A DNA stretch of 64,000 bases from Carboxydocella thermautotrophica (lineage in GTDB: Bacteria > Bacillota > GCA-003054495 > Carboxydocellales > Carboxydocellaceae). Location: the NCBI GenBank assembly GCA_003054495.1, contig CP028514.1, positions 2,496,001-2,560,000 of the forward strand. Direction: 5' to 3'. The notes under the pieces were generated by a model. It made no database searches. It was not told where the DNA came from and saw only the letters and a list, made by a program, of their open reading frames with translations. The stretch's first letter is position 1. Every line of letters starts with the position of its first letter. The translations under genes and the position numbers were made by a program. Of this stretch, positions 1-64,000 are shown piece after piece.

Positions 1-83
1 TCCTGCAGGCGGTCCATTTCCCGCATACTGCTGCTGAGATTTCTACGGAAGGTATTGATCATCATCTGGTTAGTTACGCGCAC
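1..83 (-). CDS. flgL: flagellar hook-associated protein FlgL, N-terminal part (runs off the window)
   Basis: Only the first 27 codons are inside the window. Reading begins at a GTG codon (83-81) preceded by GGAGGTG at 91-97, and gives VRVTNQMMINTFRRNLSSS, the characteristic FlgL/flagellin-type N-terminal start. FlgL is the second hook-filament junction protein and is secreted by the flagellar export apparatus. The gene follows flgK by 13 bases in the usual flgK-flgL order, so co-transcription is expected. Confidence 0.88.
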   Translation of the reverse strand, partial: MRVTNQMMINTFRRNLSSSMREMDRLQ

Positions 84-96
84 TGCCCTTCACCTC

Positions 97-2004
97 CTAT
101 CGGGTTACCCCCATGCCATTAATTATTTTATCCAGCATTTCGTCAATAACCGTCACCAGCCGGGCAGCAGCGTTATAGCCATGCTGGAAACGGATCAGGT
201 TGGTCATCTCTTCATCGATGGACACTCCGACCAGGGACTGGCGCCGGTTTTCCAGCTGATCCACCAGCAATTGCTGGTTTTCCACCATACGGCTGGCTTC
301 CTGGCTGTCTACCCCTATTTTCCCCAGCTGGGAGCGATAGAAATCATCCACAGTGCCAGTTACATTGGCATTGGCCCAGCCAAAGGTAGCAGCCCCCTGG
401 AAATTGCGCTCCTCAATGGTGATTTGTTTATCCAGCCCCTTGCTTCCTGCCTTTACTTCCAGTACATACTGGCCAGAGGCAGGGGGTTTTTCCACCAGAG
501 AAGCTGTCAGATCCATTCCTTGAGCCAGAGCCTCACTGTTGATTTTGGCCAGCAAATCATTGACTGTCACTATTCCAGCCGGAGTCAGGGCGTCTGCCCC
601 GGCGCCGTCGGTGATACTGATAGTAAAGGATTTGTCACCCTGTTTAAAGACCAGGGCTGCATTGGGCTGGAAATCCGCTAAATTAAACAGTCCGCCCAGG
701 ATATTAGTTGTGCCGGAATAGGCGACTGTTGTGAGCCCATCGGCTCGGGTGGCGTAAGGCTTTTCTGTCTGCCAGGTGCTGAGCAGCCCGCTCTGACCTT
801 TGGTCAAATCCATTAGCTGTTTATGTTTCAATTGAGCAATCTCCAGAGCATTTTCGCCATCCCCCGCTTCCGGAGTGTTGCCGGCCGCAATGGCATTGAG
901 GCTGCCCAGAATGGCATCATCCACCTGCATAGCCTGGGCCAGGGAAATTCCACTGGGAGGATACACCCCTTCCACATAGGGTTTGAAGAAGTTGTTATTC
1001 TGATTTCCGGTCAGGTCATAACCGCCCCGGTGCAGCTTATTGGTCTCTTCCACAATGGTTTTAGCCATCATATCCAGTTCTTTCCGCAACTCGGGAATAA
1101 TCCCCTTGAACTCACCTGTGGATGGATCGGAATAACCCCGGGCCTCCAGCAAGCCCTGAATTTCCCCGGCACTGAATCTGACCGGTTGCCGGTCATCAGC
1201 CCAGACCACATCCACAAAACCATTATTGGCCGGATTGGCTACCGCCTGCAGCAAGGAAACCTGACTGCCGGTTACGATCTCCCGTCCGCCAATAGATACA
1301 TTTACCTGACCCAGTTTATTTTCACTGATGCGAATATCAGCGATTTTGGCCAGTTTGTCCAGCAGCAGATCCCGCTTGTCCCGCAGGTCATTGGCCCGGT
1401 CTCCCTGAGCCTCAATTGGCAAGATTTGAAGGTTAATTTCCGCAATCTGCTGGGCGATGGAGTTGATATCCTGTACCTTGACCTTGATATTATCATTCAG
1501 GTCAGACTGCAGCTCCCGGTAGAGCTGGTCCAGATGGTTAAAGGTTTCCGCCACCGCTATCCCCCGCTGGCGGACAACAGAACGCACCGCCAGGCTCTCC
1601 GGATTTTTGGACAGCTCCTGCCAGGCTTGCCAGAATTGATCCAGAACATTGCGCAAACTGGCATCAGAAGGTTCATTCAGTATGACCTCGATTTTTTGCA
1701 ACGCATCCCGTTTAGCTTCCCAGTAGCCCAGGTTTTTATTCTCTGTGCGGATCTGGGCATCAATAAAGCCATCCCGCAAACGCCGGATCTCCTCTACTGC
1801 TACCCCGGTTCCTACCTGACCCGGTGAAGTGGGGCGATTCATCCCCGGTACCGTATAGGGCGCTTTCGCCCCCAGTACCGCTTCCTGGCGGGTATAGCCG
1901 GGGGAATTGGCATTGGCAATATTATGACCGGTTACATCCAGGGCCCGCTGCTGGGCCTGGATGGCTGAACGGGCTATCTCCAGTCCAAAAAATGTGCTCC
2001 GCAT
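97..2004 (-). CDS. flgK: flagellar hook-associated protein 1 FlgK
   Basis: A 635-residue FlgK, the first hook-filament junction protein. The N-terminal D0 segment near residues 2-40 carries the family signature (STFFGLEIARSAIQAQQRAL followed by TGHNIANANSPGY). The C-terminal helix (VSIDEEMTNLIRFQHGYNAA) packs against it in the assembled junction. The start at 2004 is chosen because the rod-type N-terminus begins there and GTGAGGAG precedes it; an upstream in-frame extension of 23 residues is not conserved-looking. It lies 4 bases after flgN and 13 before flgL, so the genes are very likely one operon. Confidence 0.95.
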   Translation of the reverse strand: MRSTFFGLEIARSAIQAQQRALDVTGHNIANANSPGYTRQEAVLGAKAPYTVPGMNRPTSPGQVGTGVAVEEIRRLRDGFIDAQIRTENKNLGYWEAKRDALQKIEVILNEPSDASLRNVLDQFWQAWQELSKNPESLAVRSVVRQRGIAVAETFNHLDQLYRELQSDLNDNIKVKVQDINSIAQQIAEINLQILPIEAQGDRANDLRDKRDLLLDKLAKIADIRISENKLGQVNVSIGGREIVTGSQVSLLQAVANPANNGFVDVVWADDRQPVRFSAGEIQGLLEARGYSDPSTGEFKGIIPELRKELDMMAKTIVEETNKLHRGGYDLTGNQNNNFFKPYVEGVYPPSGISLAQAMQVDDAILGSLNAIAAGNTPEAGDGENALEIAQLKHKQLMDLTKGQSGLLSTWQTEKPYATRADGLTTVAYSGTTNILGGLFNLADFQPNAALVFKQGDKSFTISITDGAGADALTPAGIVTVNDLLAKINSEALAQGMDLTASLVEKPPASGQYVLEVKAGSKGLDKQITIEERNFQGAATFGWANANVTGTVDDFYRSQLGKIGVDSQEASRMVENQQLLVDQLENRRQSLVGVSIDEEMTNLIRFQHGYNAAARLVTVIDEMLDKIINGMGVTR

Positions 2005-2008
2005 CTCC

Positions 2009-2515
2009 TCACACCTTCTTGTCAAATAATCGCGCCGGGGGCCGCTCTCCCGGGTTATTTCCCTCTTTGCCATGATAGACCGGCAAATCCTCCTGCCCGG
2101 CCAGCAGGTTAACGGTAAAGTCCAGGTACTTCAAGGACTGTTGCAACAGTTGTTTGTTTTGTTCATTCACTTTGCCCAGGTCCTCCAGGACATGGGTCAG
2201 CTCCGCTGCAATCCCCTGCAGGCGGGAAGTATCCCCAGCCCCCAGTTCCAGCAGTTTGGAAATAGTAAGCTGCCGGTCTTCCAGCCCCAGTTCAGTTGCC
2301 AGCGCTTCCACCAGTTGATTGCGGGCTTCCTCCAATTTTCCAACCTGAACCACTAGCTGTTCTTCCTGAGCCACGATTTGCTCAATAACCGGCAAATCCC
2401 CTCTCACCAGCGCTTCCTGTTTTTCTCTGGCCAATGACAAAAGCCGGCCGTAGACATCCCTCTGCCCGGCCAGCACCTGTGTCAATTCCTGCAGAACCCC
2501 GGCTGCTGTTGCCAT
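2009..2515 (-). CDS. flgN: flagellar export chaperone FlgN
   Basis: A 168-residue, almost entirely helical protein with the FlgN pattern of long amphipathic helices (for example VLQELTQVLAGQRDVYGRLL near the N-terminus). FlgN binds FlgK and FlgL in the cytoplasm and delivers them to the export gate. The assignment rests on helical composition, size and position between flgM and flgK, the standard Firmicute order. AAAGGTGG precedes the ATG. Confidence 0.85.
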   Translation of the reverse strand: MATAAGVLQELTQVLAGQRDVYGRLLSLAREKQEALVRGDLPVIEQIVAQEEQLVVQVGKLEEARNQLVEALATELGLEDRQLTISKLLELGAGDTSRLQGIAAELTHVLEDLGKVNEQNKQLLQQSLKYLDFTVNLLAGQEDLPVYHGKEGNNPGERPPARLFDKKV

Positions 2516-2531
2516 GGGGCCACCACCTTTC

Positions 2532-2834
2532 CTAGACCAACTCGTCTACCAGTAACCGTCCCAGCATTTTATCGGCAATCTCTTGCGCTGACACGTTATA
2601 AGTACCGGAACGAACGGCTTCCCTCAATTCCGCCACTTTTTCCTCCCTGACCTCCGGTGCCTCTTTTACTGCCGCCAGGGCAGCTTGCAGCGCTTTCGCC
2701 TCCGGAGAAAGCTGGGCCTGGTCCCGCCCCTCCCCGGCTGCCGTTCCGCCAGTTTTAACTGTTCCCGGTTTATTGACAGGTTTTTGACCATAGGCTTTTA
2801 AAATATATTGAATTTGCTGGTTGGAGATTATCAT
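2532..2834 (-). CDS. flgM: anti-sigma-28 factor FlgM
   Basis: About 100 residues. The N-terminus begins MIISNQQIQYILKAYG, and the C-terminal half has the FlgM sigma-binding helices (VAELREAVRSGTYNVSAQEI then ADKMLGRLLVDEL). FlgM holds the flagellar sigma factor inactive until hook completion lets it be exported. The start at 2834 is preferred over an upstream in-frame ATG because family members begin close to this MxI motif. It is followed by flgN after 16 bases. Confidence 0.9.
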   Translation of the reverse strand: MIISNQQIQYILKAYGQKPVNKPGTVKTGGTAAGEGRDQAQLSPEAKALQAALAAVKEAPEVREEKVAELREAVRSGTYNVSAQEIADKMLGRLLVDELV

Positions 2835-2953
2835 ATCCTTCACCGACCTTAAATGCAAAAATTGTCCTGTCAATTAATCGAAGAAAAAAGCCAAGACCTT
2901 AATTTGCATTCCTGGCCATAAAATTAAAATATTTCTTTCTTCCTCTCGTTTTC

Positions 2954-3322
2954 TTATTTTTTCTCTCTTCTCATGCTGGCAGTGTGCATTTTGGCTTTAT
3001 GTCCCTTGATTGTCCTGTTCACATTCTGTTCCAGTTCTTTCGCACAACGCTGGCATATTCGCCCCATGTTGATAGGCGCCCCGCATCTCTGACAGGTTAG
3101 GCCTTTGATGGCCAGACGGCCTTCCCGTAAATAAGCCAGCACTTTTTCCGGTTTTACCCCCAGTTCTCTAACTACATCATCCACCGTTACTCCGGGATGT
3201 TCCCAAACATAATCCCGGATGCGGGAAAAAATTGCTTCCTCTCTGTCCAAACATTCCGGGCAACGCAAAGCCCCGGCGGACATAAACAGTTTGCCACACT
3301 CTTCACAGTTTTTTAGTTCCAT
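2954..3322 (-). CDS. yvyF: YvyF-type flagellar-operon zinc-ribbon protein
   Basis: About 122 residues. A first CxxC pair (CEEC) with a partner CPEC lies near the N-terminus, and a second zinc-ribbon-like set (CQRC and CQRC) lies in the C-terminal half. A short winged-helix-like segment (VTVDDVVRELGVKPEKVLAY) lies between them. This architecture and the position between comFC and flgM match the YvyF family, whose biochemical role is not settled. The start at 3322 is 8 bases after GGAGGT; an ATG at 3328 is also possible. It overlaps the end of comFC by about 20 bases. Confidence 0.82.
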   Translation of the reverse strand: MELKNCEECGKLFMSAGALRCPECLDREEAIFSRIRDYVWEHPGVTVDDVVRELGVKPEKVLAYLREGRLAIKGLTCQRCGAPINMGRICQRCAKELEQNVNRTIKGHKAKMHTASMRREKK

Positions 3323-4058
3323 TTTCATCCACCTCCCCCTGGCCAGTAGCCCAGGTGATGACATTGACCTCCCTGGCGCCTGCAGCAAGTAAAATACGAC
3401 TGCATTCCTCTGCTGTCGCTCCCGTGGTTAAGACATCATCCACCAGGATTATCTTTCTCTCCCTTACCACATCAGGGTTGATGAGACTAAAAGCATCTCT
3501 CAGGTTATATAAACGGGCTACCCGCCCCAGTTTACTCTGCGGTCTGGTATCCCTGGTCCTCACTAGAACCTCCTCTACCGGTAAATGCAAAAACCAGGCC
3601 AGATGCTCCGCCAGAACAGCACTCTGGTTAAACTTGCGCTCCAGGATTTTTTGCGGTCCCACAGGTACCGGTACTACCAGCTGGCTGCCTTTAAAGCCAG
3701 GCTCCGCCAGTACCGTTTCTGCCAGCCAGTGGGCCATATGCCAGCCCAGAGAGCGACGGCCCTGGTACTTGAACTCATAGAGGACTTTTTGCCATATCCC
3801 CCCATAAGGGCCAGTACCTCTGGCGACCTGAAAATAGCCTTTGCTCTGGCAAGCCGGACACAATCCCTGATAGCCCAGGCGGCCGCAGCGGGGGCAGTGC
3901 TGTTGTTGCCGCATCAGTTTATACTGGCGGCGACAGGTAGGACAGGGATGCCATTTCATCCCTACTGTGCCGCAAAAAGGGCAGGGTAATTCCTCGGGAA
4001 ACAGCCAGCGGCCTATTTCTTTAATAACAGGACGTAAAAGTCTACCCATTTCCTTCAC
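3303..4058 (-). CDS. comFC: competence protein ComFC, amidophosphoribosyltransferase-like
   Basis: A 251-residue member of the ComF/GntX family. The N-terminal zinc-finger region has CPFC, CPTC, CPRC and CPAC. The C-terminal phosphoribosyltransferase domain has the PRPP loop IILVDDVLTTGAT. In naturally competent bacteria ComFC works with ComFA during uptake or recombination of single-stranded DNA; whether this strain is competent cannot be read from the window. Its start overlaps the end of comFA by 17 bases, which indicates translational coupling. Confidence 0.92.
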   Translation of the reverse strand: MKEMGRLLRPVIKEIGRWLFPEELPCPFCGTVGMKWHPCPTCRRQYKLMRQQQHCPRCGRLGYQGLCPACQSKGYFQVARGTGPYGGIWQKVLYEFKYQGRRSLGWHMAHWLAETVLAEPGFKGSQLVVPVPVGPQKILERKFNQSAVLAEHLAWFLHLPVEEVLVRTRDTRPQSKLGRVARLYNLRDAFSLINPDVVRERKIILVDDVLTTGATAEECSRILLAAGAREVNVITWATGQGEVDENGTKKL

Positions 4059-5346
4059 CTTCCCTGCCTATTCGGTTCAAGTATCTAATACTCTCCAGGG
4101 CCTCCCGCATTGCCCCCGTTTGCTGTGCTGCCAGCCAGATTACCCGACCGCCGGGGCGGTCGGCAGTACGGCCCACCCGGCCACTGATCTGAATCAAGGC
4201 TGCCCGTTCAAAAATCCTTTCCCGGTCAGCTCGCCAGACTATTACATTTACGCCAGGAATGGTTATTCCCCTTTCCAGCAAGGTGGTAGTTACCAGGGCC
4301 TGCAATTGCCCTGTCTTCAGGGCGGCTATTTTCTCCTCCCGCGCCGGGTCCGCCGCCCATACCCCACTGGCGGCAATTCCCTGTTCCTTTAACCAGTTGC
4401 TTAACTCCCGGGCCTCGCGAACCGAAGCCACGAACACCAGCCAGGGCCCCGCCTGCTTCAGGCAGAGCAACAATTCCTCCCGGCTATCAGGGCGTACTTC
4501 CGGTTCCGGCAGCGGCTGCCCGTGATGGCGCAGGGGCAAATAAAAGAGGGTGCGCGCCTGCCGCCTTCTCTCCACGTCTTTAAGGTCAGGAGTAGCTGTC
4601 ATGGTCAGCATTTTACCACCGGGCGACAAAGAACGCTCTACTCCTAGCGCCAGCCGTTCATCCTGACGGTAGGGAAAGGCATCTACTTCATCGACTATCA
4701 CCAGGGCAAAGCAATGGCGAAAGCGCAACACCTGATGGGTGGTAGCAACCACCAGAGCCCCCGTTCTGGCCAGTTCCGGTTGTCCCCCATAATGAAAGGT
4801 GAGATCAACTGCCGGAAAGGCCTTTTTAATCCGTTCCTGCAGGTCCACCACAATTTCCCGCCGCGGTACTGCCAGTAAGGCCCGCTGACCACGGTTCAAA
4901 GTCAGGGCCAGGGCGGGGAATATTACTTCCGTTTTCCCCGCCCCGCAGGCGGCCCATAACAGGGCCTGTTTTTCCGGAGAAAACCGCAACCAGTCCAGGA
5001 TTCCCGCCGCTGCCCGCTTCTGAAACGGAGTCAGGGTAAAATCCAGCTTTACCTTGAAAGCAGGTTGTGGTGGGGTTAGCTCCCCGGCGGGAAACAACCA
5101 CAGGTCCGTGCAGGAAGTAATTAATCCCATATTTGCACAGGCCTCACACCAGCCATGGCTTGCCCGACAAAGAGGGCAGGAAGCAGGATCAGTCAACACT
5201 GCTCCGCAACGCTGACAGCGGCCCTGCTCATCTTCCCCCTTCAGTCTTACCGCTCCTAAAGCCTGGGCCTGCTGGGGTGTTAAACCGATTTTCTTCAGCT
5301 CCTGGGTTGTTAACAATCGTCCCGCCGGCTGGATTTCTCCCTTCAT
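4042..5346 (-). CDS. comFA: ComFA-type DNA helicase/translocase
   Basis: A 434-residue superfamily 2 helicase. It begins with a four-cysteine zinc finger typical of ComFA (CQRCGAVLTDPASCPLC, followed by CEAC). Helicase motifs follow in order: Walker A in AACGAGKTEVIF, the DEAD-like box DEVD, TATP (motif III) and ISGRVGRTADR (motif VI). ComFA is the ATP-driven motor linked to import of transforming DNA across the membrane. It sits directly upstream of comFC. The GGDEF gene upstream ends at 5412, leaving a 65-base gap. Confidence 0.92.
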   Translation of the reverse strand: MKGEIQPAGRLLTTQELKKIGLTPQQAQALGAVRLKGEDEQGRCQRCGAVLTDPASCPLCRASHGWCEACANMGLITSCTDLWLFPAGELTPPQPAFKVKLDFTLTPFQKRAAAGILDWLRFSPEKQALLWAACGAGKTEVIFPALALTLNRGQRALLAVPRREIVVDLQERIKKAFPAVDLTFHYGGQPELARTGALVVATTHQVLRFRHCFALVIVDEVDAFPYRQDERLALGVERSLSPGGKMLTMTATPDLKDVERRRQARTLFYLPLRHHGQPLPEPEVRPDSREELLLCLKQAGPWLVFVASVREARELSNWLKEQGIAASGVWAADPAREEKIAALKTGQLQALVTTTLLERGITIPGVNVIVWRADRERIFERAALIQISGRVGRTADRPGGRVIWLAAQQTGAMREALESIRYLNRIGREGEGNG

Positions 5347-5411
5347 CCCCCTACCCCTTTACAAAAGCAGGCCGCCGCTGCTCCCGGCAGGGACAGCGTC
5401 CGGCCTTGCTC

Positions 5412-6533
5412 TTACTGTAATTTCTCATAAATACGGCTTAAATTTCGTCCATCTTCTTTAGCCCGATAAAGGGCCAGGTCAGCATGACTGATCAATTCCG
5501 ACTTGTTCAAGCTATCGACCGGGAAACAGGAAATCCCGGCACTGACGGTGATACTGGTCTGCAACCCATCTGCTGTCGGCACCCTTAAAGCCGCGATAGC
5601 CTGGCGCAGCTTTTCCGCCACCTGGAAACCTTCTTCACTTCTGGTGGCTGGCAGGAGAACGGCAAATTCCTCCCCGCCATAGCGCACTACGGTGTCTATT
5701 TCCCGGACCAGGCTTTTAATGGTCCGGGCCACCTCGGCCAGCATCTTATCACCCATCATGTGCCCGTAGCGGTCATTATAGGTTTTGAAATCATCTATAT
5801 CCAGCATAATCAAGGTTAAAGAAGAATGACGGTTGCGTTTCAATTCCTTATCCAGTGTCATCTGGAAATAACGATAGTTATATAAACCGGTCAACTCGTC
5901 GGTAATGGCCAGTTGCTCCATTTCCCGGTTCATTTTCTCAATAATATTAGTGTAACTCTGTAACTGGTCGTGGGAAGCCATCAGCTGACTATAGGCGATT
6001 TCCAGTTCCTCATTCATCTTCTGGTTACGGCGGAATTGTTCCCTTTGTACCTTCAAAAGATAACCAACAATGGCGGCAACCAGGAAAAAGAGCACAATCT
6101 GGGCCAGCATCCGCGTATCCTGCCACATAGTCACCTTCCAGCCTGTTGCCTGGCCTTTGGCATAAATAGATAAGCCACCGGCTACCAGTGCTGTTGCCAT
6201 CGCGCCAAGGAAGTCGGCATACAAAGTAGCTGCTACAATCGGCAACAGGTAAAAGGCAGGATAAAAGATGCTTTCCACCCCACCGGTAAAATTAATCCAG
6301 AAATATGAAATCAGCAAATTACCCCCAATGGCCAGAGTGTAGCGCAACCAGTTACCTTCCCCCCGCATTAAGAAGAATGGCACAAATAAGCCGTTGAAAA
6401 TACCGGCGACTGCCATCAGTATATATAAGTGGGGAAATACCACCTTATCCGGGTTGGCCAGAGCTAGAATAACGAAAGGAAAACTGGTCACCCCGGTAAT
6501 AATCCACAGGTTGCGCTCAACCTTTCTCTGCAT
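5412..6533 (-). CDS. membrane diguanylate cyclase (GGDEF)
   Basis: 373 residues: about six hydrophobic segments in residues 10-165, a coiled-coil linker (about 170-205), then a complete GGDEF domain. The active-site loop reads RYGGEEFAVLLP. The RxxD inhibitory site (REID) lies exactly five residues upstream, so product feedback is expected. The protein should make cyclic di-GMP from GTP at the cytoplasmic face in response to an unknown membrane signal. It follows codY by 3 bases. The c-di-GMP riboswitch on a pilin gene at 18.3-18.4 kb gives a plausible local target. Confidence 0.93.
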   Translation of the reverse strand: MQRKVERNLWIITGVTSFPFVILALANPDKVVFPHLYILMAVAGIFNGLFVPFFLMRGEGNWLRYTLAIGGNLLISYFWINFTGGVESIFYPAFYLLPIVAATLYADFLGAMATALVAGGLSIYAKGQATGWKVTMWQDTRMLAQIVLFFLVAAIVGYLLKVQREQFRRNQKMNEELEIAYSQLMASHDQLQSYTNIIEKMNREMEQLAITDELTGLYNYRYFQMTLDKELKRNRHSSLTLIMLDIDDFKTYNDRYGHMMGDKMLAEVARTIKSLVREIDTVVRYGGEEFAVLLPATRSEEGFQVAEKLRQAIAALRVPTADGLQTSITVSAGISCFPVDSLNKSELISHADLALYRAKEDGRNLSRIYEKLQ

Positions 6534-6536
6534 TGA

Positions 6537-7295
6537 TTACTCCTCCTCGGCTTCCATGGGGTCATGTAAACGCAAATAATCCAGCAGGTAGGGGTTTAAT
6601 ACCTTGATGTATGTACCTTTCATACCAAGGGAGCGGGAATCAATAACCCGGGCGCTTTCCAGCTTGCGCAGGGCATTGACGATCACGGAACGGGTTAAAT
6701 GGTATTTTTCCGCCAGTTTGCTGGCTACCACAAACCCTTCTTCCCCGGCCAGATCACGGAAAATAAAGCGTAATGCCTCAATTTCCGAATAGGACAAAAC
6801 TTCCATAGCTGTCTGAATAGCCACCCGATCTCTGGTGTCTTTTTCCAGACGCTCATTTTTCAGGCGCATGATTTCAATTCCGGTAATAGTTGCAGCATAT
6901 TCAGCCAGGATCAAATCATCATCAGTGAATTCCTGACCTTCCTTTTCACAGATCAGGGTCCCCAGTCGGTCACCACCACCGAAAACCGGGACAATTGCTC
7001 TAACCCAGCCTTCCTGGCCACCAGCGGTTATTTCGGTCCGGTTATAATTGAGGAATTGTTCATTTAAGGCATCCTGCAGATGGCCATCAGCTTCAATATA
7101 TGCTTCCAGAGGGTTTACCCCACTCCCGGTAGCATCTGACCACCCCAGCAGCTTACCGCGCCGGCCAATAATCCAGAATCGCGTTTCCGTCAACCGGGCT
7201 AGCACGCGGGCCATCTCCCAGAAATCCACCGGCTGACCTGCTGTTTTTTGGATGAGACGATTCATCGCTCTGGTCTTTTGTAACAGACTTCCCAC
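6537..7295 (-). CDS. codY: GTP- and branched-chain amino acid-sensing regulator CodY
   Basis: A 252-residue CodY. The N-terminal GAF-type sensor domain covers about residues 1-160. The C-terminal winged helix contains the highly conserved recognition segment TRSVIVNALRKLES and the family ending SLGMKGTYIKVLN. CodY usually represses nitrogen, motility, competence and biosynthetic genes when GTP and branched-chain amino acids are abundant. In Bacillus it sits before flagellar genes in a different context; here it lies between two GGDEF genes, 1-3 bases from each, so all three are probably translated from one message. Confidence 0.95.
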   Translation of the reverse strand: MGSLLQKTRAMNRLIQKTAGQPVDFWEMARVLARLTETRFWIIGRRGKLLGWSDATGSGVNPLEAYIEADGHLQDALNEQFLNYNRTEITAGGQEGWVRAIVPVFGGGDRLGTLICEKEGQEFTDDDLILAEYAATITGIEIMRLKNERLEKDTRDRVAIQTAMEVLSYSEIEALRFIFRDLAGEEGFVVASKLAEKYHLTRSVIVNALRKLESARVIDSRSLGMKGTYIKVLNPYLLDYLRLHDPMEAEEE

Positions 7296-7296
7296 T

Positions 7297-9015
7297 TTAA
7301 TCTACCTCCTCTGCTTCCTCAGCAGTACTAACCCTATTTCTCCCTGCCCCTTTGGCATGATAGAGGGCCCGGTCAGCAGCTTCAATCAGCTCCCCTGGTT
7401 CGTGGCCATGAACGGGCGCCTGTGCTACCCCAATACTGACAGTGACACTCACCAGCGGGCGGTTGCTGCCGATCTCCACCGGTTCTCCCTTAATTGCCAG
7501 TCGAATCCGGTTGGCCAGCCGCACGGCATTGGACAGTTCTGTGTTGGGCAGGAGCACAGCAAATTCTTCGCCCCCATATCGCGCTACCACATCCGACCTT
7601 CTGGTTTCCCGGGTCAGTACTTTTGCTACCCGCTGCAACACCTTGTCTCCGGCCTGATGCCCGTAAGTATCATTGAATTTCTTGAAATGATCCACATCCA
7701 GCAGCAACAGGGAAAAAGGATGATGATAGCGCTTGGCCCGTTGAAATTCTTCCTCCAGCCGGGTATAAAAATAACGGTGATTATATATGCAGGTTAAGCC
7801 ATCGGTTATGGCCATATTTTCGATTTTTTCATAAAGCAGGGCCCTCTCCGTGGCCAGGGCTGCCTGCCCTGCCATGATGGTCAGCAATTGTTTCTGGTTT
7901 TCTTTAAAGCCAAAGGGCTCTCTCTTACCCAGTACCATCACACCTACCAGTTTATCATCAGCTACCATGGGTAAAATCAGGAGAGAGCGCATAATCTGGT
8001 AGATCCCCGGCATGCGCCGGATCAGCTTATCCCGTTTGCAATCATAAACAATTACCGTTTGCCGGGTACGCACAACCTGGCCAATTAGGCCATCCCCGGC
8101 TTCAACGGTATTATTTTCCAACCAGGCTTTGTAATTGGGATTATTGCTGATCACTACCTGGGGAACCAGTTGTTCCAGCTCCTCCCGCCAGAGATAAATA
8201 ATTGCTGTATGATATTTTACCACCTTCAGTGCCTGATGTAAAATTTTATGCAATAGCTCCCCGGTTTTCAGAGTCAGCGAAGCCTGTAAGGCAATTTCAT
8301 GCAATGCCTTTAACTCACGGTGAGCCAGTCCCAGTTCAAAATAAGTTTTCAACAGGGCATTGACCAGAATAATCAGCCCTAACAGCAAAAAAACACCAGC
8401 ACTGCCGACTACCCGATAGAGCAATACTGTTAGTGCCCCCAGGCAGATGGAAAGAGCACAGGTAAACAGCTCCAGTTTGAATACATCCCGCCAGTAGGGA
8501 TAAAGGGCCCGAGCCTGTTCTCTGGCCGCATAGATATTGACCAGCAGATGGTTGGTTACAAAATAGGTTACAACATACGCCGCCAGCGGTAACCAGTTGG
8601 AGGCCATCAACTTGTCCGCCTGAGGCGCTATCTGGCCGCCTGCCTGTTCATAGACAATCCCGGCCAGCAAAGCCGAAAGGGCATATTGAGCGCCATTAAA
8701 CAAAACCGTTTTCATGGAATGGCCGTGATTGACAATCCCCCGGGCGAAAACCGTAGCCAGCGCTGAAATCCAAACTGTAGCGGGAGTGCCAAAGAGGATA
8801 AATGTCACAAACACCAGCACAAAACTCAGGGAAAAGTCCCCATTTGGTGTAGAAATCACAAACCACTCCAGAAACATGCCCATGGCCAGCAGAATAACAT
8901 AGGACTGCCAGTCATCAGCTTTCAGCCCCGGTAGCATCAGCCCCAGAGCTGCTGCTCCCAGCAAAATCACCATCAGGCCGTACACGGCAAACCAGGGGCT
9001 CGTATGCCGCTTCAT
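7297..9015 (-). CDS. membrane GAF-GGDEF diguanylate cyclase
   Basis: 572 residues. About eight hydrophobic segments fill residues 5-225. A GAF domain follows (about 235-385, beginning LHEIALQASLTLKTGELLHK). The C-terminal GGDEF domain has RYGGEEFAVLLP and an RxxD site (RRSD) five residues before it. The start at 9015 follows GGGAGGTGGCCGG; an in-frame extension upstream lacks a good ribosome binding site. It is expected to make c-di-GMP. It is the second such enzyme in the gene string, separated from the first only by codY. Confidence 0.92.
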   Translation of the reverse strand: MKRHTSPWFAVYGLMVILLGAAALGLMLPGLKADDWQSYVILLAMGMFLEWFVISTPNGDFSLSFVLVFVTFILFGTPATVWISALATVFARGIVNHGHSMKTVLFNGAQYALSALLAGIVYEQAGGQIAPQADKLMASNWLPLAAYVVTYFVTNHLLVNIYAAREQARALYPYWRDVFKLELFTCALSICLGALTVLLYRVVGSAGVFLLLGLIILVNALLKTYFELGLAHRELKALHEIALQASLTLKTGELLHKILHQALKVVKYHTAIIYLWREELEQLVPQVVISNNPNYKAWLENNTVEAGDGLIGQVVRTRQTVIVYDCKRDKLIRRMPGIYQIMRSLLILPMVADDKLVGVMVLGKREPFGFKENQKQLLTIMAGQAALATERALLYEKIENMAITDGLTCIYNHRYFYTRLEEEFQRAKRYHHPFSLLLLDVDHFKKFNDTYGHQAGDKVLQRVAKVLTRETRRSDVVARYGGEEFAVLLPNTELSNAVRLANRIRLAIKGEPVEIGSNRPLVSVTVSIGVAQAPVHGHEPGELIEAADRALYHAKGAGRNRVSTAEEAEEVD

Positions 9016-9090
9016 CCGGCCACCTCCCTTAATTCGCTCTAACTTCATTCGACATATAGCCATAAAATTCCTGCTAAATTGTAGATAATT

Positions 9091-9444
9091 TTAGATAATC
9101 CTTCCGAGTAAGCGCAACACATGTCCTTTTCTCAAGCCCAGCTGTTCAATGGTTCCTGCCGGCAACTCCACCACCGCTCTTGCTTCCCTGACTACCGGGC
9201 TAAAGCGCCAGGGCGGCATGCCGGTAATCAAATGCACAATCCGATTGGTATCATCCAGAAAAATTACATCAATAGGAAACCGCATGAAACAGGTATGCAC
9301 ACCCTGACAGGGCCTGATAACCAGGGCCTCCCCGGGTGCCATCTTCTCGCGATCCAGAAGGCCAACTAATCGCCTCCAGAAGGTATCAGCTATTTGCACC
9401 CGGCTGGCAATCTGGGTTTGATTGGTCACATTGATCAGTTCCAT
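9091..9444 (-). CDS. DUF192 family protein
   Basis: 117 residues matching the DUF192 pattern: FWRRLVGLLDREKMAPGEAL, then a CxGVHTCFMRFPIDVIFLD core and the ending AVVELPAGTIEQLGLRKGH. The fold is a small beta barrel; no enzyme activity is established for the family. DUF192 genes are often found beside tad pilus genes, as here next to tadC. No signal peptide is visible. Confidence 0.85.
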   Translation of the reverse strand: MELINVTNQTQIASRVQIADTFWRRLVGLLDREKMAPGEALVIRPCQGVHTCFMRFPIDVIFLDDTNRIVHLITGMPPWRFSPVVREARAVVELPAGTIEQLGLRKGHVLRLLGRII

Positions 9445-9460
9445 AAAGTCACCCCGCTTG

Positions 9461-10396
9461 TCAGTTGCCCATGGTCTTCATCATCTGCATTATTGCCGGA
9501 CCCAGCAATACTACGAAAAGGGTAGGAAAGATAAAGAGAACCATCGGAATTAGCATTTTTACCGGGGCCTTCATTGCTTTTTCCTCCGCTCTTTGCTTGC
9601 GTTTCCCCCGCATTTCCGCTGACTGCAAACGCAGGACATTACCGATGGAAACCCCCAGCTGGTCAGCCTGGATAATAGCCCCTACCAGTGTTTGCAAGTC
9701 CTCGTTTCCTGACCTTAGCCCTAGATCTCGGAGAGCATCTCGCCGCGGCTTACCCATCTTAATTTCCTGCAGCAAACGGGAAAACTCGTCGGCCAGTACC
9801 CCTTTGCTTTTCTCCACCACTTTAACCAGAGCGGCATCAAACCCCAAACCCGCTTCTACACTAACGGTCAACAAATCCAGGATATCCGGCAGGGTATCCT
9901 GGATTTGTTCCTGACGCCGGGTAGCCAGTACCCCCAGGTAATAGTTGGGTAACAAATAACCCAGGATTGCGCCAAGCAACAGAGCCAGCACCAGCACCAG
10001 CGGGCTTGCCCCCGAGGGCAGGGCCAGGAAAAAGCAAACCAGAGCCAGCCCAATCATCATGGCATACTGCAGGGCCAGGTATTCCCCTGCTGTCAAATCC
10101 CAGGGATTCCCCGCCATCAACAATTTTTTCTGCAAATCCAGCTTTTGCTTGCTATCAGCAGCTCTTGTCCCTTTGGGCAGCTTTTCCGCCACCAGGTTTA
10201 ACAGAGGGCGAATCACCCGCTCAAAAAAGGGCTGGGATAACTTCTCATCCAGGTACTTTTTTCGCCAGCTCAACAGGGAACCCACCTGTTGTAAACGGGA
10301 CTGAACGGTAATCTTATCCCTGTAAAGGTGAAAAAGAAAAACATAACTCAGGAGGGTAAAGGAAAGACCACTTAATAGAGAAATCAATAACTCCAT
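9461..10396 (-). CDS. tadC: Tad pilus inner-membrane platform protein TadC
   Basis: 311 residues with GspF/T2SF topology: an N-terminal transmembrane segment, a cytosolic helical domain, two central hydrophobic segments (about 105-150), a second cytosolic domain and a C-terminal hydrophobic pair. The segment TLPDILDLLTVSVEAGLGFD followed later by DLGLRSGNEDLQTLVGAI is typical of TadC. With TadB it forms the membrane platform driven by the TadA ATPase. An ATG at 10396 with GGGGG seven bases upstream is preferred over a TTG at 10402. Confidence 0.9.
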   Translation of the reverse strand: MELLISLLSGLSFTLLSYVFLFHLYRDKITVQSRLQQVGSLLSWRKKYLDEKLSQPFFERVIRPLLNLVAEKLPKGTRAADSKQKLDLQKKLLMAGNPWDLTAGEYLALQYAMMIGLALVCFFLALPSGASPLVLVLALLLGAILGYLLPNYYLGVLATRRQEQIQDTLPDILDLLTVSVEAGLGFDAALVKVVEKSKGVLADEFSRLLQEIKMGKPRRDALRDLGLRSGNEDLQTLVGAIIQADQLGVSIGNVLRLQSAEMRGKRKQRAEEKAMKAPVKMLIPMVLFIFPTLFVVLLGPAIMQMMKTMGN

Positions 10397-10408
10397 GCCC
10401 AACCCCCC

Positions 10409-11368
10409 TTACACTTTAATATTAATGATTTTTTTGATAATCAACATGCCAATACTCTGGGAAACCAGCCCGCCTATAATCAGGCTCCAACCTAAAGGAC
10501 TGGTAAAAAGAGGCATCATGTATTCCGGGTTGATGAGGAAAATAAAACCTCCCACAGCCACCGGCAACAGGGAAATAATCATCCCGGAAATTCGCCCCTG
10601 GGCCGTCAGGGTCTTGATTTCGCCCTTGATCCGCACCCGTTCACGAATGGTGTTGGCTATGCTTTCCAGCACTTCCGAGAGATTACCCCCCACCTGGCGT
10701 TGAATCAAAACAGCAGTAACTACCAGATCCAGGTCCTCAGACTCAATACGCTGGGTCATCTTCTCCAGCGCCTCCTCGGTAGTGGTACCCAGGGACATCT
10801 CCCGCAAAGCCCGGGCAAATTCTTCGGAAATGGGGGCCGGCATTTCGCGGCTGACCATATCCATCGCCTGTAAAAAGGAAAACCCGGCCCGCAGGGAATT
10901 GGACATAACCAGCAGCGCATCCCCTAACTGGTTATCAAACATGTGCACGCGTTTGGCTTTGCGAGAATTGACCAGCAGGCGGGGCAGCAAAAAACCAAGC
11001 ATAAGCAGGATAATGCCTCCGCTGATATTTCTGGCCAGCAACCAGCCCACCAGCCCCCCACCTACCGTAGTTAACAGATTAATAAAGACAAATTCTTCTC
11101 CCCGCAGGGGAATATTGGCCTTGATCATCTCCGCTTCCCATTTCTTTGCTATCTCCCGGGCTGCAAACAATTTGGCTCCCTGGTTAATAAATTCCTTCCA
11201 GCTCAGAGTCGGCCGTTCTTTTTTCTCCCGTCGCCCGTATATAGACTTACTGGTATAAACGGTCAGCCTTTCCGCCAGTGCCCGCTGCTCTCTGGTCAGC
11301 AAGAGGAAAAGGGCCCATACAAAGGCAGTCACACTGATAAAAGTCAGTAATAAAATCAAACTTGCCAT
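10409..11368 (-). CDS. tadB: Tad pilus inner-membrane platform protein TadB
   Basis: About 319 residues with the type II secretion F domain: a first membrane helix at the N-terminus, two central helices (about 100-140), the T2SF motif around GDALLVMSNSLRAGFSFLQA, and two C-terminal helices. The segment GGNLSEVLESIANTIRERVR is characteristic of TadB. The ATG at 11368 follows GGAGGTG. It lies 15 bases after tadA and 12 before tadC. Confidence 0.92.
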   Translation of the reverse strand: MASLILLLTFISVTAFVWALFLLLTREQRALAERLTVYTSKSIYGRREKKERPTLSWKEFINQGAKLFAAREIAKKWEAEMIKANIPLRGEEFVFINLLTTVGGGLVGWLLARNISGGIILLMLGFLLPRLLVNSRKAKRVHMFDNQLGDALLVMSNSLRAGFSFLQAMDMVSREMPAPISEEFARALREMSLGTTTEEALEKMTQRIESEDLDLVVTAVLIQRQVGGNLSEVLESIANTIRERVRIKGEIKTLTAQGRISGMIISLLPVAVGGFIFLINPEYMMPLFTSPLGWSLIIGGLVSQSIGMLIIKKIINIKV

Positions 11369-11383
11369 AGCCCTCACCTCCTG

Positions 11384-14140
11384 CTAACGATTGATAAAGA
11401 TATCCTCAGGCAAATGGATACCCGCTGCCTCCAGTTTACTCATAAACTTGGGCCTGATGCCGGTGGCCCGATGCCGCCCGATAATCTTGCCTTTATCATC
11501 TACACCCATTTGCTCATAGACAAAAATATCCTGCAGCACAATGGTATCCCCTTCCATACCCACTACTTCCGTAATGTGAGTGATTTTGCGGCTGCCATCC
11601 CTGAGCCGGCTTTGCTGAACAATAACATCAATAGCTGAGGCAATTTGTTCCCGGATCGCCCGTACTGGCAATTCCATCCCTGCCATCAAGACCATGGTCT
11701 CCAGCCGGGCCAGCATGTCCCGGGGAGAGTTGGCATGGCCTGTGGTCAGGGAGCCATCATGGCCGGTATTCATGGCCTGCAGCATATCCAGGGCCTCACC
11801 GCTGCGCACCTCCCCCACCACAATCCGGTCCGGACGCATCCGCAGGGAGTTACGGACCAGATCGCGCATGGTAATAGCTCCCTTACCTTCGATATTGGGG
11901 GGGCGGGTTTCCAGGGTAACTACATGCTCCTGCCTTAGTTGCAGCTCAGCTGCGTCTTCAATAGTTATAATCCGCTCATCATTGGGGATAAAGGAGGAGA
12001 GGACATTCAGGGTAGTGGTATTATGGGTAATAAACCCCCCACCCGTACCAGCTATAAAATTGTGCAAATCACTTACTGTAATATCATAAACATAAGGCTC
12101 AGTATTTTTAATTAATTCAACTTCAATAATTTTGTCCCAGAAAACCGGATAACTTGCAATCTGCCCTATTTTTTGATTTGAAACAATTGGACTTTGGGCC
12201 AAAAATGTTAAGTGTTGTAATTTTTTTTGGTTTTTTAAAGAAAAACATTCATAAAATCTTTTTATATTATCTAAACCGCTTATAATTGCATAATGATGTT
12301 CACTTTTACGTCGGTAGATAGAAATTATTCCATAATGAAGCAATGCCTGTCTAATAAATTCTATTAATTCAGGACTTTTACTGCTATATTCCAGAGCATT
12401 TTTCCCTATATATCCGTCGCCGTCCCAAAGCCCACTAATAAAACCGGATAAACTATCATTATCAAGCTTATACCACCATGGTAGAGGCTTAATTTTATCT
12501 GCTTTTTTGCCTCTTGGCACTCCCAAACACTCAAAAATTTCAACCAGGGCACTTGAATAAAATCTAATTCTCGGCGTTCTGTTTCTGGGAAATTCCAGTT
12601 GCCCATAGACTTCAAAATTTTCCTTAACAATCCTTTGTGCCTGTTCCAGTAAATCCGCATTATTTCCATGAATTTCAAGATACTTTTTTCCTAGATGACC
12701 ATCAGCAAGAAGTAACCCAAGTAGCCAGAATATATCTGTATTAAACTTATCAAGCGAAATATTAATTGTTTCATTACTAGTTTTTGCTTTAACAATAACC
12801 CTATTTATCTCTTCCGTTTTATTAAAATGTTTTCTAATTAACCACCAAAATTTAATCGGAATATTATTTTCCTTAAACCATTCCCGGACAGTAGAATAGT
12901 TTTTATTTAGTTTTCTAGCTAATTTTTTTAGTTCTCCATGGGCTAAAATGGGTTTAATATCTGCAAAATCATCCTTTACATATAGTCCATTAGATTCCAT
13001 TAATTGATCTAAAATATTTACTTTTTCAGGATGAATAGGAAGATAAGACGGCACAGCTATCATCAGTCCTGTAGATAAATCACTTGCTTTTATCTCCGTT
13101 ATGTTTCCATTAACCAGAGTGAAAAATGGATGTTCTGGAGTAACCTCAATTTCTCTTCCAGTTGCCGTTTTGATCTTGTAAATCTGATCTGGTGCCCGAT
13201 GACGCCATAATCTAACATTTTCCGCTAATTTATATTCACCCTTTGTCCAGTCAAAAGACAAGACTTTTAAATTTGTATCAACATATTCCCATCCATCTCC
13301 ATCAGTATATGGAGGCTGTTTCAGCATGGCCTCGTCCACTTTTTTCCCGATAGAATTCCAGCCATCACTCCAGAGTACCGGTGTTCTACCAAGCATACAC
13401 TTCCCCGAGCCCGTACCCCCGGAAACCACTATATTCAGTTTCCCTTTAACACAGGCATCCAGAAATTTGGCCATTTCCACTGTCAGAGTGCCAAACCGGA
13501 TCAGGTCCTCAATTTTCAAGGGGTCTTTGGAAAACTTCCGGATAGTAATGGTCGGCCCCTTCAAGGCCAGGGGAGGTATAATGGCATTCACCCGGGATCC
13601 ATCCGGCAAACGAGCATCCACCATGGGCATGGATTCATCGATCCGACGGCCAATAGGGGCTACAATTTTTTCGATAATATGCAAAACATGGTCATTATCC
13701 CTGAATTTAATATCCGTTAATTCCAGTTTCCCTTTACGCTCTACATAAACCTGATTGGGCCCATTGACCATGATCTCCGAAACAGTAGGATCATTAATCA
13801 AGGGGTTGATGGGACCAAACCCCAGCACCTCATCGATGATTTCCTGCACGATTTTCTGCCGGTCCTGCCGGGGAATGAAGGCTGCCTCCTTATCCAGGAA
13901 AGTCTGCACCACATCTTCAATTTGCTGGGCCAGTTTAGCTTCATCCAGGTCTTCCATTTTCCCGCCCTTGCTGATTTCTTCTTCCAGTTCATTGATAACT
14001 TCCTTATGAATGCGTACCTTCAAATCAGCATAGGGGTCCCGGGTAACTTTAGGAGCGGAAGCTCCACTAAACCCGCTGTGTTCCCGGCTTTTTTCCCCTT
14101 CACTGCCCTTTTCTTTTTCCAGACGCTTCAAGAGGGACAT
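11384..14140 (-). CDS. tadA: Tad pilus secretion ATPase TadA/CpaF containing an in-frame intein
   Basis: 918 residues encoded, of which residues 248-707 are an intein. The host protein without it is 458 residues, a normal TadA/CpaF length. The N-extein has the usual CpaF lead ([20 protein letters not shown], then [15 protein letters not shown]). Walker A begins GGTGSGK at 241-247 and is completed by TTT after the intein. The C-extein has the Asp and His boxes and the Walker B region ([20 protein letters not shown]). The hexameric ATPase powers Flp pilus assembly. Without splicing the P-loop is interrupted and the ATPase should be dead. It lies within the tad operon 16 bases from cpaE. Confidence 0.96.
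12020..13399 (-). mobile_element. 460-residue intein with LAGLIDADG homing endonuclease, inserted in the TadA Walker A motif
   Basis: The element starts at Cys248 ([10 protein letters not shown]) directly after the P-loop Lys and ends with His706-Asn707, with Thr708 as the +1 nucleophile. Splicing blocks are visible: the N-terminal Cys block, TPEHPFF (residues 334-340) as the B block, and [12 protein letters not shown] (684-695) leading to GGFITHN. Between them lie a helix-turn-helix-like stretch (about 403-428) and two dodecapeptide motifs, LLGLLLADG (about 473-481) and ISGLWDGDG (about 568-576), so an active LAGLIDADG endonuclease is plausible. The DNA is clearly more AT-rich than the flanking tadA sequence, consistent with acquisition by transfer. 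Confidence 0.95.
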
Positions 14141-14156
14141 TCTGTCTCACCTTCCT

Positions 14157-15365
14157 TTAGCCAAACCATCTGGAAAAGACCCCTTTCTTCTCTTTTTTCT
14201 GCAAATCCTCCTGATACCCCTGATCACTGATTACCAGGTGGGCCAGGTCGCGTATGGCCTGAGAGATTTTGGTACGGGGATCAGAGACCACAAAGGGAAT
14301 TCCCCGGTTAACCGCTGCCACCACCACCCGGCCATCACTGGGTATATGGGCGGCAATTAACATGCCCAGGCTTTTCTCCACATCCTGATAATTGATACCA
14401 ATATCGCCAGAAGAGCGGTTGAGCACCAGTTTAACTTTGCCTTTGTGATGCAGGGAATCCAGCACTTCCAGACTGAGTTTGACATTTTTGATAGTCGGCA
14501 GGTCCAGGGCCAGGATAAGCAAAATCTGATTACACATATCCAGGGCCGTCAAGTTGGTCTCATGGAAAAAGGGCGGTGTATCGATGATAATGTAATCGTA
14601 TTCTTCCTTCAACTGATTGATAATCTTCTCCACATGAGCAGCAATCACCAGCTCAGCATATTCCGGCCGGCTGGGTGCTGGCAAAACCTTGATCCCGGAG
14701 GGATGCTCGATCAAATAACTTTCCATGGTCTCCTTATCCAGGTGAGCAATTTCCTGCACCAGCTCGGTGATGGTCCGTCTGGGCACAATGTTCATCATTA
14801 CCGCCACATCGCCAAATTGTAAATCCAGGTCCACCAGTACCACTTTGCCCCGGCTCTCCTGGGCCAGTGCTACTGCCAGGTTGGTGGCAATAGTAGTCTT
14901 GCCCACCCCACCTTTAGTACTGAAGACGACTACCACCTGGGGTTCCCGCTTTTTCGCCGTATCTTCAACATGTAAGTTGACCCGTCGCTTTTTCTCCAGG
15001 TCATACACCCGGCGAATGGTTTCTGTCAATTCATCACTGGAAAAAGGCTTGATCATATACTCGCGGGCCCCGGCCATCATGGCTTTTTTCAGATATTCCT
15101 GTTCCCCCTGTACTGACATGATGATGATAGCCGCCGTAGGTACCCGAAGGGAGATGGTTTCTGTAGCCTCAATCCCATCCATTACCGGCATATTGATGTC
15201 CATCAGGATAATATCCGGGCGCAGTTTTTCCGCTTTTTCTACCGCTTCTTTCCCGTCTCCTGCTTCCCCGACAATTTCCATATCGTCTTCAAAATATAAG
15301 AGCCGCTTAACATTTTCTCTGGTCTCGGCATAATCATCCACAATCATAATCCTGATCTTACCCAT
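14157..15365 (-). CDS. CpaE/TadZ-like pilus localisation ATPase with N-terminal receiver domain
   Basis: 402 residues. A response-regulator receiver domain occupies about 1-120 with phospho-acceptor Asp in DIILMDINMPVMDG and a conserved Lys in MIKPFSSDEL. A MinD/ParA-like ATPase follows (about 140-380), with the deviant Walker A FSTKGGVGKTT and the later IIIDTPPF. CpaE/TadZ proteins recruit the Tad machine to its cellular site. The intact acceptor Asp means phosphorylation control is possible, unlike TadZ proteins with degenerate receivers. It lies 16 bases before tadA and 17 after cpaB. Confidence 0.92.
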   Translation of the reverse strand: MGKIRIMIVDDYAETRENVKRLLYFEDDMEIVGEAGDGKEAVEKAEKLRPDIILMDINMPVMDGIEATETISLRVPTAAIIIMSVQGEQEYLKKAMMAGAREYMIKPFSSDELTETIRRVYDLEKKRRVNLHVEDTAKKREPQVVVVFSTKGGVGKTTIATNLAVALAQESRGKVVLVDLDLQFGDVAVMMNIVPRRTITELVQEIAHLDKETMESYLIEHPSGIKVLPAPSRPEYAELVIAAHVEKIINQLKEEYDYIIIDTPPFFHETNLTALDMCNQILLILALDLPTIKNVKLSLEVLDSLHHKGKVKLVLNRSSGDIGINYQDVEKSLGMLIAAHIPSDGRVVVAAVNRGIPFVVSDPRTKISQAIRDLAHLVISDQGYQEDLQKKEKKGVFSRWFG

Positions 15366-15382
15366 GGGATTTCCCCCTCACG

Positions 15383-16126
15383 CTATCTCAGCTTGTAATC
15401 AGTGGAAAGATACGGAGTCACATTGTTTTTATCCTGGTCCACAGGGGAACGCAGGGCTAACTGAATGACCCCGTTACGGTTAATCAGAGCCAGTTTGGCC
15501 GCTTCCTCCGGTGTCACCGCCAGGGTCACAGATTTTACCCCATCGGTTTTGCTTTTTTCCGCTTTTTGCTCCAGGGTATTTAGCTCAGATGTGAGCTGGC
15601 TGTCAACAGCCAGCACCTCCACATTTTCCAGATAAACTTTGGCGAGAGGCCGCTCTACCACCTGGTTGTTTTCCATAACCGGTACACTCATTACGGTAAT
15701 CACATCCACCCGGTCTCCGGGTTTGAGCAGCCCATTCAATGCGGTAATGTTATTAACTCCAATAGTAAGGGCCCGTTTACCTTTAGGTACAGTGTAGGCT
15801 AGCCCTTCTTTGTAGGCATCTTTGCCTACCAGTTTTGGCCCCAAAACCTGTTCCCCGCTCACAATCCGATCCAGAGTAATCCGGCCTACTACCTTTTTCA
15901 GATCCCGTTCCGCCTGAGCATGAATATACTCTTTCGGTAACACCTTTTTTTCCACCATCTCCTGGGTGATCACAGTTTTGGCCGGTATTTCCGTCCTGGC
16001 AACCACTACTTCGCCGGTTACTACATTATTGATCTGTTTTTTCATGGTTTGCAAATAATAATTGGTGGCCAGAGCTGCCCCCAGCCCGCAGATTAAAGCC
16101 AGAACAAACAATTTCTTCGGTGTCAT
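15383..16126 (-). CDS. cpaB: Flp pilus assembly protein CpaB/RcpC
   Basis: 247 residues: one N-terminal transmembrane helix (about 5-25), then a SAF domain (GEVVVARTEIPAKTVITQEM), then the RcpC/CpaB domain with GKRALTIGVNNITALNGLLK and PGDRVDVITVM. In diderm bacteria CpaB acts with the secretin; no secretin gene (cpaC/rcpA) is present in this locus, which fits a monoderm-type envelope where CpaB stays membrane-anchored. It is flanked by tadG-like and cpaE-like genes with gaps of 11 and 17 bases. Confidence 0.9.
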   Translation of the reverse strand: MTPKKLFVLALICGLGAALATNYYLQTMKKQINNVVTGEVVVARTEIPAKTVITQEMVEKKVLPKEYIHAQAERDLKKVVGRITLDRIVSGEQVLGPKLVGKDAYKEGLAYTVPKGKRALTIGVNNITALNGLLKPGDRVDVITVMSVPVMENNQVVERPLAKVYLENVEVLAVDSQLTSELNTLEQKAEKSKTDGVKSVTLAVTPEEAAKLALINRNGVIQLALRSPVDQDKNNVTPYLSTDYKLR

Positions 16127-16137
16127 GCTCTTTCCCC

Positions 16138-17052
16138 CTACTCGCTCAGCCTGGTCCCATATAACCCGAAACCAGCACTAGTGTCATCCAGTTGCTCTGC
16201 TGGTACAATGACCCTGACAAAATAACCTTTTATTTGGCAATCATTGCCATTGCCGGGCAATTCATTTTTCAATAAAAATGCCGCAAACCCTACCACCCGG
16301 GCGGTAGAGCGACCGTTTTTGGGTATATCGTCAATTACCGGTACATATAAAAGCCGGGGGCTGTTGGGATCAATGTTATCCGGGGTACTGTTATCGGTCA
16401 TAGTCCCCAGCCGGTACTGAATGCCCCGTCGGGTTGGCCCTGACATATTCCCCGGTTCCGTCTCGATTATATCTCCAATAGCGATAACTCCCTGGTAACC
16501 GTATTTTAAATTATCTTCATAAGTTGAAGCCCCGCGTCCACCTAAAGCAACAGCCCCATACCAGCCATTATCACCAGCACCGCCCCCGTTTTTGAGGATA
16601 TATTCCTGGCCAAAAACAAAATTCTGTTGTTTTACTGCCAGCGGGGCCAGACCCTTCATGGCTTTAACAGGGGCTACCCGGGCTGTCGCCCGTCTGCTGA
16701 CCTGCCCTTTTTCTACTCCCAGCACCGGAGCAAAAGCAAAATTCACTTCTTTGCTCAAATTCACAGTAATGGATTTGTTATCAGCTCCAATGGTAATCTC
16801 TTTCGTAAGTAACTCTGTACCACCATTGGCAGCCAGATATTGTTCTGCTACCGCCACAGCTGCATCCGGATGATCCGGCAATTCCTGCACCCCGGCCAAA
16901 GCCGCCGCATCGGCCATGGTCTGCAGGCGGTTTTCCCAGAGATAATACTGGCCAAAATCAGCTACCATCGCCACCATCCCCAGCAGCCCCGTCAGAGCCA
17001 GGGCCACCAGCACGATTGCCGTCCCTCTTTCTCCGCTCTCTTTGCTCTTCAT
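16138..17052 (-). CDS. TadG-like pilus-associated protein
   Basis: 304 residues. The N-terminus is the TadE/TadG-type hydrophobic segment (GTAIVLVALALTGLLGMVAM then VADFGQYYLWENRLQTMADA). DAAALAGVQELP follows, as in the putative Flp pilus-assembly TadG-like family. The remaining 240 residues have no recognisable catalytic domain and are presumably displayed outside. It is the second pseudopilin-type gene after tadE in the operon and is spaced 12 bases from it. Confidence 0.82.
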   Translation of the reverse strand: MKSKESGERGTAIVLVALALTGLLGMVAMVADFGQYYLWENRLQTMADAAALAGVQELPDHPDAAVAVAEQYLAANGGTELLTKEITIGADNKSITVNLSKEVNFAFAPVLGVEKGQVSRRATARVAPVKAMKGLAPLAVKQQNFVFGQEYILKNGGGAGDNGWYGAVALGGRGASTYEDNLKYGYQGVIAIGDIIETEPGNMSGPTRRGIQYRLGTMTDNSTPDNIDPNSPRLLYVPVIDDIPKNGRSTARVVGFAAFLLKNELPGNGNDCQIKGYFVRVIVPAEQLDDTSAGFGLYGTRLSE

Positions 17053-17064
17053 CTTTCCTCCCCC

Positions 17065-17460
17065 CTATTCCATCCGCATCTGCACACTGCCACTTACTGT
17101 ATAGGGGTTACCGATAATTTCACCGATAATGGGGGCAAAGATTTGTACCGGGTAGGAAACCTGCACCGTTACCGGTTGCCCCCGCAGGCGATTGCTATAG
17201 GCAGGAGCGATGGTGATTTGCAGTTTACTGCTATCCAGGCCCACAGCTGTATCTTTAATCCTGGCGATAATAGCTGTATCCTGGGCCCCCACCACTGCCA
17301 GACGCGCCCCCTCCCGGGCCCCATTGTTCACCGTCAGATAGGCATGGAAAATGCGACCGAATTCAATAATGCCAAAGAGCAACATTAATAAAAGAGGCAG
17401 AACAAGGGCCATTTCCACCAGTGCCTGTCCCCTTTCCCCTCTTTTTCTTCCCATCCCCAT
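17065..17460 (-). CDS. tadE: TadE-like pseudopilin
   Basis: About 131 residues. The basic leader MGMGRKRGERGQALVEMAL precedes a hydrophobic helix (LVLPLLLMLLFGIIEFGRIF) and NNGAREGARLAV, the TadE-domain pattern including Glu at +5 of the predicted mature protein. It is expected to be processed by the prepilin peptidase encoded immediately upstream. An ATG at 17460 with GAGG four bases upstream is chosen; a GTG at 17469 overlaps the stop of the peptidase gene. Confidence 0.85.
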   Translation of the reverse strand: MGMGRKRGERGQALVEMALVLPLLLMLLFGIIEFGRIFHAYLTVNNGAREGARLAVVGAQDTAIIARIKDTAVGLDSSKLQITIAPAYSNRLRGQPVTVQVSYPVQIFAPIIGEIIGNPYTVSGSVQMRME

Positions 17461-17465
17461 TTTCC

Positions 17466-17975
17466 TCACCTACCTAACCAGAGTGTCACCAGTAAATAGC
17501 CCAGGCTGAGAGGAATGGCATAGGGGATAGCCGTCGGATCTGTCTGGCTGGTTTCTTCCTTCCACCACTGGCCGGTAAAGAGACCAACAAACAGCCTGGC
17601 ACCTGCTTTAGACCAGGTTTGTTTAAACCCGGCCCAGCCCTGTTGCCAGAGGAGTCGGCCACACAGCCAGAGCCCTCCTAGAATGGCCCCTGCCAGAAAA
17701 GTATATAACGCCACTTTTCCCCCTGCCCAGGCACCGATGGCCGCCAGGAATTTCACATCTCCTGCACCCATTCCACCTACCAGAAAGGGCAGGATTAGTA
17801 GACCCAGACCAACCAGCCAGCCCAGCAAAGAGCCTTTCAATTCCGGCCAACCGCCCTGGTAATAGTGCCAGCCCCAGATCAGAGGCAGGGTATACAGTAC
17901 CAGCCAGTTGGGAATGCGCCGATAGCGCCAGTCATAATAAATGGCAAGTGTGATGATAACCCAGAACAAACTCAT
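17466..17975 (-). CDS. prepilin peptidase TadV/CpaA (type IV prepilin peptidase family)
   Basis: About 169 residues with five or six membrane helices. Two aspartates needed by this aspartyl protease family are seen, in YYDWRYRRIPNWL near residue 15 and in the GxGD motif GGMGAGDVKFLAAIGAW. Lacking the N-terminal methylase domain of PilD, it is of the TadV/CpaA kind and should cleave the Flp leader. Start choice is uncertain: ATG at 17975 is very close to GGAGG, whereas a TTG at 17969 has ideal spacing. It lies downstream of flp1 beyond a strong hairpin. Confidence 0.88.
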   Translation of the reverse strand: MSLFWVIITLAIYYDWRYRRIPNWLVLYTLPLIWGWHYYQGGWPELKGSLLGWLVGLGLLILPFLVGGMGAGDVKFLAAIGAWAGGKVALYTFLAGAILGGLWLCGRLLWQQGWAGFKQTWSKAGARLFVGLFTGQWWKEETSQTDPTAIPYAIPLSLGYLLVTLWLGR

Positions 17976-17993
17976 CCCTCCGCCCGGGAAAAA

Positions 17994-18042
17994 TAGGGCC
18001 CTACACCGAGGCACTCGGCCTACCGCGTAGGGCCTTGGGTTT
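17994..18042 (-). terminator. hairpin between flp1 and the prepilin peptidase gene (terminator or attenuator)
   Basis: On the minus strand, just after the flp1 stop codon, GGCCCTAC pairs with GTAGGGCC and encloses a second hairpin CCGAG-TGC-CTCGG. The outer stem is followed by TATTTTT. A strong stem plus T-run between the pilin gene and the rest of the assembly operon would allow abundant pilin mRNA with partial read-through. Confidence 0.75.
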
Positions 18043-18044
18043 TT

Positions 18045-18206
18045 TTAGCTAGCACTAAAGCTTAGTCCTTCAAATACCGCCTTAATCTTATCCTTGAATG
18101 CTATTACCGTTACAACCAGAGCCGCCGCCACTAAAGCAATAATCAGACCATACTCGGTCATCGCCTGACCAGACTCCTCTTTCCACAATCTTTTGATGAT
18201 GTTCAT
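18045..18206 (-). CDS. flp: Flp pilin 1
   Basis: 53 residues: a short basic leader MNIIKRLWKEESGQAMTEYG, then the hydrophobic Flp helix (IIALVAAALVVTVIAF) and a short charged tail. The G/Q-A-x-T-E-Y motif is the hallmark of Flp pilins cleaved by TadV, with Glu at +5 and Tyr at +6. AAGGAGGGA lies 8 bases upstream of the ATG. The gene is preceded by a c-di-GMP riboswitch with terminator and followed by a second hairpin. Confidence 0.93.
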   Translation of the reverse strand: MNIIKRLWKEESGQAMTEYGLIIALVAAALVVTVIAFKDKIKAVFEGLSFSAS

Positions 18207-18267
18207 ACCAAATCCCTCCTTGCTAAACTTCGCTCTTTTTCACCCTTGTGCATAAGACACAACACCT

Positions 18268-18305
18268 AAAAACCCCCTTTTACCGGCTGCCCGGCGAAAG
18301 GGGGT
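18268..18305 (-). terminator. intrinsic terminator of the c-di-GMP riboswitch expression platform
   Basis: On the minus strand ACCCCCTTT pairs with AAAGGGGGT, with an inner CCGG-GCAG-CCGG stem, and is followed directly by TTTTT. It lies about 16 bases beyond the aptamer and before flp1. No evident antiterminator overlaps the stem, so whether ligand turns transcription on or off cannot be decided by eye. Confidence 0.88.
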
Positions 18306-18320
18306 CACAAACCGACCTTC

Positions 18321-18414
18321 CACAATTCGGCAGCCTGGCAGTCATAGCGCTTATACGCCTTAGACCCATGGCTTTGCGCCCCCGGCTTTCACCGGGTTTG
18401 CCTTTATCGTTGTG
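18321..18414 (-). promoter_or_regulatory. c-di-GMP-I (GEMM) riboswitch aptamer upstream of flp1
   Basis: The minus-strand RNA shows the GEMM-I landmarks in order: GGCAAACC, a P2 hairpin capped by a GAAA tetraloop (CCGGTGAAAGCCGG), GGGCGCAAAGCC, the tetraloop-receptor-like GGGTCTAAGG, a variable P3 stem, then GCCAGGCTGCCGAA. P1 is CACAA with TTGTG. It lies 115 bases upstream of the flp1 ATG. Two diguanylate cyclases with intact GGEEF are encoded about 10 kb downstream on the same strand. Confidence 0.93.
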
Positions 18415-18437
18415 TCTTATTGCCTTGTTCTGATTTT

Positions 18438-18466
18438 AGTATATACCCAATTAGGACAAATGTCTA
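18438..18466 (-). promoter_or_regulatory. predicted sigma-A promoter of the riboswitch-flp1 transcript
   Basis: A -35 TAGACA (18466-18461) and -10 TATACT (18443-18438) are separated by 17 bases. The expected transcription start near 18431 is about 17 bases before the aptamer. GGTCCC abuts the -35 upstream. Confidence 0.75.
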
Positions 18467-18491
18467 TGGGACCGCAGCTTTAATTTTTCTA

Positions 18492-18503
18492 GGACTTAGG
18501 TCC
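18492..18503. promoter_or_regulatory. inverted repeat GGAC-N4-GTCC upstream of the flp1 promoter
   Basis: The perfect inverted repeat GGAC-TTAG-GTCC overlaps the end of flp2, 26 bases upstream of the flp1 -35. Closely related sequences occur beside the flp2 promoter (18730-18743) and upstream of the kinase gene (21117-21128). This suggests an operator for the NarL-type regulator encoded at 19.2-19.9 kb. That assignment is inference. Confidence 0.5.
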
Positions 18504-18657
18504 CAGACAAATGGTTTTTTTCGTACAAAGGTTTAATTTTATCTTTAAACAATATTAAAGATAATACTAGAGCTGCTGCAACCAGAGAGATAATCAGCGT
18601 GTACTCACTTAAAGCCTGCCCCTTCTCCTCCCGCCAAAACCGTTGAACTTTTCCCAT
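18496..18657 (-). CDS. Flp pilin 2
   Basis: 53 residues, the same length as flp1. MGKVQRFWREEKGQALSEYT is followed by the hydrophobic segment IISLVAAALVLSLILF and KDKIKPLYE. The cleavage context G-Q-A-x-S-E-Y is intact. It is a diverged paralog of flp1 located upstream of it and of the riboswitch. GGAGGGA precedes the ATG. It has its own promoter, so it is not controlled by the riboswitch, which lies downstream of it. Confidence 0.92.
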   Translation of the reverse strand: MGKVQRFWREEKGQALSEYTLIISLVAAALVLSLILFKDKIKPLYEKNHLSGT

Positions 18658-18698
18658 ACCGGTCCCTCCTCCGCTTCGCCTTTCAGGCTCCTACTTTT

Positions 18699-18743
18699 AG
18701 TATACATAAATGAAGGGGTATTAGTCTATGGATCTTAAGTCCC
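18699..18743 (-). promoter_or_regulatory. predicted promoter of flp2 with adjacent operator-like repeat
   Basis: The -10 TATACT (18704-18699) and -35 TAGACT (18728-18723) are 18 bases apart. Immediately upstream, 18730-18743 reads GGATCTTAAGTCCC on the plus strand, a near-palindrome around CTTAAG that resembles the GGAC-N4-GTCC sites at 18492 and 21117. The operator overlaps the stop codon of the preceding gene. Confidence 0.6.
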
Positions 18744-19184
18744 AAAAGCCTGCTCATTAAAAATTCGCAACAATGTCTGCAATTCCCGTTTCCCCTGTTG
18801 CCGCTGCCGCAAATCCAGAAAAACCACCCGCTGGTAGCGGGCTGCCAGATAGGCCAGACGGCGAGGCGATATGAGCGGAAACCACTTTTGCTCTACTACC
18901 AGCAGATTAAAATGTTCCCGCGCCAGTTTATCGGCAATGGCCAGAGTCTGATCCCAGGACCCCTGGTCAATGATGATAATCTGCAGCAACCAGTGATAAC
19001 GATACTCGTATTGCAGCAGCCAGCGTACCACCCCTTCCAGATTAGTCACATTATTCCTGGTCAATAGCACCACGGAAATCCCATTCATTTGTGGTTGCCG
19101 TTGTTGACGGCGGCTGTAAAACAGTCCCCACAGCAGCAAGCCCACTAAGCCCAGCAAACAGAAAAAGGGCAGCCACCATGACAT
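18735..19184 (-). CDS. short membrane-anchored glycosyltransferase-2-like protein
   Basis: About 149 residues: one N-terminal membrane helix (WWLPFFCLLGLVGLLLWGLF) followed by the beginning of a GT2-type Rossmann domain (ISVVLLTRNNVTNLEGVV, then IIIIDQGSWDQTLAIADKL). Full GT2 enzymes are at least 230 residues, and the acceptor half is missing, so enzymatic activity is doubtful. The family is recognised only by pattern. It lies between the response regulator and flp2. The start at 19184 or a GTG at 19193 are both possible. It could modify or scaffold pili, but nothing in the sequence proves that. Confidence 0.6.
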   Translation of the reverse strand: MSWWLPFFCLLGLVGLLLWGLFYSRRQQRQPQMNGISVVLLTRNNVTNLEGVVRWLLQYEYRYHWLLQIIIIDQGSWDQTLAIADKLAREHFNLLVVEQKWFPLISPRRLAYLAARYQRVVFLDLRQRQQGKRELQTLLRIFNEQAFGT

Positions 19185-19233
19185 ATAATCCACCCCACTC
19201 CGGGATTTTTGTCTATGCCATGATATGCTGCCT

Positions 19234-19881
19234 TCAGGAATTGGGTTCCTCGGTCAGTCCCATGCGCACAGCAAACAGCGCCGCCTGGGTCCGGTCTTCC
19301 ACCCCGATTTTTTTAAAAAGATGGGTCAGATGATTTTTTACAGTCTTCTCACTGATGAACAACCTTTCCCCGATTTCCCGGTTGGTCAAACCCTGAGCCA
19401 CCATGCCCAGAATATCCCTTTCCCGTCGGGTAAGCTGTTGCAAAAGCTGTTGTTCCTGCAGACGGGTCATCATGTGGCTGATTTTTTCCATTACCTCCGG
19501 GGCAATCACGGTTCCACCCCCGGTTACTGTGGCCACTGCCGCCAGCAAGTTATCAGCACTGATGTCCTTGAGCAGGTAGCCTGCTACCCCGGCCTTAATC
19601 ACCTCCGGTGCCCGTTCATCCACCGCTACTGTTAGAGCGATGATCTTCACCCGGGGCATCAGCTGTTTCAACTGGCGGATAGCCTGAATACCATCAGTAC
19701 GGGGCATGTTGATATCCATCAAAACAAGATCGGGAAGACATTCCCGGGCCTTCGCCACTGCCTCCGCCCCATCTCCCGCTTCCCCCACCACCTCCAGGTT
19801 GGGCTCTAGAGCCAGTACCTTGCGTAAGCCTTCCCGGATCAGAGGATGGTCATCTACCAGCAAAATCCTCACTATCCCCAT
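19234..19881 (-). CDS. NarL/FixJ-family response regulator
   Basis: 215 residues. The receiver domain has acceptor Asp in LVLMDINMPRTDG and Lys in GVAGYLLKDIS. The C-terminal LuxR-type helix-turn-helix has TRREROID-like spacing seen as TRRERDILGMVAQGLTNREI followed by SEKTVKNHLTHLFKKIGV. It is encoded 12 bases after its probable kinase. Such regulators bind short inverted repeats; the repeated GGAC-N4-GTCC sequences nearby are candidates. The probable regulon includes the two pilins. Confidence 0.93.
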   Translation of the reverse strand: MGIVRILLVDDHPLIREGLRKVLALEPNLEVVGEAGDGAEAVAKARECLPDLVLMDINMPRTDGIQAIRQLKQLMPRVKIIALTVAVDERAPEVIKAGVAGYLLKDISADNLLAAVATVTGGGTVIAPEVMEKISHMMTRLQEQQLLQQLTRRERDILGMVAQGLTNREIGERLFISEKTVKNHLTHLFKKIGVEDRTQAALFAVRMGLTEEPNS

Positions 19882-19893
19882 AGCTAAACCTCC

Positions 19894-21033
19894 CTATCCT
19901 TCGTTGAGCGGTACTTTCAGCAGAATCTCCGTCCCCTGCCCTGGTCGACTGCGCAGGATGAAAGTGCCTCCTAACAGTTCCACCCTTTCCCGCATACTGG
20001 TCAAACCCAGGCTCTCCCGTTGCTTGTTGGCCAGGGCTTGTTCCACATCAAACCCCTGGCCATCATCCTTGATCAGGATGTTAACACTATCCCGGCCCAT
20101 TTCCAGCCGCACTATAACTTTGCTGGCCCGGGCATGTTTCCAGACATTATTGAGGGCTTCCTGGACCACGCGAAACAGTCCTACTTCCACCGCATTATCC
20201 AGGCGCCTTTCATAACCAAAGAAGATAAATTCCGTGTTTAAATTATATTTGCTCTTATAATCCTCCAGATAGCGACGCAAAGCCGGAACCAGACCCAGGT
20301 CATCTAAAGCCATGGGCCTGAGGTCAAAAATGATTTTACGAATATCCTGCAGGGTATTGCGTACCAGCTCTTTCAGACTCTGCAGTTCCCCTTTAACTTT
20401 GTCTGGCTTCAGTTCGAGCAATTTCTCACAAAATTCCATGCGCAAAACAATATTGGCAATGGCCTGAGCCGGTCCGTCATGGATTTCCCGGGCCACCCGT
20501 TTTCTTTCTTCCTCCTGGGCCTTGATCACCCGGATACTCAGGTTTTGTTTTTGTGCCAGCCCTTCTAACTGATTGTTGACCTCATTCAGACTTCCCGAAA
20601 GGAAATCCATGACCACAGCCACCTGGGAAGCCAGATTCTCCGCCTTGGCTACCGTTTGCTGCATGTTTTTCAATGTCACCTGCAGCTGGTCCCGTTTGGA
20701 GCGCAGCTGGTTTTCCCGTTCCCGTAACAGCAGCAATTGGGTCTGAAGCTCACTGGCAGTATCATAGGCCCGTTTTACTTCCGCTTCTGAATATTTGCCC
20801 AGGCTGCTATCCACTTCTGCCAGCCGTAACCTGGCCTGCTTGACTTTCAATTCCAGTATATCTACCGCCTTAATTACATCATTGACCTGGTTTTCCAGCA
20901 GGACCAGTTCCCGTTCCAGCCGTACCACTTCCTTGCGGGCTGTTTCCGCAATATCGAAGATTTGTTGTTTGCTGTTTTCGATAGCTTGCAGGGTATTTTT
21001 TACAACTTTGTCCAGTGCCTCCAGGGATGGCAT
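19894..21033 (-). CDS. DegS-type cytoplasmic sensor histidine kinase
   Basis: 379 residues with no membrane segment. The N-terminal 180 residues are a long coiled coil. The HisKA_3 box follows with the phosphorylated His in REIHDGPAQAIANI, and the HATPase domain has KDDGQGFD and SLGLTSMRERVELLGG. This is the DegS/NreB class that pairs with NarL-type regulators, and the regulator gene follows at 12 bases. A GGAC-N4-GTCC repeat lies 84 bases upstream of the start, consistent with autoregulation. Confidence 0.92.
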   Translation of the reverse strand: MPSLEALDKVVKNTLQAIENSKQQIFDIAETARKEVVRLERELVLLENQVNDVIKAVDILELKVKQARLRLAEVDSSLGKYSEAEVKRAYDTASELQTQLLLLRERENQLRSKRDQLQVTLKNMQQTVAKAENLASQVAVVMDFLSGSLNEVNNQLEGLAQKQNLSIRVIKAQEEERKRVAREIHDGPAQAIANIVLRMEFCEKLLELKPDKVKGELQSLKELVRNTLQDIRKIIFDLRPMALDDLGLVPALRRYLEDYKSKYNLNTEFIFFGYERRLDNAVEVGLFRVVQEALNNVWKHARASKVIVRLEMGRDSVNILIKDDGQGFDVEQALANKQRESLGLTSMRERVELLGGTFILRSRPGQGTEILLKVPLNEG

Positions 21034-21116
21034 GGGCTATTCCCCCTGTTACTTCGTGTTAATCAATAGATTCGCTTAAAAAAAACGGATTCCTGCTACC
21101 AGTCCCAAAAAATTTA

Positions 21117-21128
21117 GGACCATAGTCC
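21117..21128. promoter_or_regulatory. inverted repeat GGAC-N4-GTCC upstream of the kinase/regulator operon
   Basis: Perfect inverted repeat GGAC-CATA-GTCC, with a further GTCCC half-site at 21102-21106. It matches the repeats beside the flp promoters. It lies between the metK terminator and the kinase gene. Its role as an operator is inferred. Confidence 0.5.
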
Positions 21129-21130
21129 CA

Positions 21131-21160
21131 AAAGAAAACCCCGGGCCCTCACCCGGGGTA
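21131..21160 (-). terminator. terminator of metK
   Basis: Downstream of the metK stop on the minus strand, CCCCGGG pairs with CCCGGGG around TGAGGG, followed by TTTTCTTTT. Confidence 0.88.
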
Positions 21161-21176
21161 ATTTCTTCTGCAATAA

Positions 21177-22367
21177 CTAGAGTCCGGCATCAGCCCGCAG
21201 GACTTCCACCTTGTCCAGGCGCTCCCAGGGCAGATCCAGGTCATTGCGGCCAAAGTGCCCATAGGCAGCAGTCTGTTTGTAAATGGGCCGCCGCAGATCC
21301 AGAGTCTTGATAATACCCGCCGGCCGCAGGTCAAAGTGCTTGCGCACCAGTTCAATCAGCTTTTCTTCCGGCAATTTGCCCGTGCCAAAGGTTTCAATCA
21401 TGATGGATACTGGCCTGGCCACACCAATCGCATAAGCCAGCTGCACTTCACACTTGTTCGCCAACCCGGCAGCTACGATGTTTTTGGCCACATAACGGGC
21501 AGCATAGGCACCAGAACGGTCAACCTTGGTGGGATCTTTACCGGAGAAGGCGCCACCACCATGCCTGGCCATACCGCCATAGGTGTCAACGATGATCTTA
21601 CGGCCAGTCAGACCGGCATCCCCCTGCGGACCACCGATAACAAAACGGCCAGTGGGGTTAATGAAGTATTTGGTATTTTCATCCAGATATTCGGCCGGGA
21701 TCACCGGTTTGATAACATGTTCAATCATATCCCGTTTGATGGTTTCCAGATCCACATCCGGGCTGTGCTGGGTGGAGATGACCACAGTATCCACCCGTAC
21801 CGGCCGGTCATCTTCATATTCAACGGTAACCTGGCTTTTGCCATCGGGACGGAGGTAGGTCAAAAGCCCGCTCTTGCGCACTTCTGCCAGCCGCCGGGTC
21901 AGCTTGTGGGCCAGGCTGATGGGCAAAGGCATAAATTCAGGGGTTTCATTGGTAGCATAACCGAACATCATCCCCTGGTCGCCAGCTCCGATGGCTTCGA
22001 TCTGCTCATCGGTCATTTCCCCGGTTTTAGCTTCTAAAGCCTTGTCCACACCCATGGCAATATCAGGGGACTGTTCATCAATGGCAGTGATTACAGCACA
22101 GGTATCGCAGTCAAAACCGAATTTGGCCCGGGTGTAGCCGATTTCCCGAATAGTTTCCCGGGCAATTTTGGGTATATCTACATAACAGCTGGTAGTGATT
22201 TCACCGGAAACCAGTACCAGACCGGTTGTAACCGAAGTCTCACAGGCCACCCGGGCATTGGGATCTTGAGCGAGAATGGCATCCAGCACCGCATCGGAAA
22301 TCTGGTCGGCAATTTTATCCGGGTGTCCCTCAGTAACGGACTCAGAAGTAAACAAACGCTTGGCCAC
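21177..22367 (-). CDS. metK: S-adenosylmethionine synthetase
   Basis: 396 residues, the standard MetK length. It makes S-adenosylmethionine from methionine and ATP. Signatures include [20 protein letters not shown] at the N-terminus, [12 protein letters not shown] (ATP-binding) and [19 protein letters not shown]. The start is taken as GTG at 22367, because AGGAGG lies 9 bases before it and the mature N-terminus [11 protein letters not shown] then matches the family. An in-frame ATG further upstream would place the ribosome site inside the gene. A sigma-A promoter leaves a leader too short for a SAM riboswitch. Confidence 0.95.
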
Positions 22368-22400
22368 TGTGCATTCCTCCTTTTTCATTTCCAATAACTT

Positions 22401-22429
22401 ATCATAACAAATGCTACCTCTTATGTCAA
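22401..22429 (-). promoter_or_regulatory. sigma-A promoter of metK
   Basis: TTGACA (22429-22424) and TATGAT (22406-22401) are 17 bases apart, an almost perfect consensus. Transcription is expected near 22394, leaving about 27 untranslated bases. Confidence 0.85.
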
Positions 22430-22506
22430 ACTAAAAAATTTTTGTTTAAACCCCTTTTAAAGCGGCAATAATTTCATCAGAAAGTGAACATGAGGAGGAA
22501 CTGAAA

Positions 22507-22614
22507 ATGAAAAAAACCGCTGTCCTGAAAGAAGTAGAAAAAGAACTGAAGGCCTTAGAAAGCCTGCTCAGGAAGCATCCGCCCCGCCAAGCCAGGAACG
22601 GGGGACGAAAATAA
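22507..22614 (+). CDS. 35-residue hypothetical ORF overlapping the end of the PHP phosphatase gene
   Basis: An ATG with GAGGAGGAACTGAAA upstream opens a 35-codon frame: a charged amphipathic helix (KKTAVLKEVEKELKALESLL) and a basic tail RKHPPRQARNGGRK. It runs against the PHP gene on the other strand and overlaps its last 47 bases. The strong ribosome binding site argues for translation, but no family is recognised and the 3' part could be coincidental. Confidence 0.45.
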   Translation: MKKTAVLKEVEKELKALESLLRKHPPRQARNGGRK

Positions 22615-23278
22615 AGGCAGCCTCCGCTTTGGCCTGGCCCAGTTTTCCCTTTACCATTTCATAAGCCCGGGCCATGACATAATAACTGGCGTCATGGGCA
22701 TCTCCGGCTACCGCTACCGGCCAGTCCTGTTTCAAAACCCGCCAGGCAATTTTTTCCGCTTCTGTGCCAAAGGCCCCCAGCAGGCTGCCCGCGGTGATTT
22801 GAAAACCGGCTTCCAGCTCGGCCAGGCGCTGAATTTTGGACCAATCACAGGCCAGCGCTGGCGTCCGTTCCGGATGAGCAATAGCCAAACTGGCTCCAGC
22901 CAGCTGCAATTGATAGATCTGTTCCAGCCAGTTATGCCCTAAATAATCCCAGGGCAGTTCCAGCAACAGTCTCTCTCCTCCATTCAGCCCCGGCAGTTTT
23001 CCTTGCCGCCAGGCTGCTGGCAATTCCGGACTCAGCATAGCCTCACAACCGGGCTTGATTTCCAGGGGCCAGTCCAGCTGCTGTAGACGCTGATTCAATT
23101 CTGCCACCAGTTGATACATGCGCTGGCTGCCATGGCGTTTAACTTCCCGCCAGTGGGGAGTTGCCACTATTATTTTCACTCCGGCTCCAATGGCCAGTTG
23201 ACACATTTCCAGAGTTTCCGTCCAATCCCGGGCGCCATCATCAAAGGCAGGGAGCAAATGACAGTGAAGATCAATCAA
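22568..23278 (-). CDS. PHP-family phosphatase, CpsB/YwqE-like
   Basis: 236 residues. The N-terminal metal ligands of the PHP fold are seen in MIDLHCHLLPAFDDGARDW, followed by ATPHW, the central KPGCEAML, IAHPERTP, and a C-terminal GDAHDASYYVM. This is the CpsB/YwqE manganese-dependent protein tyrosine phosphatase branch, associated with capsule or exopolysaccharide tyrosine kinases. No kinase gene is nearby. It could also act on other phosphate esters. Confidence 0.82.
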   Translation of the reverse strand: MIDLHCHLLPAFDDGARDWTETLEMCQLAIGAGVKIIVATPHWREVKRHGSQRMYQLVAELNQRLQQLDWPLEIKPGCEAMLSPELPAAWRQGKLPGLNGGERLLLELPWDYLGHNWLEQIYQLQLAGASLAIAHPERTPALACDWSKIQRLAELEAGFQITAGSLLGAFGTEAEKIAWRVLKQDWPVAVAGDAHDASYYVMARAYEMVKGKLGQAKAEAAFIFVPRSWLGGADAS

Positions 23279-23321
23279 TCTCTATCCCCCCTGAACTTAT
23301 TCTATCACAGGAGGAAAAAAT

Positions 23322-23915
23322 ATGTACAGCCAAAAAACCTTACTCTGGCTTTTACTGCTTAGCTTTTTCCTCATACCGTGGATTTTCCTGTTTCAGCCAG
23401 ATACTGCAGCAACTAACCCCGTTGGCCCACCCCAGCAGCTCTTGCGTTTGCACGTTATCGCCAATAGCGATCAGACTGCCGACCAGGCAGTTAAGCTGAA
23501 AGTCCGTGATGCCATCCTGGCCTATCTTACTCCTCGCCTGGTCAGGGCCACCAGCCTGGAGCAGGCTCAGGCCATCGTCATAGCAGCTGAGCCCGAAATT
23601 ATCAGGATTGCCAATCAAACCCTGGCAGCGCAACAATTTCCTTATCAGGCCCGGGTGGAAATCGGCCGTTTCCCTTTTCCCAGCAAGAGCTACGGAACTT
23701 TCAATCTACCGGCCGGCCGCTATCTGGCTCTCCGGGTTTTGTTAGGACAGGCCCAGGGTAAAAACTGGTGGTGTGTGCTCTTCCCTCCTTTGTGTTTTGT
23801 TGATCTCAGTCATAGTATTGCCGAAAACCCCTCTCCTCCACCCCGTTTGCGTTCCCGCATCCTGGAATGGTGGCAGGAAAGGCAGAAAAATCATCCCCTG
23901 GCCCGCATGAGCTAG
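23322..23915 (+). CDS. spoIIR: stage II sporulation protein R
   Basis: 197 residues. A signal or anchor segment (LLLLSFFLIPWIFLFQ) precedes the SpoIIR signature LRLHVIANSDQTADQAVKLK and VRDAILAYLTPRL. SpoIIR is made in the forespore under sigma-F and signals across the septum to activate SpoIIGA, which processes pro-sigma-E. Its presence marks the organism as endospore-forming or of recent spore-forming ancestry. AGGAGGAAAAAAT precedes the ATG. The gene is convergent with the selenoprotein gene and overlaps its stop region by 4 bases. Confidence 0.92.
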   Translation: MYSQKTLLWLLLLSFFLIPWIFLFQPDTAATNPVGPPQQLLRLHVIANSDQTADQAVKLKVRDAILAYLTPRLVRATSLEQAQAIVIAAEPEIIRIANQTLAAQQFPYQARVEIGRFPFPSKSYGTFNLPAGRYLALRVLLGQAQGKNWWCVLFPPLCFVDLSHSIAENPSPPPRLRSRILEWWQERQKNHPLARMS

Positions 23916-23929
23916 GGGATGATTTTCTT
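23885..23929. terminator. bidirectional terminator inside the overlapping 3' ends of spoIIR and the selenoprotein gene
   Basis: AAAATCATCCCCT pairs with AGGGGATGATTTT across a 13-base loop, with an A-run on one side and TTTTCTTT on the other. Both stop codons lie inside it, so the terminator also encodes the last residues of each protein. Confidence 0.78.
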
Positions 23930-24367
23930 TACATACTCTTCCATTTGAGCCTGACTCTGGGCCCCCACTACTGAAGCAACTACCTGTTGCTGACTATTGA
24001 TGAAGAAAAAGGCTGGAATAGCACTGACCCCAAACTGGGCTGCCAGCTGCTGCCCCTGCGGGTCATCCACATTGACAATCAGGAATTCCACCTGACCTGC
24101 ATATTTGTTCTGCAGAGCCAAAACCACGGGCTCCATCTGTTTGCAAGCCGGTCACCAGTTGGCATGAAATTTGATCACCATCGGCCGTTTTTCCTTGTAC
24201 CAGCGTTCATAGGTCTGCAGCGGATTAGAAGTTACCTGAAAGGCTGTCAGTTTCTGCTTTTCAACCGGCTTTTGCCCGCCGATACTAAACCAGTCTTCCA
24301 GGTAAGCAATACTGCCGATGATGGCTACCAGCACGATCACCAGGGCCAGCCAGCGTTCCTTGTTCAT
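23912..24367 (-). CDS. membrane-anchored thioredoxin-like selenoprotein with in-frame UGA (Sec)
   Basis: The frame runs 24367 to 23912 with a single in-frame TGA at 24154-24152. With Sec there, the protein is 151 residues. Residues 6-24 form a membrane helix. The active site reads FHANW-Sec-PACKQMEPV, where ordinary thioredoxins have WCPxC or WCxxC. The rest of the fold is present: FLIVNVDDPQ, and the cis-Pro segment FGVSAIPAFFFI. The upstream and downstream parts are in one frame, so there is no frameshift. Downstream of the UGA, GGCTT and GAGCC can form a small stem, a possible bacterial SECIS. It should act outside the membrane as a thiol-disulfide enzyme. If Sec is not inserted, only a 71-residue stub is made. 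Confidence 0.87.
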
Positions 24368-24469
24368 GCCTTGCCCTCCCTTCCTTGAACTAATTTCATT
24401 TTAACCTGAAACTGTTACGAAATTGTGTCCAGGGAGGGGTAATAGTCCAAAAATAGTCTACTTAATAGT

Positions 24470-25471
24470 CTACTTTTTTAAAGCTTCCGCAATGGCACGG
24501 CCCACTTCTCTGGTTCCGGCTCGCCCGCCCAGATCCGGGGTTTTAATGCCCTCCTGCAGGACCCGGGCTACTGCTGTTCTCACGCTCTGGGCAGCTTCCA
24601 CTTCGCCAAGATGGCCCAGCAGCATGGCGCCACTTAAAATCAAAGCCAGGGGATTAGCCAGGTTCTGGCCAGCAATCTGAGGCGCACTGCCATGGACAGC
24701 TTCAAAAACAGCGGCCTTTACCCCCAGGTTAGCTCCGGGAGCCACTCCCAGACCGCCTACCAGACCAGCACAGAGGTCAGAAACGATATCCCCGTAAAGG
24801 TTGGGCATCACCATTACATCAAACTGCTCCGGCGCCTGCACCAGCTTCATACAGGCCGCATCCACAATCACATCTTCAAATTCAATCTCTGGATACTGGG
24901 CCGCCACCTGGCGGGCGCATTCCAGAAAGAGCCCATCACTCAATTTCATGATATTGGCCTTATGCACTGCCGTTACTTTTCGCCTGCCTTCCCGCCGGGC
25001 AAAGCTGAAAGCCGCCTCACAGATGCGGATACTGGCTTCCCGGGTGATGATTTTAATGCTTTCAGCTGCATCCTTGCCCACCCGGTGCTCCACGCCAGCA
25101 TAAAGGTCCTCGGTATTCTCCCGGAAGATGACAATATCAACCCCGGTATAACGGCTGGGTACCCCCGGGAGATTCCGGGCCGGGCGTACATTGGCATAAA
25201 GGTCCAGTTCCTGCCTCAAGGTTACATTCACACTGCGAAACCCCGTTCCCACCGGGGTAGTAATTGGCCCTTTCAAGGCCAGACCAATTTCCTTAATCTG
25301 ATTGATAACTCGCTGGGGCAAGGGGGTACCTTCGCGTTCAAGTACTGCCGCCCCTGCCTCCAGTTCAATCCACTCAAAATCCACCCCGGTAGCTTCCAGC
25401 ACCTCCACTGCCGCTGCTGTTACTTCGGGACCTATCCCGTCTCCAGGTAACAAAACAACTTTATAACTCAC
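24470..25471 (-). CDS. NAD-dependent isocitrate/isopropylmalate-type dehydrogenase
   Basis: 333 residues from a GTG start at 25471 preceded by GAGGGAG. It belongs to the beta-decarboxylating dehydrogenase family: [12 protein letters not shown], the Arg-rich substrate loop [34 protein letters not shown], and metal ligands around [10 protein letters not shown]. The ENTEDLYAG and [10 protein letters not shown] patterns favour isocitrate or homoisocitrate over isopropylmalate. It overlaps the end of the homocitrate synthase gene by 11 bases, so the two are translationally coupled. A pathway through homocitrate and homoisocitrate, or ordinary isocitrate oxidation, are both possible. Confidence 0.85.
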
Positions 25472-26612
25472 CGCGCTCCCTCTTTTCCAGATATTCTTCA
25501 TAGATGAAGATCAATTCCTTATCAAACAGGGACCGTTTCAGTTCCACCGCCGTGGCCCGTACCTTTTCCAGAATAGCAGCGGCATCTTCCTCTGACAGGT
25601 TAACCCCATATTCGGCAAATTTTTTCTTGATGGCAGCAGTACCGGAGTGTTTGCCTATCACAATCTGCCGTTCCAGACCCACATCTTCTGGCTTAAAGAC
25701 TTCATAGGTCAGGGGGTTTTTCAATGCACCATCAGCGTGAATCCCCGATTCATGGGCAAACATGTTGGTACCGACAATAGCTTTCCAGGCCGGCAATTCC
25801 CGGTTGGAAGCCATGGCCACATACTCGGATAATTCACGGAAGCGCTCGGTTTTAAAATTAAGATCGATTCCATAGAGGATTTTCAAGGCCATAACCACTT
25901 CTTCCAGAGCGGCATTACCGGCTCTTTCGCCCAGTCCGTTTACCGTTACGCCCACGTAGTTGGCTCCCGCCTTCACCCCGGCCAGGGCATTGGCTGTGGC
26001 CATGCCAAAGTCATTGTGGGTATGCATTTCCACATCAATGCCTACAGAGTCGATCAGAGTTTTGACATTATTGTAAGTAGTAAAAGGATCCAGGATGCCG
26101 ATAGTATCACAGTAACGCAGGCGGTTGGCCCCGGCTTCCTTGGCCAGTTTGGCGAACTGAATCAGGAAGTCCATGTCCGTCCGGGAGGCATCCTCAGCAT
26201 TAACAGAAATATAGACTCCCTGACTTTTGGCATATTCCACGGCCTTGACCATGTTTTCCAGTACCCATTCCCGGGAGGTCTGTAACTTGTATTTGATATG
26301 AATATCCGAGGTGGAAATGGAAATAGCCACTGCATCCACACCGCAATCAATGGATTCCTGGATATCCCGCACTACCGCCCGGTTCCAGGCCATAACACTG
26401 CAGCGCAAACCCAGTCGGCAAATTTCCTTAATGGCTTCTTTTTCATCGCCACCCATAACCGGAATCCCGCATTCAATCTGGTCCACTCCGATTTCATCCA
26501 GCATGCGGGCAATCCGTACTTTTTCCTTGTTAGCAAATACTACTCCCGCCGTCTGCTCCCCGTCCCGCAATGTGGTATCCACAATGTAAATTTTTCTGTT
26601 TACCACCGTCAT
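25461..26612 (-). CDS. nifV: homocitrate synthase (NifV type)
   Basis: 383 residues of the DRE-TIM metallolyase family. The signature [15 protein letters not shown] is at the N-terminus. [17 protein letters not shown] provides metal-binding His residues, and [18 protein letters not shown] and HESGIHADG follow. It condenses acetyl-CoA with 2-oxoglutarate (homocitrate for nitrogenase cofactor or the aminoadipate route); a citramalate or isopropylmalate role is less likely because the C-terminal allosteric domain is absent. No nif structural genes are in the window. GAGGGAGGGT precedes the ATG. Confidence 0.85.
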
Positions 26613-26686
26613 ACCCTCCCTCGCCAGTAAAACTGTTGTATATCAAACATTATAATGGTAGCGAAGGAGAATATCAAGGGATTGGC

Positions 26687-28705
26687 CTATTTTTTTATAG
26701 TCCATTTTGTCGAAACATCGTTGTGTGCATTGGTGTATACAGTATTTTTCCTGGCGATTGTTCCCCTGTAATATGTTCCTTTTTCTGATGTCCAGCCTTT
26801 CTTGCTGGCAATCATCTGAATGGATTTTTTCTCCCCTGCGACCAGGCTGACAACTTGCTGGGCAGTTAGCCCTTCCTTGCGGGCCGTAACATTATATACC
26901 CCTGGTGCCAGCTTGCCGAGACTGAAATAACCTTTCTCATTGGTACGCAATCTGGTGGTGCCAACATAAACCACCGCCTCTTCCAGGGGCGCAAGGCTGG
27001 CTGACATCACCTGACCACTCAACTGGGCCCATTCCAGTACCGTAAACCCGCGGGCATTACTGATTACGCCGTTCTTCACCACTGTAAGCTGGTAACTCCC
27101 AGGGGGCAAGGACGGAATTGTGATCTGGATATTGTTCTCATTCCAGCTGGTGACCGCAGCCAGAGTGCTGCCAATCTGCACCTGACCCGGCCCGGTTCCA
27201 AAGCCAGCCCCACTGATTGTAACTGTATCGCCAGCGTAACTCTGTTCAGGTTCTATTTGTAGCACTACCGGTGTAGCATTTGGTGCAATCGCCTCAGCCA
27301 GGGATGAAGCCAGACCCCCAGCATGGCATTTGCCACAATCCGCCGCCAGCTTATGTCCGACCTGGCCATGCAACAATTCTGACCGATGACAGGCCTGACA
27401 GCGCCGGATGGCCCATTTATCCTTGATTTCGTGGCAAAGGTTGCAGTTTTCCAGACCAGTACCATGGTGGTTTTGCCCTGGCCCGGGATAAGGATGGCAT
27501 TGTTCACAACTGCGTAAACCCGGTATCATGGCCGTATTCTCCACAATGGTCCCATTACTGTTAATATCCCAGTCCTGCACCAGTGCCGGCAAGTGGCAGG
27601 CTGTACACTGACCGCTCAAAGCTTCATTTCTCCGGTGATGGGGACTGCTGGCATGACACTGCTGGCACTTCCTTACCACTTCTACCTGTCCCGGTGCCGT
27701 CAGCAAATGACAGGCAGAACAATCCCGCTGATCAGCTGCTGCCGCCAGATGATGACGGTCCGCAGTGGAGGTACCATGACAGTTCCGGCACTCTTCTTCC
27801 CCTACTTCTTCATAAGTTTTATCCGGCATCCCATGTATTTCCGGCCGGGTTGCTACCGCAGGCGCAAGGATAGTAATATTGAGCTGATTGCTGCTGCCAT
27901 TGCTGTTAACTACTGTTACCGGATAATTGCCGGCATTGAGATCAGGCAGGCGGATTTGCAAATAGTTATTCGACCACTGTAAGAGTTCTGCCTTTAGTGG
28001 CCCTATTTGTACCCAGCCTGAACCACCAAAACCGGTTCCATTCAGGCTTAGAATTGCTCCAGGACTGGCTTCGGTAGCGCTTATTTGCACCAAAACCGGC
28101 CGGGGCTGGGGCAATTCCGGGTCCGGCAGCGATGTGCCACTACCATGACACTGGTTGCATTCCCCACCGTGCAGGAGATGCAGCTTGCTGGACTGATGGC
28201 AGGAAAGACAGCGACTTACTGATATGCCCCCGGAATTGCTGCTGTGGCACCAGGAACACTGCTGTAATCCCTCCTCATGGTGTAAAGAAGTCAACCCTTC
28301 TGTATGACACAGCCGGCATTTATTGATATCCGCATCAGTGACTGCTGTTGTTGCTAACCCATAGTCATCTACCACATCCCCGTAATGACAGGCAGTGCAT
28401 TGACCCAACTGGGCTTCCTGAGTCAGATGGTGACTGTCTTTCACATGGCAGATTTTGCAATCACTGACTGCGGTTATTTTCCCCTCCTGAGACTGGTGAC
28501 AGTAATCACAGGTAACTACCAGTGCTTTCAAGCTCAAATGATGCCGGTTCTGCGTAGTACTGCCGTGACAACTGCGGCAGTCCATTTCTGTGAGTGCACC
28601 ATAGGTACGATCCGGAAAGCCCAGCTGCTGGGTAGTTTGGGCCCAGGCTTGTCCGGTTAGAAGAAATAAAATTAAGGTACATAAAAATAAAATTGCTCTT
28701 TTCAT
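26687..28705 (-). CDS. secreted 16-heme c-type cytochrome with IPT/TIG domains
   Basis: 672 residues. A signal peptide spans about 1-22 (ending GQAWA). Sixteen CxxCH motifs fall in two blocks of eight: C43-H187 and C306-H461. Each block is followed by an IPT/TIG immunoglobulin-like domain (about 203-282 and 478-557), and a carboxypeptidase-regulatory-like beta domain ends the protein (about 562-632). Motif spacings in the two blocks are nearly equal (23,17,20,27,20,16,17 and 23,18,20,33,21,15,21), and HH pairs recur at matching places as probable distal ligands. No membrane anchor or sortase motif is seen. It should carry electrons outside the membrane. It follows the 8-heme gene after a terminator. 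Confidence 0.93.
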   Translation of the reverse strand: MKRAILFLCTLILFLLTGQAWAQTTQQLGFPDRTYGALTEMDCRSCHGSTTQNRHHLSLKALVVTCDYCHQSQEGKITAVSDCKICHVKDSHHLTQEAQLGQCTACHYGDVVDDYGLATTAVTDADINKCRLCHTEGLTSLHHEEGLQQCSWCHSSNSGGISVSRCLSCHQSSKLHLLHGGECNQCHGSGTSLPDPELPQPRPVLVQISATEASPGAILSLNGTGFGGSGWVQIGPLKAELLQWSNNYLQIRLPDLNAGNYPVTVVNSNGSSNQLNITILAPAVATRPEIHGMPDKTYEEVGEEECRNCHGTSTADRHHLAAAADQRDCSACHLLTAPGQVEVVRKCQQCHASSPHHRRNEALSGQCTACHLPALVQDWDINSNGTIVENTAMIPGLRSCEQCHPYPGPGQNHHGTGLENCNLCHEIKDKWAIRRCQACHRSELLHGQVGHKLAADCGKCHAGGLASSLAEAIAPNATPVVLQIEPEQSYAGDTVTISGAGFGTGPGQVQIGSTLAAVTSWNENNIQITIPSLPPGSYQLTVVKNGVISNARGFTVLEWAQLSGQVMSASLAPLEEAVVYVGTTRLRTNEKGYFSLGKLAPGVYNVTARKEGLTAQQVVSLVAGEKKSIQMIASKKGWTSEKGTYYRGTIARKNTVYTNAHNDVSTKWTIKK

Positions 28706-28732
28706 TTAAATCCCTGCCTTCCTGACTAGCTA

Positions 28733-28768
28733 AGGGGAAAAGCCGCACTTCACAGAGGAAGTGCGGCT
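28733..28768 (-). terminator. terminator downstream of the 8-heme cytochrome gene
   Basis: On the minus strand AGCCGCACTTC pairs with GAAGTGCGGCT around a short loop, followed by TTTT. It separates the two cytochrome genes, so the 16-heme gene either depends on read-through or has its own promoter. Confidence 0.85.
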
Positions 28769-28775
28769 GAAATAT

Positions 28776-30305
28776 TTAGTAAACCTTGAAAGTCTTTTCT
28801 GCGGTTACGCCACCAAAAGTTTTAATTTTTACTTTGTGATATCCTACTGTAAGCCCAGCGGGTACCTTGAACTGAATTTTTGTAGAACTCCAGAAGGTAG
28901 CCGGTACAGGCACCCCGTCAACCAGGATCTGGCTGGCACCCTGTTGCGCCCCAAAATTGTAACCAATAGCGGATATTGTCCAACCGACTTTAGCGGTAGT
29001 AGGACTGATCGAACCCAGATAAGGCACACCCCAGACATTCAATATATTGGTACCACCTATAGCCCCGGAAGCTTCTCCGGCCGGGCTGGATACCCTCACA
29101 CTGTAGGAACCAGGACTCAAGGTAGTCGGTACAGTGAACTTGATGGTGTTATTGTCCACTACCGTAAATTCTACCGGTATCTGAGTAGCACCATAGCTCA
29201 GCTTGACACTGTCCACTGCCGGAACCAGGAAGTTCTTACCGGTGATAGTCACCTCACCACCGGCTTTGTACACTACATCTGCTGGAGCGATGTTATTGAT
29301 TTGCGGACGGGCCCAAACAGTAAAGACCCGATACTGCGGACTTTCACCTTTCATGTTTACCAGACGCACATTATACTTGCCTGAGTTAACCATGGGCACA
29401 GTAAAGACTACCTGGTTATCAGTCCAGTAGTCAATCGGAGCCTCAGCATTTCCAAACATTACTTTGGAATAACCTTTAATAAATTCACCAAAGTTGGTAC
29501 CGGTTACAGTTACCTTGGCCAGTATCGGTCCTTCATAAATATCAAAACTGTCGATAGTAGGCACAGCAACTGGCTGGGGCGGAGCCATTTCGGCAATCAA
29601 ATTGGAATGGCACCCCTGACATCTTTCCACCAGCATGTTACCAGTTTCATCAACAGTGTGGCCTTTAATGGTGTGCAAAGTGCCGATATCATGGCACTGC
29701 TCACAATCCCGCACGGGGGCGCTGACATTGCCGAAATGACACTTGGCACAATCTATACCCGCATTAGCTACATAATGGTGAGTACTATTTTCACTCGGGT
29801 CATCTACCGGGCCAGGCTTGAAGATCGGTTTGGGTAAATCAGCCGAAGCATTGGTAGCATGGCAATTCCGGCAATCAGCAATGGCCGGAGTGATTAAGGA
29901 TGCATCATAAGTAGGCAGTGGTTTGGAACCAAAGTCACTAACTACATTAGGATCGTGACAAGCAGTACACCGGCCCTCAATCGCATCTACGGTCTTGTGG
30001 TGAGGGCTTTCGGTGTGACAGGTTGTACATTCCCGGGGCACCGGCTGGATGGTGCCATTTTCAAACCCGTGACAGCGATAACAATTACCTTCGATTTTAA
30101 CGAAGTCAATACTATGGTGGCGATCGGCCAGGTTGGAGCCGTGACACTGTTCACAATCAGGACGGCTCAAAAACTCCCAGGTGGTATCATACAAACCTTC
30201 ATTCTGCGGCACATAAGGCATAGTAAAGGCCGCAGCCAAGGCCGTGCCACTGCCAATGACCAGCAGCAATGCGGTCATCAGCAAAAGAATCCACCCTTTT
30301 CTCAT
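28776..30305 (-). CDS. secreted 8-heme c-type cytochrome with three IPT/TIG domains
   Basis: 509 residues. A signal peptide covers about 1-25 (LLLMTALLLVIGSGTALAA). Eight CxxCH motifs lie at residues 51-233 with spacing 24,18,20,32,41,15,28, closely matching the two blocks of the neighbouring 16-heme protein. The rest is three IPT/TIG domains (about 245-335, 338-420, 425-509). HH pairs at 63, 102 and 177 are likely axial ligands. The start at 30305 follows GGAGGAGC; an upstream in-frame start has no signal peptide at the right place. It probably passes electrons to or from a surface partner. Confidence 0.93.
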   Translation of the reverse strand: MRKGWILLLMTALLLVIGSGTALAAAFTMPYVPQNEGLYDTTWEFLSRPDCEQCHGSNLADRHHSIDFVKIEGNCYRCHGFENGTIQPVPRECTTCHTESPHHKTVDAIEGRCTACHDPNVVSDFGSKPLPTYDASLITPAIADCRNCHATNASADLPKPIFKPGPVDDPSENSTHHYVANAGIDCAKCHFGNVSAPVRDCEQCHDIGTLHTIKGHTVDETGNMLVERCQGCHSNLIAEMAPPQPVAVPTIDSFDIYEGPILAKVTVTGTNFGEFIKGYSKVMFGNAEAPIDYWTDNQVVFTVPMVNSGKYNVRLVNMKGESPQYRVFTVWARPQINNIAPADVVYKAGGEVTITGKNFLVPAVDSVKLSYGATQIPVEFTVVDNNTIKFTVPTTLSPGSYSVRVSSPAGEASGAIGGTNILNVWGVPYLGSISPTTAKVGWTISAIGYNFGAQQGASQILVDGVPVPATFWSSTKIQFKVPAGLTVGYHKVKIKTFGGVTAEKTFKVY

Positions 30306-30376
30306 CCGCGCTCCTCCTTTCAAAACTTTAAAACTCCGGTTTATGCAATCAATCACTTCCCTCTATTCACCTCCTT

Positions 30377-30402
30377 CCCATAAGGAATTATACCTTACGG
30401 GG
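30377..30402. promoter_or_regulatory. palindrome over the -10 region upstream of the 8-heme cytochrome gene
   Basis: CCCATAAGG and CCTTACGGG are arms separated by AATTATA, which contains a TATAAT -10 on the minus strand. No convincing -35 is seen, so activation or repression by a regulator binding this palindrome is a reasonable inference. The cytochrome start codon is about 72 bases away. Confidence 0.45.
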
Positions 30403-30493
30403 CTGATTTTCTTTGTCGAAGTTGGTATGAGATGACATTTTTTCTTGCGACATTTTTCACCATCATTGCCTTTGCTCTCCCAACCTATACCGA

Positions 30494-30540
30494 ATAATAA
30501 GGGACAGGTTGTCGATATACTGTCGAAACCTGTCCCTTAA
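30494..30540 (-). terminator. terminator downstream of the beta-propeller gene
   Basis: AAGGGACAGGTT pairs with AACCTGTCCCTT, with an inner TCGACA/TGTCGA stem, followed by ATTATT on the minus strand. The T-run is weak, but the stem is 12 base pairs. Confidence 0.7.
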
Positions 30541-30543
30541 CTC

Positions 30544-32964
30544 TCAATATGTCAATCTGCTCTTAATTCCTTCCAGTATACTGCCCTTAATCACCACCTT
30601 TATCACCGTGCGGGCCGAAAGGTTACCATCATCGCCAGCACCAGCAGCGATAATGGTAACCGGATAAAGTCCATCCGGTAAATAGGGATCAGTGAAATGG
30701 ATGCGAGCTCTGTTTTTCGACCGGGGATTAACAGGCAACTGCCAGGTGTTAGCCGGTGTCCCGGCCGGATTTGTCGGTTCCAGCAGCACCTGCTGTCCAT
30801 CAGGAAAGCGGACCTGTACATATTTTGCTCCCGGACAGGGCCGACTTCGTCTAACTTTCTTTTCTACAACACTGCCATCAGGCTGCTGTTCATAAACAGT
30901 TTCTTCCCAGGTATAAGGGGTGGTGGCCGTTTCCACCACCAGGGCAAATACCTGTCCGGCTTTGATCTGGGCCGGTTCCGCCCTGCCGCTGACGGTCAGC
31001 TGGCCCTGTTCTTCCCTCACTTCCTGACGAACCTGGATGGCCTTGCTCAAACTGTTGTCCTGATAGTTTTTCTCCTTAATCTGACGATCAGGATTAATCC
31101 ATGCAGTTAGGTTAAAGGAACCGGTAGTGTCCGGTGCCTTGATGGCAAAGCTGACTGCCTTCTTTTCCTTCGCTACCAGGGTTACAGGCAATAATGCTAC
31201 CTGACGCTGGTTAAGGGTCAGTTTCAGTGTTGTCGATAACGGGCGGCTACCCTGATTCTCTACCTGTACTGTCCCCTGGTAGCTCTGTCCGGGACTGATG
31301 GGAGACGGGTAAGATAAGCTGAGCATTCTAAGGTTAACCAGGGAACCATTGAGCTTTAAGCTGGTGGTATTATCGGCATAGGTGGTTTCTACAAAAGGCT
31401 GGTTCTGGTTGAGCCAGTGGGCCTGACGGTCCCCGTTGACGATGGCGGTCAGGGTGTAGCTATCCTTTTCCGGCAGATTAGCCGGGACCTGCCAGTGGAT
31501 TTCCACCTCCACGGTCCGACCCCGTTCCTGCCAGGGCCTGCCATCACCGGGGCTTATGGTCAGGTTCTGGCTGGCCACCGTCTGACCGTCCAGCTTTAGT
31601 TCCAGTTTTGTTATCAGCGGCCGGCTAACATCGCGGGCACTGACCAGCAGCCGGGTCTGATTGGTCTTGCCTTTCTCTATCTCCTGGCTGCTGCTGGTTA
31701 AACCGGAGACCATCAGGTTTTGCAGGCCCTGGTTACCGAAAGCGTGTAACTTGCCATCCAGGGTGGCTACCAGCAAATATCCCCCTGCTAAAGCCATTTC
31801 CCCTGTAACCGGAGCTCCCAGGTTAACCCGGCTGACGGTCTTGCCCTGTTGTCGGTCATAATACCAGGGCCGCTCCTGGCCGGTTGTGAGATCCAGGCCA
31901 TAGACAGTACCGCTATCATCTGCTACCAGCAGCAAATTGGCAGCTGACCAGATGATAGGCGAAACCCAGCTATCCGCCGCCAGGTCCCGCTGAAGCCAGC
32001 CGGCAAGGGGAAGGCCATTGGTGCTGTTGAGACAAACTACTCTGGCTTTTTGGCCGTTGTACTGGTTAATAACGAAATAGAGGCGGTTTTGATAAAGGGC
32101 AGGGGAGTTGTTGATGAAATTGGCCGGTTTAAAGAAACTTTCATTCATCCACTGCCTTCTGCCGGTACGAGCATTTAAGGCATAGAAGCGGCCTTTTTTA
32201 TCGAAAAAGTAAAGATAATTGCCATCGGTAGCAATAGAGGCTGGTACCCCGGTTTTGGTGCTATAGGACCAGAGCCTGTTCCCCTGCAGGTCATAGGCCT
32301 GGACGGAGCCATTCAGAGCCGTTCCATCCACACCGATAGCAAAAGCATTGCCAAACAGGCAGGGGGAAGAGGTGATTTCCCCTTGCTGGGGAATAGGGGA
32401 ATTGCCAGCCTGGGTACCCTGATGCTGGTCCAGGATATAGGTGTGCTGGTCGGTGGCCCCGAGGATGACCAGGTTGTCCACCAGCAGGGGTGAGGAGGAA
32501 ACTTTGCTCTCCAGGGGCAGATGCCAGATGGTCTGGGCCAGATTGCTGCTAAGGGCATAGATGCCATTAGCTCTGGTGCCAAAGAAAAGGCGGCCCTGCC
32601 TGTAGGTGGGTGAGGAGATGGAAGGAAAGGTGGCTGTGGTTTCAATCTGCTTGCGCTGGAGGAGCTGGCCACTGTTAAGGTCTAAGGCCAGGATTTCCTG
32701 GCCGGCTTTGATGTAGATATTTTGTTCCTGGCTGAGAATAACCGGCTGGCCCAGGATAGGTGGTTCCCCTGGTTTACCCGCTGGCGCCAGCTGCACCTGC
32801 CACTGGGTGGTAATGGGCGGAAAGGTGGGGTCATAAAATATTCGTTTTCTATTTTCTTTATTACCGAACATAATAGAATCTTCGTGATCTATATTGAGAT
32901 TCGCACTAGCTGCATTAAAAAATATGAAAATGAACAAAAAATGGTAAATAAATCTTTTTCTCAT
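30544..32964 (-). CDS. secreted PQQ-type beta-propeller protein with CARDB-like domains
   Basis: 806 residues. A signal peptide (FIYHFLFIFIFFNAASA) is followed by repeated blades of a PQQ/quinoprotein-like beta-propeller (about 55-430; blades such as GQEILALDLNSGQLL, NGIYALSSNLAQTIWHLPL and GTVYGLDLTTGQERPWYY). CARDB-type domains follow (about 435-650) and a further beta-rich C-terminal region. No heme motif and no clear PQQ-binding residues are identified, so it may be a structural propeller rather than a dehydrogenase. Its ATG overlaps the stop of the stalk-domain gene (ATGA), showing coupling. It is next to the cytochrome genes and separated from them by a terminator. Confidence 0.85.
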   Translation of the reverse strand: MRKRFIYHFLFIFIFFNAASANLNIDHEDSIMFGNKENRKRIFYDPTFPPITTQWQVQLAPAGKPGEPPILGQPVILSQEQNIYIKAGQEILALDLNSGQLLQRKQIETTATFPSISSPTYRQGRLFFGTRANGIYALSSNLAQTIWHLPLESKVSSSPLLVDNLVILGATDQHTYILDQHQGTQAGNSPIPQQGEITSSPCLFGNAFAIGVDGTALNGSVQAYDLQGNRLWSYSTKTGVPASIATDGNYLYFFDKKGRFYALNARTGRRQWMNESFFKPANFINNSPALYQNRLYFVINQYNGQKARVVCLNSTNGLPLAGWLQRDLAADSWVSPIIWSAANLLLVADDSGTVYGLDLTTGQERPWYYDRQQGKTVSRVNLGAPVTGEMALAGGYLLVATLDGKLHAFGNQGLQNLMVSGLTSSSQEIEKGKTNQTRLLVSARDVSRPLITKLELKLDGQTVASQNLTISPGDGRPWQERGRTVEVEIHWQVPANLPEKDSYTLTAIVNGDRQAHWLNQNQPFVETTYADNTTSLKLNGSLVNLRMLSLSYPSPISPGQSYQGTVQVENQGSRPLSTTLKLTLNQRQVALLPVTLVAKEKKAVSFAIKAPDTTGSFNLTAWINPDRQIKEKNYQDNSLSKAIQVRQEVREEQGQLTVSGRAEPAQIKAGQVFALVVETATTPYTWEETVYEQQPDGSVVEKKVRRSRPCPGAKYVQVRFPDGQQVLLEPTNPAGTPANTWQLPVNPRSKNRARIHFTDPYLPDGLYPVTIIAAGAGDDGNLSARTVIKVVIKGSILEGIKSRLTY

Positions 32965-33662
32965 TGACTATATCCTCCAGGTTCGAAATCTGTATCAACA
33001 TAAATAATTACGGCCATTGCATTTCCGTCCCAGTAAATTTTATGGCCAAATGCCTCACTGATAAACCTGACCGGAACCATCGTTCTTTTGTTCAGAATAT
33101 ATGGCGCTACATCCATCGTTTTCTCTTCCCCATTAATAATCATCTTGTTGGAACCAATCTTAACTATTATCGTCGTATTATCCCTCTGCAGTGTAATTTT
33201 TTGCTCCCGGCCATCCCATTCCAGGTTAGCCCGGAAAGCCTCTGCCAGCCTTCTTAAAGGTACCATCACCCTGTTCTTGTACATCACCGGCTTTTGATCC
33301 AGAAAAAACAATACATGTCCGTTGGAAAAACTAACTTCTATCGGTATACTCGGATCCCTCGGCGTAGTATCAATAGGGTCGGGCTTTTTCACCTTCGGAT
33401 TGATTTTTCCCCCGTACTTCTTCCATGCTGTTTTGCTGATGGGCACTCCATCAATAGCCAGGATCTCCTCGACATTGCTAGCCTCATAGTAAAGAAACTT
33501 CAGCATTTGCTCCAGGGTATAGCCGGGAATGGTATGGGTGGTATCCACCTCCCCATCATAGGTACGCCCCAGGATGATATGGTCCTCCCAGGCCCAGACC
33601 ATCGTCGCTGGCAATAAAAACACCACAAATAAAAAAGAGATAAGGACTTTTTTCACAAACAA
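32961..33662 (-). CDS. secreted copper-amine-oxidase N-terminal (stalk) domain protein
   Basis: 233 residues: signal peptide (about 1-23, VLISFLFVVFLLPATMVWA), a linker region, then a pair of stalk-domain repeats (NRVMVPLRRLAEAFRANLEW then RTMVPVRFISEAFGHKIYWD), the pattern of the copper amine oxidase N-terminal domain found widely in Clostridia exported proteins. No catalytic oxidase domain is attached. The first gene of the exported redox cluster, it is coupled to the beta-propeller gene by an ATGA overlap. Confidence 0.85.
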   Translation of the reverse strand: MFVKKVLISFLFVVFLLPATMVWAWEDHIILGRTYDGEVDTTHTIPGYTLEQMLKFLYYEASNVEEILAIDGVPISKTAWKKYGGKINPKVKKPDPIDTTPRDPSIPIEVSFSNGHVLFFLDQKPVMYKNRVMVPLRRLAEAFRANLEWDGREQKITLQRDNTTIIVKIGSNKMIINGEEKTMDVAPYILNKRTMVPVRFISEAFGHKIYWDGNAMAVIIYVDTDFEPGGYSQ

Positions 33663-33976
33663 CTCCCCCTTGCTGGTTTTTTATGACATATTCCCCTCCT
33701 CTCCCTGATTTCCTGCTGCCAAATCCTGTATACAAGGCGACAAATTGTATGATTTATTAAATCCAATCTGTAATAGCAAAAATCGTAATTGTTCATTATT
33801 GGAAGCAGGAATATGTAAGTTTATGTCGAAATATGTAAATATAAGTAATTTTGGCAGACAAATTATTCATTGGGCAGCGAAGACAAGACCTACGGTAATA
33901 TGTCAAGACCATAAGGTCAAAATTTTCTAGTTCATTTTTTAAAAAAGACAACAAAAAACCACCCTGTTTCCCCGGG
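33663..33976. other. AT-rich intergenic region with a helically phased repeat
   Basis: No gene is seen in these 314 bases between the stalk-domain gene and the first IS3-family element. The region is AT-rich. At 33811-33850 four consecutive 10-base units (ATATGTAAGT, TTATGTCGAA, ATATGTAAAT, ATAAGTAATT) resemble each other; it could hold the regulatory region of the minus-strand operon starting at 33662. Confidence 0.6.
33811..33850. repeat. four 10-base tandem repeat units, helically phased
   Basis: The units match W-T-A-T-G-T-A-A-A-T loosely; first and third differ at one position. Direct repeats at one helical turn are typical of OmpR-type regulator sites. They lie about 150-190 bases upstream of the 33662 start. 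Confidence 0.5.
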
Positions 33977-34032
33977 CTAACCCCCTAATTTTGGACACAT
34001 ACTTTTAAATTCTCAAGTTTTCTTTGGTTTTT

Positions 34033-34154
34033 CTCTCAACCGAATTCCTATTTTAGCCAATTCCTCAATTCCGTCAAGGGTAAAGGCTTCGCCCTCGCTA
34101 CGCTCGCCCTTGACTCCATTTCCGAATTGGCTATTCAATAGTTGCGGTTGAGAG
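34033..34154. repeat. long imperfect hairpin element inside the IS3-family insertion sequence
   Basis: CTCTCAACCG at the left end pairs with CGGTTGAGAG at the right. Inside lie AGCCAATTC with GAATTGGCT and GTCAAGGG with CCCTTGAC. The stems are separated by matched internal loops of equal size, giving arms about 48 bases long. The apex contains GGCTTCGCCC and CGCTACGCTCG. A related core occurs at 36885-37001. Confidence 0.85.
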
Positions 34155-34156
34155 GT

Positions 34157-35032
34157 TTAGACCTTAATTTCTTTGCCTATTCTTTGCTTCCTGCCTAGCT
34201 CGATAAATTCAGCTGGCGATAAATAGTTGAGTCCTGAATGGATACGTTCTTCGTTATAAAATTTTATAAAATCACTTACTACTTTGTAGGCTTCGGCATA
34301 TGTTTGGAACTCATACAAGCTTAAGCATTCTGCTTCTAGAATGCTATGAAATGCCTCTATGTGTGCATTCATGTTCGGTGTTCTATTGGGAATACGTTCA
34401 TGTTCGATTTTCAGACTCTGACATTTTTCCTGGAAAATACGAGATTTGAATTGTGGACCAATATCTGTTCTGATCACAGGTTTAATTTCTTCCTCAAGTA
34501 GTTTTCGCTTCCATAATGCCTGTTCCAGTGTTCTGGCAGCGTCTACACCTTCGCATTAAAGACCAATATGGTAACCGACGATCGACCTATCATATACATC
34601 AATTACATGACAGAATAAAGAGAAAAATCTTTTTTCACCCGCTATATAGCCATATTTCAAATCTGTTTCCCATAACTGGTTTGAATTATTTATAGTACGG
34701 TTCCTAGCCAGTTTTTTGGGATGATTGGGTTTTATTTTCCTTTGCGGACGTAGATTGCCCAGTTGCTTACATAAACGATAAACCTTCTTTTTATTGATGA
34801 TCAGTCCGAGAGTTTTCCGTAATGCCATGGTCAATTTGATATAACCATAGGCAAAGCCCTCATTTTCTATAAACTGTAATAGCCATTTTTTTATTTCTTC
34901 ATCACTTATCTTAGTCTTTTGTTCATCACAAGAATACCCAGGCACGGGACGTCCCCCACTTGCTCTCCTCTGGGCATATTCTCTCTTTAGCTGATAATAG
35001 TAAGTTGACCTGGATACCCCAACGATACGCAA
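34157..35032 (-). pseudogene. IS3-family transposase orfB, interrupted by a TAA codon
   Basis: The first part gives a helix-turn-helix-like start (MRIVGVSRSTYYYQLKREYA) and the beginning of the integrase core (LWETDLKYGYIAGEKRFFSL, with the first catalytic Asp). After HIGL a TAA at 34558-34556 interrupts, and the same frame resumes with the second Asp (RTDIGPQFKSR) and the catalytic Glu (FYNEERIHSGLNYLSPAEF). Only the nonsense codon breaks an otherwise complete DDE transposase. Confidence 0.88.
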
Positions 35033-35057
35033 TACTTTGACTGCTGGGTACCCTAGA

Positions 35058-35387
35058 TTAATCCATATTCAATCTTGTCAGCAAGTGAGGGTTTTTCTTT
35101 TTTACTAAATCACGAAGAATAGCTATTTCCAGGTCTTTTTCACCAAGAAGTTTCTTTAGCTGCTCATTTTCCTTAGTAAGCTGCTTGTAATCAGGATAAA
35201 TTTCATTAATAGTTGAATGTTCCACAGGTAAAGATTGATGTTTGCCCTGTTTGTATTCTCTTACCCAGCGGCTGACCATATTAGGATTCAGCTCGTGCCT
35301 TCTTGCTACTATGGCATTATTTCCTGTTTCCAGCGCTTCCTTAATGACTTGATTCTTAAATTCAGCGGTTTACTTTCTGCGTATCAT
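35058..35387 (-). pseudogene. IS3-family orfA, interrupted by an early TAA codon
   Basis: From ATG 35387 the reading is MIRRK, then TAA at 35372-35370, then TAEFKNQVIKEALETGNNAI and VARRHELNPNMVSRWVREYK. This is the helix-turn-helix leader of an IS3-family transposase, ending in a coiled coil (KENEQLKKLLGEKDLEIAIL). The stop replaces a codon that is usually Tyr in relatives. A shorter product from an internal ATG at 35279 would lack the DNA-binding head. Confidence 0.85.
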
Positions 35388-35456
35388 AAAATCGCCCCCT
35401 AACATTATTTTAACTCTTAAGAGTTCTAGTGTCCAAATGAGTTAGGGGGCTAAAAA

Positions 35457-35869
35457 AGTTTTGAATTCAACAGGGAGCCTGCTTTGAAGAGTTTCCCATA
35501 GTCGCTCTACTCTACCTTTGGCCTGGGGTGAACGTGCTGGAATAAGGGTTATACCTAGTTCTTTCATAGCTCTGCCAAACTGGGTGTCGTTAACAACTTT
35601 GCCTTGCAATTGATCCTCAATCGTAAGCTTTGAAGCGTTTTGGGAAAGAAAAATTGAGTGTCTGTCTGCATAGATACTTGCTGGAATACCGTGCTTGTTA
35701 ATGATTTGCCAGGTTACCTCAAAATATCCTTGCAAGCATTCATTCTTGGCCAGGTAGAGTCCTACTATTTTCCCGGTAGCATCGTCAATTGCACCATGGA
35801 AGGCAAACTTTTCATTAGTGCCAAACCATTCAAAAGGAGTGGCATTCATTTGTATAAGGAGGCCTTGGA
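35457..35869 (-). mobile_element. internal fragment of an IS1202-like (ISNCY family) element
   Basis: This segment is nearly identical (a handful of base differences) to 37495-37909 in the larger IS1202-like element. It encodes the middle of the transposase (MNATPFEWFGTNEKFAFHGA, then DRHSIFLSQNASKL and PARSPQAKGRVERLWETLQS). It has no ends of its own and is flanked directly by the two IS3-family copies. In this copy the codon that is TAA at 37871-37869 of the other copy is GAA, so the fragment preserves the ancestral state. Confidence 0.88.
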
Positions 35870-36850
35870 GTGACGATAAAAGTGCAGTCGCAAAACACCC
35901 TCAAATACGATAAAATAGACGTACGTGAACTGAGGAGGATGCGACAATGGGAACATATGATAAGCAGTTTAAAAATGAAGCCGTTCGACTGTCGGACGAG
36001 GTTGGTGTAAAAAAAAGCGGCTCAGCAGCTAGGGATACCATACTATACTTTAGCTGATTGGCGGAGCAAGCGAAAACAATATGGAGATCAGGCTTACGTC
36101 GGCAGTGGTCACTCATATCCAAGTGAAGGAAAAAGGCAACGTGAAATAGAGCTTGAGCGTGAGAATGCTGAACTACGCAGGGCAAATGAGATACTAAAGG
36201 ATGCATTGTGTTTTTTCGCAAAAGACCGGAAGAAGTAAAACCGTGCCAGCTTTATAGATATATCAGCATTAGACGGAAATGTTGGAACGTTAAGGAAATG
36301 TGCCGAGTACTAGGGGTCAGCGAATCAGGATATTATCGCAGCCTGAGAGCTTCGGACAAACCGAAACGTCGAGAGCTTCTTCTGGTCAGGATAAAAGAAA
36401 TCATTAGACAAAATGAGGATAACGATAATTATGGCGCCCGGCGAATCCATTTGGCACTTATTCAGGAAGGTGTAAAGGCCAGCTATAGCTCTGTATACCG
36501 AGCAATGAAGCAAAACGGGCTAATAAAGAAGCCTAAGCTACATCCAAATGGTATTACCCGTGAGGATGCAGAAGCCCATAAGAGCGAAAACCTGATTCAG
36601 CGCAACTTTACTGCGGAAACACCGAAACAAAAGTGGCCGGCGGACATTACTGAAGTACCATGTTCAGACGGCAAGTTATATGTAGCAGCAGTCTTGGACT
36701 GTTTTAATGGTGAAATCGTTGGGTTGGCAATGGATGATAATATGAGGAAGGAGCTCTGTATACAAGCTTTTGAGAGTGCTTGCAAATCGAGAAACGCTCG
36801 TGGCATGATATTTCACAGCGACAGGGGCAGTCAATTTACAAGCTGTCAAT
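35870..36850 (+). mobile_element. second IS3-family element, truncated at its 3' end
   Basis: The plus-strand element begins about where similarity to the IS1202-like fragment stops, and ends where the left inverted repeat of the IS1202-like element begins (36853). It encodes orfA and orfB of a different IS3 subgroup from the copy at 34-35.4 kb. The part encoding the catalytic Glu and the right end are missing, and they do not reappear after 38377. Confidence 0.8.
35947..36238 (+). pseudogene. IS3-family orfA with a frameshift in an A8 run
   Basis: MGTYDKQFKNEAVRLSDEVG is the typical leader. The frame is lost in a run of eight A (about 36009-36016), and the alternative frame continues AAQQLGIPYYTLADWRSKRK to a leucine-zipper-like tail (REIELERENAELRRANEILK) ending in FFAKDRKK. 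One base removed from the A run restores a normal orfA. Confidence 0.8.
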
Positions 36851-36852
36851 AA
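36208..36852 (+). pseudogene. IS3-family transposase orfB, 3' truncated by another insertion
   Basis: About 214 codons. It overlaps the end of orfA at GTGTTTTTTCGC, which has the T-rich look of a programmed frameshift site. It covers the HTH_21 region (RRIHLALIQEGVKASYSSVY) and the rve core with first Asp (WPADITEVPC) and second Asp (FHSDRGSQFTS). The Glu-containing C-terminus is absent because the IS1202-like element begins right after GSQFTS. Confidence 0.87.
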
Positions 36853-36884
36853 CTTGTGAAAATGTCACCCCCTGCTAAGAACCT

Positions 36885-37001
36885 AACCTGGCTTTGGCAA
36901 TTGTAGTTATTATGTTCGGTTAAGTCAAGGGTAAAGTGAACGGGCTTCGCCCGCCCTTGACTTAACCTCACTTCATAACTTTTGGCAAATCAAGCCCGGT
37001 T
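36885..37001. repeat. long imperfect hairpin element inside the IS1202-like insertion sequence
   Basis: Outer arms AACCTGGCTT and AAGCCCGGTT, an inner perfect stem GGTTAAGTCAAGGG with CCCTTGACTTAACC, and an apex GGGCTTCGCCC. The apical part (TCAAGGGTAAAG ... CTTCGCCC ... CGCCCTTGA) is shared with the hairpin at 34033-34154 although the two host elements belong to different IS families. Confidence 0.85.
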
Positions 37002-37032
37002 AAGGTTTCCTTAAAATTAGATCCAGGCAAAG

Positions 37033-38316
37033 CTAAGCATACTTTCGGAGAAATATCTCTTCAAGCATTTTTAAAATATCCCTGTCACTGTCTTCGTAGG
37101 TAAGTCTTTTAACCAGATTGTGTCCATACTTAAAGTAATGCGTATCTGGAGGTATATAGGGCTTTCTCTCAGTAGCTTCAGTTTTTGGTTTTTGAGTCTT
37201 TTGCGGCTTAACATAGGGGAGCGTTTCAAATACAGTGTTTTTGTATTGCACTTTTACGCCAAAAACCGGACTTAATAGATAACCTTAAAATGCCTGTTAT
37301 AAAAAGAAAATACACCCCCATTATCGATAGTTCTTTTTTGTTTAACACATAGTATATGGCCAATATCAATGTTTTGGTCAAGCGCCCTATAAGCAGTTTC
37401 GGGCTCTAAAGCTTTCACCGCAAACTGACTGTTAAATTTCTCTATATATTGAGATAGGAACTCATTAGCTTCATCAATAGTGGTAATACCGGCTATTTTG
37501 AATTCAACGGGGAGCCTGCTTTGAAGAGTTTCCCATAGTCGCTCTACTCTACCTTTGGCCTGGGGTGAACGTGCTGGAATAAGGGTTATACCTAGTTCTT
37601 TCATAGCTCTGCCAAACTGGGTGTCGTTAACAACTTTGCCTTGCAATTGATCCTCAATCGTAAGCTTTGAAGCGTTTTGGGAGAGAAAAATTGAGTGTCT
37701 GTCTGCATAGATACTTGCTGGAATACCGTGCTTGTTAACGATTTGCCAGATTACCTCAAAATATCCTTGCAAGCATTCATTCTTGGCCAGGTAGAGTCCT
37801 ACTATTTTCCCGGTAGCATCGTCAATTGCACCATGGAGAGCAAACTTTTCATTAGTGCCAAACCATTAAAAAGGAGTGGCATTCATTTGTATAAGGAGGC
37901 CTTCCTGAGGCTTTCTCTTTCTGCGGCGATGAGGTTTAAATCTCCTTCGTTTCTTAGGACTGTTAATGCCTGCTTTGGTCAAAATAGTGTGGAGACAGGA
38001 ATAACTTATGGCTATTCCCTCGTGCTCCTCCAGAAGCTCCATAAAGTGCTTGAAATTGGCGTTCTTGTACTTATCGGATTGTTTCAATGAGATAATCTTG
38101 CTTTTAAGCTCGTCAGTGAGTGCATGCTGCGGCTTACGACCTGTATTTTTATGGATAAGGAACGCCGGCCCTTGTTCCATCACTCCTTTTTTAAGGCGCT
38201 TAATCTGGCGTTCACTTAGACCTAAGCTCATAGCTGCTTCACTGATTGATAGTTTCCCATCAATTAAGGAAGAAATTACCTTGTACCTATTTAATTGTTC
38301 TTGTGTCATTAGATAA
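37033..38316 (-). pseudogene. IS1202-like transposase, broken by a nonsense codon and a frameshift
   Basis: From MTQEQLNRYKVISSLIDGKL the frame runs through a helix-turn-helix (AAMSLGLSERQIKRLKKG) to MNATPF, where TAA at 37871-37869 replaces the GAA kept in the 35.4-kb fragment. It continues WFGTNEKFAFHGAIDDATGK through the catalytic core to FYNRHFKVIY (37272). A one-base shift then leads into VQYKNTVFETLPYVKPQKTQ, ending at 37033. The reconstructed protein is about 427 residues. Confidence 0.85.
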
Positions 38317-38403
38317 CGCACCTCGTTTTTCATAGTGACATTTATCAAAATATTCTACAAGTTGACATTATCACAAGATAATCACAATAATATATTATGA
38401 TTT

Positions 38404-38441
38404 AAAGCCCCTTGTTTACTTCTCAGTAAACAAAGGGCTTC
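38404..38441 (-). terminator. terminator downstream of gatB
   Basis: AGCCC-TTTGTTTACT pairs with AGTAAACAAGGGGCT with one mismatch, and a T-rich run follows. It separates gatB from the insertion-sequence region. Confidence 0.8.
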
Positions 38442-38445
38442 TCTC

Positions 38446-39900
38446 TTACTTATTCAAATACTCCACCAGCAATTTGTTCACCAGCTGGGGATTGGCCTTG
38501 CCTCTGGTTTCCTTCATCACCTGACCGACCAGGAAGCCGATAGCTCTTTCTTTCCCGGCCTTGTAGTCCGCTACCGACTGGGGATTGGCCTCAACTACTT
38601 TAGCCACAATGGCCGCCAGGGCCCCCTCGTCACTGATTTGCACCAGCCCTTTCTCCTTGATGATTTCCTCCGGTTCCCGGCCAGTAGCAAACATTTCTTC
38701 AAACACCGTCTTGGCAATCTTGACACTGATAGTACCGTTCTCCTGCAGCTTCAAAAGCTGGGCCAGCTGCTGTGGCTTAATCCTGGACTGCTGGATTTCC
38801 ATCCCCTCCGCATTCAGCAGGCGGGAGAATTCCCCCATCAGCCAGTTGCTGATGGCCTTGGCATCGTGATGGTACTGCAGACAGGCCTCAAAATAGTCGG
38901 CCATCGCTTTGGAAGCGGTGATCACGCCGGCATCATAAGCGGGCAGGCCCAGTTCCTGAATATAACGCTGCTGCCGGGCGTCCGGCAGTTCCGGCAAGGA
39001 ACGGCGTATTTCCTCCACCCAGGCCCGGTCGATTACAAGCGGAACCAGGTCCGGCTCCGGGAAGTAGCGGTAATCATGGGCTTCTTCCTTGGAGCGCATG
39101 CTCAGGGTTACCCCCCGGTTTTCATCCCAGGTCCGGGTTTCCTGAACGATTCTGCCCCCTTCATCCAGGATGGCAGCCTGGCGTTCCACTTCATACTCCA
39201 GGGCCCGTTGCAGGGCCTTAAAGGAGTTCATATTCTTCAGCTCCGTTTTGGTGCCAAATTCCTTGCTGCCAATAGGCCGTAAGGAAACGTTGGCATCACA
39301 GCGCAAAGAGCCCTCTTCCATCTTGCAATCGGAAATCTCGGTATACTGGATAATCGCCTTCAGTTTTTCCAGATACAGGCGCGCCTCTTCCGGTGAGCGC
39401 AAATCCGGTTCGGAGACGATCTCAATCAGCGGCACTCCCGTCCGGTTATAATCCACCAGAGAATAATCAGCCCCGCTGATATTGGCAGCACCCTGGTGCA
39501 CCAGCTTGCCGGCATCCTCTTCCATGTGGATACGGGTGATACCGATTCGTTTGGTTTCACCATTTACTTCGATTTCCAGATAGCCGTTTTTGGCTATGGG
39601 CAAATCGTACTGGGAAATCTGATAGGCCTTGGGCAAGTCAGGATAAAAATAGTTTTTGCGGTCGAACTTGCTGAATTCAGCGATTTCGCAGTTCAAGGCC
39701 AAACCAGCCTTAATGGCATATTCCACTACTCGCCGGTTCAGGACAGGCAAAACCCCTGGCAAACCCAGGCAAACAGGGCAGACATGCGTATTCTGGCTCC
39801 CGCCGAATTCGGTAGGGCAGCTGCAAAAGATCTTGGATTTAGTTTTCAGTTCAACGTGAACCTCCAGACCGATGACGATCTCGTAATCCTTTAATGGCAT
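38446..39900 (-). CDS. gatB: Asp-tRNA(Asn)/Glu-tRNA(Gln) amidotransferase subunit B
   Basis: 484 residues. The start at 39900 ([20 protein letters not shown]) follows GGAGGTG by 6 bases. The GatB cradle signatures are present: [40 protein letters not shown], and a C-terminal YqeY-like tail domain (about 330-484). Subunit B binds tRNA and carries out the kinase and transamidation steps with GatA, giving Gln-tRNA or Asn-tRNA. It is the last gene of gatCAB and is 17 bases after gatA. Confidence 0.96.
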
Positions 39901-39917
39901 CTTCCACACCTCCGCAA

Positions 39918-41375
39918 TTACAGTTGGGGATACAATGGGGCCGGCAACAAGGCCTGTTCCACTGCATAGCTGACCCGGAACAGGGTGGCTTCGTCAAAGG
40001 CCTTGCCCATAAATTGTACCCCCACTGGCAAGCCATCTGTCAGCCCTACCGGGATGCTGATAGCCGGAATCCCTGCCAGGTTGGAGGACATGGTAAAGAT
40101 ATCGGACAGATACATGGAGATGGGATCGGCAGCCTTTTCCCCGAATTTGAAAGCTACCGTCGGAGTGGTAGGTGAAAGCAATACATCAAACCGGGCAAAC
40201 GCCTGGTCAAAATCCTGTTTAATTAAGGTCCGTACCTTTAAAGCTTTGAGATAATAGGCATCATAGTAGCCGGAACTCAATGCATAAGTCCCCAGCATGA
40301 TGCGACGCTTGACTTCCGGGCCAAATCCCTGACTGCGGGTCTTTTTGTACATCTCCACGATGTCTTCCCCTTCAACCCTGAGGCCGTATTGCACGCCATC
40401 ATAACGGGCCAGGTTGGAGCTGGCTTCCGCCGGGGCAATCAGGTAATAGGTTGCCAGAGCATACCTGGTATGGGGCAAAGAACATTCCCCTACCTCTGCC
40501 CCCAAATCTTCAAGAGCCTTGATGGTCTTCTCCACTGCGGCCCGAATTTCCGGCTGAATACCTTCTACCTGGTAATATTCCCTCGGTACCCCTACTTTCA
40601 GCCCTTTGACCCCGCCTTCTAAAGCCTGCAGATAGTCAGGCACAGGCAAGCCTGCCGAAGTGGAGTCTTTGGGGTCATGGCCGGCAATGGTCTGGGTAAT
40701 CAGGGCACAATCCCGCACCGTACGGGCAAAAGGACCGATCTGATCCAGACTGGAAGCAAACGCGATCAGGCCATAGCGGGAAACCAGGCCATAAGTGGGC
40801 TTTAATCCTACCAGACCGCAAAAAGCCGCCGGCTGGCGAATAGAGCCCCCGGTATCGGAACCCAGGGAAAACAGAGCCTCCCCGGCTGCCACTGCTGCAG
40901 CCGAGCCCCCGGAAGACCCTCCGGGCACCCGCTCCAGGTCATAGGGGTTATGGGTAGGGAAAAAGCCTGAATTCTCCGTGGATGAACCCATAGCGAACTC
41001 ATCCAGGTTGGTTTTGCCCACCAGAACCGCCCCGGCTGCCTGCAGCTTGTCCCAGACTGTGGCATTGTAGGGGGGAATGAAATTATGTAATATTTTAGAC
41101 GAGCAGGTAGTGCGAATCCCTCTGGTACACATATTGTCCTTGAGAGCAAAGGGAATCCCGGCCAGCGGTCCCAGTTCTTCCCCCTGTTGCCGTCTGCGGT
41201 CAATTTCCTCCGCCTGGGCCAGAGCCTGTTCCCTGGTAACAGTGACAAAAGCCTGGACCTGGTTGTCCACCTGCTCAATCCTGTCCAGGATGGCCCGGGT
41301 AAGTTCCACACTGCTGATTTCTCCCTGAGCCAGCATTTTACTGGCCTGTTCCACCGTCAATGTATGTAAACTCAA
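39918..41375 (-). CDS. gatA: Asp-tRNA(Asn)/Glu-tRNA(Gln) amidotransferase subunit A
   Basis: 485 residues of the amidase-signature family. The catalytic Ser-cisSer-Lys elements are seen: Lys in [12 protein letters not shown], and the glycine/serine-rich [20 protein letters not shown] with [20 protein letters not shown]. GatA releases ammonia from glutamine for the transamidation performed on misacylated tRNA. It is between gatC (14 bases) and gatB. Confidence 0.97.
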
Positions 41376-41388
41376 TGCCTGTCCCTCC

Positions 41389-41670
41389 TTAGACTATTTT
41401 CGGCACTTTAAAGAAGCCATCTTCTGCTTCCGGCGCAGCAGCCACAGCCTCCTCATTGCTTAAACCGGGCTTGACCTCATCATCCCGGAAGACATTTTGC
41501 ATGGGAATAGCGTGGGCAGTGGGAGGAATCTCACTGGTATCCAGTTGCTTCAACTGGTCAGCATATTCTAAAATAGCATTGAGCTGCTGGGTAAACATCT
41601 CTTTTTCTTCTTCAGTCAGCTCCAAACGGGCCAGCATGGCGACGTGTTCGACATCCTGTTTGGTGATCAT
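41389..41670 (-). CDS. gatC: Asp-tRNA(Asn)/Glu-tRNA(Gln) amidotransferase subunit C
   Basis: 93 residues beginning [20 protein letters not shown], with the conserved ending [20 protein letters not shown] and FFKVPKIV. GatC stabilises the GatA-GatB pair. The ATG at 41670 follows GGAAGGTG; the longer in-frame upstream reading is non-coding leader. First gene of the gat operon. Confidence 0.93.
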
Positions 41671-41716
41671 GGTTTCACCTTCCTTATTGGCATTTTCTCG
41701 GCAATTCATAAATTTC

Positions 41717-41745
41717 ATTATAGCAAAATTCGGGAAAATGGGCAA
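41717..41745 (-). promoter_or_regulatory. predicted promoter of gatCAB
   Basis: TTGCCC and TATAAT (41722-41717) are separated by 17 bases, 47 bases before the gatC ATG. The divergent plus-strand gene starts at 41770. Confidence 0.6.
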
Positions 41746-41769
41746 ATCAACAGGGATTGGAGGCCAGCA

Positions 41770-42423
41770 ATGAAAGTTGAAATTTTTCCAGCAGAAATCA
41801 AAGGCAACCAGGGCTATGACCTGCGCATCCTGGACCCTTCTGCCACGATAGCAGACTATTTACAGGCGATTAATGAATTCATCGAAAATGGTCCGTCCCG
41901 GCGGACCAGAGCCCCTGTGCGGCAATGTAAAGGCTGTGACCTCTGTTGTTATGAGCGAATCCCGCTAACCTATATTGACGTTCTTGTATTATACCGCCAT
42001 CTCCATGGCCAGTACCCTGCTCCTGCCCAGCTGCTCTCTTTTCTCAACAGCCATGCTTACATTTATGTCCAGGGCAGGGCGGTGGATATCAGTCTGGCTA
42101 GAGACGAACAGGGCGCCTGTATCTTTCTGGATCAAACTACCGGCACCTGCCGGGTTTATCAGGCCCGGCCGCTGGTTTGTCAAACCTATCTCTGTTCCCC
42201 GGCGGGCAAAAACTTTACCAGGCTGCGCAATACTATCGTCAATCTGGGAGAAGATGAACTGGTCCGACAGTGGCTGCTGGCTACACAAGCCTGCGGAGCC
42301 GAACTTTACTTTCACGAAGGCTGGCAGCCCCGGGTCAGGCTGTCTGACTGGGATCCGGGGCCTTTTGCTGAGAAAAAGGATTATGGCGAAGTGATTTTAA
42401 GTCAGTTTCTAGAAAGGAGATAA
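41770..42423 (+). CDS. YkgJ-family cysteine-cluster protein
   Basis: 217 residues. A cysteine cluster RQCKGCDLCCYERIPLTY near residue 55-72 and CIFLDQTTGTCRVYQARPLV followed by CQTYLC match the YkgJ/CxxCxxCC family, proposed to bind zinc or an iron-sulfur cluster. The biochemical role is unknown. The start at 41770 follows TTGGAGG. It is divergent from gatC and followed directly by the SDR gene, 2 bases apart. Confidence 0.78.
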   Translation: MKVEIFPAEIKGNQGYDLRILDPSATIADYLQAINEFIENGPSRRTRAPVRQCKGCDLCCYERIPLTYIDVLVLYRHLHGQYPAPAQLLSFLNSHAYIYVQGRAVDISLARDEQGACIFLDQTTGTCRVYQARPLVCQTYLCSPAGKNFTRLRNTIVNLGEDELVRQWLLATQACGAELYFHEGWQPRVRLSDWDPGPFAEKKDYGEVILSQFLERR

Positions 42424-42425
42424 CC

Positions 42426-43151
42426 ATGAAGAAAACAGCTATTATTACCGGTGGCGCCCATGGTATTGGTAAAGCTATTGCCCTTAAACTACTTCAGCAA
42501 CAAATTCAGGTCGCTATCTGGGATATCGCTGAACAGGCCGGAAAGGAAACAGAAGCGGAACTGCAGCATCATGGCAAAATTAAATTCTTCCTGGTCGATA
42601 TCGCCTCAGAACCCCAGGTAAGGGAAGCAATACAGGCTACCGTCGCTTATTTTGGGGGCATAGATTATCTGGTCAATAATGCAGCCATATCATGTAACAA
42701 GCCATTGGCTGAATTGACTTTAGCTGAATGGGAACGGGTCATAACCGTTAACCTGACAGGAACTTTCCTGTGCACTAAATATGCTGCCCCCCACCTCAGA
42801 GAACGGCAGGGGGCAATTGTCAACCTCTGCTCTACCCGGGCCTTCATGTCCGAACCCAATACAGAAGCCTATTCTGCCTCCAAAGGGGGCATCTATGCCT
42901 TAACCCACGCCCTGGCCATGAGCCTGGGCCCGGAAGTGAGGGTTAACTGCATCAGCCCTGGCTGGATTGAAGTAAATAATCCAGAAGCTCTAACCAGCAG
43001 TGACCATCAGCAACATCCAGTCGGCCGGGTGGGCAAAGCTGAAGATGTAGCTGCCCTGGCCTGGTTTTTGCTTTCCGACGAAAGCGGGTTTATTACCGGG
43101 CAAAACTTCATTATCGATGGTGGTATGACCAGAAAAATGATTTATCTTTAA
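42426..43151 (+). CDS. short-chain dehydrogenase/reductase
   Basis: 241 residues. The classical SDR fold: cofactor motif TGGAHGIGKA, NNAA at about 85-88, the catalytic Ser in NLCSTRAF, YSASKGG (Tyr and Lys), and the C-terminal FITGQNFIIDGGM typical of the FabG/glucose-dehydrogenase-like clade. The substrate cannot be told from sequence. The downstream terminator is shared with menG. Confidence 0.9.
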   Translation: MKKTAIITGGAHGIGKAIALKLLQQQIQVAIWDIAEQAGKETEAELQHHGKIKFFLVDIASEPQVREAIQATVAYFGGIDYLVNNAAISCNKPLAELTLAEWERVITVNLTGTFLCTKYAAPHLRERQGAIVNLCSTRAFMSEPNTEAYSASKGGIYALTHALAMSLGPEVRVNCISPGWIEVNNPEALTSSDHQQHPVGRVGKAEDVAALAWFLLSDESGFITGQNFIIDGGMTRKMIYL

Positions 43152-43154
43152 AGT

Positions 43155-43193
43155 AAAAACTCCTGCCCTCCCAACCAGGGCAGGAGCTTTTTT
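43155..43193. terminator. bidirectional terminator between the SDR gene and menG
   Basis: CTCCTGCCCT pairs with AGGGCAGGAG, flanked by an A-run on one side and TTTTTT on the other, so it can stop convergent transcription from both sides. The menG stop codon lies within the T-run. Confidence 0.88.
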
Positions 43194-43914
43194 ACCGGGG
43201 TTTCCGTCCTTCCACTACCGCTACCACGCCGCCGGTCAAATCATGGTAGCGACAATCCACCAGACCGGCAGCAGCAAAGCGCCGGGCCAGCTCAGCCTGA
43301 TGGGGGAAAACCCTGGCCGAGTCATGCAGATAGCTGTAGGCACTGGCCCTTCCGGCCCAGAATTTTCCCATCAGCGGGACCAGTTTCTCGAAATAAAACC
43401 AGTAGAGTTCCTTAAAAACCGGAGCACTGGGTTTAGCCATATCCAGGCTGACCACCATGCCCCCGGGCTTTACCACCCGGGTCATTTCCCGCAAGACCTG
43501 GTCCAGGTCAGGTACATTCCTCAGGCCCCAGCCCACAGTTACACAATCAAAGCTATTGTCGGCAAAGGGCAGGGCCATGGCATTGCCCTGAATCAAGGTG
43601 ATATTCTCCTGCAGGGGAAAATGGCGCAGGTTTTCCCGGGCTACAGCCAGCATATTTTCCGAAAAATCCAGACCAACCACCCTGCCTGTAGGACCACCGG
43701 CTTCTGCCAGGGCCATGGCCAGCATGCCGGTACCACAGCAAATATCCAGAGCCTGTTTTCCAGGTCCCATACCGGAACGGGCTACGGCAAAGCGGCGCCA
43801 GCGCCGGTCCAGCCCAAAGGTCATCAGGGTATTCATCAAATCATAGCGGCGGGCAATAGCATTGAACATTTCCCGTACATAGCTTTCTTTCTGTTCCTTA
43901 CTGGGTAAAGACAT
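43192..43914 (-). CDS. menG: demethylmenaquinone methyltransferase (UbiE/MenG)
   Basis: 240 residues. The UbiE/MenG pattern: a start followed by RYDLMNTLMTFGLDRRWRRF, SAM motif I in LDICCGTGMLAMALAEAGG, and the family motif GNAMALPFADNSFDCVTVGW. MenG converts demethylmenaquinone to menaquinone, consistent with anaerobic respiration using quinones. It follows thrC by 15 bases. Confidence 0.9.
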   Translation of the reverse strand: MSLPSKEQKESYVREMFNAIARRYDLMNTLMTFGLDRRWRRFAVARSGMGPGKQALDICCGTGMLAMALAEAGGPTGRVVGLDFSENMLAVARENLRHFPLQENITLIQGNAMALPFADNSFDCVTVGWGLRNVPDLDQVLREMTRVVKPGGMVVSLDMAKPSAPVFKELYWFYFEKLVPLMGKFWAGRASAYSYLHDSARVFPHQAELARRFAAAGLVDCRYHDLTGGVVAVVEGRKPR

Positions 43915-43929
43915 CGTTTTCTTTTCCTC

Positions 43930-45429
43930 CTATAAACCCAGCCAGCAAAGCAGCTGGGATTTCAGCTCCGTCTTGCCAGCCTGCCAGTTATGGCGCACCT
44001 CTTTTTCCTTAAGGCCAGCCAAACCGGGATGGAGGGGCAGGCCGCTAATGCGGCTGAGCATATTCAGCTGTTCAAATTCATCCAGCCCCTCTCTGTCCCC
44101 GGCGCTGACCAGAGCGGACAGCACACTGCTGACAAATTTAAAGGGACTGGCAGTAGCGGCAATTACCGCAGGCCGCTTATCACCACTGGCCTGAAGAAAA
44201 TCCTGGTAAACTTTGTAGGCAACGGCCGTATGGGTATCCAGGGTATAGTGATAACGGTCAAACACTTCAGCAATGGTCTTCAGTGTATCTTCCTGGTCAC
44301 ACCAGCCGGCCCAGAGTACTTCCGCTATGGCCTGGCGGGTCTGCTCATCCACCGTATAATGCCCCGTTTCTGCCAGCTGATTAAACCAGAGGGTGATTTT
44401 CTCCCCATCCCCTCCAGTTAAGTCATAGAGAAAACGTTCCAGGTTACTGGAAATAAGGATATCCATCGAAGGGCTGTTGGTCAGTTTGAACTGGCGGCGC
44501 CGGTCATAGGTACCGTTTCGGAAAAAATCAGTCAGTACATTATTTTCATTGGAGGCGCAGATCAGCTTGCCCAGCGGCAGCCCCATCCTTCTGGCATACC
44601 AGGCCGCCAGGATATTGCCGAAGTTTCCGGTGGGTACCACCACATTGACCTCGTCGCCCAGCACAATTCGGCCCCGTCGCACCAGCTGCAGGTAGGCACT
44701 GAAATAATAGATAATCTGCGGTACCAGGCGCCCCCAGTTGATGGAATTGGCTGATGAAAGCTCAAAGCCCCTGTCAGCCAGATAGTTCCGCAAATCTGCG
44801 TCAGCAAAAATGGCCTTGACCCCATTCTGGCAATCATCAAAATTGCCAGTTACAGCAACTACGCGGGTATTCTGTCCACCGGTGGTGAGCATCTGCCGTT
44901 CCTGGACCTGACTTACTCCCCCCTGAGGATAGAAGACCATAATGCGAATACCGGGAACATCCTTGAACCCTTCCAGAGCGGCTTTGCCGGTATCTCCGGA
45001 AGTGGCCACCAGAATTACCAGTTCCCTGGACGCTCCCAGTTTGTGTCTGGCTGTCACCAGCAAATAGGGCAGCAGCTGCAGGGCCATATCCTTGAAGGCT
45101 GCCGTGGGCCCATGCCAGAGTTCCAGGATGTGGATGTCTTCCGCCAGTGAAACCACCGGGGCCATTTCCGGATGAGCGAAACTGCCGGCATTATAGGCCC
45201 GTTGTAAACAAGTGCGAATTTCTTCCCGACTATAATCGGTCAAATAGCGCTCCAGGATGGCTGCTCCCAGCTCCTGGTACGAACTTTCCACCAGTTCCGT
45301 CAACTCTTCCCTGCTGAATTGCGGAAAACTTTCCGGCACAAACAAGCCTCCAGCAGGCACCATGCCCAGATTGATGGCTTCTGCAGCGCTGATCGGCCGG
45401 AAATTATTCCTGGTGCTGATATACTGCAT
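43930..45429 (-). CDS. thrC: threonine synthase
   Basis: 499 residues, the long form found in many Firmicutes and yeast. MQYISTRNNFRPISAAEAIN precedes the PLP-binding FKDMALQLLPYLL (Lys in the FKDM motif). The glycine-rich region is VATSGDTGKAALEGFKDV, and later VVVPTGNFGNILAAWYA. It converts O-phosphohomoserine to threonine. It is separated from lysC by a terminator, so it probably has its own promoter. Confidence 0.95.
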   Translation of the reverse strand: MQYISTRNNFRPISAAEAINLGMVPAGGLFVPESFPQFSREELTELVESSYQELGAAILERYLTDYSREEIRTCLQRAYNAGSFAHPEMAPVVSLAEDIHILELWHGPTAAFKDMALQLLPYLLVTARHKLGASRELVILVATSGDTGKAALEGFKDVPGIRIMVFYPQGGVSQVQERQMLTTGGQNTRVVAVTGNFDDCQNGVKAIFADADLRNYLADRGFELSSANSINWGRLVPQIIYYFSAYLQLVRRGRIVLGDEVNVVVPTGNFGNILAAWYARRMGLPLGKLICASNENNVLTDFFRNGTYDRRRQFKLTNSPSMDILISSNLERFLYDLTGGDGEKITLWFNQLAETGHYTVDEQTRQAIAEVLWAGWCDQEDTLKTIAEVFDRYHYTLDTHTAVAYKVYQDFLQASGDKRPAVIAATASPFKFVSSVLSALVSAGDREGLDEFEQLNMLSRISGLPLHPGLAGLKEKEVRHNWQAGKTELKSQLLCWLGL

Positions 45430-45482
45430 AAACCTTCCCCTTTCCCTACTTTACCTTAACGGCATAATCTTATACTATTCGC

Positions 45483-45512
45483 CCTCATCATCAGTTTTCC
45501 TGCCTGATGAGG
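45483..45512. other. hairpin in the thrC leader
   Basis: CCTCATCA and TGATGAGG pair in the stretch between the lysC terminator and thrC. No leader peptide or T-box landmark is visible, so its role is unknown. Confidence 0.4.
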
Positions 45513-45536
45513 AAAAAAGCAGGGCGAACCCTGCTC
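45513..45536 (-). terminator. terminator of lysC
   Basis: AGCAGGG-TTCG-CCCTGCT on the minus strand is followed by a run of T. Confidence 0.87.
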
Positions 45537-45538
45537 TC

Positions 45539-46738
45539 TTACCAGCCTAACTTGCGGTGCAAAACATGGACCGCTTCTTTCAATTGACTTTCCGGTACCA
45601 GGAAGGAAATAGTGATATCCGAGTCCGAAGTTTGCAGGATATCTATTCCGGCACTATAGAGGGTTTCCATGATTTCCGCCATTACCCCTGGAACCCCTTG
45701 CATCCCGGCACCGATAACCGATACCTTGGCACAGTTTTCCACCAGTTCACAGGCGAATCCTGCTTCATGCAGGTATTGACAGGCTTTAAAACCATCGGCC
45801 TGAGACACCGTAAAGTATACCCCATCGGGCAGAACAGAGATTACATCCACACTGATGCCCTTTTCCGCCAGCACCCGGAACAGCTTGACTCGCACCAGCT
45901 GCCAGTTTTGCTGACCATCCCGGCTGGAAAGAACCCGGACCTGGCTGAGCCCGGTCAGGTGGGCAATCCCGGTAATGACCCTTTCAGCAGCAGACTGGGA
46001 AATGAGGGTACCTTTGGCATCAGAAAAGGTATTTTTAATGCGAATGGGTACCTGGCGGCTCATGGCCACTTCAACGGCCCGCGGATGAATAACTTTCGCC
46101 CCCTGATAGGCCATTTCGCAGACTTCCCGGTAAGAGATTTCCTCCAGAATCTTGGCTTCCGGCTCCACCCGGGGATCAACGGTCATTACCCCATCCACGT
46201 CGGTATAGATTTCCACCACTTCAGCCTGTAAGGCTGCCCCCAGTGCGGTAGCGGTAGTGTCACTGCCGCCCCGGCCCAGGGTTGTTATGCTGCCATCAGG
46301 AGCTATCCCCTGAAAGCCCGCAACCACCACAATTTTATCATCCATTACCTGGCGCAGGATGGGCATGGGGTCAACCTCTAAAATCTGGGCATTGCCAAAA
46401 TTGGCATCAGTCTTGATCCCGGCCTGGCCGCCAGTTAAAGCAATGGCCGGGTGGCCCATGCTATTGAGGGTATGAGCCATAACTACTGTAGAGATAATCT
46501 CTCCGCAGGAAATGAGCAAATCCAGCTCCCGGGGATTAACCTCTGGATTAATTTCTTTCACCAGGCTAATCAAGGTGTCAGTAGCATAGGGAGCCCCCTT
46601 GCGCCCCATAGCTGAAACCACTACCACCGGCTGATAGCCTTCTGCTTTGGCGGCCAGAATGCGCTCAATAGCCCGGGCCCTGCCTTCCCCATCTGCTACC
46701 GATGTACCGCCGAATTTCTGCACAATGATTTTCACCAT
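45539..46738 (-). CDS. lysC: aspartate kinase
   Basis: About 399 residues. KIIVQKFGGTSVADGEGRAR is the kinase start, with GRGGSDTTATALGAAL the conserved nucleotide or substrate loop, and two ACT-type repeats at the C-terminus (VISVLPDGVYFTVS and VIGAGMQGVPGVMAEIMETL). It phosphorylates aspartate and opens the lysine, threonine and methionine pathway. The start is set at ATG 46738; a GTG at 46735 has better spacing to GGGAGG. It follows argH by 18 bases. Confidence 0.93.
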   Translation of the reverse strand: MVKIIVQKFGGTSVADGEGRARAIERILAAKAEGYQPVVVVSAMGRKGAPYATDTLISLVKEINPEVNPRELDLLISCGEIISTVVMAHTLNSMGHPAIALTGGQAGIKTDANFGNAQILEVDPMPILRQVMDDKIVVVAGFQGIAPDGSITTLGRGGSDTTATALGAALQAEVVEIYTDVDGVMTVDPRVEPEAKILEEISYREVCEMAYQGAKVIHPRAVEVAMSRQVPIRIKNTFSDAKGTLISQSAAERVITGIAHLTGLSQVRVLSSRDGQQNWQLVRVKLFRVLAEKGISVDVISVLPDGVYFTVSQADGFKACQYLHEAGFACELVENCAKVSVIGAGMQGVPGVMAEIMETLYSAGIDILQTSDSDITISFLVPESQLKEAVHVLHRKLGW

Positions 46739-46756
46739 ACTCCCTCCCCGCAAGCT

Positions 46757-48142
46757 CTATTGTCTACTGGCCGCCAGCCATTTTTCCACTTGCTGCAATG
46801 CGATCCGGACAGCTGCCGGCGCCGGTCCTCCCGGTACCTGCCGGGCCTGGACACAGTAATCAATACTGATAGCCTCATAAAGGTCTTCTGCAAACACCGG
46901 TGACATTTGCCGGTATTCTTCCAGTGTTACTTCCTCCAGGGCCTTGCCCTGCTCTACACAATAAAGCACTGCTTTACCCACAATTTCATGGGCTTCCCGG
47001 AAAGGCACCCCTTTTTTGGCCAGATAATCTGCCAGATCGGTGGCATTGGTGAAGCCACCCTGAGCAGCCTTGCGCATATTATCTTCCTGTACCTTCATTG
47101 TTGCCAGCATGGGAGTAAAGACCAGCAAACAACCCTTAACCGTATCGATGGCATCAAAGAGAGCTTCCTTATCCTCTTGCATATCCTTGTTATAGGCCAG
47201 AGGCAACCCCTTCATCACTGTCAGCAAGGCCATCAAGTCACCATAAACCCGACCGGTCTTGCCCCGCACCAGTTCTGCTACATCAGGATTTTTCTTTTGC
47301 GGCATAATGGAACTGCCGGTACTGAAAGCATCATCCAGTTCAATAAAGGCAAACTCACTGCTGGACCAGAGGATGATTTCCTCACTGAAACGGCTGAGAT
47401 GCATCATCAGCAGGGAAGCAGCAGCACAGAATTCAATGGCAAAATCCCGGTCACTGACGGCATCCAGAGAGTTCATGGTAATGGCCGGAAAATCCAGTAA
47501 CTCAGCTACCCTTTCCCGGTTCAGGGGAAAAGTGGTGCCGGCCAGCGCCCCCGATCCCAGGGGACAGACATTTACCCGCTTCAGGACATCCTGCAGCCTT
47601 TCCACATCCCGCTGGAACATGGCAATATAGGCCAGCAAGTGATGGGCCAGGGTAATAGGCTGAGCCCGTTGTAAATGGGTATAGCCGGGCATCACCGTCT
47701 CCGTATGTTGCTGGGCCAGTTCCAGCAAGGTTTCAATCAATTCCAGCAACAGGTGTTTGACTTGTCCGATCTCCTCCCGCAGATACAGGCGAATATCCAG
47801 GGCCACCTGGTCATTGCGGCTGCGGGCGGTGTGGAGCTTTTTCCCCACTGCTCCGATTTTTTCAGTCAGCAGCTTTTCTATATTCATATGGATATCTTCC
47901 GCAGCTACGTCAAATTGGACTTTCCCGGCCTCAATCTCCGCCAGCAGCTCTTTCAGGCCAGCTATAATCTGGTCCGCCTCAGCCGGAGTGATAATCCCCT
48001 GTTCGCCCAGCATGGTGGCATGAGCAATACTGCCCAGGATATCCTGGCGATAGAGGCGCTGATCAAAATGAATGGAAGAGTGAAAATCCTCCACCAGTTT
48101 ATCTGTGGTTTTGGCAAAGCGGCCACCCCAGAGTTTACCCAC
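46757..48142 (-). CDS. argH: argininosuccinate lyase
   Basis: 461 residues. [20 protein letters not shown] opens the protein. Catalytic segments: [17 protein letters not shown], the His in [18 protein letters not shown], and the flexible loop [20 protein letters not shown]. It splits argininosuccinate to arginine and fumarate. It lies downstream of argG. Confidence 0.96.
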
Positions 48143-48223
48143 CTCTGTCTCCTCCTTCGTTAATTAGCTGGATAGTACGAAGCCAGGCCTGGCCCGATGG
48201 CCAGAGCCTGGCGGCTGCTTGCG

Positions 48224-49426
48224 CTATTTGCGATTTTTTTCCTCCATCATCGCCCGTACCAGCAGGGGTAGGCCGAAGAGATTGATAAAGCCTTCCGCAT
48301 CCTTCTGGTTGTAGATTTCGTCCCGACCAAAGGTGGACAGCTCCTGGTGATAGAGGGAATAGGGCGACTTGGCTCCTGCCGGTGTGCAACTGCCTTTGTA
48401 CAGCTTTAACCGTACGGTACCGGTCACCGTCTTCTGAGTCACATTGACAAAAGCATCAATGGCTTCCCGCAGGGGATGATACCAGACCCCATCGTATACC
48501 AGTTCAGCATAGCGCTGGGCTACCAGGTCCTTATAATGCAAAGTGGCCCGGTCCAGGCAGAGCAGTTCTAATTCCCGGTGGGCAGCATAGAGGACAGTGC
48601 CGGCCGGAGTCTCATAAACTCCCCGGGATTTCATCCCCACCAGGCGATTTTCCACCATGTCTACCACACCCACACCATTGGCACCGGCGATTTCATTCAG
48701 TTTCTCAATCAGGCTGACCCCATCCAGAGCTTCACCGTTCAGCTTCACCGGAATGCCCTGTTCAAATTCCAGCTCCACATAGGTCGGCTGGTCCGGAGCT
48801 TCTTCCGGCGGGGTAATCAGCATCAATACATCCTTTTGCGGTTCATTCCAGGGATCCTCCAGATCAGCCCCTTCATGGCTCAAATGCCAGAGGTTACGGT
48901 CCATGGAATAGGGCCGGGCCTTGGTCACCGGTACGGGAATACCCCGGGCCTGGGCATAATCAATGGCATCTTCCCGGGAGCGGATATCCCACAGGCGCCA
49001 GGGAGCAATGATCTTCAAATCAGGGGCCAGGGCTTTTACGGCCAGTTCAAACCGTACCTGGTCATTGCCTTTGCCGGTAGCTCCGTGAGCCACCGCTTCC
49101 GCCCCTTCCTGACGGGCAATTTCCACCAGCCGTTTGGCAATCAAGGGGCGGGCAAAGGAAGTGCCCAGCAAATACTTACCTTCATAAATGGCCCCTGCTT
49201 TCAGGGTAGGCCAGATAAAGTCCTCGACAAATTCCTGTTTCAGGTCTTCAATATAAATCTTGCTGGCTCCGGATTTGATGGCTTTTTCCCGCAGGGGAGC
49301 CAGTTCTTCCCCTTGTCCCAAATCGGCGACCATAGCAATTACTTCATATCCGTAATTTTCTTTTAGCCAGGGAATGATAATGGAGGTATCCAATCCCCCC
49401 GAATATGCCAGCACTACTTTTTTCAT
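48224..49426 (-). CDS. argG: argininosuccinate synthase
   Basis: 400 residues. The N-terminal ATP motif [20 protein letters not shown], then [15 protein letters not shown] and [20 protein letters not shown]. It joins citrulline and aspartate with ATP. argH lies 81 bases downstream, and a TTGAAT-N17-TATAAT promoter lies upstream. Confidence 0.97.
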
Positions 49427-49460
49427 GCCAATCGTCTCCTTTTATAAAAACTCAGGAAAT

Positions 49461-49489
49461 ATTATACCCTTTTCTGTATTTTAATTCAA
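49461..49489 (-). promoter_or_regulatory. predicted sigma-A promoter of argGH
   Basis: TTGAAT (49489-49484) and TATAAT (49466-49461), spaced 17 bases. The -35 overlaps the last codons of the upstream gene. Confidence 0.8.
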
Positions 49490-50281
49490 CCCGGTAATTT
49501 GCCAGCGCCCGTTAATTATCTTATAAGTCAACCTGGCAGCAAATTTACGCCCGTTTTTTAAAGTTATAGTATCCTCTATATTTGCCTCTACAAATTGGTT
49601 CTTTCCTGAATGTTGTACCTCATTAAACTTATATCCAATTCCCACCGGTTCCCCAGCTGGAATTTTACCTTTTCGGACTGCCTCTATTACCGCCGGTGCG
49701 GCAAAACGCTCTAGAGCAGACCAGTTTCGCCGGCAAGCAGCTAAATAAAACCCATTTCTAATCTCCGTTAATGCTACCCAGCCATTTAGCTCCTGGTTAA
49801 GCAACTGCTGTCCGGCCGCTGACAGGCGGTAAACCTGATTACCGCTTTTGACCAGGCCGCGGCGGTCATAATAAAAGCCGGTAAGCCGCGTCTTATCCCC
49901 TTTTTCTTCCACATAACCGATGCGTACAGCAAACTCGGGCCGGAAATCTGCATCCTCAGCGGGTTCAAGTTGTAGTAGTTCTCTGGCCAGAATCCTGACG
50001 GTTTCAGTCCCAGATGGCCACAGGGAAAGCAGGTTAGCCTGGCCAAAGCCGATGGTGTAGATATTGGTATAATCCAGGGTATTGGCCTGTTCCAGTGCCT
50101 TTTTATCCAGGCCTGATCGGGCATATTGCTCCACCTGTTTCAGCAGGGCAGATCCGCTATAATAATTGGGGTCCCTTGTCGGAAAGAATAAACTATAGGC
50201 TGAAATCAGCATAACTACCAGTAAAGCTGCGTTAACTATCCTGTTCCACCAGATCAGTTTAGGACTTCTATTTTTCACCAT
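49481..50281 (-). CDS. hypothetical membrane-anchored protein
   Basis: 266 residues. One N-terminal membrane helix (about 14-30, NAALLVVMLISAYSLFF) anchors a soluble domain presumably facing outside. The C-terminal 90 residues (GNQVYRLSAAGQQLLNQELN to INGRWQITGLN) resemble the alternating strand and helix pattern of NTF2-like domains, but no family is recognised with certainty. It lies between argF and argG but has no arginine-related motif. Confidence 0.7.
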   Translation of the reverse strand: MVKNRSPKLIWWNRIVNAALLVVMLISAYSLFFPTRDPNYYSGSALLKQVEQYARSGLDKKALEQANTLDYTNIYTIGFGQANLLSLWPSGTETVRILARELLQLEPAEDADFRPEFAVRIGYVEEKGDKTRLTGFYYDRRGLVKSGNQVYRLSAAGQQLLNQELNGWVALTEIRNGFYLAACRRNWSALERFAAPAVIEAVRKGKIPAGEPVGIGYKFNEVQHSGKNQFVEANIEDTITLKNGRKFAARLTYKIINGRWQITGLN

Positions 50282-50334
50282 CCTCCCCCCTTGTCCCCAT
50301 TATATCATTTGGGCAGGGTGAGAGGAAGCCTGTT

Positions 50335-51288
50335 CTACAACAACAGGGCCAGCAGAGCCTTTTGGGCATGCAGCCGGTTTTCCGCCTCATCAAACACCAC
50401 TGAATTGGGACCATCGATTACACCGGCGGTTACTTCCTCCCCGCGGTGGGCCGGCAGACAGTGCAGAAAGAGATAATCTGCCCTGGCTTTGGCTACCAGT
50501 TCCTCATTGACCTGATAGGGTTGGAAGATCCGGGCCCGCTCCTCGGCTTCTGCTTCCTGCCCCATGGAAGCCCAGACATCAGTATAGACCACATCGGCAT
50601 CCGTTACCGCTTCCACCGGATCAGTAGTAACCAGAATTTCCCCACCGCTTTCAGCGGCAAAGGCCTGAGCTTTAGCCACAATTTCCGCCTGAGGCAGATA
50701 GCCTTCCGGGCTGGCCACCGCTACCTTCATCCCCATCTTGGCCCCACCAATCAGCAGTGAATGGGCCATATTGTTGCCATCCCCCACATAGGCCAGCTTC
50801 AGTCCAGCCAGCTTGCCTTTGTATTCCTGGATGGTCATCAGGTCAGCCAGCACCTGGCAGGGATGCAGCAGATCGGTCAAGCCGTTGATTACCGGCACAT
50901 CGGCAAACTGAGCCAGCTCCTCCACCTCGGCCTGGGCAAAGGTACGGATCATAATGCCATCCACCATGCGGGACAGCACCCGCGCAGTATCAGCAATCGG
51001 TTCCCCCCGTCCCAGCTGAATATCATTGCTGCTCAAAAAGAGGGGATAGCCTCCTAACTGATACATGCCCACTTCAAAGGACACCCTGGTCCGGGTCGAA
51101 GATTTGCGGAAAATCATGGCCAGGGTTTTGCCCTGTAAAATGGGGTGGGATACCCCCATTTTCTGTTCTTTTTTCAGGTGCAGAGCCAGAGCAATCATTT
51201 CCTTCAGCTCTTCTCTGGTATAGTCAGACATGCAGAGAAAATCCCGCCCCTGCATGGCTTTTTGAATTTCATTTAATGCTAATGCCAT
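50335..51288 (-). CDS. argF: ornithine carbamoyltransferase
   Basis: 317 residues. The carbamoyl phosphate loop is [20 protein letters not shown]. It has [20 protein letters not shown] for ornithine-side binding, and [12 protein letters not shown] with the catalytic Cys. It produces citrulline from ornithine and carbamoyl phosphate. Directly downstream of carB (13 bases). Confidence 0.97.
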
Positions 51289-51301
51289 TGTTTATGCCTC
51301 C

Positions 51302-54300
51302 TTAACCTGTATATACCGCCAGTTCCAGGGGTTCAGCCGTGCCGCCGGCAGCCAGGTACTCCAGCACCTGCAATACCGCATTGGCCGTATCCAGAGAAGT
51401 TAAGCACGGAATTCTATATTCCGCTGCCGTGCGGCGCAGCTGGAAGCCCCGCCGCCCCGGATTTTTCCCCTGGGTAGGTGTATTGATTACCAGCTGAATG
51501 CGACCAGTTCTGATCGCTGTCAGGTCTTCTTCAAGTTCCGTTACCTGTAATCCCCGTTCCGCGAAATAGCGCCAGGTATCTCCTGCAGCTGCCAGCTGGA
51601 AGCCATAAGCGGCAAAGCGAGCAGCCAGCCGGGCCGCTTCCTCCTTGTCCCAATCCGCTACCGACCAGAACACCGTTCCGCCCGCAGGCAACTTGATATT
51701 GGCGGCCTGCATGGCTTTCAGCAAGGCAGCAGGATACTCCGCCGCTGTGCCCATTACCTCACCGGTGGACTTCATTTCCGGGCCCAGGGAGATTTCCACC
51801 CCGCCCAGTTTCTCGAAGGAAAAAACAGGGGCTTTGACAGTAATCCAGGGAGAGGGGGGCTTGAGGCCATGATAATACCCCTGTTTGGTCAGGCTCTCTC
51901 CCAGCATGGCTTTGGTAGCTACCGCCACCATGGGCACTGCCGTCACTTTACTCAACACCGGCACCGTCCGGGACGCCCGTGGGTTGACTTCCAGCACATA
52001 AACCTGACCGTTGCTGATCACATACTGAATATTGATAAGACCACATACCTGCAAGGCCCGACCGATCCGCAAGGTATAATCCACCAGCAGTTCTTCCTCT
52101 TCCCGGCTTAAACCCTGAGCCGGATAAACCGCCATGGAGTCCCCGGAATGCACCCCCGCCCTCTCCACATGGGCCATAATGCCAGGAATAAATATATCCT
52201 TACCATCACCGATGGCATCTACCTCGACTTCCCGCCCCAGCAGATAGCGGTCAATCAGCACCGGATGTTCGGGGGTGATTTCCACTGCTGTGGTTAAATA
52301 GTGGACCAGCTCCTCTTCTTTTTGGACAATCTCCATATTGCGGCCGCCCAGAACATAGGAAGGACGCACTACCAGGGGATAACCCAGCTGCCGGGCCCAT
52401 TCCACCCCTTCTGTAACCGAGAAGACCGCCTTGCCTTCCGTCTGGGGAATTCCCAGTTTAGCTAACAGGGCAGCGAATTTTTCCCGGTCTTCTGCCAGGT
52501 CAATGGACTGCACGGACGTACCCAGGATTTTCACTCCGGCCGCCTCCAGTTTGGCTGCCAGATTAATGGCAGTTTGGCCGCCGAATTGTACAATCACTCC
52601 CAGAGGCTGTTCTTTTTCAATTACATGCAGAACATCTTCCACTGTCAGAGGTTCAAAATATAATTTATCCGCCGTATCAAAATCCGTACTCACTGTTTCG
52701 GGGTTATTATTGATAATAATGGTTTCATAACCCAGTTCCTGCAAACCCCAGACAGAATGGACTGAACAATAATCAAACTCAATCCCCTGACCGATGCGGA
52801 TCGGCCCCGAGCCCAGCACCACCACTTTCGGTCTGGTACTGACTTCTACTTCATCCTCCTGCTCATAAGAAGAATAATAGTAGGGAGTAGCTGCTTCAAA
52901 CTCAGCAGCACAGGTATCCACCAGCTTATAAACCGGGCGAATGCCCCACTCTGCCCGCCGATCCCGCACTTCACGTTCTTCTACTCCCCACCAGCGAGCC
53001 AGGGCCCGATCACTGAAACCTTTGCTTTTGACCAACTGTAAAAATTCCGAAGTTACCTGACCCCAGGGCGTTTTTTTGATTTGCCTTTCCAGTTCCACCA
53101 GACCGCGAATCTTTTCCAGGAACCAGGGATCGATTTTCGTAAGCTGATAAACCTCTTTCACGGTAAAATGGCGGCGAAAAGCCTCTGCCACCACAAACAG
53201 CCTTTCATCATCGGCTTCTTGCAGCCGGTGTTCGATGGCCATATCGGAAAGAGCACCCAGTTTGGGCAATTGCAAACTGTCCAAACCGATTTCCAGACTG
53301 CGGATTGCCTTTTGTAAAGCGGCCTCAAAGCTGCGTTCAATGGCCATCACTTCCCCGGTAGCCTTCATCTGAGTTCCCAGTCGCCGGTCAGCCGTGGGAA
53401 ATTTATCGAACGGCCAGCGGGGAATCTTGACTACACAGTAGTCCAGGGCCGGTTCAAAGCAGGCACTGGTTTTACCAGTAACCGGGTTAGTCAACTCAGC
53501 CAGGGTCAGGCCAATGGCAATTTTGGCCGCCATCTTGGCAATGGGATAACCAGTCGCTTTTGACGCCAGGGCCGAGCTGCGGCTCACCCGGGGATTAACC
53601 TCGATTACTATATATTCAAAACTGTGAGGATTTAAGGCGAATTGGACATTACATCCACCCTCAATTTTTAAGGCCCTGATTATCTTCAGTGCGGCAGTGC
53701 GTAGCATCTGATACTCGCGGTCACTTAAAGTCTGGGAAGGCGCGATAACAATGGAATCCCCGGTATGAATTCCCACCGGGTCGATGTTTTCCATATTACA
53801 AATGGTAATGCAGTTATCGGCACTATCCCGCATTACCTCATACTCGATTTCCTTCCAGCCGGCCACGCTTTTTTCCAGCAGAATCTGCCCGATAGCACTG
53901 TACTTCAAGCCCTTATCAGCGATTTGCGCCAGTTCCCTGGCATTATGGGCAATTCCGCCCCCGGATCCTCCCAGGGTATAAGCGGGACGGACGATCACCG
54001 GATAGCCAATCTCCTCGGCAAAGGCCAGGGCAGCATCTACTGTTTCTACGATGGTACTGGGAGGAATAGGTTCACCGATCTCCAGCATTAAGGCCCGGAA
54101 TAATTCCCTATCCTCAGCCCGCTTGATCGCCTCCAGGGGAGTTCCCAGCAGGGCGACACCATATTGCTGCAAAATCCCTTTCTCCGCCAGTTCAACAGCT
54201 ATATTCAGGCCAGTCTGTCCACCCAGGGTAGGTAACAGTCCATCAGGCCGTTCTTTTTCTATGATTTGAGCCACCGTCTGCCACTGTAATGGCTCGATAT

Positions 54301-54493
54301 AAATTTTATCCGCCATATTGGCATCGGTCATAATGGTCGCCGGGTTGGAATTGACCAGCACTACCTCCAGCCCTTCTTCTTTCAAAGCCTTGCAAGCCTG
54401 GGTACCGGCATAATCGAATTCCGCCGCCTGGCCGATGATAATGGGCCCGGAACCGATTACCAGCACTTTTTTAATATCCTGTCTTTTGGGCAT
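51302..54493 (-). CDS. carB: carbamoyl phosphate synthase large subunit
   Basis: 1,063 residues, the full-length two-half ATP-grasp enzyme. The N-half has [20 protein letters not shown] and the C-half [20 protein letters not shown], with ATP-grasp segments [15 protein letters not shown], a central oligomerisation region, and a C-terminal MGS-type allosteric domain (about 930-1063). It forms carbamoyl phosphate from bicarbonate, glutamine ammonia and ATP. It is followed by argF, so it mainly serves arginine here; use for pyrimidines is also possible. Confidence 0.97.
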
Positions 54494-54517
54494 GCTCCTC
54501 CCCCTTTGTTTCCTGGT

Positions 54518-55582
54518 TTAAAGTAACTGCAAAAACTGCTGGAACAGATATTCATTATCTTCCGGTCCCGGTGCAGCTTCCGGATGGTATTGCACCGAGA
54601 AAACCGGCAATTCCTTATGCCTTAACCCTTCCACTGTACCATCATTGAGGTTGAGATGGGTGATTTCCACCGGCAGCTGCTGCAGTGAATCGGCTGCCAG
54701 GGCAAACCCGTGATTCTGGGAGGTGATATATACTCGCCCGCTGTGTAAATCCTGCACGGGATGGTTGGCGCCCCGGTGTCCGAATTTTAGCTTATAAGTG
54801 CTGCCGCCTAAAGCCAGGCCGATGATCTGATGGCCGAGACAAATCCCGAAAATGGGCAGTTCGCCCAGGAGTTGGCGCACTGTATTGATGGCCAGGGGCA
54901 CATCCGTTGGATCCCCCGGTCCGTTGGACAGCATCAACCCGGCCGGCCGGTAAGCCATAATTTCATCGGCCGTGGCATGCGCCGGGACCACTACCAGTTC
55001 CAGCCCCAGTTTATTCAGGCTGCGCAGAATATTGGCTTTGGCGCCAAAATCCATGACCACTACCCTGGGGCCGGGCCCGGGGATGGTATAAGGCTCGGGT
55101 GTAGTCACCGTCTGCACCAGCTGGGGCCCAAACACCGGCGGCGCCTGCTTGATTTTGGCCACCATCTCTGCCACTGTCCCCGGCAAAGTGGTGATCAGCC
55201 CCTGCATCACCCCATGCTGCCGCAATTTTTTGGTCAGCGCCCTGGTATCTATGCCTGCCAGACCAATAATACGATGGCGATACAGATAGGCATCCAGCGT
55301 CTCCTTAGCCCGCCAGTTGCTGGGGTAGGTGCAGGTTTCCCGCACGATAAACCCCCGGACATAACTGCGGGAGGCCTCGAAGTCATCCTGATTGATGCCA
55401 TAGTTACCGATCAATGGATAGGTCATGGTCACTATCTGCCCGCAATAGGACGGGTCAGTCAATATCTCCTGATAACCCGTCATGCCTGTATTGAAAACCA
55501 CCTCGCCGATAGCCTCCCCTACGGCACCAAAGGCGGTGCCTTCGTAGACTGTACCATCGGCCAGGACTAAATATCCTTTCAC
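54518..55582 (-). CDS. carA: carbamoyl phosphate synthase small subunit
   Basis: 354 residues. N-terminal domain with TGMTGYQEILTDPSYCGQIV. The glutaminase domain holds the nucleophile Cys in GICLGHQIIGLALGG and the His-Glu pair near VQYHPEAAPGPEDN. It supplies ammonia to CarB. It starts 24 bases before carB. The promoter contains two ArgR-like boxes. Confidence 0.97.
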   Translation of the reverse strand: MKGYLVLADGTVYEGTAFGAVGEAIGEVVFNTGMTGYQEILTDPSYCGQIVTMTYPLIGNYGINQDDFEASRSYVRGFIVRETCTYPSNWRAKETLDAYLYRHRIIGLAGIDTRALTKKLRQHGVMQGLITTLPGTVAEMVAKIKQAPPVFGPQLVQTVTTPEPYTIPGPGPRVVVMDFGAKANILRSLNKLGLELVVVPAHATADEIMAYRPAGLMLSNGPGDPTDVPLAINTVRQLLGELPIFGICLGHQIIGLALGGSTYKLKFGHRGANHPVQDLHSGRVYITSQNHGFALAADSLQQLPVEITHLNLNDGTVEGLRHKELPVFSVQYHPEAAPGPEDNEYLFQQFLQLL

Positions 55583-55609
55583 TGCTAATCCCCCTCACCA
55601 GCTAATTCG

Positions 55610-55644
55610 TTTATAATTATACAATATTTCTGCATAATAATGCA
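55610..55644 (-). promoter_or_regulatory. carA promoter with tandem ARG (ArgR) boxes
   Basis: On the minus strand TGCATTATTATGCA (55644-55631) and TGTATAATTATAAA (55623-55610) are near-palindromic and 21 bases apart centre to centre, the canonical spacing for two 18-base ARG boxes with a 3-base gap. The second box contains the -10 TATAAT, and the first contains the -35 TTGCAT, 18 bases apart. Arginine-dependent repression by ArgR is therefore likely. Confidence 0.7.
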
Positions 55645-55700
55645 ATGGTTAATAGGGGATTTTTGTCTGATTTCATCCCTCAAATACCCCGCTTCAAAGT

Positions 55701-55736
55701 AAAACAAGACACGTGATGGTTTCACGTGTCTTGTTA
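55701..55736 (-). terminator. terminator after the truncated ycsI-like gene
   Basis: AAGACACGTGA and TCACGTGTCTT form a perfect 11-base stem, followed by GTTTT on the minus strand. It ends the pxp cluster just upstream of the carA promoter. Confidence 0.85.
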
Positions 55737-55756
55737 TGAGGCATCTCTCTATACAG

Positions 55757-56269
55757 TCAGGTCCTCATAGGACGCATACTTACTACCATGGGGCCACTGA
55801 ACCTTCCTGCAGGTTTGCAGGGTATATTGGTAATATACATGGGTACATTCCTGCCTTCTTCAATATGACGGACCGGAATCCCCCCTTGAAGCAATCCACT
55901 CTCAAAGGTAAAACTGCAACCTAAAAGAAAAGCAACAAGATCTTCTCGCCAATAATTTAAAATATCACTAGTCTCATCAACTAGTTGGCCATACTTATAA
56001 ATACGGTATTTGGGTATATCCGTGCGCAAATCAGCACCCGGGGCTGTTAAAACAGGCTCAAAAGAGCCCACCTCTGTAACATCCAGGACCGGACAGGGTT
56101 TAGGATTTCTTTGACAAAAGAGCAAAAATTCAAAGGCTAAATCTTTCGGTAAAACAGCAAGGTTAGCTTGAGCGTACCCTGCACACATCCCCGCTGTCGG
56201 TCTGTTTATTTCCCCTTTGCGGATGGCTCCCCTGACCTCCTCAGGTTTAGCATGAAATAATTCCAGCAT
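55757..56269 (-). CDS. YcsI/DUF1445-family protein, C-terminally truncated
   Basis: 170 residues against about 260 for the family. Recognisable parts are [46 protein letters not shown] and [20 protein letters not shown]. Relatives of the DUF1445/UPF0317 family are thought to be hydrolyase or D-glutamate-cyclase-like. After MRPMRT the frame stops, and no matching C-terminus is found in another frame before the terminator, so the last third is deleted. Activity is doubtful. It is 13 bases after pxpC. Confidence 0.75.
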
Positions 56270-56282
56270 TTTTCTCCTCCTC

Positions 56283-57332
56283 TCATAATCTTTCTATTTC
56301 GACTATATATTCCGTACCATTTACCCATATACGCATAGTTCTCTTTAACCCTTTCTTACTTGTGAAGGGCTCTTTTTGAGCAAAAATAAATTTATCCTTG
56401 ACGTTGCGAATTTTTTCTTCATAGGCCCGGTAAATCTCATGGGCTTCCTCAATAGAAACAGCCTGAAACCTGATTGCATCTCCCGGCTTAGCCTGGGCTA
56501 TTTTGTTTAAATCTGCGGTAATGACGGTGGCGATTTTCGTGTAACCCCCGGTAGTTTGTCGGTCAGCCATCATAATAATAGGCAAACCATGCCCGGGGAC
56601 CTGGATAGAACCCATGACAATACCATCAGAGATAATATCCGGACTTGTCTTATGCTGGATTTTGGGACCATCCAGGCGATACCCCATACGGTCAGCTTCG
56701 TTAGTTACCTGGTATTGCCCTTCCAAAAAGGTTCTAATTCCGTCCTCGGTAAAGGCATCATCCTGGGGACCCAGCACAACCCGTACCAGGATGGGATTGG
56801 TAAATTCATACCGGTACTCCCTGGGTACCGTTCGATTGATCAATCTCCTTAAATCTACCCGAGGAACCCTTATGCCAATTTCATCTCCCTTACGTAAACT
56901 CCTCCCTGCAAAACCGCCTATCTGTCCACGTACATATGTAGACTTACTGCCCATCACTACCGGAACTTCAAACCCTCCGGCTACCGCTAAATAGGCACGA
57001 CATCCTGCCTTCACACCCGTAAATTCCAGTTTGTCGCCTTTTTGGACTTGTAAAGCCTGCCAGAGAGGAAGATCCTGGCCATTTAACCTGGCTCCCAGAT
57101 CAGCCCCTGTCAGGGCAATTACGCCTTCAGCCTGGAATTCCAGGGTGGGTCCCAGGAGTGTAATTTCCAAACATGCCTCACCTTCCGGATTACCTACCAA
57201 AAGATTGGCTATACGCAAAGCGTATTCATCCATGGCTCCGGCCACAGGAATACCCCACTGTTGATAACCGAACCGTCCACGGTCCTGTATCGTTGTCAGG
57301 AGGCCTGGTTTTATAACCCTGATAAAACTCAT
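56283..57332 (-). CDS. pxpC: 5-oxoprolinase subunit PxpC (biotin-dependent carboxyltransferase-like)
   Basis: 349 residues. The start [20 protein letters not shown] and [20 protein letters not shown] is the KipA/PxpC signature, followed by [18 protein letters not shown] and [16 protein letters not shown]. With PxpA and PxpB it hydrolyses 5-oxoproline to glutamate using ATP. The start at 57332 leaves a 1-base gap to pxpB. Confidence 0.93.
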
Positions 57333-57333
57333 G

Positions 57334-58074
57334 TCAAACCTCCTTCTCACCATAATTCTCGGATTTGACAATGTACTGGCCCTTCTCAACCAGTTGGGCT
57401 ATTTCCTGGTATTCTTCGGGAGTTATTTGATAAAAACGCACATAATTTCCTGCTTGTAAGAGAACGGGTTTTTCCCTGGCAGGGTCGAAAAGTTTGACAG
57501 GAGTACGGCCAATTATTTGCCAGCCGCCTGGACTTTCGATAGGATAAACCCCTGTTTGGCTTCCTGCGATACCTACAGAACCAGCAGGAATTTTTGTGCG
57601 AGGTGTCTGAAGCCGCGGTGTAGCTATGCGTTCATCCATGCCACCCAGGTATGGAAATCCGGGAGTAAATCCAAGCATATAAATTAAATAATCTGTCCCC
57701 GTGTGAATTTTAATAACCTCTTCCGGAGTCAATTTCGCATGTTCAGAGACAAAGTTTAAATCAGGTCCATATTCCCCGCCATATACCACAGGCAATAAAA
57801 TAACCTGGGGCTCGGGAAGTTTTAATGCACCTAGATTGGCTTCGATTTTTTCAAGTTGAAGGATTAAATCACCATATTTCCAGGCCAAGGGTTCATAAAG
57901 CACCAGTAAAGAGCGGTAGGTAGGTATGAGTTCCATTATGCCCGGTAATTCAGCCTGTTCTATAGCTAACATCAAGCTGCGAATTTTTTTGTTGATTTCC
58001 TTACTGATAGAATTGCCAAACTCTACCACCACCCCTTTATCCCCAGCAGGGAGAAACCTGGCCTTATCATACAT
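57334..58074 (-). CDS. pxpB: 5-oxoprolinase subunit PxpB (KipI-like)
   Basis: 246 residues. PAGDKGVVVEFGNSISKEIN opens it. The central LGFTPGFPYLGGMDERIATP and VYPIESPGGWQIIGRTPVKL are the conserved KipI/PxpB core. In Bacillus the same protein was first known as an inhibitor of the sporulation kinase KinA, but the pxpABC function is the better-supported one. It sits between the NRAMP-like gene and pxpC. Confidence 0.92.
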   Translation of the reverse strand: MYDKARFLPAGDKGVVVEFGNSISKEINKKIRSLMLAIEQAELPGIMELIPTYRSLLVLYEPLAWKYGDLILQLEKIEANLGALKLPEPQVILLPVVYGGEYGPDLNFVSEHAKLTPEEVIKIHTGTDYLIYMLGFTPGFPYLGGMDERIATPRLQTPRTKIPAGSVGIAGSQTGVYPIESPGGWQIIGRTPVKLFDPAREKPVLLQAGNYVRFYQITPEEYQEIAQLVEKGQYIVKSENYGEKEV

Positions 58075-58132
58075 GAAATCACCCCCGCTAATGGTGATTA
58101 AGAAGGGGAGGCAAAGCCTCCCTTCTCAGCTT

Positions 58133-59356
58133 TTATTTAAATAAATCTGTGATGCCTTTTAGAGAAAGAACTCCTGCATATATAGCTACAATAACAACAA
58201 GAATTCCGAAAAGCATCAACCAGGTAGGCTGTTTGTATTCCCCTACAATATCTTTCCGTTTGGAAGCGATGAGCATGGTTCCCAAAGTAATGGGAAGAAT
58301 GAGACCGTTTAAAGCCCCGGCCAGAATCAAGAGCTTAACTGGCTTACCAATGGTTACAAAAATTACCGTGGAAGCTACAATAAAGGCGATAATCCACCAC
58401 TTGTAATTATTCTCAAAGGTGCTAGCCAGAGAGCGAAGGAAAGATACGGAAGTATAAGCCGCACCCACCACAGAGGTGATAGCTGCAGACCAGAAAACAA
58501 TACCAAACAATTTATAGCCGATATTTCCTGCAGCTAACTGAAAAGCTGATGCAGGCGGATTGGCCGGATCCAGCTTGTGCCCTGCAGCAACTACCCCCAA
58601 AACAGCAAGGAAAAGAACCACCCGCATGACAGATGCAATAATGATACCTGTCACAGAACCCCTGGTAACTTCACGCAAATTTTCAATACCGGTAATACCT
58701 GCATCAATAAGGCGATGACCACCGGCAAAAGTAATGTATCCACCCACTGTGCCACCCAATAAGGTGATAATGGGTAAGAGAGGCACTTCAGTTGGAACAA
58801 AAGTACGAAGCAAGGCTTCACCTACAGGTGGCCTGGTTATAATGGCTACATAAATGGTTAAAAGAATCATTAGACCGCCTAAAACCTTGGCAAATGTATC
58901 CATGGCCTTGCCCATTTCTTTGGATAAAAAGATAAAAATAGCGATCATTGCGGAAATAATGGCCCCCATAGCAGGAGTAATGCCAAACATTACATTCATC
59001 CCCATACCGGCGCCTGCAATATTACCGATATTGAAAGCCAACCCACCTAAAGCCACCAGGAAAGCAACAAAATAACCCAAACCCGGCAGTACCTTATTGG
59101 CTACATCCTGGCCGCGCATACCCGATATAGCGATTACGCGCCAAACATTCATCTGGGCTCCAATATCCAGAATAACTGAAGCTAAGATAATGAAAGCAAA
59201 ATTAGCCATGTACTGCTGGGTAAATACAGCCGTCTGGGTCACAAATCCAGGTCCGATGGCTGAAGTAGCCATCAGGAAGGCCGCACCCATGAGCGCCCCT
59301 AAACCAGCCTTCCCTGCTGTTCCTGTTTTAGTCTTGATTTCGAAATCTGCCATCAA
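58133..59356 (-). CDS. YcsG-like NRAMP-family membrane protein
   Basis: 407 residues, about 11 membrane helices. The first helix reads ATSAIGPGFVTQTAVF where metal-transporting NRAMP proteins have DPGN, so the metal-binding Asp and Asn are absent. In the sixth-helix region only GGTVGGYITFAGGHRL is seen rather than the metal-binding methionine motif. It lies between pxpA and pxpB exactly as ycsG does in Bacillus subtilis, which makes 5-oxoproline or a related compound a reasonable substrate guess. That is inference. Confidence 0.85.
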   Translation of the reverse strand: MMADFEIKTKTGTAGKAGLGALMGAAFLMATSAIGPGFVTQTAVFTQQYMANFAFIILASVILDIGAQMNVWRVIAISGMRGQDVANKVLPGLGYFVAFLVALGGLAFNIGNIAGAGMGMNVMFGITPAMGAIISAMIAIFIFLSKEMGKAMDTFAKVLGGLMILLTIYVAIITRPPVGEALLRTFVPTEVPLLPIITLLGGTVGGYITFAGGHRLIDAGITGIENLREVTRGSVTGIIIASVMRVVLFLAVLGVVAAGHKLDPANPPASAFQLAAGNIGYKLFGIVFWSAAITSVVGAAYTSVSFLRSLASTFENNYKWWIIAFIVASTVIFVTIGKPVKLLILAGALNGLILPITLGTMLIASKRKDIVGEYKQPTWLMLFGILVVIVAIYAGVLSLKGITDLFK

Positions 59357-59378
59357 ACTTTCCCCTTTCTTATCTCTA

Positions 59379-60152
59379 TTAGATTATGAAATTAGCCAAG
59401 GGGTCAACGGAAACACCGGCTTCTTCCAGTGCTTTCCGAATTTCTTTCACGAAAGCAAGGGCTTCCGGATTATCCCCGTGAACACAAATGCTGTCAGCTT
59501 TGATGTCAATATCTTCGCCATTGATAGCTGTGACTTTGCCTTCCGTGACCATCCGAACCACCCTGGGAATAGCCACGGCTTTTTCGTGAATCATGGCTCC
59601 AGGCGTACCTCTGGCAACCAAAGTGCCATCGGGGTTATAAGCCCGGTCAGCAAAAACTTCTTCAGCTACTTTCAAGCCTATGTCTTTAGCTGCTCTAACC
59701 ATCTCCGAATTAGCCAGTGCCAGTAAAATTAGATCCGGGTTTACAGCTTTCACAGCTTCGGCTATGGCTAAAGCCAGCTTGTAATCCCTGGCAGCCATAT
59801 TATACAAAGCGCCATGGACCTTAACATGCTGCAGGGTCGTACCCATAGTCCGGGCAAAAGCTTCCAGAGCCCCTATCTGATAAATAACATAGTCTTTCAC
59901 TTCCTCCGGACTCATGGCAAGGTTGCGCCTGCCAAACCCCTGTAAATCAGGATATCCGGGATGCGCTCCAATAGCAGTCCCGTTCTGGACAGCCATTTTT
60001 ACAGTAGCGGACATAACCCGGGGATCTCCGGCGTGCATACCGCAGGCTATGTTGGCAGAAGTAATGATTTCCAGCAACTCCTTATCCATACCCAGTTTAT
60101 ACACACCAAAACTTTCTCCCAGATCACTGTTTAAATCTACCCTGTACTTCAT
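59379..60152 (-). CDS. pxpA: 5-oxoprolinase subunit PxpA (LamB/YcsF family)
   Basis: 257 residues. The signature [20 protein letters not shown] at the N-terminus, [31 protein letters not shown], and [18 protein letters not shown] are typical of LamB/YcsF. It is one of three subunits of prokaryotic ATP-dependent 5-oxoprolinase. First gene of the cluster. Upstream, 60189-60199 contains a near-palindrome GACCACTAGTC that might be an operator. Confidence 0.93.
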
Positions 60153-60346
60153 TTACCCTCCCCCTAAAGACTTTGGCCTTGTGATTAGACCACTAGTCCA
60201 TTTTGAAAAAAATATATTCTATGTTGAATTATTAAATTCCTTTCCCCAGAAGCAGTTTGGCGATCAGGAGTTTGCTCCCTTTGCCCAATCCCTTGCCGAA
60301 TATTTACTGCAAGCCGGTGCCGCCTCCGGACTGGTTCGGGCTACAG

Positions 60347-60380
60347 AAAAAAAGCAGGCCAACATCAGTGATCTGGCCTG
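60347..60380 (-). terminator. terminator of the argCJBD operon
   Basis: CAGGCCA pairs with TGGCCTG around a 12-base loop, followed by CTTTTTTT on the minus strand. It lies just downstream of the argD stop and shows that the pxp cluster is not simply read from the arg promoter. Confidence 0.87.
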
Positions 60381-60394
60381 GGGGTATAGCTTAT

Positions 60395-61561
60395 TTACTT
60401 CATACAATCCCTCAAAATGCGGACAGCTTCCTGTATTTCCGCTTCGTTGACAATCAACGGCGGTACAAACCGGAGCACATTCCCGGCAGTACAGTTTATC
60501 AACAGCCCCCGTTCCTGGCATCGGGCCACTACTTCCGCCCCTGGTCCCGGCAACTCCAGACCCAGCATCAGCCCTTTGCCCCGTACCGGGCCCATCTCAG
60601 CCAGCAAGGAGCGCAGATACTCTCCTTTGGCCTGAACCTGGGCCAAAAAACCTTCCTCCAGGATGATGTTCAAGGTCGCCAAGGCCGCAGCGCAGACCAG
60701 GGGGTTGCCGCCAAAGGTAGAAGCATGATCCCCGGGCTGAAAAGCCGCTGCCACTTCTTCTTTGGCCACAATGGCCCCGATGGGCACCCCGCCCCCCAGC
60801 CCTTTGGCTAATGTAAAGATATCTGGCTCGATGCCGAAATGCTCATAGGCAAAAAGTTTACCGGTGCGTCCAATGCCGGTTTGTACCTCATCCAGAATCA
60901 GCAGCAGACCATGTTCCCGGCAAAGTTGCGCTACCCCGGACAAATAAGCGGGATCAGGAGTTACTACGCCTCCTTCCCCTTGAATGGGCTCCAGCATGAT
61001 GGCACAGGTTTGCGGACCAATAGCCTCTGTCAGTGCCTGCAGGTCATTATAAGGAACATGCTTGAAACCAGGCACTAGCGGCTCAAAACCCTTCTGGTAT
61101 TTGGGCTGGCCGGTGGCTGTTATCGCCGCCAGGGTCCGGCCGTGGAAAGAATTAATAGCTGTGATGATTTCATATTTTTCCGGCCCATAATGCAGTTTGG
61201 CATATTTACGGGCCAGCTTGATCGCCCCTTCATTGGCTTCGGCCCCGGAATTGCAGAAAAAGACCTTATCCCCGCAGGAGTTTTCCACCAGGAGCTGGGC
61301 CAGCCGAATCTGGGGCTCAATCCAGTAAAGATTGGAGCAGTGGATCAGCTTTTCTGCCTGTTTCTTGAGGGCCTCCACTACTGCCGGGTGACTGTGCCCC
61401 AGGGCATTAACGGCAATTCCCGCTAGAAAGTCCAGGTATTCCTTGCCCTCTAGATCCCAAACCCTGGCTCCCTGCCCCTGGGCCAGTACCAGATTGAGCC
61501 TTCCATAGGTGTTCATCACATATTGTTTGCCTAAAGCTATCAGCTCGTCGGTTTTGTTCAT
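60395..61561 (-). CDS. argD: acetylornithine aminotransferase
   Basis: 388 residues, class III PLP aminotransferase. LVLAQGQGARVWDLEGKEYL is the N-terminal start, FFCNSGAEANEGAIKLARKY forms the cofactor loop, ILDEVQTGIGRTGKLFAYEH has the PLP-ring Asp, and TLAKGLGGGVPIGAI the catalytic Lys. It makes N-acetylornithine and may serve other omega-amines. It follows argB by 12 bases. Confidence 0.95.
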   Translation of the reverse strand: MNKTDELIALGKQYVMNTYGRLNLVLAQGQGARVWDLEGKEYLDFLAGIAVNALGHSHPAVVEALKKQAEKLIHCSNLYWIEPQIRLAQLLVENSCGDKVFFCNSGAEANEGAIKLARKYAKLHYGPEKYEIITAINSFHGRTLAAITATGQPKYQKGFEPLVPGFKHVPYNDLQALTEAIGPQTCAIMLEPIQGEGGVVTPDPAYLSGVAQLCREHGLLLILDEVQTGIGRTGKLFAYEHFGIEPDIFTLAKGLGGGVPIGAIVAKEEVAAAFQPGDHASTFGGNPLVCAAALATLNIILEEGFLAQVQAKGEYLRSLLAEMGPVRGKGLMLGLELPGPGAEVVARCQERGLLINCTAGNVLRFVPPLIVNEAEIQEAVRILRDCMK

Positions 61562-61573
61562 CTCTCTCCCCCC

Positions 61574-62437
61574 TCAAGCCGACACCATCGTGCCGATTCC
61601 TCCATCTGTGAAGATTTCCAGTAATATGCCGTGCGGGATACGTCCATCGATAATATGGGCCCGTTCCACTCCGGCCCGGATGGCAGCGGCGCAGCATTCC
61701 ACCTTGGGCAGCATGCCACCCTTGATAATCCCTTCTGCTTGCAGTTCCTCCACCTGGCTCAGGGTTACTTCTGACAGCAAACTGGAACGGTCATTGACAT
61801 TCCGCAATATGCCGGGCACATCGGTGAGCAAAATAAACTTATCTGCCCGCAGGGCCCCGGCCAGCTGCCCGGCCACATAGTCGGCATTGACGTTATAGCT
61901 TTTGCCATCACTATCCACAGCAATAGGGGCGATTACCGGAATATAGCCCTGGCTGATCAAATTCAGCACCAGTTCTGGCTGCACCTGGACCACTTCTCCC
62001 ACCCGGCCCAGATCTTCGCCCTGAGGCCCTTTTCTGGGTACAGCCCGCAACAGGTTAGCATCCTGGCCCGTTAGGCCCACAGCTTTGCCCCCGTTTTTAT
62101 TGATCAGGGCCACCAGTTCCTTGTTCAGCTTGCCACCCAGCACCATTTCCACTACTTCCATGGTCTGATCATCAGTAACCCGTTGCCCTCCCACAAACCG
62201 GGATTCAACTCCCAGCCTTTGCAACATGGTGGTTATATCCGGTCCGCCCCCGTGAACCAGGACGGGATGCATGCCCACCAGTTTCATCAAAATAATATCC
62301 TTGATCAGCGCCTCTTTCAGCTCCTGGTTAACCATGGCATGGCCTCCGTATTTGATAACCAGGATTTTGCCATGGAACTTCTGGATATAAGGCAAGGCTT
62401 CCACCAGCACAGCTGCTTTATCGATAATATTGAACAT
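61574..62437 (-). CDS. argB: acetylglutamate kinase
   Basis: 287 residues. [20 protein letters not shown] contains the N-terminal phosphate-binding motif. [40 protein letters not shown] and [20 protein letters not shown] follow. Many Firmicute homologs are arginine-inhibited; that cannot be read here. It lies between argJ and argD. Confidence 0.95.
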
Positions 62438-62449
62438 CCCGCTCCCCCC

Positions 62450-63679
62450 TTAGGTCCGATAATCAGCATTGATCCTGACATAATCATAGGTTAAGTCACA
62501 GCCCCAGGCGGTGGCCCTTTCTCTCCCCTGCGCCAGATCTACTGCGATGGTCACTTCTTTTTCTGCCAGCAGAGCCCGGGCTTCCTCTTCCGCAAAAGGC
62601 ACCGGTGCACCTTCCTGGAATACCAGTAAACTCTTTTCCCCGGCCCGGAAACTAATGGAAACTGCCTGGGGGTCAAATTCCGCACCGGAATAACCCAGAG
62701 CGGCCATAATCCGTCCCCAGTTGGCATCAGCGCCGAAGATAGCGCTTTTCACCAGACTGGAACCGGCAATCGTTCTGGCCGCCAGCCGGGCTGCCGCCAG
62801 GGAAATTGCCCCTGTTACCTCAACAGTCAGCAATCTGGTAGCCCCTTCCCCATCGCGGGCAATAGCGATGGCCAGGCGGCGACAAACTTCCGTTACTGCC
62901 AGAGTCAGCTCTTCCCAGCCCGGCTGCCCCGGGGCCAGGGCCGACTCAGGCCCGGCCAGGCCATTGGCCAGGGCAACTACCATGTCATTGGTACTGGTAT
63001 CGCCATCGACGGTAACCATATTGAAGGTCTGGTCCACCGCTTCCTTGAGCAAAGCTTGCCAGGCTGCCCCATCCACCCGGGCATCAGTGGTGATAAAGGC
63101 CAGCATGGTTGCCATATTGGGATGAATCATCCCCGACCCTTTGGCAATCCCCCCTACACGCACCGGTTGACCGGCAATTTCTATTTCCACTGCCGTTTCC
63201 TTGGCAAAGGTATCAGTGGTCATAATAGCTGCAGCAGCGTCACCACTGCCCTCCGGGTTGAGTTGAGCCCAGGCCCGGGTGATCCCGCTTTCAACTACAT
63301 CCATGGGTAAAGGCACCCCGATTACTCCAGTAGAGGCTACAATCACCTCTTCAGCAGTTATTTCCCCACCACTCAGAGCCGCTACCTGAGTTGCCATCGC
63401 TCTAGCATCCGCCAGGCCCTGTTCCCCGGTACAGGCATTGGCATTACCGCTGTTGGCCACAATGGCCCGCGCCTGGCCACGGTTAACCACTTCCTTTGAC
63501 CACAGGACAGGTGCCGCCTGCACTTTATTGGTGGTGAACACCCCGGCTACTATAGCCGGGGCCTGACTGATGATCACTGCCACATCTTTTTTGTCACTAT
63601 CCCGCTTTTTTATCCCTGCCGCTACCCCGGCCGCCTGATAGCCCCGGGGCGCGCATACTCCTCCTGGACAATCCCGCAT
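62450..63679 (-). CDS. argJ: glutamate N-acetyltransferase / N-acetylglutamate synthase ArgJ
   Basis: 409 residues. ArgJ uses acetylornithine as acetyl donor, making arginine synthesis cyclic. The autocatalytic cleavage site is the Thr in HPNMATMLAFITTDA, so the protein is expected to self-cleave into two chains. Other conserved parts are GVFTTNKVQAAPVLWSKEVV, ANSGNANACTGEQGLADARA, and the C-terminal DLTYDYVRINADYRT. It lies between argC and argB. Confidence 0.95.
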   Translation of the reverse strand: MRDCPGGVCAPRGYQAAGVAAGIKKRDSDKKDVAVIISQAPAIVAGVFTTNKVQAAPVLWSKEVVNRGQARAIVANSGNANACTGEQGLADARAMATQVAALSGGEITAEEVIVASTGVIGVPLPMDVVESGITRAWAQLNPEGSGDAAAAIMTTDTFAKETAVEIEIAGQPVRVGGIAKGSGMIHPNMATMLAFITTDARVDGAAWQALLKEAVDQTFNMVTVDGDTSTNDMVVALANGLAGPESALAPGQPGWEELTLAVTEVCRRLAIAIARDGEGATRLLTVEVTGAISLAAARLAARTIAGSSLVKSAIFGADANWGRIMAALGYSGAEFDPQAVSISFRAGEKSLLVFQEGAPVPFAEEEARALLAEKEVTIAVDLAQGRERATAWGCDLTYDYVRINADYRT

Positions 63680-63694
63680 TTTCCTTTCCCCTTT

Positions 63695-64000
63695 CTATGG
63701 CCACAACCCTGTTTCTTCTAAGCCCATGGTTTCCGGCAAACCAAACAGGATATTCATATTTTGCACTGCCTGCCCGCTGGCCCCTTTGACCAGATTGTCA
63801 ATGGCAGAGACCAGAATTAAACGACCGGTGCGGGCATCTTTTTTCAAACCAATAAAGGTCCGATTGCTTCCCGCACACCACTTGGTCTGGGGATACTGAC
63901 CTGCCTCCAGTACCTTAACAAAAGGTTCTCCCCGGTAAAAGTCCCGGTAGATAGCCCTGATCTCTTCTTCCTCCAGATTCTGTCGTAACTTAGCATAGAC
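63695..64000 (-). CDS. argC: N-acetyl-gamma-glutamyl-phosphate reductase, C-terminal part
   Basis: The last 101 residues are in the window and the gene continues beyond base 64000. The segment reads [20 protein letters not shown], then [40 protein letters not shown] and ends ETGLWP, the canonical ArgC C-terminus. It reduces acetylglutamyl phosphate. It lies 15 bases before argJ. Confidence 0.93.

Follow-up and report, generated by a model that had tools for sequence, protein, structure and literature searches.

A candidate selenocysteine-containing, membrane-anchored thioredoxin of Carboxydocella thermautotrophica from a family linked to CcdA-type electron transporters

A stretch of 64,000 nucleotides of Carboxydocella thermautotrophica DNA, hereafter the window, carries a thioredoxin-like reading frame broken by one stop codon, which raises the questions of whether that codon is read as selenocysteine (Sec) and what the product would do. 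Direct reading of the minus-strand frame 24367-23912 gave 151 codons with a single internal stop, a TGA at 24154-24152, and the translation MNKERWLALVIVLVAIIGSIAYLEDWF...MVIKFHANW-TGA-PACKQMEPVVLALQNKY...VSAIPAFFFINSQQQ...KKIIP-TAG. The product begins MNKERW, and the immediate surroundings of the TGA read FHANW-TGA-PACKQMEP. An earlier note, made from the window alone, had given exactly this frame, these coordinates and this motif, with the stop at the first redox-active Cys. The gene (23912..24367, minus strand) opens with an ATG preceded at 6 nt by a Shine-Dalgarno-like GGGAGGG (24374..24380, minus strand; direct reading) and closes with a TAG, and the TGA is codon 72, at the first active-site position of W-U-P-A-C (24152..24154, minus strand). 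A terminator-like hairpin followed by a U run lies over the TAG (23888..23925, minus strand); its folding energy of -24.2 kcal/mol was equalled by none of 200 shuffled sequences (z -4.9), which suggests that transcription is meant to stop after the TAG rather than at the UGA. Upstream on the same strand lies a gene of the isocitrate/isopropylmalate dehydrogenase family (PF00180; 24470..25501), and on the other side a convergent plus-strand spoIIR (PF09551; 23322..23915) overlaps the end of the gene by 4 nt. Elsewhere in the window, a c-di-GMP-I riboswitch was detected at 18326-18412 on the minus strand (Rfam RF01051, 93 bits).

With Cys placed at the TGA, the product matched the Pfam Thioredoxin domain PF00085 (E 2.1e-20; 73.1 bits against a gathering cut-off of 23.5), and the TGA coincided with the first redox Cys of that domain. 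Position 72, the resolving Cys75 (codon 24143..24145, minus strand) and the cis-Pro118 of the thioredoxin fold (codon 24014..24016, minus strand) were invariant columns in an alignment of 32 family sequences. AlphaFold2 returned a thioredoxin fold with a mean pLDDT of 92.5 and a helix at residues 3-29 ahead of the domain, and the closest solved structures to the model were thioredoxins. Thus score, redox pair, cis-Pro and fold all place the product in PF00085. The predicted helix corresponds to an N-terminal membrane anchor (24281..24361, minus strand), and a hydrophobic N-terminal segment is found in family members generally; the thioredoxin domain is expected from this model to lie on the outer side of the membrane. 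More specific NCBIfam models did not claim the protein, which scored below the cut-offs for the TrxA equivalog TIGR01068 (69.1 vs 96.8), ResA NF002854 (51.8 vs 170) and StoA NF041202 (35.2 vs 210). The named selenoprotein models were rejected as identities: scores were 30.8 vs 805 for TsoB (NF045694), 16.1 vs 52 for TsoX and 18.7 vs 300 for Trx7/PDZ, SaoT matched weakly in only 3 of 11 family members, and no cut-off was reached.

The TGA is a shared character of the relatives. When 61 genomes were searched with the protein, homologs were recovered whose best matches each had one TGA; on reading, it fell at the same codon, where it was kept in homologs of 26-47% identity. In a second strain of the species the gene differs by one synonymous base and retains the TGA. 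A profile search sampled 300 genomes of the phylum and recovered the family in 46 of them, with one in-frame TGA in 33 of its 51 matches. We read 38 family loci in full: 30 have TGA at the codon and eight have TGT or TGC (L105, L108, L112, L117, L120, L125, L129 and L130), the resolving Cys following three residues on in every case. Cys also stands at the UGA position in the form from Acetoanaerobium noterae (L143), so that the alignment to Cys homologs proposed in the earlier note gave Cys in all eight of the non-TGA loci and in this additional one. On a maximum-likelihood tree the family formed a clade apart from cytosolic TrxA with support of 100/100, and the Sec/Cys state changed at least four times within it. 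One Sec form (UPSC; L124:5003-5440), whose hairpin differs in sequence, sits among Cys forms on the tree and is a possible Cys-to-Sec reversal. SelB was found in all 45 of the family-bearing genomes checked, including those with Cys forms.

The genome of Carboxydocella contains the whole decoding set that the earlier note had named for checking, selA, selB, selC and selD. SelA was identified by TIGR00474 at 620 bits (L008), with selB (389 bits, cut-off 242) adjoining it; SelD scored 399 bits and has an in-frame TGA of its own (ACAGUAAK), and a tRNA-Sec with anticodon TCA (UCA) was found at 69.7 bits by Infernal and ARAGORN. About 25 kb outside the window, a PrxQ/BCP-type peroxiredoxin gene with an in-frame TGA at TPGU was observed (genome C1:2470633-2471037, minus strand; L140:1432-1920). 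Since SelD and PrxQ each contain such a TGA, the genome likely codes for at least two selenoproteins besides the one described here. A genome-wide reassignment of UGA to Trp or another residue, for which no support was found, was rejected on the Cys alignment, and its likelihood is negligible given Cys at the position in all Cys homologs, the tRNA-Sec(UCA) with a complete sel set, and neighbouring genes that are full-length family members under table 11.

Bacterial SECIS elements (bSECIS) are recognised as a hairpin directly after the UGA with a G among the first two bases of the loop. In the window the hairpin was placed at 24114..24134 on the minus strand, as GGAGCC-CGTGGTTTT-GGCTCT with six pairs. 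Also written as GAGCC-N9-GGCTC, it lies 17 nt after the UGA, and the apical loop CGTGGTTTT begins 23 nt after it. The placement rests on covariation in an alignment of 25 Sec homologs, gap-free from the TGA (consensus ATGGAGCCCGTGGTGCTGGCTCTG): in columns 21-26/36-41, 94.0% of cells were paired, compared with 26-53% when the partners were slid by 1-3 columns, and the covariation score exceeded that of all 500 shuffles, with double-sided changes at two pairs. The same shape recurs with other sequences in ATCCCGC-GGT-GCGGGAT (L071), GAGCCTGT-GGT-ACAGGCTC (L073) and GCACC-GGT-GGTGC (L066). Both the hairpin after the UGA and the early loop G are present at the level of the family. Relative to codon-synonymous shuffles, 30 Sec forms were more stable (mean z -1.8; combined p 1e-14, a value that ignores kinship) and eight Cys forms less so (mean z -0.8), the difference between Sec and Cys giving p 0.02. 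The Carboxydocella hairpin taken by itself was not significant against synonymous shuffles (z -0.9, p 0.19); folding of its 51-nt stretch favours a different pairing, GGCTT/GAGCC, as the structure of lowest energy. This stem, which the earlier note had proposed as the SECIS, does occur here, but in the 25 Sec homologs only 59% of its cells were paired, with no covariation above shuffles; judged from these alignments it is a local coincidence. Since it is not kept in relatives, the SECIS was assigned to 24134-24114, where that GAGCC pairs, in the conserved hairpin, with a GGCTC further downstream. A folded RNA after the UGA was therefore borne out, with a changed partner and with significance only across the family.

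A single sequence would not suffice to exclude that the TGA is an assembly error or a nonsense mutation of TGT or TGC in a decaying gene, as it lies one base from both Cys codons. The comparison with relatives refutes this reading. The TGA occupies the same codon in the second strain and in 30 or more loci spread over many families, and the hairpin after it is conserved. In four relatives, identity 3' of the TGA (residues 73-151) was 42/79, 39/79, 39/79 and 32/79, and 5' of it (residues 41-71), in the same order, 14/31, 9/29, 11/31 and 13/31. On these counts the part after the TGA is conserved about as well as the part before it or better, the opposite of what decay would be expected to leave. 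We therefore consider a pseudogene or an assembly error extremely improbable; the earlier note had already stated that chance decay would not favour such a frame. Together, the conservation of the TGA, the sel genes, the Cys homologs and the family hairpin uphold its main reading, that the gene encodes a selenoprotein, in which SelB and tRNA-Sec would decode the UGA as Sec under the direction of the hairpin 17 nt downstream.

What such a protein might do is indicated by its genomic partner. A CcdA-type electron transporter (CcdA/DsbD-type, PF02683) is encoded immediately downstream in 26 of the 38 loci and is a C-terminal fusion partner of the thioredoxin domain in four more (L094, L104, L116 and L118), giving a link in 30 of the 38. 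All eight Cys forms are linked to CcdA, and ccdA is adjacent to the Cys form of Acetoanaerobium noterae as well. Adjacency and fusion strongly indicate a CcdA link for the family, and they point to a reductase of extracytoplasmic disulfides. The one CcdA of Carboxydocella is only about 29-33% identical to the linked CcdAs, and its gene lies apart from the Sec-thioredoxin gene; ccdA is not adjacent in a few relatives either. We infer that this lone CcdA serves the Sec-thioredoxin. In the class to which Carboxydocella belongs, a thioredoxin-CcdA fusion stands beside spoIIR in one family, while the thioredoxin is there by itself in a further family and in Carboxydocella (L093, L094, L113); the ancestral gene may thus have been fused to or next to ccdA, with later loss of the CcdA part. 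Separately, in three loci of one family (L104, L116 and L127) the Sec-thioredoxin/CcdA genes were seen by eye to stand beside ArsR-like and ACR3-like transporter genes, which hints at an arsenic-related use.

With the anchor, the thioredoxin fold and CcdA in 30/38 loci in its favour, the suggestion of an extracytoplasmic Sec-dependent thiol oxidoreductase made in the earlier note gains support, and we put at roughly 85% the probability that the gene encodes a selenoprotein acting as an extracytoplasmic disulfide reductase, a membrane-anchored thioredoxin with a U-P-A-C active site. In the proposed mechanism, electrons would pass from the cytoplasmic thioredoxin pool through the CcdA/DsbD-type membrane protein to the anchored thioredoxin domain, which would reduce disulfides outside the membrane and keep thiols reduced there.

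Position beside spoIIR might suggest a sporulation role like that of StoA in Bacillus, namely disulfide reduction in the forespore intermembrane space. In three families of the class, that of Carboxydocella and two others (L093, L094, L113), the gene converges with a neighbouring spoIIR, and the StoA profile gave a weak match. That match is far below the cut-off, however (35 vs 210 bits), and spoIIR lies on the opposite strand, is convergent and is absent from the neighbours in the rest of the family loci; we regard a sporulation role as improbable. The earlier note had called the setting beside spoIIR unusual: the adjacency is real, but it is local to the class, and most relatives lie next to ccdA or are fused with it.

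A more substantial question is which proteins the selenoprotein would reduce. For Carboxydocella thermautotrophica, a thermophile that oxidises CO, 30 genes for multihaem cytochromes are reported (PMC6085454). Two multihaem cytochromes with IPT/TIG domains, of 16 and 8 CxxCH motifs, are encoded in the window at 26687-28705 and 28776-30356 (minus strand); counted upstream from the Sec-thioredoxin gene, which is on the same strand, they are genes three and four. The genome encodes CcsB and ResB (System II) beside large multihaem cytochromes. At C1:1666000-1700000 (L138, L139), several ResB/CcsA-like pairs are interleaved with cytochromes of 16, 26 and 37 CxxCH, as if the maturation genes had multiplied along with their cytochromes. 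System II needs a reductant, ResA/CcsX. No ResA/TlpA-type protein was found in the Carboxydocella genome, where the ResA profile matched only the Sec peroxiredoxin, the Sec-thioredoxin and TrxA. The only other PF00085 proteins found there were the cytosolic TrxA and a thioredoxin-thioredoxin reductase fusion, the Sec-thioredoxin being the only membrane-anchored member. In the fusion, a single frame of 433 codons carries a CPPC thioredoxin domain together with a flavoprotein resembling thioredoxin reductase (L145; genome C1:1024615, plus strand). With no ResA detected, the sole membrane-anchored PF00085 protein is the only candidate found for the System II reductant. Its main substrates in Carboxydocella would then most likely be the CxxCH cysteines of multihaem cytochromes before haem attachment, and we tentatively propose, at somewhat less than even odds, that the Sec-thioredoxin is the apocytochrome c reductant of this organism, in the role of ResA/CcsX.

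The main competitor accepts a genuine selenoprotein and sees in it a general extracytoplasmic reductant rather than a cytochrome c maturation factor, with secreted or surface thiol proteins, repair enzymes of the MsrA/peroxiredoxin type, or arsenic and metal detoxification as candidate targets; its chances are close to even. Association of the family with ResB, examined to probe the cytochrome role, is moderate only: ResB was found in 21 of 46 genomes with the family and 59 of 254 others (odds ratio 2.8, p 0.003, ignoring kinship). At the threshold used it was absent from 25 of the 46 family-positive genomes, so that cytochrome c maturation cannot be what the family does in general, and its role must be wider. 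The neighbours beside ccdA also vary by lineage, comprising, as judged by eye, GerMN and amidase genes, RnfG-like genes, and permease/ArsR-like genes. A precedent comes from pneumococcal Etrx1 and Etrx2, surface thioredoxin-fold proteins with MsrAB2 as redox partner (PMC3914529). On the other hand, cytochromes abound in Carboxydocella and no other ResA-like protein was found there, which speaks for the maturation role in this organism.

Membrane-tethered, extracytoplasmic thioredoxin-fold reductants supplied by CcdA are known in ResA and StoA of Bacillus and in Etrx1/Etrx2 of Streptococcus pneumoniae, all of which have CxxC active sites and fall in the AhpC-TSA/TlpA branch. The Sec-thioredoxin resembles them in fold and in predicted tethering and location, but it is a PF00085 protein with Sec and scores well short of the ResA and StoA cut-offs of NCBIfam. 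Like DsbD and TsoB (rhodanese/DsbD fusion-like), four relatives combine a CcdA/DsbD-type membrane domain with a thioredoxin domain in one protein; in these the thioredoxin domain comes first, the transmembrane domain follows and Sec is in the thioredoxin part, and the DsbD and TsoB models were far below cut-off. Among selenoproteins, Sec-thioredoxins with UxxC in PF00085 are an established bacterial family (PMC1794560 Table 1; PMC13188914 table), and the protein shares with those listed the Sec at the first active-site position, the resolving Cys and a bSECIS inside the coding region. Compared by description, the present protein stands out by its N-terminal anchor, by CcdA as the genomic partner of its family and by a clade apart from cytosolic TrxA, to which listed sequences, for example that of Carboxydothermus hydrogenoformans, may nonetheless belong. 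A UxxC thiol:disulfide interchange selenoprotein of PF13098 is also on record (PMC13188914, PMC1794560), likewise a thiol:disulfide oxidoreductase of thioredoxin fold; on domain scores alone, PF00085 fits the present protein better (73 vs 50 bits). In the open-access literature searched we found no description of a CcdA-partnered, membrane-anchored Sec-thioredoxin subfamily, and no model in NCBIfam of June 2026 claims it. Sec-thioredoxins are thus known, and the anchored subfamily that pairs with CcdA and has Sec more often than Cys is apparently undescribed.

Routine gene prediction truncates such genes at the UGA or places their start behind it, and so the family, which occurs in about 15% of the genomes sampled from the phylum, may be largely misannotated. 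It also constitutes a natural experiment, in which Sec and Cys have been exchanged repeatedly, always in SelB genomes, and the hairpin goes with Sec. It is doubtful, though conceivable, that the Sec-dominated anchored thioredoxins and CcdA form a selenium-dependent transmembrane reducing chain broadly distributed in anaerobic Bacillota, one that replaces ResA for the approximately thirty cytochromes of Carboxydocella. Should the CcdA partnership hold, selenium would become part of the route by which electrons reach the outer face of the membrane and, by that route, perhaps also of c-type cytochrome assembly in metal-reducing and CO-oxidising thermophiles. If the replacement of ResA holds as well, extracellular electron transfer in Carboxydocella would depend on selenium.
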